A stretch of 64,000 nt of DNA from Candidatus Gillettellia adelgis. GTDB lineage: Bacteria > Pseudomonadota > Gammaproteobacteria > Enterobacterales > Enterobacteriaceae. A model generated the notes under the pieces. The model was not told the DNA's origin and made no database searches. It saw only the letters and a list, made by a program, of their open reading frames with translations. The position numbers and the translations under genes were made by a program. Location of the stretch: the NCBI GenBank assembly GCA_020541285.1, contig CP047043.1, forward strand, positions 1 through 64,000. The letters run 5' to 3'. Positions 1 to 64,000 of this stretch are shown here, piece by piece; the first letter of the stretch is position 1; every line of letters starts with the position of its first letter.

Positions 1-32
1 TGAATCTTTGATATTACGATGACGAGGGGAAT

Positions 33-1016
33 ATGAGTATAAAACACACCATGATAAAACTAGACAAAGTTTTAATGAGTATAATATTCGTTTTTTTGTT
101 AATAGGTTGCACGAATAATACGTTGAAATCCGTCCCCATTAGCAGTATAAGTACTGATAGTATCACGACATCTAGTGATATTATTAACTCAACAACTAAC
201 TATGAAAATTATGTTTTTAATAACCGAAGTTATAAGTCTATTCCTAAAAAGAGCTATAGCGGCAACACTTATAGTGTTCAACGAGGAGACACGCTATTTT
301 ATATCGCATGGATCACTGGTAATGGTTATAGAGATTTAGCAAAGATAAATAACATACATGCACCTTATGCACTAAATATTGGCCAAAAAATTCAACTTTA
401 TAAAAATTCTACTAGCAAAAACAACAATACCCTAACAGGGAGGAGGACCTATACTGCGAAACAAGGAATGCCTCGGTTGTTAACCTCTAGGCACCAAATA
501 CAGGCTATTGCAGTGCAATCTCGCTTGAATGACGTACATTGTTATACTACTAATAAAAAACATATATCTTCCTTACTAGATCAGCACATGCGGTCTTCCG
601 TTATCACTCAGGTAGAACACCCATCTGCAACTAATACCTTACCGGTTAAGCATTGGAGATGGCCAACTATAGGTAAGATCATTAATAACTTTTCTTCAGA
701 AGAGGGTGGTAATAAAGGGATCGATATTACCGGCCTTCGCGGACAACCGATTTACGCTACTGCCGACGGTCGCGTAGTATATTCAGGTAATGCTTTACGC
801 GGTTATGGAAATCTAGTGATTATAAAACATAATAACGATTATTTAAGTGCCTATGCTCATAACGATACGATGTTAGTTCGAGAACAACAAGCGGTAAAAG
901 CAGGACAAAAAGTAGCTTGTATGGGTAGCACAGGAACAAGTTCAGTACGGTTACATTTTGAAATTCGTTACAAAGGTAAGTCAGTAAATCCGCTATGTTA
1001 TCTTCCGCAACGGTAA
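33..1016 (+). CDS. nlpD: NlpD, LysM/M23-domain lipoprotein activator of the amidase AmiC
   Basis: Outer-membrane lipoprotein that activates the cell-wall amidase AmiC during daughter-cell separation. The 327-aa product has a lipoprotein signal peptide with a hydrophobic run and lipobox LIGC (about residues 23-26). A LysM domain follows at about 80-123 ([12 protein letters not shown] to IGQKIQL), and a C-terminal M23 domain at about 225-327 ([30 protein letters not shown]). As in E. coli NlpD, the first metal-ligand His of active M23 peptidases is replaced by Asn (NKGID), so it should be a regulator and not an enzyme. It is shorter than E. coli NlpD (379 aa), mainly in the linker. GAGGGGA lies just before the chosen ATG. 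In E. coli rpoS follows nlpD; I see no rpoS here, and a hairpin terminator lies about 320 bp downstream. Confidence 0.95.
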
Positions 1017-3542
1017 ATTAAGAAAATAAATACTATCTTTTCTAAAAACAAGATATAAAGTAACCATGATGCAAATATACCACAGCCAATCACTCGCATC
1101 ATGATTTAAATTTTTAAAGTAATAGCATTGCAACTAAATCTTTAATAAAAGAATTTTATAAAAACACGCTCTTATACACTAAGTATTAGTATGCAATTAA
1201 TATCTTCGCTATTATTCAACACATTTTAGATAAACTCTAGCTATATTTAGGTATAATCAATTGTTATTTGACACTTAATATAAGAGAATTATTCTGCTCT
1301 GCATAGGCAAGTTATATAGACGTATTGCATGACACCTGCTATGTACTAGCGGGTACTTTTTAGTGGATGTTAAAATTACCTTTATTATAGCTACTACAAC
1401 TGGATTGTATTGATTTTAAAAAAATAAAAACATTATTTTAATGATTAAAATTCAATATAATACTATATTATAGTTTTTTTGATTTGTTCATCGTAGAGAT
1501 CAGATAGTAAACTTGTGATTATATATAATATTATATCATGAATCTACTGATCTATAATATTTACTCGATTCAATATCTAACTATATATTATATGTAGGTT
1601 TTTATATACACTCAAAATATAAACTCTAGTAGTAGAGTGTCTACTTTATTAATATAAATAAAATACCATGCACTAGTCTGCCTATATAGTTAAAAACTAA
1701 TATAGCGTCTGACATATGTCATAACGTCATAAAGATATTTTTATGTATATAAGTAATCATCCCCTCTATGTTTACTATACTTATCATTAATATACGATGC
1801 TAAAATTAGCATAGATGGTTTTTAGTAAAGTTTTTCTCAAAACTATTTATTACTAAGTAGTGAGTTTTAGGAGCATACGATTTCATTTATTTTTTAGACT
1901 ACGAGTTATGTAGTCTACAAGCGTTTTAGTCGGTTAATTTAGGCGTTCTATTTAGTCAGATATGCTATATTTTGTACAACGACGATAGATATCACAATAG
2001 CAGACTAGAGTGATATCATATATGCGTATTATAAATTAATATCTTATTCTTATGTTTATAACTAACTTAAATCTAATAATTTTAGGTCATTACAACTTGT
2101 AACATAGAATCGAATCCTTGTGTTTTTGTATTTATGTATTTTAGTCTATTTAGATGGGCTCCATGTTTAGTGAATAATATTTTTACTGATTTATCTCGTT
2201 GTATAGTTAGAAATAATGTAGAATTTTATGCTTTAGAAAGATTACGAATTTAATTATTTTTGTTCTTTTATCTAAATGATAACTTTTAATTTATATAAAA
2301 ATATTCTACATATAATATATCTGCATCTTATTAAAGATGCAGATCTTGAGTAATTTTTAATTATTTATTAAGATATATAAATTAATATAACTAACAGCGA
2401 GTATCGCTAACTTAGTTAGTTTTCTGGTATTGTTTCAAGGAAACATATAGTATGTTTGCTAAAAGCATAATATTGATTTTTTGAAATATTTATATATGAT
2501 TTTATTAATTTAACTGTCATTTGAAATGAATTAATTACAATATTAGCTTATAGCTAATCGTTGTTATTGGTATATAGGGCTTTCAGATAACTTCTGATTT
2601 TATTTTATAATTAGTATTCACACTTATCATCCTTCGGTTGACTATGACTAGGCTATATTACCGTGCATATATGGTAATAAGAGTATTATATTCCTCAAAA
2701 AATTTGCTACATAATCGTCAGTATGTAGTGTTTAAAATATTGGATTAAATCACAAGAGCATATTAGCATTGAACTTTTAATTGCTTTTCTTATACAGCTT
2801 TACTGTAAAGTAAAAAAATAAATAAGTTATTATAATAATATTTATGTGTGATAAATAATATTTATTTAAATATTTATAGCTAGAATCATTCGATAAAATA
2901 GGAGTCTTATGGGAGATCTACATCCTGTACTCATTGGTTAAATAATTCCATAATACTTTAAGATTAAAGATAGCTTTTGGATAATTAAATATGTATATAT
3001 TTTAGAGTATTGGATATTGATTATTACTATTTTATAATAAAAGTATACAAATAATAATTAATAAGTATTAGCTATATTTTCTTTTTTTATATATATTCTA
3101 GTAGGTAAAACATCAACTTATTCAAAAATAACAGTAGATGTACTATCGTTCTAATATTTCCGAAAAATTATTTTTATAAATTTATTCCTTTAAATAGAGC
3201 TTTAAGTTTTAAAACTCTATATTGCAAATGCAAGAGATATTTTAATAAATGTATGCCTTGTGAAGCGTTTTTAATAAAATTATTTTATTAAGTTTATTAA
3301 TCTGTTGGAAACTTGAATAAGACTATAGAAAAATTTCTTTTAATCACATAAACTATAAATTTGTGCGCTATAAATATAGCTATTATAGAAATATAGAAGG
3401 TACTGTTTTATTAGATGACAGAATAAATAATCACGTTACCATAACTGTTATTTTCATCTGAATAAATCATGTACTGTGTTTATTAAAACATTTGATTTTA
3501 GAATATGTTTTAATTTATATTTTTATAATCACTGCATCTATT
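1017..3542. other. Long AT-rich spacer after nlpD
   Basis: No reading frame that looks real. I looked for an rpoS relic, expected after nlpD in enterobacteria, and found none. Apart from the terminator at 1334-1361, the only structure noted is a 7-bp hairpin at 1896-1916. Confidence 0.6.
1334..1361 (+). terminator. Putative rho-independent terminator downstream of nlpD
   Basis: An 8-bp stem (ACCTGCTA with TAGCGGGT, one G-T pair) and 5-nt loop, followed after two bases by TTTTT. It lies on the nlpD strand about 320 bp after the stop codon. Confidence 0.55.
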
Positions 3543-3898
3543 TTAGATAGTTAAAACTTTATGTCACTACTTCAATGCCACGAAAGAGAAAATAGAATAA
3601 CCATATAATTATTTATTTGGTATTTAGAAGTTATATCCGATTTGATCGTTTAATCCTTAACCTCATAAGGCTAAAGTACACCACCGCATCAGCTTGTAAA
3701 AAAGTAAAGTTAGGTGAGTTGAGAAATATAGAAAGCTTTAATAATCATCTGAGTAAAATACCAATAACAACATTCATTGATTATTTAATTAGTTATTACT
3801 GTTGCTTGCGTAAATCATTATGGATAAGACTCATACTCACTGAATCTTATCCTATATTCAAGATATAACACAGCATCGTTGAACTGTGTTTCCTATAG
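3543..3898 (+). repeat. Left arm of a perfect 356-bp inverted repeat
   Basis: Read base by base, this segment is identical to the reverse complement of 5495-5850, and identity ends abruptly at both edges. It holds two hairpins near its inner end: GGATAAGA pairing with TCTTATCC (3822-3852), and AACACAG pairing with CTGTGTT (3867-3890). An 83-codon TTG-started frame exists, but its product resembles nothing I know and I do not call it a gene. No terminal inverted repeats, target duplication or transposase-like frame are seen, so it does not look like a standard insertion sequence. Confidence 0.9.
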
Positions 3899-5494
3899 TT
3901 ACAAAAACTTTTTACTCTATTTTATGATAGAGGATATAACGTAGTGACTATATTTCATAACCCATAAAAAATTTGATAACACATCAGCAAAAACTTTATC
4001 TTATTTGACAATTAATGTATATCTAGTTTAAGTACAACAGCATGTGCTGATACGTTGTGTAAAACTCGCCTAGGCGATAAAATATAGAAATACGGTGTGT
4101 CAGCTAAAAGCATACTGGGTATACTTAGTCTATAAGATCTAACTAATATAATAAGTTACTATGGTTAATAGATTGAACAGGAAAACATTGCTATGTATTG
4201 TATTATTGAGGCTACTTTGATGTTGTATAGACTTATAGCATTCTTTAATGCAATCGAGTTTTTATTATAGACAATACTTTACAAAGTAAGTGCTAATAAA
4301 AAATTAAATTTTATTTTTGTTGCCTACAGTGAGAAACGTGTATCTCATAAAAGATAACAATTGTAACGATACAATACTATATTTTGATGAGCAACGCTTC
4401 TGAAGAAAACAGCAATTTTTATAAAATATAGAATATCGATGTGATGAAATGCCGAATAAAATAAATTTTTGCTGCTAAAAATTAATAAGGTATGGTTTTA
4501 AGTTTATTGATATTCATGAATGCAGTCGTGGTAATAACAACAGCAAAATATGATGTTGATTCTAAAATATTTTAATAAATATATAAGTAGGATATTTAAA
4601 ATGTTTAATTATACATGTTTATTTTTTTGCAAACGTTGTATATATTTATTAGAAAATAGTTCTTTTAGGTTACTAAGATTACTCTTTGTAGTTAAAAGGT
4701 TAGCTTGACTGTAACATTTTTCTTTATGTGTTGCGATAAAATTATTTATTATTAAACGTATATTAAAATAATTATCTAAAACTCTAGTGATGCTATGCTC
4801 ATTTAGTACTATCTATCTTTATGATTATTGTTTCTTTGAACATTAAGCCCTAAGTGAGAAACCTTTATACTGATAGAGCAAAATGCTGTTAGTCTTCTTA
4901 ATCGATAAAAACTATTATGCAAGTAAAATATAATCTATTGTCGTAAATAATATATTGATACAATAATATAATACCCTTGATATGGGTTTGATCTACTAAC
5001 TTTAGCAATCAAATAGTGTTTTAATGCTTATTGTATCTTTATGTTAAATTTAATATTTCTCATTGTAGATAGAAAATAATAGTTTTATTTAACTAACTAA
5101 TACTAAGTATATTCTTCCGTTTATCTTTGATAAAAACTTTATAAAAGTATTATATTGCTAATACGATATAGTATTAATTATCACTGATATTGATCATGTT
5201 ACAAAAGTTTTTATTCAACTATTAATTAGCAAAATAATTAAAAAATCTTTGGTAGTTATTATGCACATATAATATTATATACAAAGATTAAAATAGTAAC
5301 TATGCTAACCTTCTATTCGCTCTTAATTATTATTCTTGTAGTCATGAGAATTCGTAAGCGACAGTATAATCGCTGAATCAAGATTGTTTATAAGATGAAT
5401 GCTCACGAAACTTTGATAAAGTTGTTATATTATATTTTATAAATCAAATTTATATGCACAATATATTATGATAGAGTAGATAGTTTGCTTTTAG
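3899..5494. other. 1.6-kb segment between the inverted-repeat arms
   Basis: AT-rich sequence with no recognisable gene or relic. Recombination between the flanking arms would invert this segment. Confidence 0.6.
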
Positions 5495-5850
5495 CTATAG
5501 GAAACACAGTTCAACGATGCTGTGTTATATCTTGAATATAGGATAAGATTCAGTGAGTATGAGTCTTATCCATAATGATTTACGCAAGCAACAGTAATAA
5601 CTAATTAAATAATCAATGAATGTTGTTATTGGTATTTTACTCAGATGATTATTAAAGCTTTCTATATTTCTCAACTCACCTAACTTTACTTTTTTACAAG
5701 CTGATGCGGTGGTGTACTTTAGCCTTATGAGGTTAAGGATTAAACGATCAAATCGGATATAACTTCTAAATACCAAATAAATAATTATATGGTTATTCTA
5801 TTTTCTCTTTCGTGGCATTGAAGTAGTGACATAAAGTTTTAACTATCTAA
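5495..5850 (-). repeat. Right arm of the perfect 356-bp inverted repeat
   Basis: Exact reverse complement of 3543-3898 over its full 356 bp, about 850 bp upstream of mnmG. In DNA that is otherwise decaying freely, perfect identity implies a very recent duplication, gene conversion between the arms, or an assembly artefact. Confidence 0.9.
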
Positions 5851-6365
5851 GGTAAGCATAATGCTTTTATCATAAATAAAAGAAGCGGACAAGTATTACG
5901 TGTGTTAAATAATTATAAACACATATATTAAATAATTTACGTTATACATAGACAATAATTCAGCGGAATATTAGGATCGAATGGTATTCGCATTGTAAGT
6001 GGAGATAGATAAATGAATGTATATGTAATTGACAGTATGATAGCATAGATTTCGATAGAGTATGTTATTTACGTTTCTGTTAATAGAGGGGACTTACTTA
6101 TAATACAAATGCATAAAGTGCTTAATCATGATTAAAATTTTTTGGCAATGTATTTAACATCTTTACTATAGAATTATAAAAGTCAACAGAAAGCATATTT
6201 TTACTTAAAGTTAATTGTTTTACAATGCAACCAAATACTCAAAAACTAAGGATAGTGCATTAATTTAATGTAAATTTAGATAAAGGTTACACCTAAAAAT
6301 TCACAATAAGAGTGAGTTGAACGAAAAATACACTACAGCTTTGTTCAATAAAAATGTGTAAATTA
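5851..6365. other. Spacer between the right repeat arm and the oriC-like region
   Basis: About 500 bp of AT-rich sequence with no recognisable gene. It may form part of the origin flank, but no strong DnaA box was seen in it. Confidence 0.5.
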
Positions 6366-6600
6366 TATGGATAAATGTTTATAGTCAAAAAAAGCAACCT
6401 TGACGTTAATAAAAATAATGCTTGTTTTGGTAAACTACAAAAAATATTTTTAAATCACAGCTTACTGGTATCGTAATCGTTAATTATCCACAGTTAGTGA
6501 TTATTACTAATCCATTGATATAAAAAAAGAATAAGCACTTACCCACTAAAAATCATTGTCCTAATAAAAATATATAGTAATAATAATATTAAAAAAGATC
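6366..6600. other. oriC: Candidate replication origin (oriC-like) upstream of mnmG
   Basis: In many gammaproteobacteria oriC lies directly upstream of mnmG (gidA), as here. A perfect DnaA box TTATCCACA occurs at 6485-6493, in the orientation expected for E. coli box R1 relative to gidA. A one-mismatch box in the opposite orientation, TATGGATAA, lies at 6366-6374. Towards mnmG is an AT-rich stretch ending in TTAAAAAAGATC (6589-6600), which resembles the reverse complement of the E. coli 13-mer unwinding elements and sits on the correct side. Only one GATC (6597-6600) occurs between 6001 and 6700, unlike the GATC-rich E. coli oriC. Position and one perfect box are what I see; origin function is inferred. 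Confidence 0.5.
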
Positions 6601-6701
6601 TGTATTTAAATTCTAATTAATATTACTTGGTTAATGTTGGAAACTTAAGTAGAATTTTACCTGCATGTGTAATCTTTCTTGATGTACTGAGGTAGTATTT
6701 T

Positions 6702-8579
6702 ATGTTTAATTTTGAGAAATTTGACGTTATCATTATTGGTGGTGGTCATGCCGGCGCTGAAGCTGCTTCGGCTTCGGCGCGCATAGGACGTCAAACTCTA
6801 TTGTTAACACAAAATATTGATACACTAGGTCAAATGTCTTGTAACCCAGCAATTGGTGGTATTGGTAAAGGGCATTTAGTAAAGGAGATTGATGCACTTG
6901 GTGGTTTGATGGCTACTGCAATCGATCATTCTGGTATTCAGTTTAGGATACTCAACGAAAGTAAAGGTCCTTCAGTGCGCGCAACTCGCGCTCAAGCCGA
7001 TCGCAGACTCTATTGTCGAGCGATACGCATTGCCTTAGAGAATCAGCCTAACTTAACGATTCTTCAACAATCTGTCGACGATTTTGTTGTAAAAAATGAT
7101 TATATTACTGGCGTAGTCACACAAATGGGGTTAAAATTCTATGCTAAAGCAATAGTGTTAACCGTAGGTACTTTTCTTAATGGTAAAATTCATATTGGCT
7201 TAAATAATTATAAAGGGGGCCGTGCCAATGATCCTCCAGCAATCTCGTTGTCAAAACGTCTGCGAGAAATGCCGTTGCGCGTTAATCGCTTAAAGACTGG
7301 TACACCACCACGAATTGATGCGAGAACTATTAATTTTAGTATTTTACGAGAACAATCAGGTGATATGCCAATGCCGGTATTTTCTTTTATGGGTAATGCG
7401 AATCAACATCCAGAGCAGAGGGTCTGTTATATCACTCATACTAATGAAAAAACTCATGAGGTAATCCGAAAGAATCTAGATCGTAGTCCGATATACACCG
7501 GGATAATACAAGGAGTTGGTCCGCGGTATTGTCCATCGATTGAAGATAAAGTAATGCGGTTCTCTGATCGTCCTGCACACCAGATTTTTCTGGAACCGGA
7601 AGGTTTAACAAGTAATGAGATTTATCCAAACGGTATCTCTACCAGTCTTCCATTTGAAGTGCAAATACAGATTATTCGTTCGATAGAAGGTATGCAGAAT
7701 GCTTGCATTGTTCGCCCTGGTTATGCTATTGAGTACGATTTCTTTGATCCCCGTGATCTAAAGCCAACATTAGAGAGTAAATTAATTCATGGGCTTTTTT
7801 TTGCAGGACAAATTAATGGCACTACTGGTTACGAAGAAGCAGCTGCTCAAGGGGTGTTGGCGGGTCTTAACGCTGCTCGTTATGCTAATCAAGAAGAAGG
7901 TTGGTCGCCAAGTCGCAACCAATCCTATCTTGGTGTGCTGGTAGACGATCTTAGTGCTCTTGGCACTAAAGAACCATATCGCATGTTTACATCGCGTGCT
8001 GAATATCGCCTTCTGTTGCGTGAAGATAACGCTGATTTGCGTTTAACTGAGATAGGTCGAAAACTTGGTTTAGTGGATGATATGCGTTGGACGCGATATT
8101 CTGAGAAACTAGAGCGTATTGATCAAGAACGTCAGCGTCTACGTAATACATGGATACATCCACATTCTGAGGATGTGGATCACATTAATATGCTATTAAA
8201 AAAACCTTTAGTGCGCTCAATCCACGGTGAAGAACTATTGCGTCGTCCTGAAATAGATTATTCGTTACTCACTAAAGTTGTTACTTTTTCACCAGCACTA
8301 AAAGATGCTCAAGCTGCTGAGCAAGTTGAGATTCAGATTAAATATCAAGGCTACATTGTGCGTCAGATGGCAGAGATTAAAAAACAACAGCGCTATGCAA
8401 ATACCATGTTACCCTTAGATCTCGATTATCACGAAGTATCTAGTCTGTCTAGCGAAGTGATCACAAAGTTAAATCATCATAAACCTTACTCTATTAGTCA
8501 AGCTTCACGTATATCTGGGATCACCCCCGCTGCAATCTCTATTTTATTAATTTGGTTAAAAAAACAAGGGTATCTATAA
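6702..8579 (+). CDS. mnmG: MnmG (GidA), tRNA uridine 5-carboxymethylaminomethyl modification enzyme
   Basis: FAD-dependent partner of MnmE that builds the 5-carboxymethylaminomethyl group on wobble U34 of certain tRNAs. The 625-aa product is full length (E. coli 629). The FAD-binding GGGHAG motif is at residues 13-18, followed by [18 protein letters not shown]; later conserved blocks are [28 protein letters not shown] and [13 protein letters not shown]. The ATG has a GAGG about 10 nt upstream. It lies next to an oriC-like region and is followed by the relic of rsmG, its usual neighbour. The atp operon, which follows rsmG in E. coli, does not follow here. Confidence 0.97.
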
Positions 8580-8711
8580 TGTAATTTAATAAATTTATAA
8601 TTTAAGAATAGTCTGTTCATTAAATAAATCAGTGAGCATATATTTTTAATATCTTGTGTAGATTTGACTGTACTTTTTAGTGTTTGTAAGATATTAATAT
8701 TATGCAGGGAT

Positions 8712-9265
8712 ATTAAAACTTGTCGCTTTCACTGATCTGGTTAAAAGTATTAAACCAACTCAGTAGCCATGTTAAGTAGTGTATAACCATAATAAAACAA
8801 TAAAAACCAGCATAAAATTTTACTACAGAGCGCACGATGTATAGAAAATTCTGGTGGTGCTATTTTTTAACAAGATTATACACACTGTGTATTTAAAGAG
8901 TTTTTTATTTATTAATTTTAGGGGTAATAGACCACTGTTGTTCTACGCGTGCTTGTAAACTGAGATTAATATTGTATGCTAGAGAGCAATATAAAATGTT
9001 AGTTTTTCTTAGAGATCAAGTATAGTGTAACTCAGGGCTGTAAAGTATTCAGGTGATTCAGGAGGCGTATTGAGAATACCGTAGCTCTGTCAATATTTTT
9101 TAGTATAATAAGTAATGTGGTATTTTTTGCAAAATATATCTCTCGCAGTGTATATTACTTGTTGTTGAAAAAATATAAATGGTATGTACTAGACATAAAT
9201 ATTGAGATACATTATTAGATTTAGTTAATAAATATTATCAATATATTTTATATAATGACGTTAAA
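8712..9265 (+). pseudogene. rsmG: Eroded rsmG (gidB) 16S rRNA G527 methyltransferase relic
   Basis: Translation across frames gives segments collinear with E. coli RsmG. KILVVLFF near 8850 corresponds to LDSIVVAPYL. Near 8930-9025, RLILYAREQYKMLVFLRDQV corresponds to the region ending RVRFLRQV. Stops and frameshifts interrupt it throughout. The space between mnmG and the hairpin terminator at 9268 (about 690 bp) matches an rsmG gene of about 620 bp, and the gene order mnmG-rsmG is the standard one. Boundaries are approximate. Confidence 0.65.
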
Positions 9266-9267
9266 AC

Positions 9268-9290
9268 TGTCACTAATAGTGACATTTTTT
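9268..9290 (+). terminator. Rho-independent terminator after the mnmG-rsmG unit
   Basis: TGTCAC stem, TAATA loop, GTGACA, then TTTTTT, on the mnmG strand. It is placed where rsmG would have ended, so it probably still terminates mnmG transcripts that run through the dead rsmG. Confidence 0.75.
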
Positions 9291-9857
9291 ATTGATTATT
9301 AAGAAAGATTAAATATTGATAACTTATGCATAATGAATACTATTTATGAGTGAATGGTTAAATAATTGTAAGAGAATTATGCATTTATCGCAACGTTTCC
9401 AATCATCCTACTTATGTGTTTTTTATGTTCAAGTTTCATGATTTATAGCGATAATTTTAATGTATTATAATAGCAACACAAGTCTGATGGACACACTATA
9501 TAAAATATAGGTATATAACATATTTAAACAAACTATATACTTTAAAATTTAATGAATTTATACCTAATATACTAAATAATTTTAAGTAGTAGATACATTT
9601 CAAATATAATGTTCTATTGTATCTCTACACTAAAGTTTTATTTTCATCACATTAGATAAAATATTAATAGTTTTGATTAAACAACGCATACGGTGTTAAT
9701 TTTTATAGTGTCAGAACCTCGTAAATGTCATTTCTTCTTTAGAAGATGTTAGCAGGATGGCCTCTATAATAACTGAAATATATGATTTTTTTTAAAATAT
9801 TAGTTAGTAATAAATTTAATTATTACTGATAGTTGTATGTTCATAATAGGTACAAAT

Positions 9858-10117
9858 ATTAAGGAAATTAATATCTTGATGTTTTATAGTTGCGACTTTC
9901 TGTGAATTATTATATAAGACGAACAGGTTGATGAATAAAATGTTAATTATATATAAAGATTAATTATCTGTCGGTTATATGAGATATATATACCGATAAT
10001 TTTTTTAGTTAATCATTTGTTATTTTTTACTTATTCCTGCTGAACGCTCAAAATATTTTAGAAATTAATTCTAGTAATATTAGGCCACATTGTTTAATGT
10101 TAATCTGCGTAAAGAGA
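9858..10117 (-). pseudogene. trpS: Eroded trpS (tryptophanyl-tRNA synthetase) relic
   Basis: Minus-strand translation gives LRRLTLNNVA at 10114-10083, matching LRKATLDTLA of E. coli TrpS. Next SKIF matches STIF in the segment leading to QSHVPE. At 9935-9858, INLFVLYNNSQK matches TNLVPVGEDQK, followed by HQDINFLN against SRDIAQRFN. Stops and frame changes interrupt the sequence, and about 90 bp between the two blocks is missing. The location after rpe and gph is the E. coli order rpe-gph-trpS. The relic probably extends left towards 9300 but I could not follow it. TrpS is essential, so a functional enzyme must come from elsewhere. Confidence 0.65.
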
Positions 10118-10244
10118 TAAAACTGCATAATAATTAAAATATTAATAAATTCTTTTGTTATTGTGTGGCATTAAATATAAAATAATATAGTAAATATTAA
10201 AATTGTTATTAAATGAGTGTATTACTCAAGGAGATTGCAGATAA

Positions 10245-10612
10245 AATAAATATTAATAATGCATTATTAATGATATGCTGAGGTGGCATATCATCATAAC
10301 CGTTGCACATAAAATTGTATAATTTTAGGTTTAATGAGTGTCGTAGGAAGCATGCATTCAATCGATTGTAGTGGTCATGTTCTTGCGATCTAGATAAAAT
10401 AATTAGTATTAATTAATAGCTATATTCACTTACTTTGAAGATGCTGCGATAAATATGTATTAAGTTTACGCAGTCCGTGTTGTATAAGTAAGTAGATGCC
10501 ACTCCTACAAGCACGATAGATATGTAGCTATTTTAATTAAACTAACTTAATAGTGGTTGCTAAGTTTGTGCGATTTACCGATATACCATTCAAGCTAAAA
10601 TATCCAAAAAGA
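10245..10612 (-). pseudogene. gph: Eroded gph (phosphoglycolate phosphatase) relic
   Basis: Immediately downstream of rpe on the same strand. Minus-strand translation gives FSLNGISVN at the start, matching FDLDGTLVD: the HAD-family nucleophile motif, with its first two Asp now Ser and Asn. NLATTIK follows, against GLAAAVD. Near the end, PPQHIINNALLIF matches QPDVIYQSINDLL. It is about 370 bp against a normal 750 bp, so internal sequence is deleted, and stops are present. Confidence 0.6.
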
Positions 10613-10622
10613 TCACTAGACG

Positions 10623-11300
10623 TTAGTTGCACACTACCGTCTCTAGTGCTTTGCGCATATCATTGAGTACTGATTGATAATCTAATGTATTAAAAATAGC
10701 TGATCCAGCAACAAATATATCGGCACCTGCAACAGCAATTTCAGTAATATTATCTATTCTGACTCCGCCATCAATTTCTAAACGAATATCCCAATTGCCT
10801 TGATCAATGCGCTTCCGTACTTGTTGTAACTTATTTAACGTGCTGTGAATAAAAGATTGCCCACCGAATCCAGGATTTACTGACATTATTAGGATTATAT
10901 CGAGCTTATCCATTATATAATTAAGATGACTGAGTGGGGTTGCTGGGTTAAACGCTAATCCAGATTTACATCCATGCTCTTTGATTAATTGAAGAGTGCG
11001 ATCGATGTGTTCGGAGGCTTCAGGATGGAATGTAATATAGGTTGCACCAGCTTTAGCAAACTCTGGGATAATACGGTCTACTGGTTTTACCATTAAGTGT
11101 ACATCGATTGGTGCGATTATGCCATAATTACGTAATGCTTCACATACCATAGGGCCTATAGTTAAATTAGGGACATAGTGGTTGTCCATAACGTCAAAGT
11201 GCACGATATCACCGCCTGCTTCTAGCACATTAGTGATGTCTTTACCGAGTTGGGCGAAATCTGCAGATAAAAGAGATGGAGCAATTAAAAATTTTTTCAT
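10623..11300 (-). CDS. rpe: Ribulose-phosphate 3-epimerase
   Basis: Interconverts ribulose 5-phosphate and xylulose 5-phosphate in the pentose phosphate pathway. The product is 225 aa, the same as E. coli. Conserved blocks are [14 protein letters not shown] at the N-terminus, [17 protein letters not shown] (metal site), [19 protein letters not shown] and the C-terminal EIDGGV phosphate-binding region. An AAAGGC precedes the ATG closely. It is a survivor of the old aroK-aroB-damX-dam-rpe-gph-trpS operon, with relics of dam upstream and gph and trpS downstream. Having lost its upstream partners over 2.3 kb, it presumably has its own promoter. Confidence 0.97.
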
Positions 11301-11719
11301 GTGCCTTTCGATGTTTTAGAATACATGTTTATATAACTGATATATGGCTGAGTATTTTGCGATTTCGTAAGAAATTTTGAACGTGTTTACCTTACTATTC
11401 ACAAGGTATTACAGTTGATAGTACATTGAGACTTTATAAAAAACAATAAAGTATACTAATATCAGTGTTGAGTAATTTTCTCTTGATTATGAGAGATTTA
11501 TACCAGTACTTACTGGCCTGCTGTATAAAAGTTAACATGCCTGCAGTACTGAATCCTATAAATACATAATACTATATTAATCAACATAATAATCAGTAAA
11601 TCGTACTCTTATTCACAAGAGTATAAGAGGTAGACGTGAGACATGATTATATATAGTAGTAAAATAATATCGATCATTAAAAGTAATGTTAGTAGATTTT
11701 TGGTAAACAATTATCATCT

Positions 11720-12195
11720 CTATGCAAGAGATAGAAGTTTTGTGAAATTACTAAAATACATCGCACTCGTCTTATCAATCTCAATAACATACTCTGTTAT
11801 AACAGAGCGCGGCTTTATACGTAAAAGCAATATCATTAAATGATAAAAAATGAAGACGAGAGTTAAATTTATTGTCATAGTAAAACACTTATCTAAGTTA
11901 TCTAGCAAGAATATAGGCATTACTGATGGAAGTATCCGTTTGAAATTCAACTACATTATCCGGTTAACAATTTTTTTATGTCGTTAGAATATAATATTAT
12001 ACCCTATATTAAATATATTTATTCTTCTTTTAAAGAAGGTTGCATCTAGCACAGACTGTTAGTCTATCGATAAAAATAAATAATTAATTATATTCATGAT
12101 AGAGTATTGTAATTCATTTATTTTAAAACTTCTATGTTATCAAGACTATTTGTTAAATTCGCATGATTTAGTAATGTGAGCATATAGTCGGAGGT
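11720..12195 (-). pseudogene. dam: Eroded dam (DNA adenine methyltransferase) relic
   Basis: Lies between aroB and rpe on the same strand, the position of dam in E. coli. In order along the minus strand: SDYMLTLLNHA matches SDLISLYNIV; ILYSNDIKK matches FLYLNRYGY; NFKRILPSVMPIFL matches FNVPFGRYKKPYFP; then VIEIDKTSAMYFSNFT matches the segment holding VVYCDPPYAPLS and NFT. The catalytic DPPY has become DKTS, so even the longest open stretch (76 codons, 11720-11950) cannot be an active methylase. Stops and frameshifts lie between the blocks. The original gene would have spanned roughly 11490-12350. Confidence 0.7.
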
Positions 12196-13304
12196 AGTAA
12201 CATACTGGTTTTATGTGTTCTCTTATAAAATTTTTTATATCTAAAAGCATTTATATTACATAAATACAAGGAATATTCTATATTTTTAGTAATCTATTCA
12301 ATATATACTATGACTCATGGATTCTAAATTTTGCTTTATACACAGTGAGTAATGCACAAGAGCGTAATGAACTTCTATGAAAGTTATATCATTCTTAATT
12401 ATTAATATATACTATAGTTTTGTGAGATTATATAACATATGTTAAGTAGTTTGATTGTCTGCTTAGAAAAAGCATGAAATGTTTTGTATATACAGCGTAA
12501 GTTATTTGTAAGGTATGCTAGTTAGTTGTTTTTATAAAAAATAAAATCTAACTACGCGCATATATCTGTAATAGTTTAGTTGTGTTTGAACTATCTTACA
12601 TGATATGGTGTTGTATGTGTTGCGTACATAAAACTATAAGGTTATGCTCTTGTTGGTATGTTGTAGTGGTATATGGACACATGTATCGTTTTTCTCTTTT
12701 ATTACTCAGAATTATTATCAATATCTTTTATTGCTGGCTAAATGTTAGTTTTGTATAGTGCGAATTTGATGAAGTCACCATCCCTAAAAGGATATTATCG
12801 ACTATACCATCATACAATGATTTAAGATTATTTAGATCTATTTCTAAAATAAGCTTTTAGCTTGCTGAACAAGCCAATAAGTATTAAAATTTTTGTCTAC
12901 TTGGGATAATAAGCTTTGATTAATATTATTATCGCTATAGGGATGCGTATATCGTTGCTCATAGTTTTATTTTTAATCATTAGTTTTGCAAGACCAGAGT
13001 GGACATAGATTCTGTGGTGTTTATATACATCCTCTTCTCGTATGATTACATATTAATATGTGTTGGCTATTTTAAATTCATTCTAATAATTGATAACAGC
13101 GACATCAAAAAACTCATTTCTCTTGTAAGATGTGTGTCTATGCATTGCAAAACATAAGAGATCAAGGTGGTCTTATAGACAGACATAATAAATAATGTTT
13201 ATCAAAATTATGCCTCGATTCATATAAGCTCGTTTAGAATATTTATTCTAATTAACAGTTAACCGCTGATTCTTGATATATCACAAGGACGATTCAGTAA
13301 TAGT
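12196..13304. other. Spacer where damX would be expected
   Basis: About 1.1 kb between the dam relic and the aroB terminator. I see no damX similarity; damX is poorly conserved, so a relic could go unseen. Confidence 0.5.
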
Positions 13305-13352
13305 AAAATGATAACGGGATTACTTATTAGTAAGTATGCCCGTTATCATTTT
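13305..13352. terminator. Strong bidirectional hairpin downstream of aroB
   Basis: AAAATGATAACGGG (13305-13318) pairs perfectly with CCCGTTATCATTTT (13339-13352). After a 2-nt internal mismatch, an inner 6-bp stem TACTTA/TAAGTA closes on loop TTAG. The A and T ends give a U-run on both strands. It sits about 220 bp after the aroB stop. Confidence 0.75.
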
Positions 13353-13569
13353 GAGTTGACTACACTTGAGACGTGTCTTGAACACTGTGACCCACTATCT
13401 GTAAGTTTTTATGATTAATAAAATTTATTGCTATAATTTAGCATAAAAATAAAAGCAAACATTTCAAATCTTTTAAGACTTACATATTGCTTTATTATTA
13501 CATTTCATATTATGCGGTATGGTTGTATAAATATAAAAGTAGCTAAACTACTATAGTTTTCGAGTAACC

Positions 13570-14667
13570 TTACGCTTCCTTAATCGGCAAACATGCGGAA
13601 ATCGACTTCAATACTAATTTATGATCTATATCATTATAGATTTTTGCCTGACCAATACCTGTAGGTAGTACTAAGCATAGCTTGTTATTACGAACTTTTT
13701 TATCACGCATCATATGTGACAAATAAGATTCTGGAAGCATCTCTTTTGGTCCAGCGATAGGTAGACACGCACGTTCTAGTAATGTTTTAATGCGGTGAAC
13801 ATCATCCGCAGGTAATTTGCCGAGGATGTATGCAACCTCTGCCGCCATTACTATGCCGGCGGCGATCGCCTCACCATGCAACCATATACCATAGCCCATA
13901 GTAACCTCAATTGCATGGCCAAAAGTGTGTCCTAAATTTAGTAGAGCTCTCAAATCATTGTCGCGTTCGTCAGTGGCTACTATTTTGGCTTTTAACTCGC
14001 AGCAACGTCGGATACAATACGTTAGGGCGTGAATATTCAGCGTCATTAACACATCAATATTATTTTCTAACCAAATAAAAAAGTCACGATCAAAACTAAT
14101 GCCGTATTTGATAACTTCAGCAAGTCCAGATGAAAGTTCACACGCTGGTAAGGTTGCTAGGCAACTGACATCAACTATTACTGAAACAGGCTGATAGAAT
14201 GCACCAATCATGTTTTTTCCAAGTGGATGATTAACGCCGGTTTTACCACCAACAGAAGAATCTACTTGAGCTAATAATGTGGTAGGAAGTTGCATAAAAC
14301 GTACACCACGCTGATAACAGGCTGCCGCAAATCCTGTGAGATCGCCTATCACGCCACCCCCCAAGGCTATCAATGTTGTATCACGGCTATGAGACTTTTT
14401 TAGTAGTGCTGAGAAAATTGTTTCTAGTACTAAAAGGGATTTGTGTTGTTCGCCATCAGGCAGAATTATTTCATCTACTTTTATGCCACCTTGTTTTAAA
14501 GTTTGTTTAACTTGTTCTAGATAGAGAGGTGCCACGGTTTTATTGGTAACTAGCATTACCTGTTCATCGGATTTTAATGGCGCGAAAGCTCTAAGATTGT
14601 TTAATAATCCAGCAGCTATAGTAATTGGGTAACTGCGTTCTCCAAGCATTACAGTAATTTTTTCCAT
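13570..14667 (-). CDS. aroB: 3-dehydroquinate synthase
   Basis: Second step of the shikimate pathway, converting DAHP to 3-dehydroquinate with NAD and a divalent metal. From the ATG of [14 protein letters not shown] the product is 365 aa (E. coli 362); an upstream in-frame start would add 11 residues with no counterpart in the family. Conserved features are [21 protein letters not shown] (NAD site), [28 protein letters not shown] (metal Glu) and [11 protein letters not shown] (metal His residues). CAGGAG lies about 11 nt upstream. It is 89 bp downstream of aroK and presumably co-transcribed. Confidence 0.97.
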
Positions 14668-14756
14668 AGTATGTACAACTCCTGAGTAGTTTACGCTCAC
14701 TTATATGGGTAAGATAAGTTTGTGCACATTTTCGTAGTAAAAACCACTAAAATCCA

Positions 14757-15275
14757 TTATATTCTTAATAGATTGATGATCTGATTAGCTACTACTTTAG
14801 CGCTTTGATCGTCAGTGCGAATCGTCATATCAGCAATCTCTTCGTACAAATGGTTGCGTTCTTTCGCTAAAGTTTCTAACACCTGACGTGGTGGATAATT
14901 AACTTGTAATAACGGGCGTTTTTTATCACGCTGAGTTCGGGCTAATTGTTTGTCGATAGAAGTTTTTAGATAAACAACGGTGCCACGCGCTGACAAACGG
15001 TTTCGTGTGTCGCTTGATTTAACGGAACCACCGCCAGTAGCGAGTACAACCCCTTGATATCCCGTTAGTTCATTAATAATTTTCTCTTCACGATCACGGA
15101 AACCTATTTCACCTTCTACATCAAATACCCAGCTCACATCCGCTCCTGTGCGCTGCTCAATTTCTTGATCAGAGTCAAAAAATTCCATATTGAGTTGCTG
15201 AGCTAACTGACGACCAATAGTGCTTTTCCCAGCACCCATAGGCCCAATAAGAAAGATATTACGTTTTTCTGCCAT
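14757..15275 (-). CDS. aroK: Shikimate kinase I
   Basis: Phosphorylates shikimate to shikimate 3-phosphate with ATP. The product is 172 aa (E. coli 173). It has Walker [10 protein letters not shown] at about 11-19, the shikimate-binding [11 protein letters not shown] and GFRDREE, the LATGGGSV loop near residue 80, and the lid region [10 protein letters not shown]. First gene of the surviving aroK-aroB pair; the hofQ-type genes found upstream in E. coli are not seen. Retaining both shikimate genes suggests chorismate synthesis still matters to the symbiosis or to the bacterium. Confidence 0.97.
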
Positions 15276-17366
15276 ATTTTAATATTACTGAAACGATGCG
15301 TGAATATTAACCCGCTCCGCCAATTAAATCAGTGACGGTATCTCCATGGAAATTAAGAAGTGTTAGTGCGGGACTCCAAAATAAATTATCCCAATACTTT
15401 AGGTTGTTTAACAACAAAATTAATCACTATCTATGCTGCGGATGAAAAATATATTTTAATATCGTATTAAGACTATTCAGAAATTTTACTCTTTTCAGTT
15501 GGTAACCTTTGTAATCTAAATTAGTCGCAGCGTCAAATTAAGTGTTATACAGATGACAAAATAGCTGTGCATAAAAAGTAAAGACATTGATAGTAAACTA
15601 AAAATATTGCGGTTTTACTAGCATAGTACAGATTACTAGTTTGCGTCATTTATTATGTTTTTTCTGTATCGGCAGTGCTGCAAGATATCTTTTTCTATTT
15701 TTTCAATGAATTATTCAATATTTTCTTATTACTAGAAAATAATTATGGTGTTTTGTTATAATGAAATTATAACTTCTACAGATTAAAAGTGAAGCGCTTT
15801 TTGTTCCTTTGCGTGTAAATAATAACTATTATACCGTAATAGTAGTGTAATAATATTCTTAATGTTAGATAATTAGCGAATATAGTATTATATAGTTAAT
15901 AGATCATACCATACATACTATGGTGTTTTAGGTTTAGTTAAATATCATAAAAACTATATTCGTTATAATAAATAACTGCTACTTTAAGTGCGTATTATCT
16001 AGTCATATACAGTATAATTACCAGCATTGCTAAATTGGGTGATAGGCGTCCTGATCTTATTCTTGAAGCGTTTAATTTTGAGACATCTTGAAAATTTTTA
16101 CTATAAGTGATTAGCTTAGAATTGTATATAGTAGATATTAAAAATCAGCATTTGTGCTTTATGATCATTGTGTTTAACAAACACTAATGTTTTTTATATA
16201 ACACGTTATATATACTGTTTTAGTGATATCTTTGCCGTAGCGAAAATACAGTTAATTTGCATTGTTTGTTTTATTATCGACCAGTCTTGCATGAAAAGTA
16301 TGTTATGTATATACTTATTAATTCATAATCGGAGTTTGCCTAAATCACTATTTACGATAACAGGCGATGTTTTACTGTGATACATATCATATTATAGATT
16401 ATAGATTATAGATTATAGATTATAGATTATGGATTATGGATTATTATTCTGGTCATGTTGTTTAAGTTGATCATATTTATAATGTTTAGTTTAGTATAAT
16501 CTAGCACAATGTTACCATTGCAAGCTTTCCTAATTAGGAAGCAACCATATTATCAGTGCTATTTTAGCAGAATAATGTTGCTGTGATTGATTGCCATTGT
16601 AGTATTTATGTTTGATGTCAGTTTATTACATTCTAATACTATTTCATATAGTATACTAAGGTGTTATCTAAAACCCTTATGGTATAGCTACGCAATGATG
16701 GTGAAAATGATAGTTGAAATAGTATAGTAGGGATGTGTTATTATCCACCAGTTGAATAATATTACGCATAATACGAAGCAGACTATTTTACGTGATTAAT
16801 AAGGTCTTCAATATTTACTGTGTTCACATTTCTTATATAGGTCGTGCGTTCTAGTTTTAACTTGGATTTTTTGGGTTTTCTGATATGTTGACATTTATAT
16901 TGTTAATAAAAGCTAAAGTGTTAAATATCGTGATGTTAAAATGAAGGTTCCATTATAGTAAAGCGAATAACTGCCATATGATCATATTTATTTATGTTAC
17001 TCGTGATTTATGTTACTTGTAGTATTGATATGTTTCAGAACATGAGATGTATTTAATATATTTAGTAAGTACGATTTTATCGTTATCAGATACGATTACT
17101 TATAAGGCTGCAAGTATTTGCAGTGATTATGAATATGTATTATATAATACATGCTAGCAAAATTTTTTGTTAGAGAGAATTAGTAATGCAGTCTGTCTTT
17201 AATAAGAAGAGGTAGACTACGTAATGTAGGTAAAAGAGTAACGAAATGTTATAGATAACTTACAGCAAACAATAGATAGGCATCATATGTTAATATGTTT
17301 TAAAGCACACATTATTAGTGTTGCGTAAAACGCAAAGTTCTAGGATACTTAGATGGTTTGCGGGGA
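15276..17366. other. Spacer between aroK and ftsB
   Basis: About 2.1 kb of AT-rich DNA between divergent genes. No relic was recognised. It contains the heptanucleotide array at 16391-16445. Confidence 0.6.
16391..16445. repeat. Heptanucleotide tandem repeat (ATTATAG)n
   Basis: Five perfect copies of ATTATAG, then two of ATTATGG, then a partial copy. Non-coding simple-sequence tract. Confidence 0.95.
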
Positions 17367-17687
17367 ATGAAAATTGGAAAACTTACGATTTTATTGTTAA
17401 TATTACTAAGTTGGTTGCAGTATTCTTTATGGCTAGGGAAAAATGGTATCTACGATTTTTTGCAGGTGCATATGGATATTATAGTTCAACAAAAAAATAA
17501 TGCTAAGCTAAAAACTCGTAATGATCAGTTGTGTTCTGAGCTTGATATGTTGAATACAAGACAAAAAACAGCTAAAGAGTGTTTGCATCACAAATTAGGT
17601 ATGATTGAGCCAGGTAAAACTTTTTATCGCCTCGTGCCTAAGAACTATAAAGACTATGCAATTTCTTGTTTAAAAAATAACGCATAA
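17367..17687 (+). CDS. ftsB: FtsB, cell-division protein of the FtsQLB complex
   Basis: Bitopic inner-membrane protein that joins FtsL and FtsQ to activate septal cell-wall synthesis. From ATG ([11 protein letters not shown]) the product is 106 aa (E. coli 103). It has one membrane segment at about residues 5-22 (ending [16 protein letters not shown]), then a periplasmic coiled coil ([15 protein letters not shown]), and the conserved C-terminal block [17 protein letters not shown] stands very close to the ATG. It is the first gene of ftsB-ispD-ispF; ispD begins 7 bp after its stop. Confidence 0.95.
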
Positions 17688-17694
17688 ATCGTAT

Positions 17695-18402
17695 ATGACT
17701 TATACTGAGTCTATTACAAAGACAATCACTGCTATCTTGCTCGCTGCTGGCGTTGGAAGTCGTATGCAAACTGTTTGTCCCAAGCAGTATTTAACTATTG
17801 GTCAATATAGTATGGTTGAACATGCTATCTATGCGTTGTTGCGTCATCCTTGCATTCAACGTATTATTGTGGCTATTAACTTGACAGATAATCAGTTTAA
17901 GCAATTGCCGATTTCCTCTGATCCTAGAGTGAGCGTAACTATTGGTGGTCGACATCGTGCGGACTCAGTCATGGCTGGTCTCCATTTAGTTGGTGAAGAA
18001 GAATGGGTTCTTATACACGATGCTGCGCGTCCTTGCTTACATCTAGATGACATTACACGTTTGCTAGCCATTACAGAACATAGCAAGGTTGGCGGAATTC
18101 TCGCTTTTCCAGCAAGCGATACCATGAAGCGTGTAGATCTTCAGTTAGGTACTATTATTAATACTATTGATCGAAAGAATTTATGGCATGCCTTAACACC
18201 GCAGTTATTTCCACGTGCGTTACTTAAGTGTTGCTTACAACGTGCACTGTGTGACGGTGTGACCGTTACAGATGAGGCATCAGCAATGGAATATTGTGGT
18301 TATCATCCGTTATTAGTGCACGGGCGTTCGAATAACATAAAAGTAACGCGAAAAGAGGATCTAGCACTAGCTACGTTCTATCTGGCTCAATCGGATAAAT
18401 GA
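17695..18402 (+). CDS. ispD: 2-C-methyl-D-erythritol 4-phosphate cytidylyltransferase
   Basis: Third step of the non-mevalonate isoprenoid pathway: MEP plus CTP gives CDP-methylerythritol. The product is 235 aa (E. coli 236). The CTP-binding N-terminus is [11 protein letters not shown], then CPKQYL. Later blocks are [22 protein letters not shown] and the C-terminal [12 protein letters not shown] and [13 protein letters not shown]. It starts 7 bp after ftsB with no clear ribosome binding site, suggesting translational coupling, and lies 10 bp before ispF. Confidence 0.97.
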
Positions 18403-18412
18403 GGATTACAGC

Positions 18413-18904
18413 ATGCGTATTGGTCATGGTTTTGATGTACATAAATTTAGTAGCAAAGGGCCTTTAGTAATTGCTGGTGTTCCTATTCCTTATGAAAACG
18501 GTTTACTAGCCCATTCAGATGGTGACGTTGTTTTACATGCAGTGACAGATGCCTTGTTGGGTGCGGTAGGCTTGGGTGATATCGGTAGATTTTTCCCGAA
18601 TACTGACAACACGCTAAAGGGTATTGATAGTCGAAAGCTACTTGCTAAAGCGTGGGATGGTATTTGTGCAAAAGGTTACTATCTAGGTAACTTAGACATC
18701 ACAATTATTGCTCAGCGACCTAATATGGCTCCATATATACCAAAGATGTGCATTTGTTTATCAGTAGACTTACAATGTCATAAAAATAATATTAATGTTA
18801 AGGCGACCACTACTGAAAAACTTGGTTTTATTGGGCGCGGTGAAGGTATTGCTTGTGAAGCGGTGGTTTTATTGCTTAAAAAACAGCACGACAGATTTGT
18901 TTAA
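18413..18904 (+). CDS. ispF: 2-C-methyl-D-erythritol 2,4-cyclodiphosphate synthase
   Basis: Fifth step of the non-mevalonate pathway, cyclising CDP-ME 2-phosphate with loss of CMP. The product is 163 aa (E. coli 159). Metal ligands are visible in [10 protein letters not shown] (Asp and His) and [13 protein letters not shown] (His), and the conserved [15 protein letters not shown] is present. GAGG precedes the ATG. In E. coli truD follows; it is not recognisable here. Confidence 0.97.
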
Positions 18905-21900
18905 TATGGTCTACTTGTATAGTGTATTATAGAGTGTTATGTTCTAAGTATACACCTATGAGAAGATTGAGGTACGCAGATTAATCGTAAATTACGATAG
19001 GGTGCGTTCTACGACAAGCGTTTTTCTATATCTTTTAAAAAAATACTGAATTTCTTATAATTTTCTAAGATACCTTAGAGAGTTTAGGAGAGTCTAATTT
19101 TGTATAATAGTTAAATTAACACCCTAAATAACATTTATTCTACTATAATTTGATTTTATGTAGAAAGATAGTCAATTTAGATACTAAACTTAATATATTA
19201 TCTTGAATTTAAAACATTAATATATTAAATTCATTTACATTTTTACGTGCAAGTTGATAAAGTATGCATGATTTAATGATCCATAAGATTAATTTCTTCA
19301 TTTAAAATAAACAAATGAATTAATGCGTCCTTAGTTAACGTCATATGAGTAAATAGGTAATGAAATAGAAAATCAATTATTTAACTATTGGTGATTTATA
19401 AATATTTTATCTTGTATAATAACGCTACGCTTTAATTTTATAAATTCATAAATAAATTCATTATAGTGTTATAGATGGTGCATAAAATCTTGTGTAGTAA
19501 AATATAATCCTCAAGATATTTTTTAATATTTAATGCATTAAACATTTTTTAGTAGTTAAATATACATTATGTTAGAGCTATAACATCGCTGTGCTATATT
19601 TTCATTTGTCTTGGTATGTTTTCTTAATGGCACTATACTTTTGTGAATGAATAATAAATTGAATTGTATTATTGATACATTTTAAAATATAAAAAATATT
19701 AGCAGTTTTCTAGTTTTATAAGGAGAATATCCTTCTTACGTTATGCGTATGAAGTAATTACATAATATTAGTTAGTTACTAAAAAATTAATCACCATGAT
19801 TTTTTTTTGGTGTTAACTTATAAACATAAACATAAAAATACAGTGATAACATGGTTGCCGTTTATCTCTTCTAAGTCATTAATCCACAGTCATATAGTAC
19901 GATGATGTTTAGTGCGCTGATGTGATTTATATTGGGATGAGTAATTAACTAATTACTCTAGTAGTAGTGATAAATTTATTAGTTTTTTAATAGATGTTCA
20001 TGCGTATTGATATTACTGAATTGATAAAATTATAAAGCACGAGATAGTTTAGAGGCTCCGAGATTAGCTATTTAGTAGATTTCTAGTAATAAAATATTAT
20101 ATTACATAAAAATATTTTTATATTGTATAATATAGATTGATGATACACATCATAAATTGATGAGATATTTTATTAGATAGTAGCTTGAAGATGGTTAATT
20201 ATAAGATCAAGATATAAATATTGAGCAGCATTCAGTTTGACTAAATAAGAATGCATTATAACCTGATATATTATAAATGCAATTATCTTACTAGGAGTTC
20301 ATTACTATAACTAATAAATTTACTGATAATACATAAATCAGATGTTCTACAAAAACTAAATAAACCTAGCATAAGTTCATTACTAAAATAAAGCGGCTAT
20401 CTCGTATAATGCGTTAAAGTTTTTAGATTTTTATGGAAGCGATAATTTATAATAAAAGCACTAAATAAAGAAAAGGTTTAATATGTTCTCCTTGAGAAAA
20501 TATTTTTCATAAAAACAGTGATTAGACTAACCCTTTAATTAAGGCTATACTCTGTCTGAGTATCTATCCTAGCTTGCGATATGCTTTATAAAGTCTATTT
20601 TTACGTATCTAAAACGTTATATCTTAATTAATAAAGATTGAAGCGCTATTGGTAACTTTCGTGACCTCTCAAAAGACCCATTCCAGGATAAAGCATTAAA
20701 TATTGTTTAGAGTTTTGATAGTATATCAGATTTTATCGCTAAAAATCGCGTATCACCTAATATTTTTAATGAATAAATAAATTTTAAAAAAACCAACAAA
20801 CCTAGCTGATCTATTTTTTATGTCAATGATATGGGCATAGAACGTTATTTTTGATTGAAGTTGGTTTTTTATGATTATCTGACAGGAAATACTATTTATT
20901 CCATAATACGCAAGATATATAGCAACACGCTTCTGAATAGCGTATCTGAACACACCAATTCTATAAAGCTATGCGAAGTAGTGCGATACCACTTCCAACT
21001 TATTATCTTATGACAATCACCACCTTATTGTTCAACAAGATAACATTTGTAGTGGTTGTTGATCGGAGTTCACACAGGGTGTTATTTGATAGAAATAATT
21101 TATAATACGGAATATCGTTCGAATTATCCAGGTTATTAATAATTTAATAAAATTGATATTTTTTGATATTTTGATATTAATTTATTACTAGGATAACATA
21201 TTATTAGTTAATAATACACCTAATCTGACGTACTATGATTGTAAAACATAGTGTATATTACTGACTACGATACAGTTATTTCTGGTATGTTTTATTATAA
21301 TTTTACGGTGTTCATAATCTCTTTAAATATCTATTAAATAAGATTAGTTACTTTATTTTTCCAAAATTTCGCTATATCTAGTTTAATTATTAAAATATCT
21401 TTATAGTATCTATCAATACAACATGTTTCATATGTCCGTTTAACATCTAAAATCAATATTATAACTTCTATTAAAAGATTGTATCGTGATAATATATTAT
21501 CGATAAAGATTAATATTTAATATATAATGAAAGAGTTTGAAGTCATCGCAGCCATAATATCCGTTGAGCATAACGTAATACAATTATAGTAGTAGTTAAC
21601 CCGCCAACTTACTATAAGAACGTGATTTGTATCTATTAGACATAGTTATTAATGAAAATAGAGGTAAATATTGTTTAATAGATATTAAGGCTAGTATTTG
21701 TCCTACGTTGTTTGTCATGCTCTACAATAAGACGATAGTAATAGTAAATAATATTTACATTAAATCTATGACTTTAGTTAAATAACACTATTTATTTACA
21801 CTGATTTTTATTATTTACTACAGATTTATATAGTATAAAAAATTTATTAGTTTTTAATGTTATAAAAAATTCATATTGACTCGTTATATTTAAAAATTTT

Positions 21901-23778
21901 ACTGATTTATATAGAACTTATAATTATATACTATTAACTAATATTTAAGATTTTTAATATTGATAATGAAACAAAATAAAACATCACGTACAAGTTAACG
22001 CCGTAGTGAATAAGACATGAGTAGAGTGATTATGTAAGGTTTTATTTTATATTGTAAAATATATCTATTAACATATAGATATGTATTATTATATTATTCA
22101 TATAATAGGGAGTAAAATATTATTTAGATAATTAATATTGTTCATAACTATCTATAAGATGATTAATTCTACTGTTTTGTTGCCAAAAATAATCAATAGA
22201 TTTATTTTTTTAGACTAGATCATTCGTTACGTCACTCACTGCATTACAATAATCTCATACTTACTGAATACAACATTGAAAAATCATACTATATAGATCT
22301 TAATACTTTTATGTAATAAAATATTCCAGGTTGGATATTGAGCATGAAACTACGTGTACTAACAAGTACGACGTGATTATTATGAGGTGATATATGCTTA
22401 AATTTTTTATACATGAATATTGAACATTCTGAGAAAACAGAATGTTAAGCTAAGTACTGTATTAAGAAGACGACAACACTCAGAACTGCAAGTACATACC
22501 TTTATTTATCTTAGTGGAGATGATTTTTATAGCATAGACTGTAATTACTTATATATAATACATAGGTTATACTACATAAATTAGCTTGTATGTCGCTATT
22601 ATTTGTATAGATCGAGGTGTATTATGGAGTCATGCTGCTATTATAGCATTGATACCTACTATTAAGATTGTTTCTTATTTAATTCAGATAATATTCACTA
22701 TAATAAAACGCAGTAAGTATTAACACTACTAAAAAATGCTATACCAGCAGGACTAAGTGTTCATTAAAATCACAAGAAACGTCATACAGTTGAGGTTTTG
22801 TACTTCTAATCCCTTAAGTTTTAACATGCAGATCTAGTCAATACTAGCTATATTGGGAGTATTATACTCTGCAAAGCCATTCAAGTTGAATAGTCATTTC
22901 GATTAGTCTAATATATTACTCAATGGATCGATAAATTTTATTTATTTTTTATAACGATCGTTAGCTAGTTTCTGCTATAACAACTTTGCATCTCAAGAGT
23001 AGCGACAAGTGGTTGTAACGCTGATTGATGCAAGTATGTAGCAAAATAACTGCATTCAGCTAGAGATACAATATGAGTAGACTTATAAAAGTAATGTTAT
23101 AGCATAGAAGTTGATAATTCAATAGCTATGCTCTCATACTAATAAGATAATGTAACGCAGTAGAGTGTTTTTTGAATCAATCAAGTTCGAGATATTGCGC
23201 AATACAATATCCTATCAATGATAAACATGAAGGAATAAGTTTTATTTACCACCTAAATACTAATAAAAATTTTATATCACGTGATATAATGATGGGTATA
23301 TAGCTAGTATTCACGGATAGAAAGGATATTAATGATCATTTAGAATTATTATTCATTAGACAAAACCTCTTGTTCTAAACTTATTAGAAGTTTAAAAAAT
23401 ATTAAGGTAGAGCGATAGTAGTTATTAATGAATTAAATAGCCTATTTGCAAGTGTTCACACTGAACCCTCTGGTTTAATGCATTACTTCCTAGTTATTTT
23501 TTATAACTATATAAACGAGAAAAGAAAAAATAAAATCTAAGATATATAATAGTTACGATGATGGATATCATGTTTTTAGTGTCTATATAATATGACGTTC
23601 CCGCTTCATTTAAATTTATATCATATATACTGCTTAGTCACCAAAAAAGTTACCCCTTAGTGCAGTATTAGAGTGTTTGTCTTATAAAATTTAAACGAAT
23701 TTAACTTTTATTTAATAACATTTATAGAATATTTAACACCATTAATATGGTTCGAATTAGTTTTTGTTGAGTAATATT
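18905..23778. other. 4.9-kb spacer between ispF and mgtE
   Basis: The longest stretch in which I see nothing. The start was compared with truD, the E. coli neighbour of ispF, without a convincing match. Confidence 0.55.
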
Positions 23779-25211
23779 ATGTCTGCTGCCTTATATAATA
23801 TCACGAAAGTCATTGAGCACCGCCAGCATATTTTACCATTTTTGTTAAACAAGTATGTTTTAGTTGATGGCATACTTGAGCACTCAATAGACAAAAATAT
23901 CTTCATTCAGTGTAATTATCTGCATCAAATAGTGGAGATAACTGATTTATTGAAAAATATGCACGCTGCTGATGTAGCGGATCTATTGGTAATATTATTC
24001 CAAGATGCACAATGGTCAGTATGGCAACTGATAGATAATGCTAGACGTGGATGCGTATTGGTGGAGGTAATGGACCTAGTTTTAGCTAATTTAACTAAAG
24101 ATATAAGTGCGCAAGATTTGCTTGATGCAATTAACATCCTAAATATTAGTACACAAGCTTATTTAGCGATATATTTAGCGAATCACTTAATGAAAAAATT
24201 GTTAATTTTTTGGAATCAGAGCAATGTTTTTGGTTACGCAGAATGAATCATTCTTGCAAAGATGCCGTGAGCTCTATAATGACCTGTGAATTACTTACAG
24301 TACGACCAGATGTGACTATTGGTGCTATTCAGCGCTTTTTACGCATGCGTAATACTATACCAGATGCTACTGATAAATTATTTGTTACTGATCGACAAGA
24401 TATTTTTCTGGGTGCAGTACCACTGGCTGTACTATTGTTGAGTAATCCAGACACACAAGTATATGCGGTGATGGAGGATCATCTTATCTGCTTTCGACCA
24501 GAAGACAAGACTAACGAAGTAGTAGGAGCTTTTGAACGTTACAATCTAATCAGTGCTCCAGTTGTCGATGCTAAAAATAGGTTGATAGGCCGATTAACGA
24601 TCGGAGCAATACTTCACTTAATCAAGGAAGAAAATGATAGTAATTTACGTAGTGTTGGCGGATTCAGTGCAGACGAAGATGTCTTAGCTCCAGTTAACAA
24701 GGTAGTAAAAACACGCTGGACCTGGTTAGCGATTAACCTATGTACAGCGTTTATTGCCTCAAGGGTTATTGGGTTATTTGAACATACTATATCTCAATTA
24801 GTAGTGTTAGCCGCACTAATGCCGATTGTTGCTGGTATTGGTGGAAATACCGGTAATCAAACTATTACTATGATCGTCCGCGCAATAGCACTACACCAAA
24901 TTGAAATTAGTAATGTCTCACGTTTGTTGCTTAGAGAACTAGGTGTTGCCATTATTAATGGTTTTGTGTGGGGTGGAACGATGGGTGTAATTACATGGCT
25001 ACTATATGATGATTTAGCAATGGGTGGGGTAATAATGCTGGCAATGATCCTAAATTTGCTTGTGGCAGCAATAATGGGAGTGGTGATTCCAATAGCTATG
25101 ATGAAACTAGGTTGTGATCCAGCAGTCGGCTCTAGCGTCTTGATTACTGCGTTGACTGATATCGGTGGTTTCTTTATATTCCTGAGTCTTGCGACGTTAT
25201 TTTTGTTATAA
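23779..25211 (+). pseudogene. mgtE: MgtE-type magnesium transporter, split by a frameshift
   Basis: Two overlapping frames together make one MgtE. The first (from ATG 23779, MSAALYNITKVIE, to TGA at 24244-24246) carries the cytoplasmic N domain with HAADVADLLVILF. The second (open from 24150 to 25211) carries the CBS pair (TCELLTVRPDVT; FERYNLISAPVVDAKNRLIGRLT) and the C-terminal channel domain with about five membrane segments (VLAALMPIVAGIGGNTGNQT; MKLGCDPAVGSSVLITALTDIGGF). The second frame is one base back from the first, so a -1 shift between 24150 and 24243 would restore it. An A6 run (24193-24198) and a T6 run (24206-24211) lie in that overlap. The channel domain is otherwise undamaged, so the break is recent or bypassed by slippage. 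Confidence 0.8.
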
Positions 25212-27563
25212 ATTCACCCTTAAATATATTATATACGACATTGAGTAAGAAGTGATGGTACAATGTTTTTATCGATTATTTTGTTTAATAGGACTGTAAA
25301 TATTTAATCTTCAATGTTAAGCATATTGCAGTAGCACTACAATGGCTTCTTAAAATATGGTATACTTGAATCTAGTAATCAGGATAATCTTTAATGAGTA
25401 TATATCTGAACTTTTATGGTAATAATTCACAAAGATATGATCTAAATTTTATTTATTTTTTTGAAAATCAATTTATTAAAAATAAATAATAAATTAATTT
25501 CAAACCGTAGGATTAATAGTCTTGCTCTCCGTGTCTTCTCGTATATGTTTGTATTTATCTTGAATATTCATGAACATATTGTAATAATTTCTTGGGCTAT
25601 AAAGAATTTTATTTAGTAAAACGCTAATATAATTTATTAGTATTATGTTTATAAACTCTTTATCTGTTTTCATGAAAAACAGCGATTTATATTATATTTG
25701 ACGTGATACTATAATAGTATAATGATTATAAATATTTTTTTATTATTCAGAGGATTTGATGATTTCTATTAAGTCTCATGCTCAAGGGTTCTGTTATATG
25801 ATGTGTTTCTTTAACACTTTTATGTTTGGCGGTAACTGTAATGAGTGCTTTATTGTTAAGCGTGTTATTTTGAGGAAATAACTTTATTGTTCCCGATAAA
25901 TTCATGCAGTATTGTACTTCTTTAAGTGTACGTAATAATATATTACTATATATAATATAGTATGATTCTTATAAACTAAATACCCAAAGATAATTGATGC
26001 TTTACATGTGTATTTCTGTGTTTATATGTTTTAGGCCTAATAGCACTTACTGATGTTTTATTGTTACATACATTCAAGATCACTATTAGTTCTGTTAACA
26101 TACAGAATAGTGGATATAATATTTGTAGCGTTTATGGAGACGCTACTAGCGTTTCAAATTATTTTATTAATGTGTTAAAATTCTTTATCTATCATACAGA
26201 TGATCTACTGAATTAAACTGTTAGTAATAGTTATTTTGATAAATTTTAAAATTCAAAATAGCTATGCAACTAGAGATTGCCTAGTAGTTTACTGGTTACT
26301 AGATATTATGTATTTCACTTAATTTAAAAATCAAGATTTTATTTTATAATTTTAGTTCCCAAGTAAAATTATATATTCTATATATCGTATGTTCTATATA
26401 GAGATATGTTTTTTAAAATATTTACGGCAAGTATAACGATACTTTTGCTCTATTAGATAAAAGTGAAGCATAAAGAGATTTATAGTAAAATGATTTATTT
26501 ATAGTTTTAGCTTCTGCTGTGTGTGGAATATTTATTTATATAGCAATAAATATTGAGTATTATAATGTAAAAATAAATACTTTTCGATAGTTTATTGATA
26601 TCTATTATACTATAAATACTAATAAGTATTCGTAATCTTTTTGCCTTAGTTAAGTATTAATTTAAATTTAGAGAGTGACAAATTTCATCTTTAAGGTTTA
26701 ATTTTTCTCTAATAATAAATAACACATAAGTTGATTTCTAATCAGTGTTTTCTTATGAGTGTTCTCTCAAAATCATCAGTATCACAGACGTAATATAGCA
26801 GAAATAATATAATTTTAATTGCTAAAATAAATTATAAATAATGATTGTTTAAAAATATAAATAAATATTAAATTTGATACTTAAATTTATCATCTAAATA
26901 TATATAAGATGAATTTAAGGTAGTGATTTTAGCGTTAATTAATTTTTAACGTATAAGTTTATCGTAAATGATCTTGTGATCAACTTTAGTAGATAATTGT
27001 TATGAATGTATCCCTTTGTAAATGAGAGAACTAATCTTGTTGGTATATTACTTTGTCGAATTATTTTAATGGTAAAATGTTATGGTTTACTATCACATAC
27101 GTCACATGCAAGATAAGATTTAGCGTAATACGCGGATATTATCTAGTGAGTATCGTGGCATTTTCTTTGAATTCTAAGTAATGTATTGCATAAAAGTAAC
27201 GTATAAGAAGATGTTAGGTTATCTAGTGTTTTAAAGGTGCGATAAGATGTCTCATTAGTAATTAGTGTTTCAAATATCACAACATCTATTTATACATAGA
27301 GATGTGTATAATATTTTTTAATATATAAAGATATATAATGTTTTGTATTAAAAAACTCCGTCAAATTTTAGCAAAGTATCGCGGTATCTGCTTGTTTACT
27401 GTGATTAAAATCAAAATAAGCATGGTTATAACATTAATAGCCTTGATCTCTAAAAATCAAAAATTCTTATAAAGATTGATCTGGTTATTAGCAGCAATTA
27501 TCCTAATGTATTATTTAATTTTTATTTTTATATGAGTTGAAAGGTAAACATCGTAAGGTGCGT
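25212..27563. other. Spacer between mgtE and the nupC upstream palindrome
   Basis: About 2.35 kb of AT-rich sequence in which no gene or relic was recognised. Confidence 0.55.
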
Positions 27564-27615
27564 ATCATACACTGCATCCCATAATACTGCAGTATTATGG
27601 GATGCAGTGTATGAT
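27564..27615. repeat. Perfect 52-bp palindrome with no spacer
   Basis: The half-site runs from ATCATACACTGCATCC through CATAATACTG, and the second half is its exact reverse complement, meeting at CTGCAG. The flanking bases do not pair. It ends 117 bp before the nupC ATG. It has no unpaired loop and no T-run, so it is not a typical terminator. Confidence 0.93.
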
Positions 27616-27732
27616 TTACCATGAATCTTAGAGAATAAACATAAGTATAGGTTCTACCCCGTCCGGGTTCTTTAAGATCATTAAGCATAGGCTTGTCTTC
27701 AAAATTTTACTAGCCTCAAATTTGGAGAAAAA

Positions 27733-28920
27733 ATGTCCTCCATTACACATTTTATTTTAGCCTTAATAGTAGTAGTATTTTTAGCATTGTTAATTTGCCA
27801 AGATCGTAAAAGCATCCATATTAACTACATAGTTCAATTGTTAATTATTGAAATACTGTTGGCTTATTTTCTTTTGCACTCAACAGTAGGTTTAGTTTGT
27901 ATAAAAGAGGTCACAGAATTATTTAAAAAATTGCTAGGATTTGCAGGGCAAGGTGCTGACTTTGTATTTGGTGGTATGTCTGAAAAAAACTTAGCATTCT
28001 TTTTTCTTAGAGTCCTCTGTCCTATTGTGTTTATTTCCGTTGTTATCGGCATATTGCAATATATTAAGGTGTTGCCATATGTTATTCGGATTATCGGTAC
28101 TATACTATCAAAAGTAAATGGTATGGGTAAGTTAGAATCATTTAATGCTGTTAGTTCTTTAATTTTTGGTCAATCTGAAAATTTTATTGCTTATAAGAAT
28201 ATTCTCAGCAATATATCAGAAAAGCGTATGTACACTATGTCGATAACCGCGATGTCTACCACTTCTATGTCTATTGTTGGTTCTTATATGACAATGTTAG
28301 ATGCTAAGTTTGTTGTGGTAGCCTTGGTATTAAACATGTTTAGTACTTTTATTGTGCTATTATTAGTCAACCCTTATGATCTTAGTGCATCAGAAGATCT
28401 TGATTTGATAAATTTTTATCAAAGACAAAATTTCTTTGAAATGCTAAGTGAATATATTCTGACTGGTTTTAAAATAGCAATTATTATTGCAGCGATGCTG
28501 ATTGGTTTTATTGCCCTTCTTGCTGCGGTTAATGGTTTATTTATCGCTATATTTGGTGTGAGTTTTCAGAATGTTCTCGGTTATTGCTTCTATCCGTTCG
28601 CTTGGATTATAGGTGTGCCTAAACACGAAGCTTTACAGGTCGGTATGATTATGGCAATAAAGTTAGTTTCTAATGAATTTGTAGCAATGATGGAGTTACA
28701 GAACATATCTACTAAGCTATCAAGATATAGCAAAAGCATCCTATCCATATTTCTTGTATCTTTTGCTAACTTGTCTTCTATTGGTATTATATCTGGAGCA
28801 ATTAAAGGAATTAACGAACGTCAGGGTCGCGTAGTGACACGCTTTTCCATGAAACTAATATACTGCTCAACACTGGTTAGCATCCTGTCTTCTGCTGTAG
28901 CAGCTTTAGTGTTAAGTTAA
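27733..28920 (+). CDS. nupC: NupC, proton-coupled nucleoside transporter (CNT family)
   Basis: Inner-membrane importer of nucleosides. The product is 395 aa (E. coli 400) and collinear with E. coli NupC. The N-terminus is [17 protein letters not shown], followed by [19 protein letters not shown], then the substrate-site block [31 protein letters not shown], and [20 protein letters not shown]. Hydrophobic segments occur throughout. GGAG lies 7 nt before the ATG. Retention suggests that nucleosides are taken from the host or a partner symbiont. The same neighbourhood (nupC, Ala-tRNA, gltX, Val- and Lys-tRNAs) exists in E. coli. Confidence 0.97.
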
Positions 28921-30206
28921 TATCACAAACACCTACATTATAGTTGATTGCTTTCAGTATAGATTTTAACATATAGAGGTTTTGATAGATTTTGTGCAAT
29001 AATTATCATAGAATTTTTAATAATATCTTACAGATTGAAGATAGTGTGTTATGCATAAACGTTATGATTGATTCGGGGAGGTTCCTAGTGCTTTCCATGA
29101 TATTTTATTACTTTCAAACTTTACATCCAACTAAGATTCTAATTTATAAAAAAGTAGATAGGGCAATCTAGATGCTAATTATTATCGCGTAGTGTGCGCT
29201 AATTCGGCGGAACTAAAACCGCTGTATCGAAGATACAGCAGATCTTTTGTTAATTAAATAATTTTTAATGTTGATAAAAGAAGTGATTTTCAACAAAAAT
29301 ATATTTGTTTTTTAGATTATTAGGGTAGCTATATTGTTAGAAATATCGTATATATAATACGTAGATCATTATAATCTTCCTGATTTTTTCTAGGCTTATA
29401 GTCTAAAAATAGACAACTTACAACTACTATTTAAAGTTTTGCGTTGCATAAATACTATGCATACATAGTATGAGTATGTTGTTCATGGGTTATATTGTGG
29501 TTTTTATAATTTAGAGTAGTTTCTGAGAATATTGTAGACTGTATTGGTCTATTGTACTAGATAGCTACGATAGCTCAAACCATTATCAATTCCTATTGAA
29601 TGATTGATATAACAGCTTAAAATATTAATTTTTTATCATACATTTAACGACTACGTTAGTAGTTTGCAAAAAATATCCATAAAATCTTTCATAACTCTTA
29701 TGAGTTGTAGTGTTTTAGTATAAACCATGGAATCTTTATGTAAAGTTATAGCTTATTAGCATACAGATGATAGCTAACACATAAAATGTCTATACATTTT
29801 ATACAGAAGGTGATTTTGGTAAAGCATTAAAAGTTTCAGTGCTCAGGAGTCAGACGAGTCGTTTATACAATCATGTTTTTATGTCTATAGTGTAACATTC
29901 TAAGTTTTCCCATGGCTCATTTATGAAGACAGATTATACGCTTATAAAAAATAGTTGTTTAGCGATAAAATTCAGCACATGTAATGCTTAATACTATAGG
30001 TTATTAGGGTGTTGGTTGTTGCAGTATTTATGAGCTTAATAACAATAAAATTCAGGCAAAGAAATGCTTCAAGTTTTTTAACACAGCCTCTACATGCTAA
30101 GATATCAGGCTATTGAGCAGATGTTTAGTATGATCTTAGACAAAGACAATAAAAGCAATTGAATAAATTTACAATAAATAAAAGGAGCAAAAATATAGTT
30201 GATTAC
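28921..30206. other. Spacer between nupC and tRNA-Ala
   Basis: About 1.3 kb. Apart from the hairpin terminator at 29221-29248 I recognise nothing. Confidence 0.55.
29221..29248 (+). terminator. Putative terminator downstream of nupC
   Basis: Perfect 8-bp stem GCTGTATC/GATACAGC with a GAA loop, followed by AGATCTTTT. It is about 300 bp after nupC on the same strand, and a smaller GCGG/CCGC hairpin overlaps its left edge. Confidence 0.5.
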
Positions 30207-30282
30207 TGGTGGAGCTAAACGGGTTTGAACCGTCGACCTCTTGCATGCCATGCAAGTGCTCTTCCATCTGAGCTATAGCCCC
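30207..30282 (-). tRNA. tRNA-Ala (anticodon GGC)
   Basis: 76-nt cloverleaf on the minus strand with acceptor GGGGCTA/TAGCTCC, D arm AGCTCAGATGGAAGAGC, anticodon stem CTTGC/GCAAG around loop ATGGCAT, and T loop GTTCAAA. CCA is encoded. It is downstream of gltX on the same strand, as alaX/alaW are near gltX in E. coli. Confidence 0.96.
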
Positions 30283-30427
30283 ATACCATTATGAGAATGT
30301 TCTACAAATATTCTTATTGTATGGAATTTTAGATGCATGATTAATCGCTAAGTATATGTTTAATAAAACATTAAAGATTAAAAAGCAAATATACCGAATA
30401 TTTGAAACACAAACACAGAACAATATC

Positions 30428-31861
30428 TTATACAAGATTCTTCTGTGGGTAGTTAGGAGAGTTTGTGCGATTACTAATATAATCTAGCGCCATATCTATA
30501 CGCCGTAAAGAACGTGTTTTTCCGATTGTGTAGATCGTGACGTCTATACCAGGCGATTGCTTAGACCACGTAACTGCTACGCGAAGCGTCATACTAACAT
30601 TCCCTATACCTAATTCATTTTCTGTAGCTGTAATTATATTGTGTATATTTTTTTGTGTCCATAAGCAAAGTGTAGCTAGCTTAGCGCGCACCGATTCTAG
30701 TGCGGGTCTAACGACCGGACACAAGTACTGTTTAGCGATATCCGTATCAAATTTTTGGCAGTCTTCATAGAAATAACGACAAGATTCAGCCATTTCTTTT
30801 AAGGTTTTACAACGTTTTCGAAATAGTTTAACTATTTCTTTTAGTTGAGGGCCTTGACAGGTTTTGATGCCCAATTGCTCAATATGCCACATCAGATATA
30901 CTGCAACTTCTTGCGCGGGCATATGATTGATATAATATTGATTAAGCCATTGTAGTTTTTGAAGATTAAAGGTGCTAGCAGATTTACTAATCGAATCCAG
31001 CGTAAAGAGCGTTTTCATCTCATTGATAGAGAACACTTCTTGATTTCCATGCGACCATCCTAAACGCACTAAGTAATTTAGCAATGCTTGTGGTAGGTAT
31101 CCATTATCACGATATTGCATGACTCCTACTGCTCCGTGTCGTTTAGATAATTTTTTACCATCCTCGCCTAGGATCATTGAAACGTGTGCATATTCTGGTA
31201 TCGGTGCACCTAATGCTTGTAAGATATTAATTTGTCGAGGGGTATTATTAATGTGATCTTGGCCACGTATTACATGACTGATTTGCATATCCCAGTCGTC
31301 TATAACGACGCAAAAATTATAAGTGGGTGAGCCATTAGTACGTCGAATAATTAAATCATCTAGTTCACAATTTCTGAATTTGATTGTGCCACAAATTATA
31401 TCATTAAAAGCCACCGATCCTTCTTTGGGATTTCGAAAGCGTACTACATGCTGCATGTCGTCATTGTAGTTCAGTTGACTATTACGACAGTGACCATCAT
31501 AACGTGGTTTTTTACGCTGTATGATTTGTTGTTTACGCACTGTTTCTAAACGCGATTTTGAACAATAACATTTATAAGCTGTCCCCTTTTTTAACATATC
31601 ACTTATTACTAAGTTATAACGATTAAGGCGTTTACTCTGAAAGTAAGGTCCTTCATCATACTTTAGATTTAACCAATGCATGCTTGCTATAATTGTATCA
31701 ATTGCTTCCTGAGTGGAGCGTTCTAAATCAGTATCTTCGATACGCAGTATAAAATCTCCGTCTAGATGACGGCTAAATAGCCAAGAATATAGTGCAGTTC
31801 GTGCACTGCCAACGTGTAAATACCCAGTAGGACTCGGTGAGAAACGAGTTCTAATTTTCAT
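30428..31861 (-). CDS. gltX: Glutamyl-tRNA synthetase
   Basis: Class I synthetase charging tRNA-Glu. Starting at [18 protein letters not shown] the product is 477 aa (E. coli 471); an upstream in-frame ATG would add 19 residues with no family counterpart. The HIGH-type motif is LHVGSART and the KMSKS-type motif is [11 protein letters not shown]. The zinc-ligand cluster CYCSKSR with YDGHC is present, and [11 protein letters not shown] lies in the catalytic core. The ribosome binding site is weak. The tRNA-Ala gene follows 145 bp downstream. The Val-Lys tRNA pair lies upstream on the opposite strand, as in E. coli. Confidence 0.97.
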
Positions 31862-32097
31862 TAGATTAAGCGCCTTTTTGCGCAACATGTCTGGGTAATT
31901 ACCAGAAGTTGCTCGCAATTAATAAGTGAATAATATTGTATCACAACAGGTATATTTCTTAGCACTGATGTAGTATTTTCTGTTCTCTGCATTATTCTTC
32001 AAATAATTTGCTTTACAAAAGACATGCTTGTATTAATGACAGCTATTATACTACTAATATAGTTTTATATTATACTTTTAAAGTCTATTAAAAACTA

Positions 32098-32125
32098 TTG
32101 ACTCATTTTAAACTACCCCTATAAT
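32098..32125 (+). promoter_or_regulatory. Sigma-70 promoter of the tRNA-Val/tRNA-Lys unit
   Basis: TTGACT (32098-32103), a 16-bp spacer, then a perfect TATAAT (32120-32125), which ends 16 bp before the mature 5' end of tRNA-Val. Confidence 0.75.
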
Positions 32126-32141
32126 ATTAGGGTAGCAGATC

Positions 32142-32217
32142 GGGTGATTAGCTCAGTTGGTAGAGCACCTTCTTTACACGGAGGGGGTCGGCGGTTCAAG
32201 CCCGTCATCACCTACCA
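32142..32217 (+). tRNA. tRNA-Val (anticodon TAC)
   Basis: 76-nt cloverleaf: acceptor GGGTGAT/ATCACCT, anticodon stem CCTTC/GGAGG with loop TTTACAC, T arm GGCGGTTCAAGCCCGTC, encoded CCA. It lies 7 nt before tRNA-Lys, one copy each where E. coli has valUXY-lysV. Confidence 0.96.
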
Positions 32218-32224
32218 TTTCTCT

Positions 32225-32297
32225 GGGTCGTTAGCTCAGTTGGTAGAGCAGTTGACTTTTAATCAATTGGTCGCAGGTTCGAATCCTGCACGACCCA
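32225..32297 (+). tRNA. tRNA-Lys (anticodon TTT), CCA not encoded
   Basis: Acceptor GGGTCGT/ACGACCC, anticodon loop CTTTTAA, T arm GCAGGTTCGAATCCTGC. The discriminator A is followed by TAA in place of CCA, so the end must be added by tRNA nucleotidyltransferase. Confidence 0.95.
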
Positions 32298-33040
32298 TAA
32301 ATTCTAGAGACAAAGACGTAGTATTTGTCTGAAGAATAGCACTCCGTAATTTCTATAAAATAGAATAATTCTTGATAATTATTAAGTCATGTATTGCTTG
32401 TTTGGAGAAACGTATGTATTTAAAGTCTGTAACCCTATGTTAATTAGCCTTATATATGCGGTTATTATACTAAATATGATTGTCTTTATATACTGTGTAA
32501 GCTCTGAGCAATCCATGCACTGCATGTCTCAATATCAGTGTATGACTTAGAATCAGTATATGCTGTGTGTACTGTTTTTTCTTGTTGTTATTGTAGTGTA
32601 ATTCAAGTAATATGAAGTGTATAGACCTTTTATTGTAGTTGAATGAGAGATTTTTGCTATTGATAATAGAAGATTTCTCTAATGTCTTCGATGTTATGTG
32701 TACACAGTATTTACTGGTGACATAAGATACAATGAGTTTATTTGTAAACTACACGTAAGTCTTAGACTGCTAAGTGGTTATTTTTGTAGCATTTTGAGAA
32801 ATACATAAACACATGCTATTTATTCCTAATATTTATTGATTGAGTATTTTAATCAATAAAATTAAAGACTATTTACACCTCCTTTCTGCAGTTTTAGATA
32901 TCATAAAATTTATATACAGGTTTATAAATGAGTGCTATGTTTATTTAGAATATAATTGATTTTGTGACTGCGATATAATAATATAGTTACTTATGTATAC
33001 TTGAACAAGTATACCAAGGTATCTTACAACGTATTAAAAA
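32298..33040. other. Spacer between tRNA-Lys and rpiA
   Basis: About 740 bp. serA, which follows rpiA in E. coli, was considered here and not found. An 8-bp hairpin (GTATACTT/AAGTATAC, 32995-33014) lies just downstream of rpiA without a clear U-run. Confidence 0.55.
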
Positions 33041-33700
33041 TCATAAAATAACTTCTTTAACACCATTTTTTGTACATACTAAAGCTACGTCAGCGCAACG
33101 GTTAGCGAATAAACCAACTGTGACTACACCGGCGATCTGGTTAACCTGGTTTTCTAATGCCACAGCATCTGTAATCATTAAGTGATAGACATCAAGAATT
33201 ACATTGCCATTATCGGTTATAACATTCTGACGATACTTTGGTGTACCACCAAGCTTCACCAGCTCGCGAGCTACATAGGATCGCGCCATTGGGATTACTT
33301 CTACTGGTACTGGGCGCTTTCCTAGTATATTGACTTTTTTGGTAATATCAACAATACAGATAAATTTATGCGAGATTGCAGCAAGCACTTTTTCACGTGT
33401 GAGTGCTGCACCACCACCTTTAATCATTTGCATGTAATCGTTAATTTCATCTGCGCCGTCAACATAGATATCTAATGAATCGATTTCGTTGGTGTCAAAA
33501 ACAGAGATACCGAGATTCTTCAGTTTAGCAGTAGACGTATGAGAACTGGACAGCACGCCTTCTATTTTGTGCTTTATAGAGCCTAGCGCATCAATAAAAT
33601 AGCTAGCAGTCGAACCGGTACCAACTCCAACAAGAGTACCTGGCATTACGTATTTAAGTGCTGCCCAACCTACTGCTTTTTTCATTTCATCTTGTGTCAT
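33041..33700 (-). CDS. rpiA: Ribose-5-phosphate isomerase A
   Basis: Interconverts ribose 5-phosphate and ribulose 5-phosphate. From ATG ([18 protein letters not shown]) the product is 219 aa, exactly the E. coli length; a start 6 codons upstream is less likely. Substrate-binding blocks are [40 protein letters not shown], and LGGTPKYRQ further on. AAGAGA lies just upstream. With rpe it keeps the non-oxidative pentose phosphate branch supplied. Confidence 0.97.
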
Positions 33701-36700
33701 AATGTATCTCTTTCCCATTTTAACTTGTAGATATGATAGGGTAAGACTTGACTGCTTATTAAAGTAGAATTACCGTCCTTATTCTGAATCTATATTTTAG
33801 TTCACCATGGGAAGACTTTTTCACGATTTTTATTTACAAGATCTACAAATTCGGTATAATTATTGTTAATTTAATATAAAAGATTTTTGTTTTTAAAACA
33901 TACTTCAATGAGTAGTATATTAACGTTAGTTAATACGTAATCGTAGTGTTCATTGCTTGTGTGAATTTTATATCACGCAGTTTTATATACTAAATAGTAT
34001 GCAATTCATTTGACTCAATAATGTTATTAATTTTTGTATAATACATGCTACTATACAATAGTGAATAACTAATTCTGGTGTATACAATATGATTATAAAA
34101 GTGTATTGTCTTAGACAATACTGTTAAAATAACTATTCCTAATTGTATAACTAGCGTTGTTGATTAACAACCTGATTACTTGTTGTTGCTTTTAGTAAAA
34201 TGCCTAAGAATTATTAGACATTTAAACCTATATGATACCCGATAAGATGTGCACAGAAAGTGGTATGACTATGATAAAGTAATTAGTGCATTGAATATTT
34301 ACGACACCTGCTATAAGCAATAATTTTTAAGATTTTCCCAAATATAACAGACATAATATAATTATTGGTTACATCATATAATTTTAATTGATGTACGCTG
34401 ATTATGTTACTAGGTGTATACATGATGTTTTACTTATTTTTAGTTATTAGTTTGTATAAGACTTGAAAGTGTTATAAAATTGAAGATTATATTCTAGTTT
34501 AGCATATGTGTCCGCATGATTTAAATCACTCCCTGAGTTGCGCTACTTAACTATTTTTTAAAATTTAACATATACCATTTGGTATATGTTATTGCGTATG
34601 TTTTTGTGATGGCATTTAATAATATAAGTCTAAAGTTTGTTGATAGTATCAAATCTGTTTTTGAAATTTATAAATAATTTTCCTATTTTAGGCTATTATT
34701 TTAGCAGCAATATTCGTTAACGTATACTGTTATTTTCTAATGATACTAGAGGTTTTGATATTCTATAAATATACACTGTGCATGACTAGCACAGAAAACT
34801 AGATTTTAAGTTTGTTCTGTAAACTTTATAGTGTGTAGAGTATTCTATAGTACTTGCGAAATCTAGCGCGATCGCCTGCGTCTGTTCTAAGGGTTGATTA
34901 ATAAATCTGGACAAATCTCTGGATGATTCGATTAGTTGTCTCTATACATAATATGTACCTTATTAAACTTAATATAATTGTATCATTATGATCTAATAGT
35001 TTAAAATATTAAGAATTGTACTGTATGAGCCGATGTAGAGATTATAGTGATGAGCGATCAGTTAGGAGTGTAATGCTTTTTTTAGAGAAATAACTACCCT
35101 AATAAACTACGTTCAATGTTTAGATTTAAACATCAATAGTCATGCATTGCAGTGCCGGTTTCATTTATACTCGGTTTTCGTGTACTTTGATTGTGTACAT
35201 TAAATATTATATTAAGCATGTAGTGTATTAGATTTGATGTTCTTTAATAGCTACTGTGGTAGATATGACGACATGAAGCATTGATACATCTTAATGTCAT
35301 ATTGTGAGCATGTTGGTTAAAAAATCGTCAAGTTAGTTGTACATCAAGATTATAAATATTTTAAAAGGGTCTAATTTCTATTTTAAAGAATATTTTGAAT
35401 TTAATAGGTTTAAGCATCACACTGTAAGTGTGATGGTAAGCCCGCAATAATTTTATTGCTCTTTAATACTAAGATCTCTCAATAAATGCTTAATAATTGA
35501 AGGATTAATATTTATAGATTTGTTCTGTTCTTTGTGTGTATAATATTAATCTCAGATTAGTGAAGTGTTTAATTTATATGTAAAAATCAATACTTTAACA
35601 ATTCGTAGATTCTTTCAGGCATCAAAGGTGAGGCTATCATCATAACTAATAGTGGCTATTATTATTGTTACTATATCGCGTTCGTCAATTTAGCAGTTAT
35701 GCAGACAAGATAGACGCTTTTAAGCGTATCATATTTTATTGTTTATAGTAGATTATATAAGAGTTATTATCCTAGTGCATGAATCATTAATAATACAATC
35801 TGGTAGTATAAGTGTATTGACGCACGTACTTTTAATAAACAAACGTTAATATACGGTATTATTCTTAATAAAGAATACTCGTGTGGATTATTTAACTAAT
35901 ATATTAAATAAGTCATTTATTTTTATCATCAATAAATCAAGCCTGATTTATTGATAATAAAAACTTGCTAGATTTAATTATTTAAAATTAATTACTATAA
36001 TCATTAAATGAGGTTAAAGTTCTAGTGTATTTCCATGAAAGTGTTATACGAAAATATTAAAATTATGTTTTACCTTTGATAAAAGTAAAAAAGAATTATT
36101 ATCAACTAAGATCATTATGTTGTAAGTAGTGATACCAATGAAAGTAATTGAGATATAAAATATTATGATGTTTTGTTATTGTTTTAACATGTATAACGTG
36201 TGATCAGACTTTGTCTGTTTGCGTGAATATTCAAAAATATAGATTAATTGTGTATTTAAACCTAATCAATAAAGATTTTTATCTTAGTATTTCCATGTTT
36301 CTTAACATATTATCTTGCAAGTTTGTTAAAATTTTATACATAAATCTTATGAATTACATAGTAAATAATTGAGTAGATTAATGTATTCTACAATATTAAT
36401 TATATAATTATATATAATTATATATAATAATTCATTAAATGATAATGATTTCGCTAGAATAAGTTCATTTTATAAATGGTATCTTATATACTTTTCTAAT
36501 TATATAAGATATTTTAGAATTTTATAAACAATAAAAATGAGAGCAAGAATAATAAGTTTTAAAATGGTTATCAACGCTATATATCTGACACAAAAAGCAA
36601 AAATTGACATGCGGCTACCTGTTAGATAGAGACAATTTAGATAGTATATGTAGATACATGGTATTTTCAAAACATACTGGATAGTTATATATGCGTAGCA

Positions 36701-37286
36701 TAACTAGACTAACAATCCATATATGTTGTGCTGTCAGCAGTAACATACTAGTTATTTTATTACAGTTTGGAATATTACTACATAACAAAGGTAAGTGGTG
36801 AGTTCTACGTGTTTAATGCTTAATATTGATCTTGATCGTATCTTTTATAACTGATGTTTAAACTTTAAAAAAATGGAGAACAAAATGAGTGAGTGAGAAA
36901 TAATTTTTATCTTTCTGTGCTGAGTGAATTCTTTCAAACTACATAATGCGTATGAGAGCTTCTTAAGGTTTAAGATGTTTCTCTCATAGGATCAATAATC
37001 ATATTGAAGTACTGAAAATATATATACTAATGTTAGGAGTTTAATGGAGATTGGGGTAATACATAATAAAAAATTGAGATGCTGTGCGGAATAATACGAG
37101 AAATTAGTAAGACATTCATAATTTTAGCTACGAACATTTATCAATTCAATGTTGCAAGATTGATTTAATATTTTAATGGGATATAAGGTCGTTAATGATG
37201 TAAAAAGTACAAAATCACTACGCTCTGTTTTTAGATAAAAGAGTGTGATTTAGTTGAAATAAAAATCATTTTAATAACGATAATTT
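33701..37286. other. 3.6-kb spacer between rpiA and the initiator tRNA
   Basis: AT-rich, no gene or relic recognised. Contains hairpins at 34567-34590 (AACATATACC/GGTATATGTT) and 35415-35459, and an ATAT-rich repeat tract near 36390-36430. Confidence 0.55.
35415..35459. other. Two adjacent perfect hairpins in a spacer
   Basis: CATCACACT/AGTGTGATG with a GTA loop (35415-35435), then GCAATAA/TTATTGC with a TT loop (35444-35459). No known RNA family recognised. Confidence 0.6.
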
Positions 37287-37363
<77 letters not shown>

Positions 37364-38364
37364 TCCAACAGATATCTAGTTTATCTTTTCATAGAATTTA
37401 TTGCAAGCTATTTTTATAGTTTTTTTGAATAAAAATTATTTTACTCTAAAATTAACGGTATTTGTTCTTTTATGAACATTTCATGCTTTAAATATAAGTA
37501 ATTTTTTGTTAATAGGTGTTTGTAGATTATCAGTATAGTACACATGTTATATTATAACGTGAAAGATTAGTATAAAATCAAAAGATCAAAACTATTTAAA
37601 AGAGTGATTAAAGTAGATGTGAAGCTGAATTTTGTCGGTAAAATCTATAAATACGCATAGATTAGATGAATCAGTGACAGCGGTGAGCAAGGAAAAACTG
37701 GTGTGTTTGAAAACTCAGTGATGATATCAGGTATATAGTAATGCTATCTACCGAGATATTAATCATAGTAATACTTGTCTATACAATGCACGTAGTCTGT
37801 TGTAGGCATTGTATCTACGTTTATTTTGTTTTTACAATAGCAAGTATGATGTTAAATAAGTTCAAGCGTACCCGATTGTATCGATACGTCGTTATAATAA
37901 TGCGATTAACTACAAATTAAATTAAAGCGTCTATCAGTCTGGTAGTAGCATAGGCAGTATTTAGTGACGATTTACTCGATTCTATAGGTTACTTGTGAGT
38001 ATTACAGAATACTTTCACTCCGTTACTAAAAGTACAATCTGAGAGTATGTAACATGTTTGCCATATCGATTTTTGACTAGAACATCAAACACGATCAATA
38101 TCGCTAGCGTCACGTTAGTTGATTAAGCAATATTTAAGATAATGAACCAATATTCTCTAGAGTTTTCAAAGATTTAACCGTTTATAAGTTATTTAGACAT
38201 TAAGGAGTAACCTAGGAGGTATGCGTAATCTCTTGTTACATCAAGTGCTGCTATATCACAAAAACCCGCTTATCCTATAGATATTATCATTACTATTTCA
38301 AAGAGTAGAATGGTATTGACGAGTTGCTAAAAGTTTTATATTATAAAATATATTATATGTTATT
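37364..38364. other. Spacer downstream of zapA where ssrS and fau would be expected
   Basis: 1 kb. In E. coli zapA is followed by 6S RNA (ssrS) and fau; I recognise neither. A 9-bp hairpin ATACAATGC/GCATTGTAT occurs at 37781-37814. Confidence 0.5.
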
Positions 38365-38682
38365 TCATTCCAGTTTTAGAGATACATTGCTTTGTGCAAG
38401 CAAAGCTTGCTCAATAGTCTGTAGCAAAATACGAATGCGCTGCTCAATTTTAGATTCATGATTTTGTGTTTTTAGTTTTTCTTGTGTTAGTTCATGACAA
38501 ACATTTAATGCCGTAATAAAAAGTAATGTCTCAGTGTTCAATACATGCGTGCGATCTTTTAGATTTTGTAATCGTTGATTAAGATCGCCTGCTGCTATAT
38601 TTAATGCATCTTGTTGTTCTTGTGGACAGTTTACTCTTAACAACCGACCAAAAATTCGAACATCTACTAATGTTGCAGACAT
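38365..38682 (-). CDS. zapA: ZapA, FtsZ-ring-stabilising protein
   Basis: Small cytoplasmic protein that crosslinks FtsZ filaments at mid-cell. From [20 protein letters not shown] the product is 105 aa (E. coli 109). The globular N-terminal half is followed by [32 protein letters not shown] and the C-terminal coiled coil ending [19 protein letters not shown] lies 6 nt before this ATG; a start 5 codons upstream lacks family support. It diverges from the dead ygfB-pepP-ubiH-ubiI cluster, as in E. coli. Confidence 0.96.
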
Positions 38683-39889
38683 GTTACCTTCCCACATTAA
38701 TGTCAGTTAGCTTCAGTTTAATTGTATTAAATAGCTAAAGCGGATCGTATTAAATATTTTAGCATTAAATAATACTGAGTTGATTTGCACTTACATACTA
38801 CACCTTCTAGAACGACTCATGACTTTCTAATATAGTGGTGTTGCATGGTAGTAATATACTATTAAATAAGTAACATGTTTTTATTTAAACGATCCTATAA
38901 AAGCAAAGAAGTAATATTCATACACTGGTATGTACTGAGAGTACATTTATTATGGCATGAGATGTATAAGTACAGGGTTTCAATAATGACAATGCATGTT
39001 AATGATTACACTCATAGTTGTTAAAGTTGTTTTTATAAAAATCCTTTATTTATAAAAATGAATGTTACATTTCCTGCAAGGAAATTCTGGTGCTTGAACG
39101 CTCCTATTAAAACGCTATAATTAATATAAGATACACTCGAACAAATTTATTATTTTAGATTTTAAAAACGAAAATTTTTTAAAAAATTATTTTGTTTTAA
39201 ACTTTAGTAAAAGTATGCGTACAGCGTTATATTAGCAAGCAATTTGAGAATAATAAGTTGTACTATCATCTTGATAGCCATGGCTCTGCAGCTTGATTTT
39301 TATAAAATTTTCATGCATATAAGATTACCCTCTGTGAGAGATATCATCTATCATTTAGTTTTATGATAACACGTCAAGTATTTTTGATATTATTTTAGAG
39401 ATAATGTATTTCTGTATAATGAAAGTTTAGCGAAAAATTATATACACCATATCGGTGCCCTAAAAGTGCAGATACTACGGATTTAAAATCCTATAAACAC
39501 AGAAAATGATTAAGAATCTCCAAGTAATTCTATAGGTGAGATTATTTATTTCACATACAGAATAAATCACCATCATTTGGTTAGATACTCGCGGTAGTAG
39601 TATCAATATAAATATTATTAATTTACTATAATCCTAAAGACATTAAAACACGCAGTGGCATAATAGTCGTGCTTTCTAATGCTTTTGTAAATTACGACTT
39701 GGTATTCTAAAGCATTATGATTACAGAATAAATATATTAATTATTTATCTTTGATGATGACTATCAATACAATTAAGTATTGATAGTGGAAGAGATTATA
39801 TAGTCTGCTCTAATAGAGCAGTGTGATATCAGTTAGTTACTTATAACCTAAGAACAGATGATGTAATTTTCAAGAAAATCGCTTGATCA
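38683..39889. other. Spacer upstream of zapA
   Basis: 1.2 kb without recognisable genes. The 5' part of ygfB should lie at its right end but cannot be followed. Confidence 0.5.
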
Positions 39890-40075
39890 ATGACGACACA
39901 ATACATTAATAAATGTATGGCTCTCTTTAAGATAAAGAGTCGCATATTATCTGTGAGTTTTTATGAAAACTGTGAGATGCTTAAATATGCTGATGCGCCA
40001 TCTGTTTGGTCATTTCCCATGACGGTTCAGTACAACATAATCCGATTTAGCTTAAATGCATTGTACACTCAATGA
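39890..40075 (+). pseudogene. ygfB: Fragment resembling ygfB (UPF0149 family)
   Basis: A 61-codon open stretch whose middle, ENCEMLKYADAPSVWS, aligns without gaps to DDVSVFDRADALAGWV of E. coli YgfB, sharing ADA and W. It lies immediately before the pepP relic, the position of ygfB in E. coli. The similarity is short and from memory, so it is tentative. Confidence 0.4.
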
Positions 40076-40234
40076 GTCTAATAATAATCTCTATTATATT
40101 TGTTTATATACTGTAACTAAAATAAAAAAATTCAATAATACTAGAGTAGTTGCTAGATAGAGTGGTGGTATATGTAAGTACGATCATTTTAGAACATATA
40201 AGATGCATTTATGATGGTTCGTTATACCAGACAA

Positions 40235-41350
40235 TTAAATAAGTATTCTACTAAACACCATATTATAGTAGTGACGCTGGCAGGTGTAGAAAAATTGTAT
40301 TGAGAAGCTAGTTGAAATATGCAGTGTAGTGAAATCAGGAACATTATAAATATAGCATGTTTTAGTTAGAGTAGGTTATCTAACAATGGAAATATAGTGG
40401 GGTTGTTGTCTAAAGTCTGTGACACCAGTTATATTAGTTATAAATATTCTGATTTTTCATACCGTGCATAAACGACTAAACTTTCCTCATTAAGCAGGAG
40501 GATGTAATCTATTACGCGACAAGTAAAAAGCATGAAGCTAATTAGAGATTTTATGGTGCATTTAATGATCTATGTACAGATAGATTCTACAATTTTTAGA
40601 TATGCTAATAAAAATTGATTGTCGTCTATAATTTCGTGATATAGGGTGATTTATAGATGTTTAAAGAAACTATAGATAATACGCCGCACAACTAAAAGTA
40701 GTATGTTAATGCATATTCGCGAAACTAGCAGTATGTTGACCAGTGTATATCAAGACTTATAAAGGCGAAAATTTGTCGCGAATTTGTTAATTTTGTACTT
40801 GTTGTCTGCTGACAATATTGTTGTGAGTAGCGAAAAATCGCTGTGTCTTTCATTGCATCGAACATGCATTTATAATGCAAGATGGCGATGCAGCGTTAAT
40901 GGATATTCACTTGAAATATCCAGAATACATAGGTGATATGACTCGCTTTCCGGTTAATGCAAAGGAGAGATTACCCAACCGTCCTATATAGTTTATACAA
41001 TACTATTTATTGTATAGTTATATCATAGTAATGCTTAGACGTAGCACTGTTATCATGGCAATCGACCACTAAGTAGTTCGCGCGATTATTACTACATTTA
41101 ATTGAAGACAGAGTGGAAGTAGAGCTACTACATATCAAGTAGGCGTGCTGTCAATTTTATGTATATTTAGTGATTATGCGGGTTTCGAATTACATGATAT
41201 CAGTGATTAGAAACATTCACATGTAATTGGGGGTGTTGGCATGAAACATTGTACTTCCTTTCGGTCTGTATGGCGTGTTGGAATACGGATGACTAGCAGA
41301 GTATCATGGTGTTAGAAGCTGTATCAAGTATATTATTGAAATATGCTTGA
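40235..41350 (+). pseudogene. pepP: Eroded pepP (Xaa-Pro aminopeptidase P) relic
   Basis: Collinear pieces of E. coli PepP in order. KYSTKHH (near 40240) matches EYPYRQN. IIRRTTKSSMLMHIRET (near 40690) matches VLRRAGEITAMAHTRAM. ADNIVVSSEKSLC matches SYNTIVGSGENGC. MQDGDAALMDI matches MRDGDLVLIDA, and YIGDMTRFPVN matches YAGDITRTFPVN with one residue lost. AEYHGVRSCIKYIIEI (near 41300) matches PEQYRGIGIRIEDDIVI. The second metal Asp of the DAG motif and many other positions have changed, and several stops and frame changes intervene. Confidence 0.8.
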
Positions 41351-41425
41351 TAGTAATAAAAGCTAATTCAGCGTATAAAGTACGTAGATTATATAGATAT
41401 TTTATACTAAAACTAGATTAAAAGA

Positions 41426-42330
41426 TTGAGTATAATCATTATTGACGGTGGTATGTTGGTGCGATTTGATCACCTAGCTATTGTGGTACTACTCTATAGC
41501 CGCATGGCAGTAGATTTACTGGAATACATTATCTAGACATTAGTCATGTGGTTGTGATGCTCGCGTTAAAGTTGTGTAAAATACTACTTGTCAGTAGTTG
41601 AGGTGTATCGATATTTTCAGTACTACGAGACTATGCGACGACTACTATTCAAGTTTATGTTAGTAAGATCATTCAATTCTAGCTTAACTTATACGTGCAC
41701 TATTAATGCGTCTCTAGTTTGGATGAGGTAGTGGAGCCACATGATGTCGCTGACCAGCGACTTTTATTTAGCTTCACAATGTACACCGCTTGACATTGCA
41801 TTATCTCAGACGAATAGTTAGTGTGCTTCTTATCGATGAACATGTATAAGTAACGTTGAATAATAGCCAGTGTATTAGCAAGCAACTGCTAGTGGCAACT
41901 AATGCCTCGTGTTCTGCGTGAATAAAGATTTTCAGTATCCTATTTGCAGCTGACTCTGACTATGCGCACTTTGCTAATATTGACAATCGTCACTACTGCA
42001 GAAGATGACAGAGTTTAATCTTGAACGATTCGCGCAAATACTAACCGTTGGTGACTCTGTCAACGTCAACGTCACGAGGGTATAACTCTATAGTATAATG
42101 TCGTTCACAGGAATCGCACAAAATATCAACGATTGGGATGATCAGCCTTTATTAACACGTTATAAAAAGTTTTAGTGAGTATTTAGGAATATTTAAAGCT
42201 TATGAAATGCCACTATGATCCTCTTAGTTTATTCAAAACTAATCGGTACGTTAACCATCGATTAGCTGTAATGGTGATATGCTGCACAGGAATGCCAGCC
42301 GATTTTTGAGTAAGGGTTTAGCTTTAATTG
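41426..42330 (+). pseudogene. ubiH: Eroded ubiH (2-octaprenyl-6-methoxyphenol hydroxylase) relic
   Basis: Starts with LSIIIIDGGMLV followed by LAIVVLLYSRM, matching MSVIIVGGGMAG and LALAISRL of E. coli UbiH (the FAD-binding dinucleotide fold, with one Gly now Asp). A weaker match, NHRLAVMV near 42250, corresponds to THRTVLVG. The rest is too degraded to follow. It sits between the pepP and ubiI relics, as in E. coli. Confidence 0.6.
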
Positions 42331-42650
42331 TGCAACGTAATATTGCTAGCGAAAACATTAGAGAACATCACAAATAATAACACAAAGCTTGGTAGATATA
42401 TTTTTTGATCCTTATCAGCAATGGCAACCAAAGAATCATAAAGCAGTTATTGCTGTGAATGTCGGTTAATTCGTTGATTCTCGAGCTTCTATGGTTCTCT
42501 GATTGTTAGTCGAAATTTAGCTTTGCTAATTATGGCGAAATTACCAATAATATGCATGTTTAATAAAACGTATGTTGGAATGAGTTATGCATTAGACTAA
42601 TATTAGTTACTCACCTGAATAGTATGCTACTACAATAATCTAAATGTAAG

Positions 42651-43842
42651 AATTTGATTATTGCTAGCGGCGATATGATAGGACAAGCACTAGCTTGTAG
42701 CTTATAGAATATAGTAGTTGATTGATTACAGCATTAGCAAGGCAGTTCTGAATATTATTCAAACACCAAAACGCCAGAACTACGTGTTTTAGTTATCGAT
42801 AATCCCATTAAGTATTTACTGCGACATATCGGTGGCCTAGCAAGATATTTAAAGGCCATATAAATTCTTATAATTTTAATAGAGGTATGGATGGTGATGA
42901 TTTTAGGGGTATTATTGTTCAAAAATATGGCTTGAGCGATCTGGGTCATATTATAGAAAAGTTTTAATTAAAAGGTATTGTGGAGATGTGTTACAAACTT
43001 ACCAGGTATTACTTTGCTGATAAGCTATTGTTAAACCAGCGATCTAGAGAAATTGTAATGTCTGTATTATATGGAAAATGAACAACTTTGGAATATTCAA
43101 CTCATGATGGTTGCAAAGAGTGCAGATTCATGATTGTGTCAGCACACCATTGTTTTTATGACCGATGAAGATTTTCATTGTTCTGTGTTCATCGCTAGCA
43201 TTCACGCTAGTATCGCATTTTTTAATAGCGCAGGAGGTATTTATGGTAATAGAATACTAATGTTTTTTTGCTTACTAGTCCGCATCATTAGTTTAATGAT
43301 ATCATCAATCACAGCGCTTAATGCAGCACAACTATAGCAATTATCACGCGATCAACTTAATTACCGATTAGTAGTAGCCTTTGATATGTGATTAAACCCT
43401 TGCTATTTAGAGAGTGAGCGTATAACCTTTCTATGAGTCGAAGAAGTGTCGACGTATAGCTTAGTGCTATATTTGGGGTGTGATGCATACGATAACTCCT
43501 TATCTAGAAAGGAAGCGAATTTAAGCATTGAGGTGAATTTAAGTGTTATAAATACTTTCGCATTAATTAGTGAGCTTTGTTGTTTTCAGAGATGCAAACA
43601 GGATATTAATTAGTATTTATATGTGTTGTGATGAATATCGTAAAAATTGTGACAATATGATGATGCGAATTATTATGGAAGATGTTTTTAAGTTATTTAT
43701 ATAGTTATCATGTTTAGCAAAGTTAGTACGAAGTACTAGATTACAACTAATACATAGCTTACTAGGTACTAACTCTAAGATTGTGCGTTAAGAGATGGGT
43801 TTAAACAATTTTCCAGAACAGCTATTTAAGAATCTTATCTAA
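42651..43842 (+). pseudogene. ubiI: Eroded ubiI (visC) FAD-dependent hydroxylase relic
   Basis: The clearest of the dead genes; matches run from end to end of E. coli UbiI. NLIIASGDMIGQALACS matches VDVAIVGGGMVGLAVACG. PELRVLVIDNPIKYLLRHIG matches PQLRVSAINAASEKLLTRLG. LSDLGHIIEKF matches YSHLGHIVENS. ILMFFCLLVRIISLMISS matches ILAFLPLSDPHLCSIVWS. VMHTITPYLE matches AAHTIHPLAG. EMGLNNFPEQL at the end matches AMGLNDLPEWL. Stops and frameshifts interrupt it several times. The longest open piece (43134-43337) is only a fragment. Confidence 0.85.
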
Positions 43843-46800
43843 CGGGTTGTTTTATTTTATTTTACCTGAACATATGTCGTGTACTTAAACGCTAGATATA
43901 TTAGGCGGTTGTGGTTCGTGATGTTTAAACCCACCAAATAATATATACCTATTAAAATATCTTAAATTTTCTTGAATTAAATACTTCGATGTTGAGAAAG
44001 CATGATGAATTTTTTATAATTGTTTGTATTTGATTAAAATGAAATTTTGTTAAAAAGCTAGATGTTCCTACCAGCATGATTTATTAAAAGACGCATTTAT
44101 TGCTTGTTTTGTTGTGTGTGATTTTCTATGATCTTTTCTAAATGTAGAAGCGGGTTGCAGAGTGTTAGGTTCTAGAATCTATATTGATTCTGATGATCTA
44201 GTCTTGTTCTAGTTATATAGAGATAGCCCGTTCTATTTAGAAGTTTCATACTATTTATTTTGTAGATCAAGTGTTTATCGCTACACCATTGCAACATAGC
44301 TATTGTATTATATTTGGAATAATGCAATAAGTAACGTAAAACTCATATGCATTAATTTCCTCAATAATCTGCTAAGTAATCAAATGTCAAATTATTAGAA
44401 ACTTCTCTGTTAGTTTATTAATAAGTTGTGTGTTGATGCTACAAGCTGATGTTTTGTCGAAACTTGATGTGCAGTTTATGTGCGCTATTATTTAGGTTCC
44501 AAAAGATATAATGAAAAGAAGATTTTTTAGTGAAAGCATTTGAGTGTAATCTTAAGTTATAAATTTTAGTGGTTATTAAGACCACTTGCATATATTTGCA
44601 TATTTTGATATTAATAGTTTGTTAGAGATGTCTAGATTTTTTATTAATAAAATTGAATACATGTACTTATAAAAATAAATTGATAAAATCAAACCGTAAG
44701 TATTTGCTCTACTTATGGGTAGAGATGCATTATGTGACATATTTTATATGTCTTAGTAAACTATATGTGTATGGGTGGTTTAAAACTAGCTACCTAATTT
44801 GCAGCGTAATAATACTCTATGTTTTAGACGCTTTAGCAGATCAAGCGTTTATAATTACATTATAACGCAACACAGCTTATCTGAATGTGGTGAGTATTTA
44901 GTGATGAGGAATAAATTAAAGTACTAAGTATTAGAAGTAATATTTATTTCTAAGTCATGAGGTAAAATAGTAGTTATGTAATAACAATACAGTATTATAG
45001 TATATACTTATTGATATATTATTATCAAGTTTAATGTCAGTTTATAGAACATAGATAGACAAAGAAAGCACTCTTATATACAAAGTTACGCTTTACAAGC
45101 AACCGTTATGCTCTTTAACACTAAGTTTATAAAATGGGTAACGAAGGTTGCAAGCTTTTAGAAAGATAGATTTACATATCCGTTCAATACTTAATATATT
45201 CATTAAAATAATGCTATTAATAGAATAGTTTTACTGATAATTGAGATATTAAAGCATAAATTTAATGTACGTTAGCAAGCGCAGTATAGAGAATTAGTGT
45301 TGACTAGTCGCGAATTAAAGGCGTTGCCTCCCTAGGTATCGAGGCTACAATTAATCAAAGTTAATTTTTTAAATTGACCTGTATCTAATAAAAGTTTTTG
45401 CATTATCAAGTTTAAATTTACACTGTACTTATATAAATATAGAGATATTACATATGTTAGAATCTATACAGTTCTTGACTTTATGAGTCTGTAGTAACTT
45501 ACTTATATAAGATTTCTTATAGAAATATAGGATAGGCTTACATCAGTTAGTACCAGTTTTATCAAACCATAATAACCAATTTTCTCATCTGTCAGTACTA
45601 CAAGAAGTAATGCTAATGTAATAAGATTATAATTTTATTATAATGCGCTTAAAATAGATTGTTCATGATTTTCAAAGCTTGGTTAATCGTGTAATGATAC
45701 ATTGACTCATCATAACTATGCTACGTATAAAGCATAATCAATATCATAATATTATTAAGAAGATAAAGGTGAGAAAGAAGGTAATGATTAAAATTACAGG
45801 CAGATAAAATGATTTTTAGAAACTTAAATAAGTGAAATGCTTCTAACTAGACAATAGTATAACCGAAACAAAATAGGCACATATATAAGGTGAGTTACTT
45901 CTATAGATATAGAGAATTTAATTCTAAATATAGATGAACATGTCATGAGTAGCCAGATTGTATCACTATCATTACCTAATGATTAGACTTGACGAACTCT
46001 TATATAGTCAAGTAACGTAGATTTTTAGATATTGATAATCTTAGAAAACGGTACAGTATACAGTTTGTATAAGTCTATGTAAATAATGCTTTATTGATTG
46101 TTTATTTTTATCTGCAAATACTTTCAGTAAGAAAACTTACTGAAATGACTGTTACTCAATATAATACAATTGTTTTATTTATAATGTCACTGCAGCAACT
46201 AAATATTCTGGTTGCACGAGCACAGTGTAGTCGTCTAATTATGATAAAGGATAGGCTATCTAATACGGTAGATTTACCGTACTATCAAAAACAACACGAC
46301 TCTATTTTTATGCATGATTAGATAAGTATGCTCAGTATACCGTGACACATGTAAAAGCAAACATGTTTTGTAATATTATTCGAAATATGTCAGTGAGAGT
46401 TAAAGATGTTGTTGTAATTGACAAATTTGTCTGCTGCTATCGCTATATTGCTATAGAGTAGCGCGATAAGTATAAGTTTTAATAAAATTTATTAGAATTG
46501 TAAGCAACAAATTAGCACGGAACGTTAATTTCAACGTATTATATATTAACTGCAGTGCTATTTTATACTTCATCGCATATATTAGATATATTTTACAATG
46601 CTAGTTTTAATTACAACTAGCATACGGAAAAGGATAATGATATATTTTGAACAGAGTAATAATCCTTATGATTATTTACCCTATAAAGATATTACTTAAA
46701 TTCACAACAACATGCAACTGGCCTAATGTTTTTTATGAACTGTAGTTATAGTTATAATTACTAGGTAGTAAGTGCTGCAAAATAGTAACATCATTGTATG

Positions 46801-47484
46801 GGACGTGTTACGACTACTACTAAGATACATAAAGATAACGAGAATTATGGCTAATCATGTAACTGCTATTTTTCTGTAATGTGTACTTAACATACAAGAA
46901 TAAAAAAGTACTACCTGTTATTGCTGTCTTGTAGGTTATCAGACATTATTCAAACCTCACGTTATGAGTTAGATAACACTGAGATTTGAGTATGTAGTAC
47001 TATAACCTAGTAAAATAACTTTATAACATAATTGTAACTATACAAATTTGTATCTTCGGGTCACACATGCAGTCGCACAGCAATAATGAGTACTAGCACA
47101 CGTTTTTGACAGACGCTAGTACAGCAGAATCTTTCAACTGTCTTACTTTATTTATGTTAATTTATAATAGTTGTTTTTAATTCTATAAAACTCTCTTTGA
47201 GATAACAAACTACAGTGGTTGTTGCATAACTTATATTTTACAATATGCCTATGTAATTCATGACAGTAACTGTCAGGAAAGCGCTTGATTATCAATGAGG
47301 TTTATTGTATAATAAAATTATATTAATGCAATGGATACTACTTTAGTTGGATTTGTATAGTTCTGCAGAGAATTTAGTATTTAAAAGGCTACTTTTTAAT
47401 ATAAATGTTCGAAATTCTTAGGTAAGTTATTAAGCTTCTATTAGCTTGCCTATCTCACGAAAAATTTCATTTTTAGAGAAAAAA
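43843..47484. other. 3.6-kb spacer between the ubiI relic and rplY
   Basis: gcvT, the E. coli neighbour of ubiI, was looked for and not found. Short open stretches (44653-44865, 46094-46321) resemble nothing I know. Confidence 0.5.
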
Positions 47485-47769
47485 ATGTTTATTATTAATG
47501 CACAGCTACGTAAAAATCACGGTAAAAGTGCAAGCCGTCGTCTACGTATAGAGAATAAATTTCCAGCTATCTTGTATGGTGGAAAAGAATTACCAGTAGC
47601 TATTATTCTAGACGAATACTCTGTTAAAAACATAGAGTCTAAGGCGGAATTTTATAGCGAAACCATGATGCTAGTAATTAATGGCAAAGAAACCATTGTT
47701 AAGGTTCAGGCGATACAACGTCACCCTTTTAAATCGCAGCTCACCCATATTGACTTTTTGCGCAAATAA
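47485..47769 (+). CDS. rplY: Ribosomal protein bL25
   Basis: Binds 5S rRNA in the large ribosomal subunit. Starting at [21 protein letters not shown] the product is 94 aa, exactly the E. coli length; a start 13 codons upstream has no family support. Conserved blocks are [31 protein letters not shown], and the C-terminal [17 protein letters not shown]. The ribosome binding site is weak (AGAGAAA). Its E. coli neighbours yejK-yejL-yejM and the Pro-tRNA are represented downstream by a yejM relic and the tRNA. Confidence 0.97.
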
Positions 47770-49659
47770 TTGCAATATATTAGAACATTTGAGGATATCG
47801 ACGTATATGCACAATAGTAAAATTATATTTTATTTGTCATTATTGAGTAATAACTTATGACTATAAGTTAGTTGATAAAATGGATTAGTTATGTGACTGG
47901 TTAGTCTATCAAAAAATGCCTTACGATTTGCTTGCTCTATAATACTAGAGTATAGTATACCTGTATATTACTTACAATTTTTGTAATCGCTAGTTAACTA
48001 ATGTAATATATTGAAGTTAGCAAGGAAAGTAGTACGTTTTTTATAAGATAGTATTATTTTTAATAATAGTACTCTTCACTTAATTGTAGCACAATCAGAA
48101 GTTATCTTTATGTGAAATTGCGTGTATCTTGTTTTAGCGTAATATAAGCACCTGTGGTGGCATAGATCTATGTGAATTTTTGGGTTTTACATTCTAAAAA
48201 TTACGAAACATATAGAATATAACTATTCATGTTTTACTTAAGTATAAAGATGTTTAGTTGTTAATAGGTAAACTATATAAAATTTGAAGATTACACTTTA
48301 TATTCTTATAGATCCTAAAATAAATTATTAAATTTGAATATGTTGTTAACTTGGTTAAATCAATATATACTAAAAGTGTATATTGATTTGACGTTAAAAA
48401 ATAGATAGTATTGATATTTTATAGTGTTTATTTATATGTGAGCATGAGTATACAATACTACGAATAGATTTTATCTATTACGTAGAAAAATTAAATATAT
48501 AGTAGGACGCTTGTATATCGCATCCTATAAACTAGCTGGTTATCAGTATGTAATAGTAACAGGCGTGAACATTAAAAAAGTTTTGACATAATTCATCGAA
48601 TAATACAGTTTTTCTAGTTTGGGTTTTATTAAGTAGGCTATCGATTTGTTTTATAAATATGTTGAAGTATCACCATTATCTTTAATTTTTTTGTATTATT
48701 AATTAACATGAGTCAAAAAACAAGATAGCTAATATTTGTTTTTTATACTTATATAACATTATATATAGTATGATTAATGCGTAAACTTCTTCGAATCTTT
48801 TTGCTTAAATACCTTAATAATCACTAAGATTACAAGCAACAATAATACCTTTAATATATTCAAGGTTGTCTAACTCATTAAAACATGGTGTAAGATGCTA
48901 ATTAGATTCTTTGTCTTACGGATTTATATGTGCTTATATAGTAATGAATACCTAGATATTTAGTAAATAAATCTAGAAAATGCAAGATATTTACAGATAT
49001 TAAGAATCATAAAATTAATGAGCTTTTTATCAATGCTTTTTATCTATAATAGAGGCTATGATTGTGTAATTACCTAGCAGAAAAAGTACATGTTAATCGT
49101 ACTAGCTATAATGCAATGATATATCGTCACAGTGATCTCTACAAAAGATTATTGAGTGTATTTATTAAATAATTAAAAAACTTCCAGACATGTTTTAGAA
49201 GATTATGAATACTGAAAACAGTCGGGAAAATGATTAATTTTTAGCTCATTCTACTCATATAATACAAGTAATAAAATTAACACACTTGGCATATCGCTTG
49301 AGGTAAACGCTGGAAGATCACCATAGATGATGGTCATATGCATCGAGATATCATAAATATATGCTATTTAAATGATGTAACCAAAAGAATAATTCTTATA
49401 TATAACCAAGATATTATGAGCAATCAGCAATTTAAATATCACAACAAACACTGTGTTATTTAATTAAAGTATTTTGTGTAGAGTATATTATTTCTATAAT
49501 ATGTCTCTGAGGTGAAATTAAAACTAGCGTATAGAATTTTGATTGCTTATACATGTTAAATTATATTTTTAAGCAATAACGTATATTCTCATTAATACTA
49601 ATCCTCTTCATTTCAGAATATTGTCAACATAAGTGAATGTAGAGGTACATACAAAAATA
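47770..49659. other. Spacer downstream of rplY
   Basis: In E. coli yejK (opposite strand), yejL and the start of yejM would lie here. I did not recognise yejK or yejL. An 11-bp hairpin, AAATCAATATA/TATATTGATTT, lies at 48357-48389. Confidence 0.5.
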
Positions 49660-49850
49660 TTTTTTAGTCTGTTTTATGAGATAGCTCAGCCACGTCTTGG
49701 CTTCATTTAGAGGTTTTTTGATGAACTGTTCCTCATCAATGCTTAATAAGAAAAAATGAAATAAATATATAGCTATGGCTATATTAGTATGAGGATAAGA
49801 ACCATACAATGTTCTACCTTGCCAAAATTAATGTTAGCGGTGTTTTAGTG
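49660..49850 (+). pseudogene. yejM: Fragment of eroded yejM (pbgA/lapC)
   Basis: Plus-strand translation reads LFYEIAQPRLGFI, a stop, then RFFDELFLINA, collinear with LFYGISPSYMDGI and STRTPAALITA of E. coli YejM, an inner-membrane regulator of lipopolysaccharide synthesis. A weaker YSYGYIS (FSSDGFT) follows. The rest cannot be followed. yejM directly precedes the proL tRNA in E. coli, and tRNA-Pro follows here at 50495. Confidence 0.5.
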
Positions 49851-50494
49851 ACACCCACAAAGAATATGGTCATTAACTGATTGTATTCCGTAGCACCGCG
49901 ATTAAACATAATGTCTGATTAGAAAGACATATCCTTTTAATATTAAGAAGATTAACGTAACTAGCTCTTTCGGATAAAACTATAATAATAATTATAGCTA
50001 AGAATAGTGTTATATTTTGATATACTAATAAAACTACGGAAAAGAGCAATGGTTGTAGCTAACGTAAGTTGCATAGACTATAGGCGGTTTATTCAGTGAG
50101 TATACGGGTGTAAACTATTAGCAAGGTGATTACAAAATGATGTGATATTTGTGCTAAATAACATTTATTGTACATACACACTATACTTCTTGATTATTTA
50201 TAAGAGATTAAACTTATTGGTCACCTAATATTAAAACAATAAAATTGCTATAGGTGATAGTAATCAACTTGTAATAACTACATCGAAAAAATACTAATAC
50301 GACATAGTCAATCGTCATATGATGCTATCATAACTATAATTATAAAAGACAGCTTAGAAACTAGGATATATGCGTTATGGTATATTTAACAGATTTACAA
50401 CACTTTATGGTTAATTAAATAATTACGACTAAATATTCAAGTAATTAATATTGTGTATTAGTAATTAAGAAGGAGTAGTATAATGTGGTTATAT
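49851..50494. other. Spacer between the yejM relic and tRNA-Pro
   Basis: Probably the 3' part of yejM, but unrecognisable. A TATAAT hexamer at 50479-50484 may be the -10 element of tRNA-Pro; no well-spaced -35 was found. Confidence 0.45.
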
Positions 50495-50568
50495 CGGCAT
50501 GTAGCGCAGCTTGGTAGCGCACCGTCATGGGGTGGCGGGGGTCAGAGGTTCGAATCCTCTCATGCCGA
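50495..50568 (+). tRNA. tRNA-Pro (anticodon GGG), CCA not encoded
   Basis: Acceptor CGGCATG/CATGCCG, D arm AGCGCAGCTTGGTAGCGC, anticodon loop ATGGGGT, T arm AGAGGTTCGAATCCTCT. It is close to E. coli proL over its whole length. The discriminator A is followed by TTAA in place of CCA. Confidence 0.95.
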
Positions 50569-51650
50569 TTAATTTAAGTATATAAGTGTATTATTTGATA
50601 GTAAGTTCGTATTGGTTTGATTTGCTTAAGCTATCACTATAGTACTAGCATGAAAATTCTGTTTTTTTATTTTAAAATTCTTGTATTATACTTGGTATAA
50701 GGTGCTTTTGTATTAATTTTAATGGTTTTATTATTTATTTACTTTATTAAGTGTTAAATAGCCAATCACCTATGTTGATATATTATTGATCTAGTCATTC
50801 TTAATGTCGATAAACAAGTAATATTTTCATTTGGTGTATTATATCCCTGAATGAAGACACATATTATATTATTAGGATTTGATGTATTCAGAAGGTATGG
50901 AGAAATATGTAAAGCATTTGTGGTTGTTATTTAAGTTTTGTGCAGATATATATCTAAAGATCAATTATCTCTGTTATTAGATAAGTCATTTGAATTAGTA
51001 AGTAATTTATTACCTTATACGACTATTGCAATACTTCTGGGTTTTTTTACAAATACACACATATTTACAGAGATATTAAGTGTCCGTTAGAGGGCCCTAA
51101 CTAGCTAGTACTTACATACTATTGAAGATATTTATGTATAACATCCGATCAGGATAAACAGGCTCAGTAATTATTTTACAGTTATAGTTTAAGAGCCATA
51201 ATATGGTTATGGTTACATTATAATATGATCTGATATCTTTCATCTAATAATTATGGAATATAAATATTTATCAATAACAGGAATATAGATGCATTATTAT
51301 TGATAGCTAAATTTGATTGGCTATGCAGATTTAATAAAACCAGGTAACAGAAATACAGACTAACTTTACTAAAGTTATCTCTAGTATGTGGATTGACATC
51401 CAAGAATATCGGATATGGATAGAAAATAAGAAGATTATAAAATTCATGTAGATTTTATAAAGTATTTTTTTTGAAACACAGAACTAATATAGTGCATGAG
51501 CATCGATATTTTTAAAAGCAATTATTGTAGCGCGTATATGGATTAAGACCTATAAACATAAAAAACTAAAACGTTGCACTTAACGCACTAATATAGATTT
51601 AAGAAATATACATATATGCTGTTTAATTGAGTCAGCAAATTTAACAGAAG

Positions 51651-51678
51651 TAAACAGTAAACAGTGAACAGTGAACAT
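51651..51678. repeat. Heptanucleotide repeat (TAAACAG/TGAACAG)x4
   Basis: TAAACAG, TAAACAG, TGAACAG, TGAACAT in direct succession; the second heptameric tract in the window. Confidence 0.85.
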
Positions 51679-53178
51679 TGAGTTAACTATAGTCTTTATA
51701 TAGTTTCCACCCAACGACCTAGCATACTTAGTAAGATAGATTCTTTACTATTGGCAACGTGTAGTCAATTAGGAAGTAATCGCACTATTAGTATTAACAA
51801 TATCATGGCATAATATAGGTTCTAGCAAGAACTGATAACTCTGAAAGTAGAATTCTCATTATAGTTACACTAAATATTCCTCTTGCTGTATTGATTCAAA
51901 TAAAGTATAGTGTAATTAATAGTGAATTAGTTTTGTGTAGAATACACTACACAATGATGATACCATAAGTTTTCTATTTGTTAAGGTAGAAGTGTAGTAA
52001 GAAAATATTCCATGATATATTGAGTATTGTTAATATTACGCATCACGTTTTTTAAAAAATACTATGCTATGTGTAGCGTGAACCTCACTGTTATAAAACA
52101 CGACTTATATATCAGATATATAATGTGAAATCAGTCATGCTGATAACCAGAATAAAGAATAACGTAGAAAATAAAAATACTAAGCAATATATGTCGTTTC
52201 GTTAGATATAAAATAGTTATGTCTTCTAATATATAGCAATAATATTTATCAATAAAATAATAGTACATAATAACTATTATAGGCACTATAGTTTTTGTAT
52301 TAAGAAAATAGTAAGCATTCAAAGTGCTTACTGTCTATAATAGTTTGATAATCGTATTTTACGATATAATCTGCTTTACGTACTCAGTATTAATTAGCAA
52401 GTTTTTGCGTTTCTATCTCAACTGTCCGTATTATAGCATAGAGTTTTTAGTTATTAATAGTTACGACCTAATAATTCTTGATGGTATAACTCATTAGCAC
52501 ATTTTATTCTTAATATCTTCTAAGATAAACATTTAATAAACGTTTAAGAAGAAAAAAATTTTTAGTTATCTGTTAAACAACTATGTTTTGAGTTGTGCAT
52601 TATACTGTAATATGTTTTGTTTATATCGATAAGTATGTAAGCATATTTATACTTAATAGCAAATTCATTTATTGAATCTTAATGTAAATAAAATGTCGCG
52701 CTTTAATGTGAGTATGTCATACATAGTCAACCCGAATAATGACCTTACAATAAATAACTAATAGAAAATCTAAAAATCGCATATAGACAGGTAATACGGC
52801 TATCTCTTTCGGTACTATACGTACCATTAACTATAGATACCTGGATATATATTACTCGAGTAAAATTTTACTAACTACTTCGCCTGTTAATCAAGAGATA
52901 TGTACAGTGCTAATCTTCTGATCGATGTCGCTATTATTTATATGCGTATTATATTATCCGATAATGTTTGCGTTAAATATTTGTGCTTCACGGTCTCAAT
53001 AAACTAACTTCCTCATCGATAGGAGATTATATACTACAAAGTGATGATTGATTTCATATTGGTCATTATCAGGTAGTATATTCTGCTATGTTATCTATGT
53101 TTATACTGTTGTAAGTACCAGTAGTTTTATTAGTTGTCAAGTTGTTATTTTTAATGATTTTTATGATACACTCTCTAT

Positions 53179-53216
53179 ATATTAGTTAGTGTTTATTTAG
53201 AGTCACTAACTAATAT
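53179..53216. other. 13-bp perfect hairpin in a spacer
   Basis: ATATTAGTTAGTG pairs with CACTAACTAATAT around a 12-nt loop. No T-run follows directly and no gene is nearby. Confidence 0.7.
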
Positions 53217-54728
53217 TAACTGTTTCTTTGGTTATTATTGGGAAATTACTCTATTTTATTCAGTCTTTATTATGTTGAAATTGGTTGTCTTGTCTGATAG
53301 GACAACTTGCAAAACAGATATTATATATCTATTATATTTTTAATAAAAAGCAATAATTTAGAGTATAGATTTATCATTATTAATTATGTTAATTTTTAAA
53401 GAAATCACTCATTTTATTAGGATGACTTCTTAATTCTAAAAAAATAAAAGTAATCAAGTGCACTTAACGATCATAGATCTTTAAGACGTGAGTACGCACT
53501 CACTTAGAGACTCAGTGTCTAGTATAGAATCATGCATTTTGTATATAACGATAGTCACTGGTATTTGTGTAATAATAAGTAAGCTAATGATCAATCATAA
53601 AAATTACCATACCGCTTTAGTGTATCGTATAGAGCGTATTATATCTTGAGGATATCAAAGCATTATCTTGTATTGATTATATAGGACGTCGTTAATGTGT
53701 TTAACGATGCATTAGATATCTGGTCTATTATATTGAATACAATGAAATTACTGAATAGTATGAGTTATATCACAGGTAACCACTGCATTTATGATATTTA
53801 TAAAAATTGGAAACGAGACATGTATTTTCAGAATCTTATGAATATTGTAAATCGAAGATCTAGTATAACACGCCACTCTATTATATTAACATTTTACATC
53901 TGAGATAGGGCAATGTTATAATATATATAAATGTTTTCAAAGTTAAAATCTTATATTATAGAAATTAACAAAAGTTTATTTTACTTAATATAAGTATTGT
54001 GCTATATATACTAATATTAGCAGCAAAATAATTTGTAAATATGATTTTTTGTAGCAATAAAATATCGTCTAATCTGTTAATATTAAATATACCCTTTAAA
54101 TACAGGTCTACTTAAATAGCTAAAATAACTAGCATACCGTATAGTTAAAAAACGAGGATATAGTACAGAATAATAGATGAATTAACAACTTATATGTGTT
54201 ATACTGCACTTTTTTGATAAAAGTGCACCACCTTTTTAAGGTCTCGGTAAGATTTAGAGAAAATTTTTAAAAATTTTAATGATAACTTCTAGCCGCTAAA
54301 GCATGTACTTGCAAATTCATTGTACATATAATATTGTTAAATCCATTGAATTTTATAAGATCAGTGATTGCATATATTCAATAGTGCTTGATCAAAAGAT
54401 ACCAGAATAATGAGTATAAATTCAATACTACTCCATTGAATCATTCAATTCACTCACCGAAAGATACACCAGGGTCAGCGAAATAGTTGTGTATCACATG
54501 ATTTTAATAAATAAAAGCATTTTAGTATATTTATATATCACTTATATCATAGGTGTAAAAAAGATAACAGAGTTAAAAATTTTTGTGATCTCTATCACCC
54601 TATAATTAACCAAGATAATTAAATAAAGCTAACGCATTTACGAATTGTTTTGATAATATATACTGCTCTTCCTGTCTGTGTTTATTGCAACATTCTTGAT
54701 ATGAGAATATATGATGAATAGTGGAAGA

Positions 54729-57700
54729 TCATTCAGCACAAATAATAGGATAATTCGAGGTAAGGTTATAAGGTCGGGTGATATTATATCGTGCTATGGG
54801 CAGCAAGTAGCGTTCTGTTTCTAATAAAATTTGCGCTAAATCAATTTTTTTTAAATGACTTAATACTCGTTGTATGTACGGATCGTCTCTTTCACCCGAC
54901 ATATACTGATTGCCATACCAGTTCTGTAACAATTTATCCTGTGCTTTAAGTTGCACTTTGTGTTGCCAGTCAATCTGTTGTGTTTTTGGATGGTAACATG
55001 TTTTTAGCCACGCCCAGCCACTTTTGTGTAGTAGAATAAGTGGCTGGGATAAACCGTATTGATATCCTTCTATCAGTTCTGATAAATATTTTTTGGCATG
55101 GTCTTGTGTAAGCGCTGCAAAACACCAGGTAGTATTTTTTTTACCATATAAACGACTTATTCCTGTTCCACCAATATAGCAGTATATTAGATGCTCTAGC
55201 CATAGTAAAATTCCATCAATAATTGACAAATTAGCAGGGCGCCAGCGTAGCAAACCATCATTTTGTATATGAGTCAAGCAACCGTTAATATATACACCCC
55301 CAATCTTAATATTTAGTTCTAGGTGTTCACTAATCTTGATCTCGGATTTTATTTTATCGGCTAATTCCATGATTTGTTGTTGTTGGTTATACCAATAAAG
55401 TTCACCAAAAACGCCGCAGGGTAATTGACCAGTAGCACGTATTTTTTTGAAAAGATTATTTGAGTTATCACCCTCTATCAGAGTGTTTAATAGTTGGTTG
55501 TTTAATTGATAACAAGTACTATTATCGAGTATAAATGGCTCTTCTTCAGATAGAATGTCATTGTTTAGTTTAAAACTAACACCAAGACGTAACTGAAAAA
55601 AGGCTCGGATTGGGTGATAGTAAAATCGCCGTAGATCATCCAGCGAAATACTTGGTTCATCTTTAGGATATAATGGTCGAATAAAAGGTAAAGATGTCGC
55701 ATTGCACTCATGCGTTACGGGTAACCATATGGTAGCATAGCTTTGTTGTTTAGAGTCTGGCAAGAAGTTTTCAGAAGCAAATGGCATACGTGTATGCCAT
55801 TGAAGCAAGTGTTGACCGACGCGCTGACCGCTACTATCAACATCTAAATTTTCATCGCCTGGTAAATAATAGCTGCGTTTAAGATATTCCAGGAGCTCTG
55901 TCAGCAGCACTGAAGGATAACGTTTTTTATTGTCTTGAATAGAACGACCAATATAGCTAATATATAAATGCTGTTGCGCTGACAGAATCGTCTCAAGGAA
56001 GAGATAGCGGTCATCGTCGCGTCGGCTACGATCGCCACATTCTGGATGCTCTGACAGTAGGTCAAACCTAAGTCGAGGAGGAGTGCGTGGGTAAACGCCG
56101 TCATTCATTCCTAAGAGGCAAACTACTTTATATGGAATAGAACGCATGGATATTAGCGTGCAGAAATTGATTTTTCCAGATATAACATATCGACTAATAG
56201 GTTCGTTCTTAAGATGCGATATCAGATCGTCCCGTAAAATACTGAACGATATAGCATGTGAGTAACTTGCTGCTATACCAACGTTGATGATTTTTTGCCA
56301 TTTTTCCTCAATTAATTTAATTACAACTTCATTGTCTCTTTCTTGTACAAAGAAGGTATCCAGAAGTTGGCGGCATAAAGGCAACCATTCTTTTAGCGAT
56401 CTTGTTTCGCTTAACCATTTTCGCCATTGGCTAAGGTCAGCAAGAAGATTCGCCAGTTGTCCAATAAGTTCAGCCGCTAACCCATTTGATTCATCATATG
56501 GTAAAATGCCTCGCCAACAACCAGCTTTGCTGTCCATTGCATAACCCAGAAGCATACGGGTAATGCCAAAACGCCAGGTGTTTTGTCCTGTTTCTGGTAG
56601 ATCAAGTTCACGTACATTATCGTCATCTAACCCCCATCGCACACCGGATTCGCCTACCCAATAACGTAATAGTTGTAGTTCTTCTGTATTAATCATAAAA
56701 CGTGCTGCTAGTGCGGGCACTTCTAGTAAACCAAGAACTTCTTCACTAGTAAATCGGCTATATGGAAGGTTGAGTAATGAAAGAAATGCTTTTAGCATTA
56801 TGTGTTCTTGATGTGCTTTATGGTCAGAAATTGAAAAGGGTAAATAACATTCTGAAGAAGCATTGCCGAATATAGCCTGAATATATGGTGTATAGCTATT
56901 GATATCCACCGCCATCACGATAATATCGTGCAGCATTAATTCTAAATCTTCAGACAGCATGGTTAGCAATTGATCGTGCAATACTTCGATTTCTCGCAAT
57001 GCGCTATAGCAGAGATGTAAACTAAAAGAACGGTCTTTAGGTGCTAACCGGCGCTTAGACACACTGCTCTTGAATATTTCTGGTGTAATGCCAAGAACTG
57101 CGGAATCTTTACATTCTAGTATGTCATGCTGAATAGTGTGTAGCATATTATCATCAGGAATATCTACAAAAGCATCTACTTCTTCTATTTCTGTTAATTG
57201 CGATAAGAGAAAGAGATAGTCTCGTCCTAATTTTCCCCAGGAGTCTAACAAGGAGTTACTGAGTTTTTGTGTTTTTTTATCAAGTAATATTATTGTTTGA
57301 TTGAAATCATAGAATAAGTGTGGTTCTTGTATACAACGGTAAGTGTATTTTTTTTTGTTTTTCAATTGAGTTAGCAATGGATGATTATCAATATCACTCC
57401 AATAGTAGCGGCAAGGGTTAGTGAACATAAGATGAATATCGATATGGTGACCCAGCGCCTGCAATGTTTTAAGATATACAGGCGGTAAGGCTGATATGCC
57501 AAAGATAAATATTCGTTTTGGTAAGTGAGGTGGGCAATGTTTTTTGGTATCTAAAACGCTAATAAATCGATTATATAAGTTAGTACGAGGCCATTCTGAT
57601 TTTTCTAACTTGCAAATATACTGAATGAATCGTCTCCATAGTCGAGCTTGCCACCGTGCAGTCTCAGACAGATCATTAATACATTGGCCGTGCTCCCAGC

Positions 57701-58142
57701 TTTCTAGCCATTGAGGACGATATATGAGGTATTGGTTAAAAAGATTAGCTATTCGGTCAACTAATTGATGAATTTTATGTTTTTCATTATCGTCTACGAG
57801 ATAATGCTGTAGTGGTAAAAAATCTGGTATAGTCAATAATTCTGGTAAGAGCCACATCAGTTTCCATCGCATAGTATCTTTGTTAAAAACATTTTCTTTT
57901 GGAACATCAGGTAACACATGGGTAAATATCTTCCAGATAAACATTTCTGGAAAGAAAAAAGCAATATTAGCAGAAATTCCGCATGTTTCTGCTAATTGTA
58001 TTTGTATCCATTGTGCCATGCCATAGTTGTTCACTACGATAATTTCCTGTTGCAAAGGATCTGGCAAAGGATTATTATCTATCAATTCGCTCATTATTGT
58101 TTTTAATCGATGTAATTGATTAGAATGATAAACTGTAAACAC
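54729..58142 (-). CDS. recC: RecC, subunit of the RecBCD (exonuclease V) complex
   Basis: The subunit that recognises Chi and splits the duplex in RecBCD during double-strand break repair. The product is full length: 1137 aa from a GTG start (MFTVYHSNQLHRL), against 1122 in E. coli, where the protein begins MLRVYHSNRL. The GTG is preceded by AAAGGA at a good distance; an ATG 11 codons upstream is less likely. Collinear blocks include MAQWIQIQLAETCGI, IFGISALPPVYLKTLQALG, HLMFTNPCRYYW, VRWGLDDDNVRELDLPETGQ, MRSIPYKVVCLLGMNDGVYP and RSRRDDDRYLFLETILSAQQ. ptrA, recB and recD do not follow it here, so its partners must lie elsewhere or be gone. Confidence 0.96.
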   Translation of the reverse strand: MFTVYHSNQLHRLKTIMSELIDNNPLPDPLQQEIIVVNNYGMAQWIQIQLAETCGISANIAFFFPEMFIWKIFTHVLPDVPKENVFNKDTMRWKLMWLLPELLTIPDFLPLQHYLVDDNEKHKIHQLVDRIANLFNQYLIYRPQWLESWEHGQCINDLSETARWQARLWRRFIQYICKLEKSEWPRTNLYNRFISVLDTKKHCPPHLPKRIFIFGISALPPVYLKTLQALGHHIDIHLMFTNPCRYYWSDIDNHPLLTQLKNKKKYTYRCIQEPHLFYDFNQTIILLDKKTQKLSNSLLDSWGKLGRDYLFLLSQLTEIEEVDAFVDIPDDNMLHTIQHDILECKDSAVLGITPEIFKSSVSKRRLAPKDRSFSLHLCYSALREIEVLHDQLLTMLSEDLELMLHDIIVMAVDINSYTPYIQAIFGNASSECYLPFSISDHKAHQEHIMLKAFLSLLNLPYSRFTSEEVLGLLEVPALAARFMINTEELQLLRYWVGESGVRWGLDDDNVRELDLPETGQNTWRFGITRMLLGYAMDSKAGCWRGILPYDESNGLAAELIGQLANLLADLSQWRKWLSETRSLKEWLPLCRQLLDTFFVQERDNEVVIKLIEEKWQKIINVGIAASYSHAISFSILRDDLISHLKNEPISRYVISGKINFCTLISMRSIPYKVVCLLGMNDGVYPRTPPRLRFDLLSEHPECGDRSRRDDDRYLFLETILSAQQHLYISYIGRSIQDNKKRYPSVLLTELLEYLKRSYYLPGDENLDVDSSGQRVGQHLLQWHTRMPFASENFLPDSKQQSYATIWLPVTHECNATSLPFIRPLYPKDEPSISLDDLRRFYYHPIRAFFQLRLGVSFKLNNDILSEEEPFILDNSTCYQLNNQLLNTLIEGDNSNNLFKKIRATGQLPCGVFGELYWYNQQQQIMELADKIKSEIKISEHLELNIKIGGVYINGCLTHIQNDGLLRWRPANLSIIDGILLWLEHLIYCYIGGTGISRLYGKKNTTWCFAALTQDHAKKYLSELIEGYQYGLSQPLILLHKSGWAWLKTCYHPKTQQIDWQHKVQLKAQDKLLQNWYGNQYMSGERDDPYIQRVLSHLKKIDLAQILLETERYLLPIARYNITRPYNLTSNYPIICAE

Positions 58143-59216
58143 CGTGCTTTCCTTTAAAAGAAATCTGCCTAGCATGTCTTTTGGTACGTTTCATATTAAT
58201 AAAGCAGTACTATCTATTGTTGATGCTGTATTTTCTGTTTTTAACTACTATCAAAAAATATCCGTACACATTAGATACAATTCATATTACCAGCTACTAA
58301 GTAGTTTTACTATAATTTTGACATGGTGAAAATCTTGGGGTTTTAGTGTGCTAGTTAGCTATCGATGATAATCTAATTATTACTACTATAATAATAGTAG
58401 TAATCTTGATGGTATTATAATAGTTGCAATAGCTACAGAAAATCTCTATTTAATAATAGATAGTGTATGATGAATATCACTTAGGTTCCGTTATGTTTTT
58501 TTGTAATAATGTTTTTATACAGACGTTTGACTTCTAAGAAACGCGTAATTTTAATAAGCTGCTGAATTTAGTCGTTTACCGTTAGAGTATTATACGAAAA
58601 CTATTAATTTATATTGATGTGCAATTAGCACATCTATAGGTTAATCAGGGTTTAAACGGTATGTACAGAATATATATTGCACATACGTCTTAAGAAATAT
58701 TCTGTTGAGTTAACCACTGATATTATTAGTCTACAATAACAGCATGATGGTTTATATACTAAATGTTATGTATTTATTAGATTACATAAGCAATGAAATT
58801 GATTAAATTGACTGAAAGTACTATTAGTTTTCTCAGTTAGTCATTTAACGTCCATGAATATTTAGCAGCATAGATTAGTATGACTGTAATGTAGTTATTT
58901 AATATGAATTAACTGTTATCATCGTAGTGATATAGCGTGTAAAAATATTTTTCTTTGCTTGCATATTAATTGAAAGCTTGTTCGTAATAGTACAAGCAGT
59001 ATGTAAAGCTCTGGTTATCGTAGAAACGTAAAAATAATAAGTTACGAATCTTGATGCTAATGAAAATATTACAGAACTTTAAAATGGTATACATCGTTTT
59101 AGGTTGAATTTGATTTTATTCTTCGCGCATTTAATATTTAGGTTACAGAAAATATTAAATGGCAACAAAAAAAGTAAGTACGTTCGTTTTATATTTATTC
59201 ACATCAATATTGCTTG
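58143..59216. other. Spacer between recC and metK
   Basis: About 1.1 kb of AT-rich DNA; nothing recognised. Confidence 0.55.
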
Positions 59217-60371
59217 TTAGCAAAGACCAACTGCATCGCGAAGTAGTATTGCTTTATCTATTTTTTCCCACGGAAAATATTCACGGCCAAAGTGGCCGTA
59301 GGTAGCAGTCATCTTATAGATGGGTTTTAGAAGATTCATCATCTTAATTAGGCCGTAAGGGCGCAGATCAAAAAACTTGCGTACCAGACGTATTAGTTTC
59401 TCATTAGAAATTTTTCCACTACCAAAAGTTTCTATCATAATAGAGGTGGGTTCTGCTATGCCAATAGCATAGGATATCTGAATCTCACAGCGGTCAGCTA
59501 GACCTGCGGCAACAATGTTTTTAGCCACGTAGCGTGCAGCATAAGCAGCAGAACGATCAACCTTAGATGGATCTTTTCCAGAAAATGCTCCGCCACCGTG
59601 ACGCGCCATACCACCATAAGTATCTACAATAATTTTACGACCAGTTATACCACAATCTCCCATAGGTCCACCAATAACAAAACGACCAGCGGGGTTGATG
59701 TGATATTTGGTGTTTGCGTTCAACCATTTTAAGGGTAATACTGGTTTGATAATCTCTTCCATAACCGCTTCCCGTAGATTCTGGTAGGAGATATCTTCAG
59801 CGTGCTGAGTGGAGAGAACGACAGCATCGATGCCAATGATTTCCCCATCGTTGTACTGGAAGGTTATTTGGCTTTTGGCATCTGGTCGAAGCCATGGTAG
59901 GGTACAGTTTTTACGTATTTCGGACTGACGTTCTAAGAGACGGTGTGCGTAGGTGATTGGTGCTGGCATCAATACTTTTGTTTCGTTAGTAGCATATCCG
60001 AACATTAGACCTTGATCGCCCGCACCCTGTTCCAATGGGTTAGTTCGATCCACTCCTTGTTCAATATCTGGAGATTGTTTTCCGATAGCACTCAGTACAG
60101 CGCAGGAATTAGCATCAAAACCCATATCTGAATGAATATAGCCAATTTCACGTACTGTTTTACGAGTAATGTCTTCGATATCAACCCAGGCACTAGTAGT
60201 GATTTCACCGCCAACTAAAACCATACCAGTTTTAACATAAGTTTCACAGGCAACACGTGCTTGCGGATCTTGTTGTAGAATAGCATCAAGAATGGCATCG
60301 GAAATTTGATCCGCGATTTTATCAGGATGCCCTTCGGAGACAGACTCAGATGTAAACAGGTGTTTAGCCAT
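59217..60371 (-). CDS. metK: S-adenosylmethionine synthetase
   Basis: Makes S-adenosylmethionine from methionine and ATP. The product is 384 aa, the same as E. coli. Motifs are [18 protein letters not shown] at the N-terminus, [12 protein letters not shown], the P-loop-like [19 protein letters not shown], and the C-terminal [16 protein letters not shown] precedes the ATG. No convincing MetJ operator (AGACGTCT type) is seen upstream. It is isolated: a spacer and then the trkA and fmt relics lie upstream on the same strand. Confidence 0.97.
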
Positions 60372-61449
60372 TTTCTTTCACCTTGAATGAATCAGATAGA
60401 GATTACTGTATATTTTAGTTCTGCAGCATGAAACTAAGTCTTTTTACTGACAGTCTGAGTAATTTTTGAAATATCATAAATATGAATTATTAAGTAGTTT
60501 ATTGGAAATAGTTAAATTAACATATAGATGTTTTTTAAGTACAGACTTTAGATGACTAGTCATATTTCTCTGACTATACAGAGAAATGCTTAGTGTTATT
60601 AGTAGTTTTAGGATTATTAGATCCTTTAGAATCTAAAGGTTGCGTGTATGCTAGATTTCTTAAAATCCTTGTGTTTTCTGGTTATATTTTATAATTTATA
60701 TATATTCATAGTCTATTTTATTACAATCACTAAGGGTAGATTATGAAACGATTTTGCGATATATCAGTGGGTTGTAATGATTATTTATGTGTCATTTAAT
60801 TATTACACGATCTATCATAACTGTTTCAGTTAAAACATAACGTAGTCTATATTATAAATGTAGCGTGTGGAAAACGAGAAACATTTACAGGCGTCTACAA
60901 TACCCCTCCAGAGAATCTACAAAAATCGATGCGCTTTATTTATAAAGTATATTCAATGCAGGAATATAGCTGAGTGATGGCTAGAGATTTTTTAATATCA
61001 GTCGCATTGTATGAATAGTAGTTGTTATATGTTAAGATATTGTGAGCATTTTAAATATATGCAATATACTTCGCTATATTCTTTGGACATATTATAGGAT
61101 CGATAATGAAGTGTTTTGAGTTTATCGCCATTAGGCATACAAATCTGTTAATGAATTATATGCATTTTACATAAATAAAAGTGATCATTATTTATAATCA
61201 GCGAAAGGCTAGCGATTATGATAGACATGCTTCGTCTATTATTTATCTGCTTAAATTTACATTTTAGTGCAAAAGGAAAGCTAAAATCATTCATACACAG
61301 AGGTGTAAGACAATTTTACTGCGCTGTAGTAAAGATTTTTCAAGTAAAAAGTATCTTTGATTTTTAGTACGTTAATACACGTAGTGAAGATCTTTATAAG
61401 ACTAAGTATCATTGTTCTATAATATAGAATAAAACTATAAGGTATTTAG
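60372..61449. other. Spacer upstream of metK
   Basis: About 1.1 kb. Two hairpins stand close together: ATTTCTCTG/CAGAGAAAT (60564-60587) and CCTTTAG/CTAAAGG (60623-60639), 190-270 bp upstream of metK. Otherwise nothing is recognised. Confidence 0.5.
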
Positions 61450-61715
61450 TGATATGGTATAATTTGAGTCTATTAGCGACCTCCTTTAAACGCATCGCTC
61501 TTTTATGTTGAATATTATATAATTTATACATCATAGGTAATGTCTCTTATAGAATCGGCAAGCATGTAAAACTTTCGTATTAAGTTGACGATGTTCAAGA
61601 GCTTAATTTGCATCAATTGTCTTGATATATCTTTCATGACAGACGATAGTATCGTACTACGTGACTAGATCATCACGATTATGATACAATATAGGCGTCA
61701 TCACTATGCTGTTAA
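61450..61715 (-). pseudogene. trkA: Eroded trkA (potassium uptake regulatory protein) relic, C-terminal part
   Basis: Minus-strand translation matches E. coli TrkA from about residue 330 onward, almost without gaps. IVMTPILYHNRDDLV matches KVMVLIQRRAYVDLV. DISRQLMQIKLL matches AISPQQATISAL. IRKFYMLADSIRD matches VRKADIVGVSSLRR with one residue lost. KEVANRLKLYHIT matches GRVIDEIKLPPGT. Frame changes and stops are present. The N-terminal part could not be followed. It lies downstream of the fmt relic on the same strand, as in the E. coli order def-fmt-rsmB-trkA; no room is left for a whole rsmB. Confidence 0.7.
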
Positions 61716-62829
61716 TAGCAAGGAATATGGCTTAAAATTTATCGTGCTTAGTGCAACATTATAAAAAATTTTTACAAGAAGCAGTGTATGGATACAAACA
61801 GAAAAAATCAACAAGTATATTGTGCTCTTATAGCCTAATATTTATTAATAATTTAATACAATAATATTTTACCTAAAATTATTTTATATTAAAAGATATT
61901 ATTCTCCTATAAATAATTATGATAAAGTAGAACTTAAAGGTAATCTTAAAAAGATATTGGGAATTTTATTCTATTTTAATAATTCAGGTATGTTGATAGT
62001 ATAGCATAATAAGACTAATATATTAAGCAAGATTGATACTTCATAAGCAATAACTAAAAATAAATTTCGCTTGTTTTTTTAATTAATAGTCTACATATCT
62101 GCAATGCTTTTAAAGTATAATGCGTCTTTGTTTAGTGAAGACAACTTGTTCTACGTTACTTTATCTTTGTCTAAAGATAAACACTATAGATTGTATATCG
62201 GATAACATTTTAAAATCTCATGGTGTATTTATAGTGTATTTTGTTGTACTGCTATCTCTATACTACATATAGAGGTGTGTGTGTTTTAGGGAAGCGTGTT
62301 TTAAGGACATATATCATATAGAATAACTTTCCAGTTATTTGCGGTACTATATTTTGGAGTATATAAATTTCATAGGATACATTAAATGATTGAGAGTGAG
62401 TGCTCCGTGTATCACAGACTCAATAGGTTAATAAATTAAATTGTATTGTGCAGTATACTTTATGTGTTATATTTGGTACTACTGCTTGATTTCTTATCAA
62501 TGTGCATTAAATTATTTTGAATTTATGAACGAATATTGTTTTATTCAACTCATTTTTAGTTAATACTACTCAAATAGTATAGTTGGTAACCTTGAGAATT
62601 TAGATGTTGCAGTAATTCTCTTGGTATACTGATCACGATGATGTCTATTTTTAGTGCTGTGACGCTAGTCAGCTCAGTTTGTATTGCTGAATTTTTTCAA
62701 ATATATTTTGTGATTTGAATCAGTTATACACCGATTGGCACATAGATGTAGAATAACTACTGCCTGATTCTGCCTAAGGTGCCATAGTAATTTTTCTTTT
62801 GCTATGAACATAGGAAAATATAGTTCAGT

Positions 62830-63235
62830 AAGGTTAAGATTATTGCGTCTTATCAGTATAAGATGTCACTCCAAGAATGATTTTACGTGCATTGTAACAT
62901 TTATAAAGACGCAAAAGTTAAAACTTTGTGTACTAATTTCTCCAGTGTAATACTAATGCTTTAATGAAGCATAAAGGTTGTATAAATCTATCAAGATATC
63001 TTCGTACATCACCGGAAACTTATTTGGAAGGTAACGCTATTTTCAATAGCGTGTTTATATGTTATATAACACAGTATACTGCCATAAATCAATATGTTTT
63101 TGTTTCGCATACTGTATAACAGGATCGCAGGAAACGGGGCGTGTATCATGAAAAGAGAAAAATCAAGCCAGAAAATCAGGTAATTCAGCTCTACTGAGCG
63201 AGTGATTGTATTTGGTGTGACTATCATTCCATACC
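62830..63235 (-). pseudogene. fmt: Eroded fmt (methionyl-tRNA formyltransferase) relic
   Basis: Minus-strand pieces in the order of E. coli Fmt. VTPNTITRSVEL matches GTPDFAARHLDA. PVIQYAKQKHIDLWQYTVL matches PVKVLAEEKGLPVFQPVSL, in another frame. IDLY then ASL matches INVHGSLLP. VTMHV and, after a stop, LIL match the VTIMQMDVG to DMLYKL region. Stops and frameshifts occur throughout. The neighbouring def and trkA relics in the right order and strand strengthen the call. Confidence 0.5.
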
Positions 63236-63269
63236 AAATTTTGTGTACATGATACATTCGCCGTGAACA

Positions 63270-63310
63270 TCGATAACAATCAGGAAGAATAATATAAATA
63301 AATTTTAGCA
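63270..63310 (-). pseudogene. def: Possible N-terminal scrap of def (peptide deformylase)
   Basis: Minus-strand FIYIILPDCYR resembles the QVLHIPDERLR start of Def. It is only a dozen residues, and the call rests on its place just upstream of the fmt relic (def-fmt in E. coli). Confidence 0.3.
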
Positions 63311-64000
63311 TGTAAAATGTGGTAAGAGTCATTTTCAATCATAGCTTATTCACTGTAACTCGACACCCTGTTATGGCATAAATACATGCCATAACTTGCA
63401 CACACTATTGTTTATTAATAACATGTCTTTTCTGCCTTTTCTTTCGCAATTAAGATTGATGTTATAAAATAAGGAGTACATCGGTAATAAAAGAGAATAC
63501 AGTCAATATTGACGTCGATAATCATGTTCTTCACAGAGAACACTCTGGCTTAGTTATTTTAGCCTAAGCAAGCAGTTATTATGTAATCGAGATATTATTT
63601 AGCAGGATAAAGTATATTACCAGTAGATAATAAAAATAAACTTCTGCGTACTTTTGCTAGATGACATATAGGTTAGTGCATTTTGTATTTTTACTGAAAG
63701 TATTAGGTTAAGTGTGTATTTTAAAATATCGGTTTTCTCGAAACATTTATCCTTATAATTCTTCTCTTATAAGATCGTAAATCACAAAGTATTACCCTCA
63801 TATAATGCTAATTTGTTATTTAGTTTTAGAGAGAATAGCTGTATTGCATGTTGCATGTTAGACACAACTGATAGTTATTGTATTGAAAATTAAAAGCAAC
63901 TTATTTAATTAAGTGAGAATAAATTAGTTATCGCTATTTTAACGGGCTATAATAGCCAGTGTTTCTTCTGGGCACATAGACTGTCAATAATGAAATTAGC
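63311..64000. other. Right-hand end of the window
   Basis: About 690 bp of AT-rich DNA. dprA, the divergent neighbour of def in E. coli, was considered and not found. Confidence 0.5.

Follow-up and report, generated by a model that had tools for sequence, protein, structure and literature searches.

How repeats originate and are maintained in bacteria that have lost RecA is an unsettled question. Inverted-repeat recombination without RecA was reportedly seen on E. coli plasmids by Bi and Liu in 1996. Portiera aleyrodidarum of Bemisia tabaci is described as a RecA-less, reduced symbiont with long intergenic regions and structural polymorphism, and its repeats are reported to be maintained by gene conversion (PMC4285135, PMC7821994). 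In Tremblaya princeps, a 7,032-bp region between 71-bp inverted repeats is reported in both orientations (PMC4285135), and for a second strain one orientation only is given (PMC3620526). Duplicated loci of Tremblaya are described as homogenised, the concerted evolution being put down to recombination genes of its partner (PMC4479817). In starving E. coli, at least two inversions have been attributed to template switching inside the replication fork, the dimension of which is put at 1.5 kb; two of the tabulated events, of 1.5 and 2.4 kb, carry the mark IN, which we read as inversion (PMC3161906). In quasipalindromes, one imperfect arm templates the correction of the other, and events induced by 5-azacytidine are described as largely RecA-independent (PMC6357072).

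The genome analysed here is like that of Portiera in being a reduced, RecA-less, symbiont-like genome with long intergenic DNA and with repeats that appear to be maintained by conversion. However, one Portiera genome is reported to contain 23 direct and 17 inverted repeats (PMC4285135/PMC7821994), whereas the pairs sampled here are inverted and local and, again unlike Portiera, have a spacer of 1.3 to 2.4 kb that usually holds one gene. Tremblaya shares with this genome a segment between inverted repeats and homogenised duplicates, but its recombination genes are supposed to be supplied by a nested partner that carries them, whereas the present genome yielded no RecA match of its own and has several pairs independent of one another. 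The sizes of the events in starving E. coli are close to the spacers found here, although those were laboratory events seen as inversions, whereas here they would correspond to standing inverted duplications in a natural genome. In quasipalindrome mutagenesis, as in the upkeep proposed below, an arm is corrected from the opposite arm, but that work concerned an 18-bp repeat (PMC6357072), while the arms here measure 0.2 to 1 kb and are separated by over 1 kb. Behaviour related to that proposed here is thus already described for Portiera and Tremblaya. A literature search found no report of the repeats of this genome, subscription papers being mostly outside its reach.

The window (the whole stretch of 64,000 nucleotides that was analysed) carries near its left end an inverted repeat which the preliminary description had called perfect over 356 bp. 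This is correct: 356 of 356 bases match, far beyond chance. The features of the window to which the text refers are the following.

33 to 1016, plus strand: intact nlpD-like gene (LysM and peptidase M23, from its domains), left-hand neighbour
3543 to 3898, plus strand: left-hand arm (356 bases) of the inverted repeat, matching the right-hand arm exactly as its reverse complement
3899 to 3920, plus strand: inner tail of the left arm, decayed similarity past the perfect core (gapped alignment; p = 0.0017)
3899 to 5494, no strand: spacer, unique, 1,596 bases, no recognisable gene (longest ORF 52 aa)
5471 to 5494, minus strand: inner tail of the right arm, decayed similarity past the perfect core (gapped alignment; p = 0.0017)
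5495 to 5850, minus strand: right-hand arm, in perfect reverse-complement match to the left-hand one
6366 to 6492, no strand: DnaA-box-like sites, possible remnant of an origin region (TTATCCATA at 6366, minus; TTATCCACA at 6484, plus)
6702 to 8579, plus strand: intact mnmG (gidA), right-hand neighbour (from homology)
54783 to 58142, minus strand: recC homologue (from homology)

Identity had been said to stop sharply at both ends of the arms. The outer ends are indeed sharp (in-register comparison of 30 x 30 bases, p = 0.17), but at the inner ends a decayed tail of about 22 bases follows the core (p = 0.0017; matched by 22 of about 5000 random pairs). The first differences after the core stand at 3899 and 3902, and gapped alignment extends the pair to 3543-3920 and 5471-5850 (380 columns, 98.4% identity, spacer 1,550). 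With unregistered 150-base flanks, 43 of 300 shuffles scored as well for the inner and 13 of 300 for the outer side, and ancient palindromy of the spacer was tested and rejected. In the whole single-contig genome of 1,413,209 bp the arm is present in these two copies and nowhere else, and the spacer occurs once. If the arms recombined, the segment 3899 to 5494 would be inverted, and such flipping may take place at this locus. Apart from this pair, the window contains a single exact inverted match of ≥ 24 bases, a perfect palindrome of 52 bases at 27564-27615; a 7-base unit forms a short tandem array at 16391-16430.

The 5.7 kb upstream of mnmG (1017-6701) contain no ORF of ≥ 100 aa and a few DnaA-box-like sites. 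This is where oriC, mioC and asnC are expected. The proximity to the origin claimed previously is plausible, given a cumulative GC-skew minimum at about 1 to 2 kb within the 35 kb scanned and the DnaA-box-like sites upstream of mnmG. DnaA is encoded in the genome. Reading 1017-6701 as a pseudogene of a Serratia origin neighbourhood was abandoned (a single weak match, E = 0.018), as was an origin-specific function of the repeat, since the other pairs described below sit far from the origin. MnmG itself shows 81% identity to two Serratia species, and among the further genomes listed out of 295 drawn the best value is again 81%; only 40% of the sampled DNA lies within ORFs of ≥ 100 aa. The host looks like an insect symbiont of the Serratia lineage with a decaying genome.

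One possibility raised at the outset was a novel small non-autonomous or RNA-encoding element. In its fuller form, a small mobile or RNA-encoding element would be present in two inverted copies, or the whole unit would be a 2.3-kb element with long terminal repeats. The arm does contain an open frame of 90 codons (reached by 7 of 1000 shuffles and by none of 196 neighbouring windows) and a GC content of 29.3%, above that of most of its immediate surroundings (reached by 5 of 389 windows). This value is ordinary for the non-coding DNA of the genome (54% of 2326 sample windows), and, the arm being GC-rich locally and ordinary overall, GC-biased conversion is no more than a possibility. The two hairpins described earlier reduce to a few hairpin-prone stretches, which an element might also be expected to show; they are unremarkable because the arm does not clearly fold better than shuffles (z = -0.03 and -1.37). 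Rfam at the gathering score recognised only tRNAs in the window, and 3400-6700 was empty up to E = 5; with the z values, this led us to reject a structured RNA gene.

Pfam searches on all six frames of the arm returned no family, and the absence of a transposase claimed earlier therefore holds as far as Pfam goes. The arm has no match in plasmid or phage collections or in E. coli, and against 59 other relatives one 35-base match (E = 5e-4) was found. When the complete 2,308-base unit was sought in the 295 family genomes drawn, this genome among them, only short AT-rich matches in ten others appeared. The outer ends show no target-site duplication. With only two copies in the genome, arms unrelated to those of the other seven pairs and no Rfam or Pfam match, such an element is exceedingly improbable. 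An insertion sequence or MITE was rejected because of the two copies, the lack of a Pfam family in arm or spacer and the lack of plasmid and phage matches. An 83-aa protein within the arm was also dropped, no relative being found among plasmids or viral contigs. A regulatory inversion switch, a further option of the preliminary description, is unlikely because the spacer has no ORF longer than 52 aa and no Pfam match. Nor does the locus resemble a site-specific inverton: the repeats are 356 bases long and unrelated between loci, and the spacer offers neither a gene of more than 52 aa nor a Pfam family.

The repeat is one of a set. An all-against-all comparison covered the window, the end of the contig and another 38 stretches of 20 kb (844 kb, 60% of the genome), and pairs of ≥ 100 bp with a spacer of 200 to 6000 were collected; those cut by the end of a stretch are missed, and the set thus comprises at least eight.

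L035: 1018 columns, 99.1% identity, spacer 1559
L020: 874 columns, 99.2% identity, spacer 1549
L028: 694 columns, 89.5% identity, spacer 2397
L029: 606 columns, 98.0% identity, spacer 1616
L053: 535 columns, 92.3% identity, spacer 2273
Window: 380 columns, 98.4% identity, spacer 1550
L043: 232 columns, 81.9% identity, spacer 1275
L039: 164 columns, 72.6% identity, spacer 2206

Among the matches listed, all eight spacer-bearing pairs of ≥ 100 bp in the 844 kb are local and inverted (two-sided sign test, 0.008), and no direct or dispersed pair of that length with a spacer was found. The 20 matches listed comprise these eight pairs, nine self-palindromes (30 to 82 bases), two tRNA-like matches between stretches and one tandem. 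The last, an 88-bp overlapping tandem (94%) at L032 9814-9961, is the sole within-stretch direct repeat listed in the 844 kb. Arms of different pairs are unrelated in the all-against-all comparison. Extrapolation gives about 13 pairs in the genome. The spacers range from 1275 to 2397, an interval defined after the data had been seen, in which random pairs of non-coding 400-bp blocks from the same stretch land 7.9% of the time.

None of the eight pairs has an arm overlapping an ORF of ≥ 100 aa. Seven of the eight spacers hold one gene, the window spacer being the exception (P = 0.0006 for at least seven under random placement with both arms held non-coding). The bracketed genes are asd, cysS and ribF (identities also supported by E. 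coli matches), and those for an amino-acid permease, a DUF496 protein, a YgfZ-like protein and a 337-aa protein without Pfam match. In E. coli, asd, cysS and ribF are essential. The bracketing may most simply reflect survivorship, because deletion of the whole unit would remove a needed gene. For L035, L020 and the window, the frames of the arms were scanned with Pfam and gave no family, and Rfam on stretches L020, L028, L029, L035 and L053 found rRNA, a tRNA and rncO, none of them within an arm.

How the differences are distributed between arms bears on whether these pairs are corrected. The simplest alternative is that they are one-off inverted duplications of different ages, whose arms merely diverge and whose perfect members are young. 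Identities graded from 99 to 73% fit this. The oldest pair, L039, has uniformly spread differences (2090 of 5000 permutations), and in L020, L029 and L035 the clustering is no longer significant when 40 columns are removed from each end (4096, 1464 and 1065 of 5000 permutations, respectively), as their differences lie mostly at the tips. In the window pair no differences remain after trimming, and its sharp outer ends also agree with a single event. By itself, this pair fits a recent single duplication nearly as well as conversion.

What one-off duplication explains poorly is the pattern in two older pairs with mosaic arms. L028, 89% alike overall, has 61 difference events and an identical run of 171 columns (0 of 5000 permutations, and again 0 of 5000 after trimming), and L053, 92% alike, has 33 difference events and an identical run of 168 columns (0 of 5000; trimmed, 4 of 5000). 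Counted per 25 columns, the differences in L028 number 8, 4, 9, 9, 4, 2 and 2, stay at zero for the next six blocks and increase again after that; the profile of L053 is alike. An identical core of about 170 columns between diverged ends suggests, at the level of the alignments, gene conversion. L043 is suggestive (197 of 5000 permutations, 80 of 5000 trimmed). A pair in G142, a relative without RecA match, also argues against simple ageing: in L118 the outer 550 columns differ at about 26% and the remaining ones at about 3%, 12 of the differences in this low-divergence remainder falling in one 50-column block.

In the four youngest pairs, moreover, homology runs past the core at four out of eight tips (p ≤ 0.002 against random pairs from the same stretch), namely the window inner, L020 outer, L035 outer and L029 inner tips, the last being a mere run beyond a single mismatch. 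The remaining tips are not significant (L029 outer, p = 0.078; L020 inner; L035 inner; window outer). Taken with the mosaic pairs, this makes one-off duplication of all pairs unlikely. Of the four options first proposed, gene conversion that keeps the two copies identical has the best support, mainly through the sister loci, and the window pair is best read as a young or recently homogenised member of the set whose spacer has no gene.

Alternatively, the arms might have been duplicated or collapsed in silico or joined by chimeric amplification, and identical cores with different edges are also expected from repeat collapse. However, the sister pairs have diverged arms (7 differing columns in L020, 9 in L035, 12 in L029, 40 in L053, 42 in L043, 43 in L039 and 72 in L028). 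Four of them are only 73 to 92% identical, which an assembler would not invent. The flanks at the arm ends are unrelated, and one pair coincides with an inverted gene. An assembly artefact, also among the original options, is thus disfavoured, and we regard an artefact of either kind as very improbable.

The inverted gene is cysS. The genes cysS and folD point towards each other in E. coli, and seven of nine relatives fetched have the same order; in one of the others (L161) the two genes are on opposite strands but rearranged, and in the other (L162) folD is not within the fetched stretch. Here folD and cysS lie on the same strand with an arm of L053 between them, and, judged by gene order, this orientation of cysS is as expected after an inversion between the L053 arms. 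Through this sister locus, the flippable segment of the preliminary description may gain some indirect support. A larger rearrangement could also explain the orientation of cysS, because the far neighbour of cysS has changed as well (an oxidoreductase gene instead of ppiB/lpxH). Since asd/yhgN and rpsT/ribF/ileS retain the E. coli arrangement, only one of the three genes tested is flipped.

No match to RecA (PF00154) was found in the genome, even with stops read through, whereas all 14 of 14 controls matched. The genome thus offers, as far as its sequence indicates, no RecA of its own of which the repeat could be a substrate. The usual neighbours of recA in E. coli, csrA and alaS, are present in the 60% sample, which gave no match to recA, recX, pncC or mltB; the decay of recA therefore looks old, or the gene has been deleted. 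Homologues of recB and recD (L055 12191-17550) and of recC are retained although RecA was not found. The same sample has no match to ruvABC, sbcCD or recF, and it also lacks dnaA, which is present in the genome. A recG match (38% identity over 348 residues) lies at the end of a stretch.

The persistence of recB, recC and recD would suit a relict pattern, in which RecA made the conversion tracts before a recent loss of recA, and, according to Lopez-Madrigal et al. 2015 (PMC4479817), identical repeats can survive the loss of recombination genes for some time. Against such a recent loss stands the apparently old decay, or the deletion, of recA, in a genome where arms of up to 1 kb are 99% identical. 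We consider a relict improbable.

RecA was also sought in 15 reduced relatives; eight had no match and seven did, including G103, whose match is only a fragment with three stops. Five relatives were sampled for pairs (spacers 200 to 6000, length ≥ 100). G172 has one inverted and one direct pair in 400 kb, a further pair with a spacer of 182 falling below the limit of 200; G142 has one inverted pair in 400 kb; and G060 has one inverted pair in 400 kb (L086), which stays in the counts but was rejected as a member of the class because, with its uniform divergence, it resembles a couple of paralogous genes. No pairs were found in 200 kb of G159 or in 200 kb of G197, in which RecA is present. The probability of eight pairs in 844 kb here against three inverted pairs in 1600 kb of the relatives is 0.011. 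Loss of RecA alone is not enough, because G172, G060, G142 and G159, all without RecA match, have few or no such pairs. Neither loss of RecA nor long intergenic DNA is sufficient, because G142 has both (coding DNA 38%, as little as in this genome) and yet one pair. That pair, L118 4732-9257, is a local inverted repeat with 1.9-kb arms containing no ORFs of 80 aa.

On balance, it seems probable that this genome contains local inverted duplications made by template switching at the fork, homogenised and sometimes flipped without RecA, and that the window pair is one of them. The growing strand at a stalled fork would jump about one fork width (roughly 1.5 kb) to the opposite strand, copy a few hundred bases backwards and jump back, giving X-A-S-A'(inverted)-Y. 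Both arms, partly single-stranded within one fork, may then pair and copy each other without RecA. Such mutual copying would keep the core of the arms identical while their ends decay, and occasional crossovers between them would flip the spacer. Survivorship may shape what is seen, since much shorter spacers would be unstable, pairs further apart would not be homogenised and pairs around a needed gene would resist deletion. We put forward tentatively, as a possibility, the stronger statement that a RecA-less bacterium continuously makes, corrects and flips gene-bracketing inverted duplications whose spacers are limited to about one replication fork.

Because there are at least eight independent pairs of graded age, the RecA independence of conversion and its bound at the size of the fork become directly testable. 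If the account given here is true, the chromosome would be a standing record of template switching within the fork, and a natural counterpart to the fork-internal template switching of laboratory E. coli.
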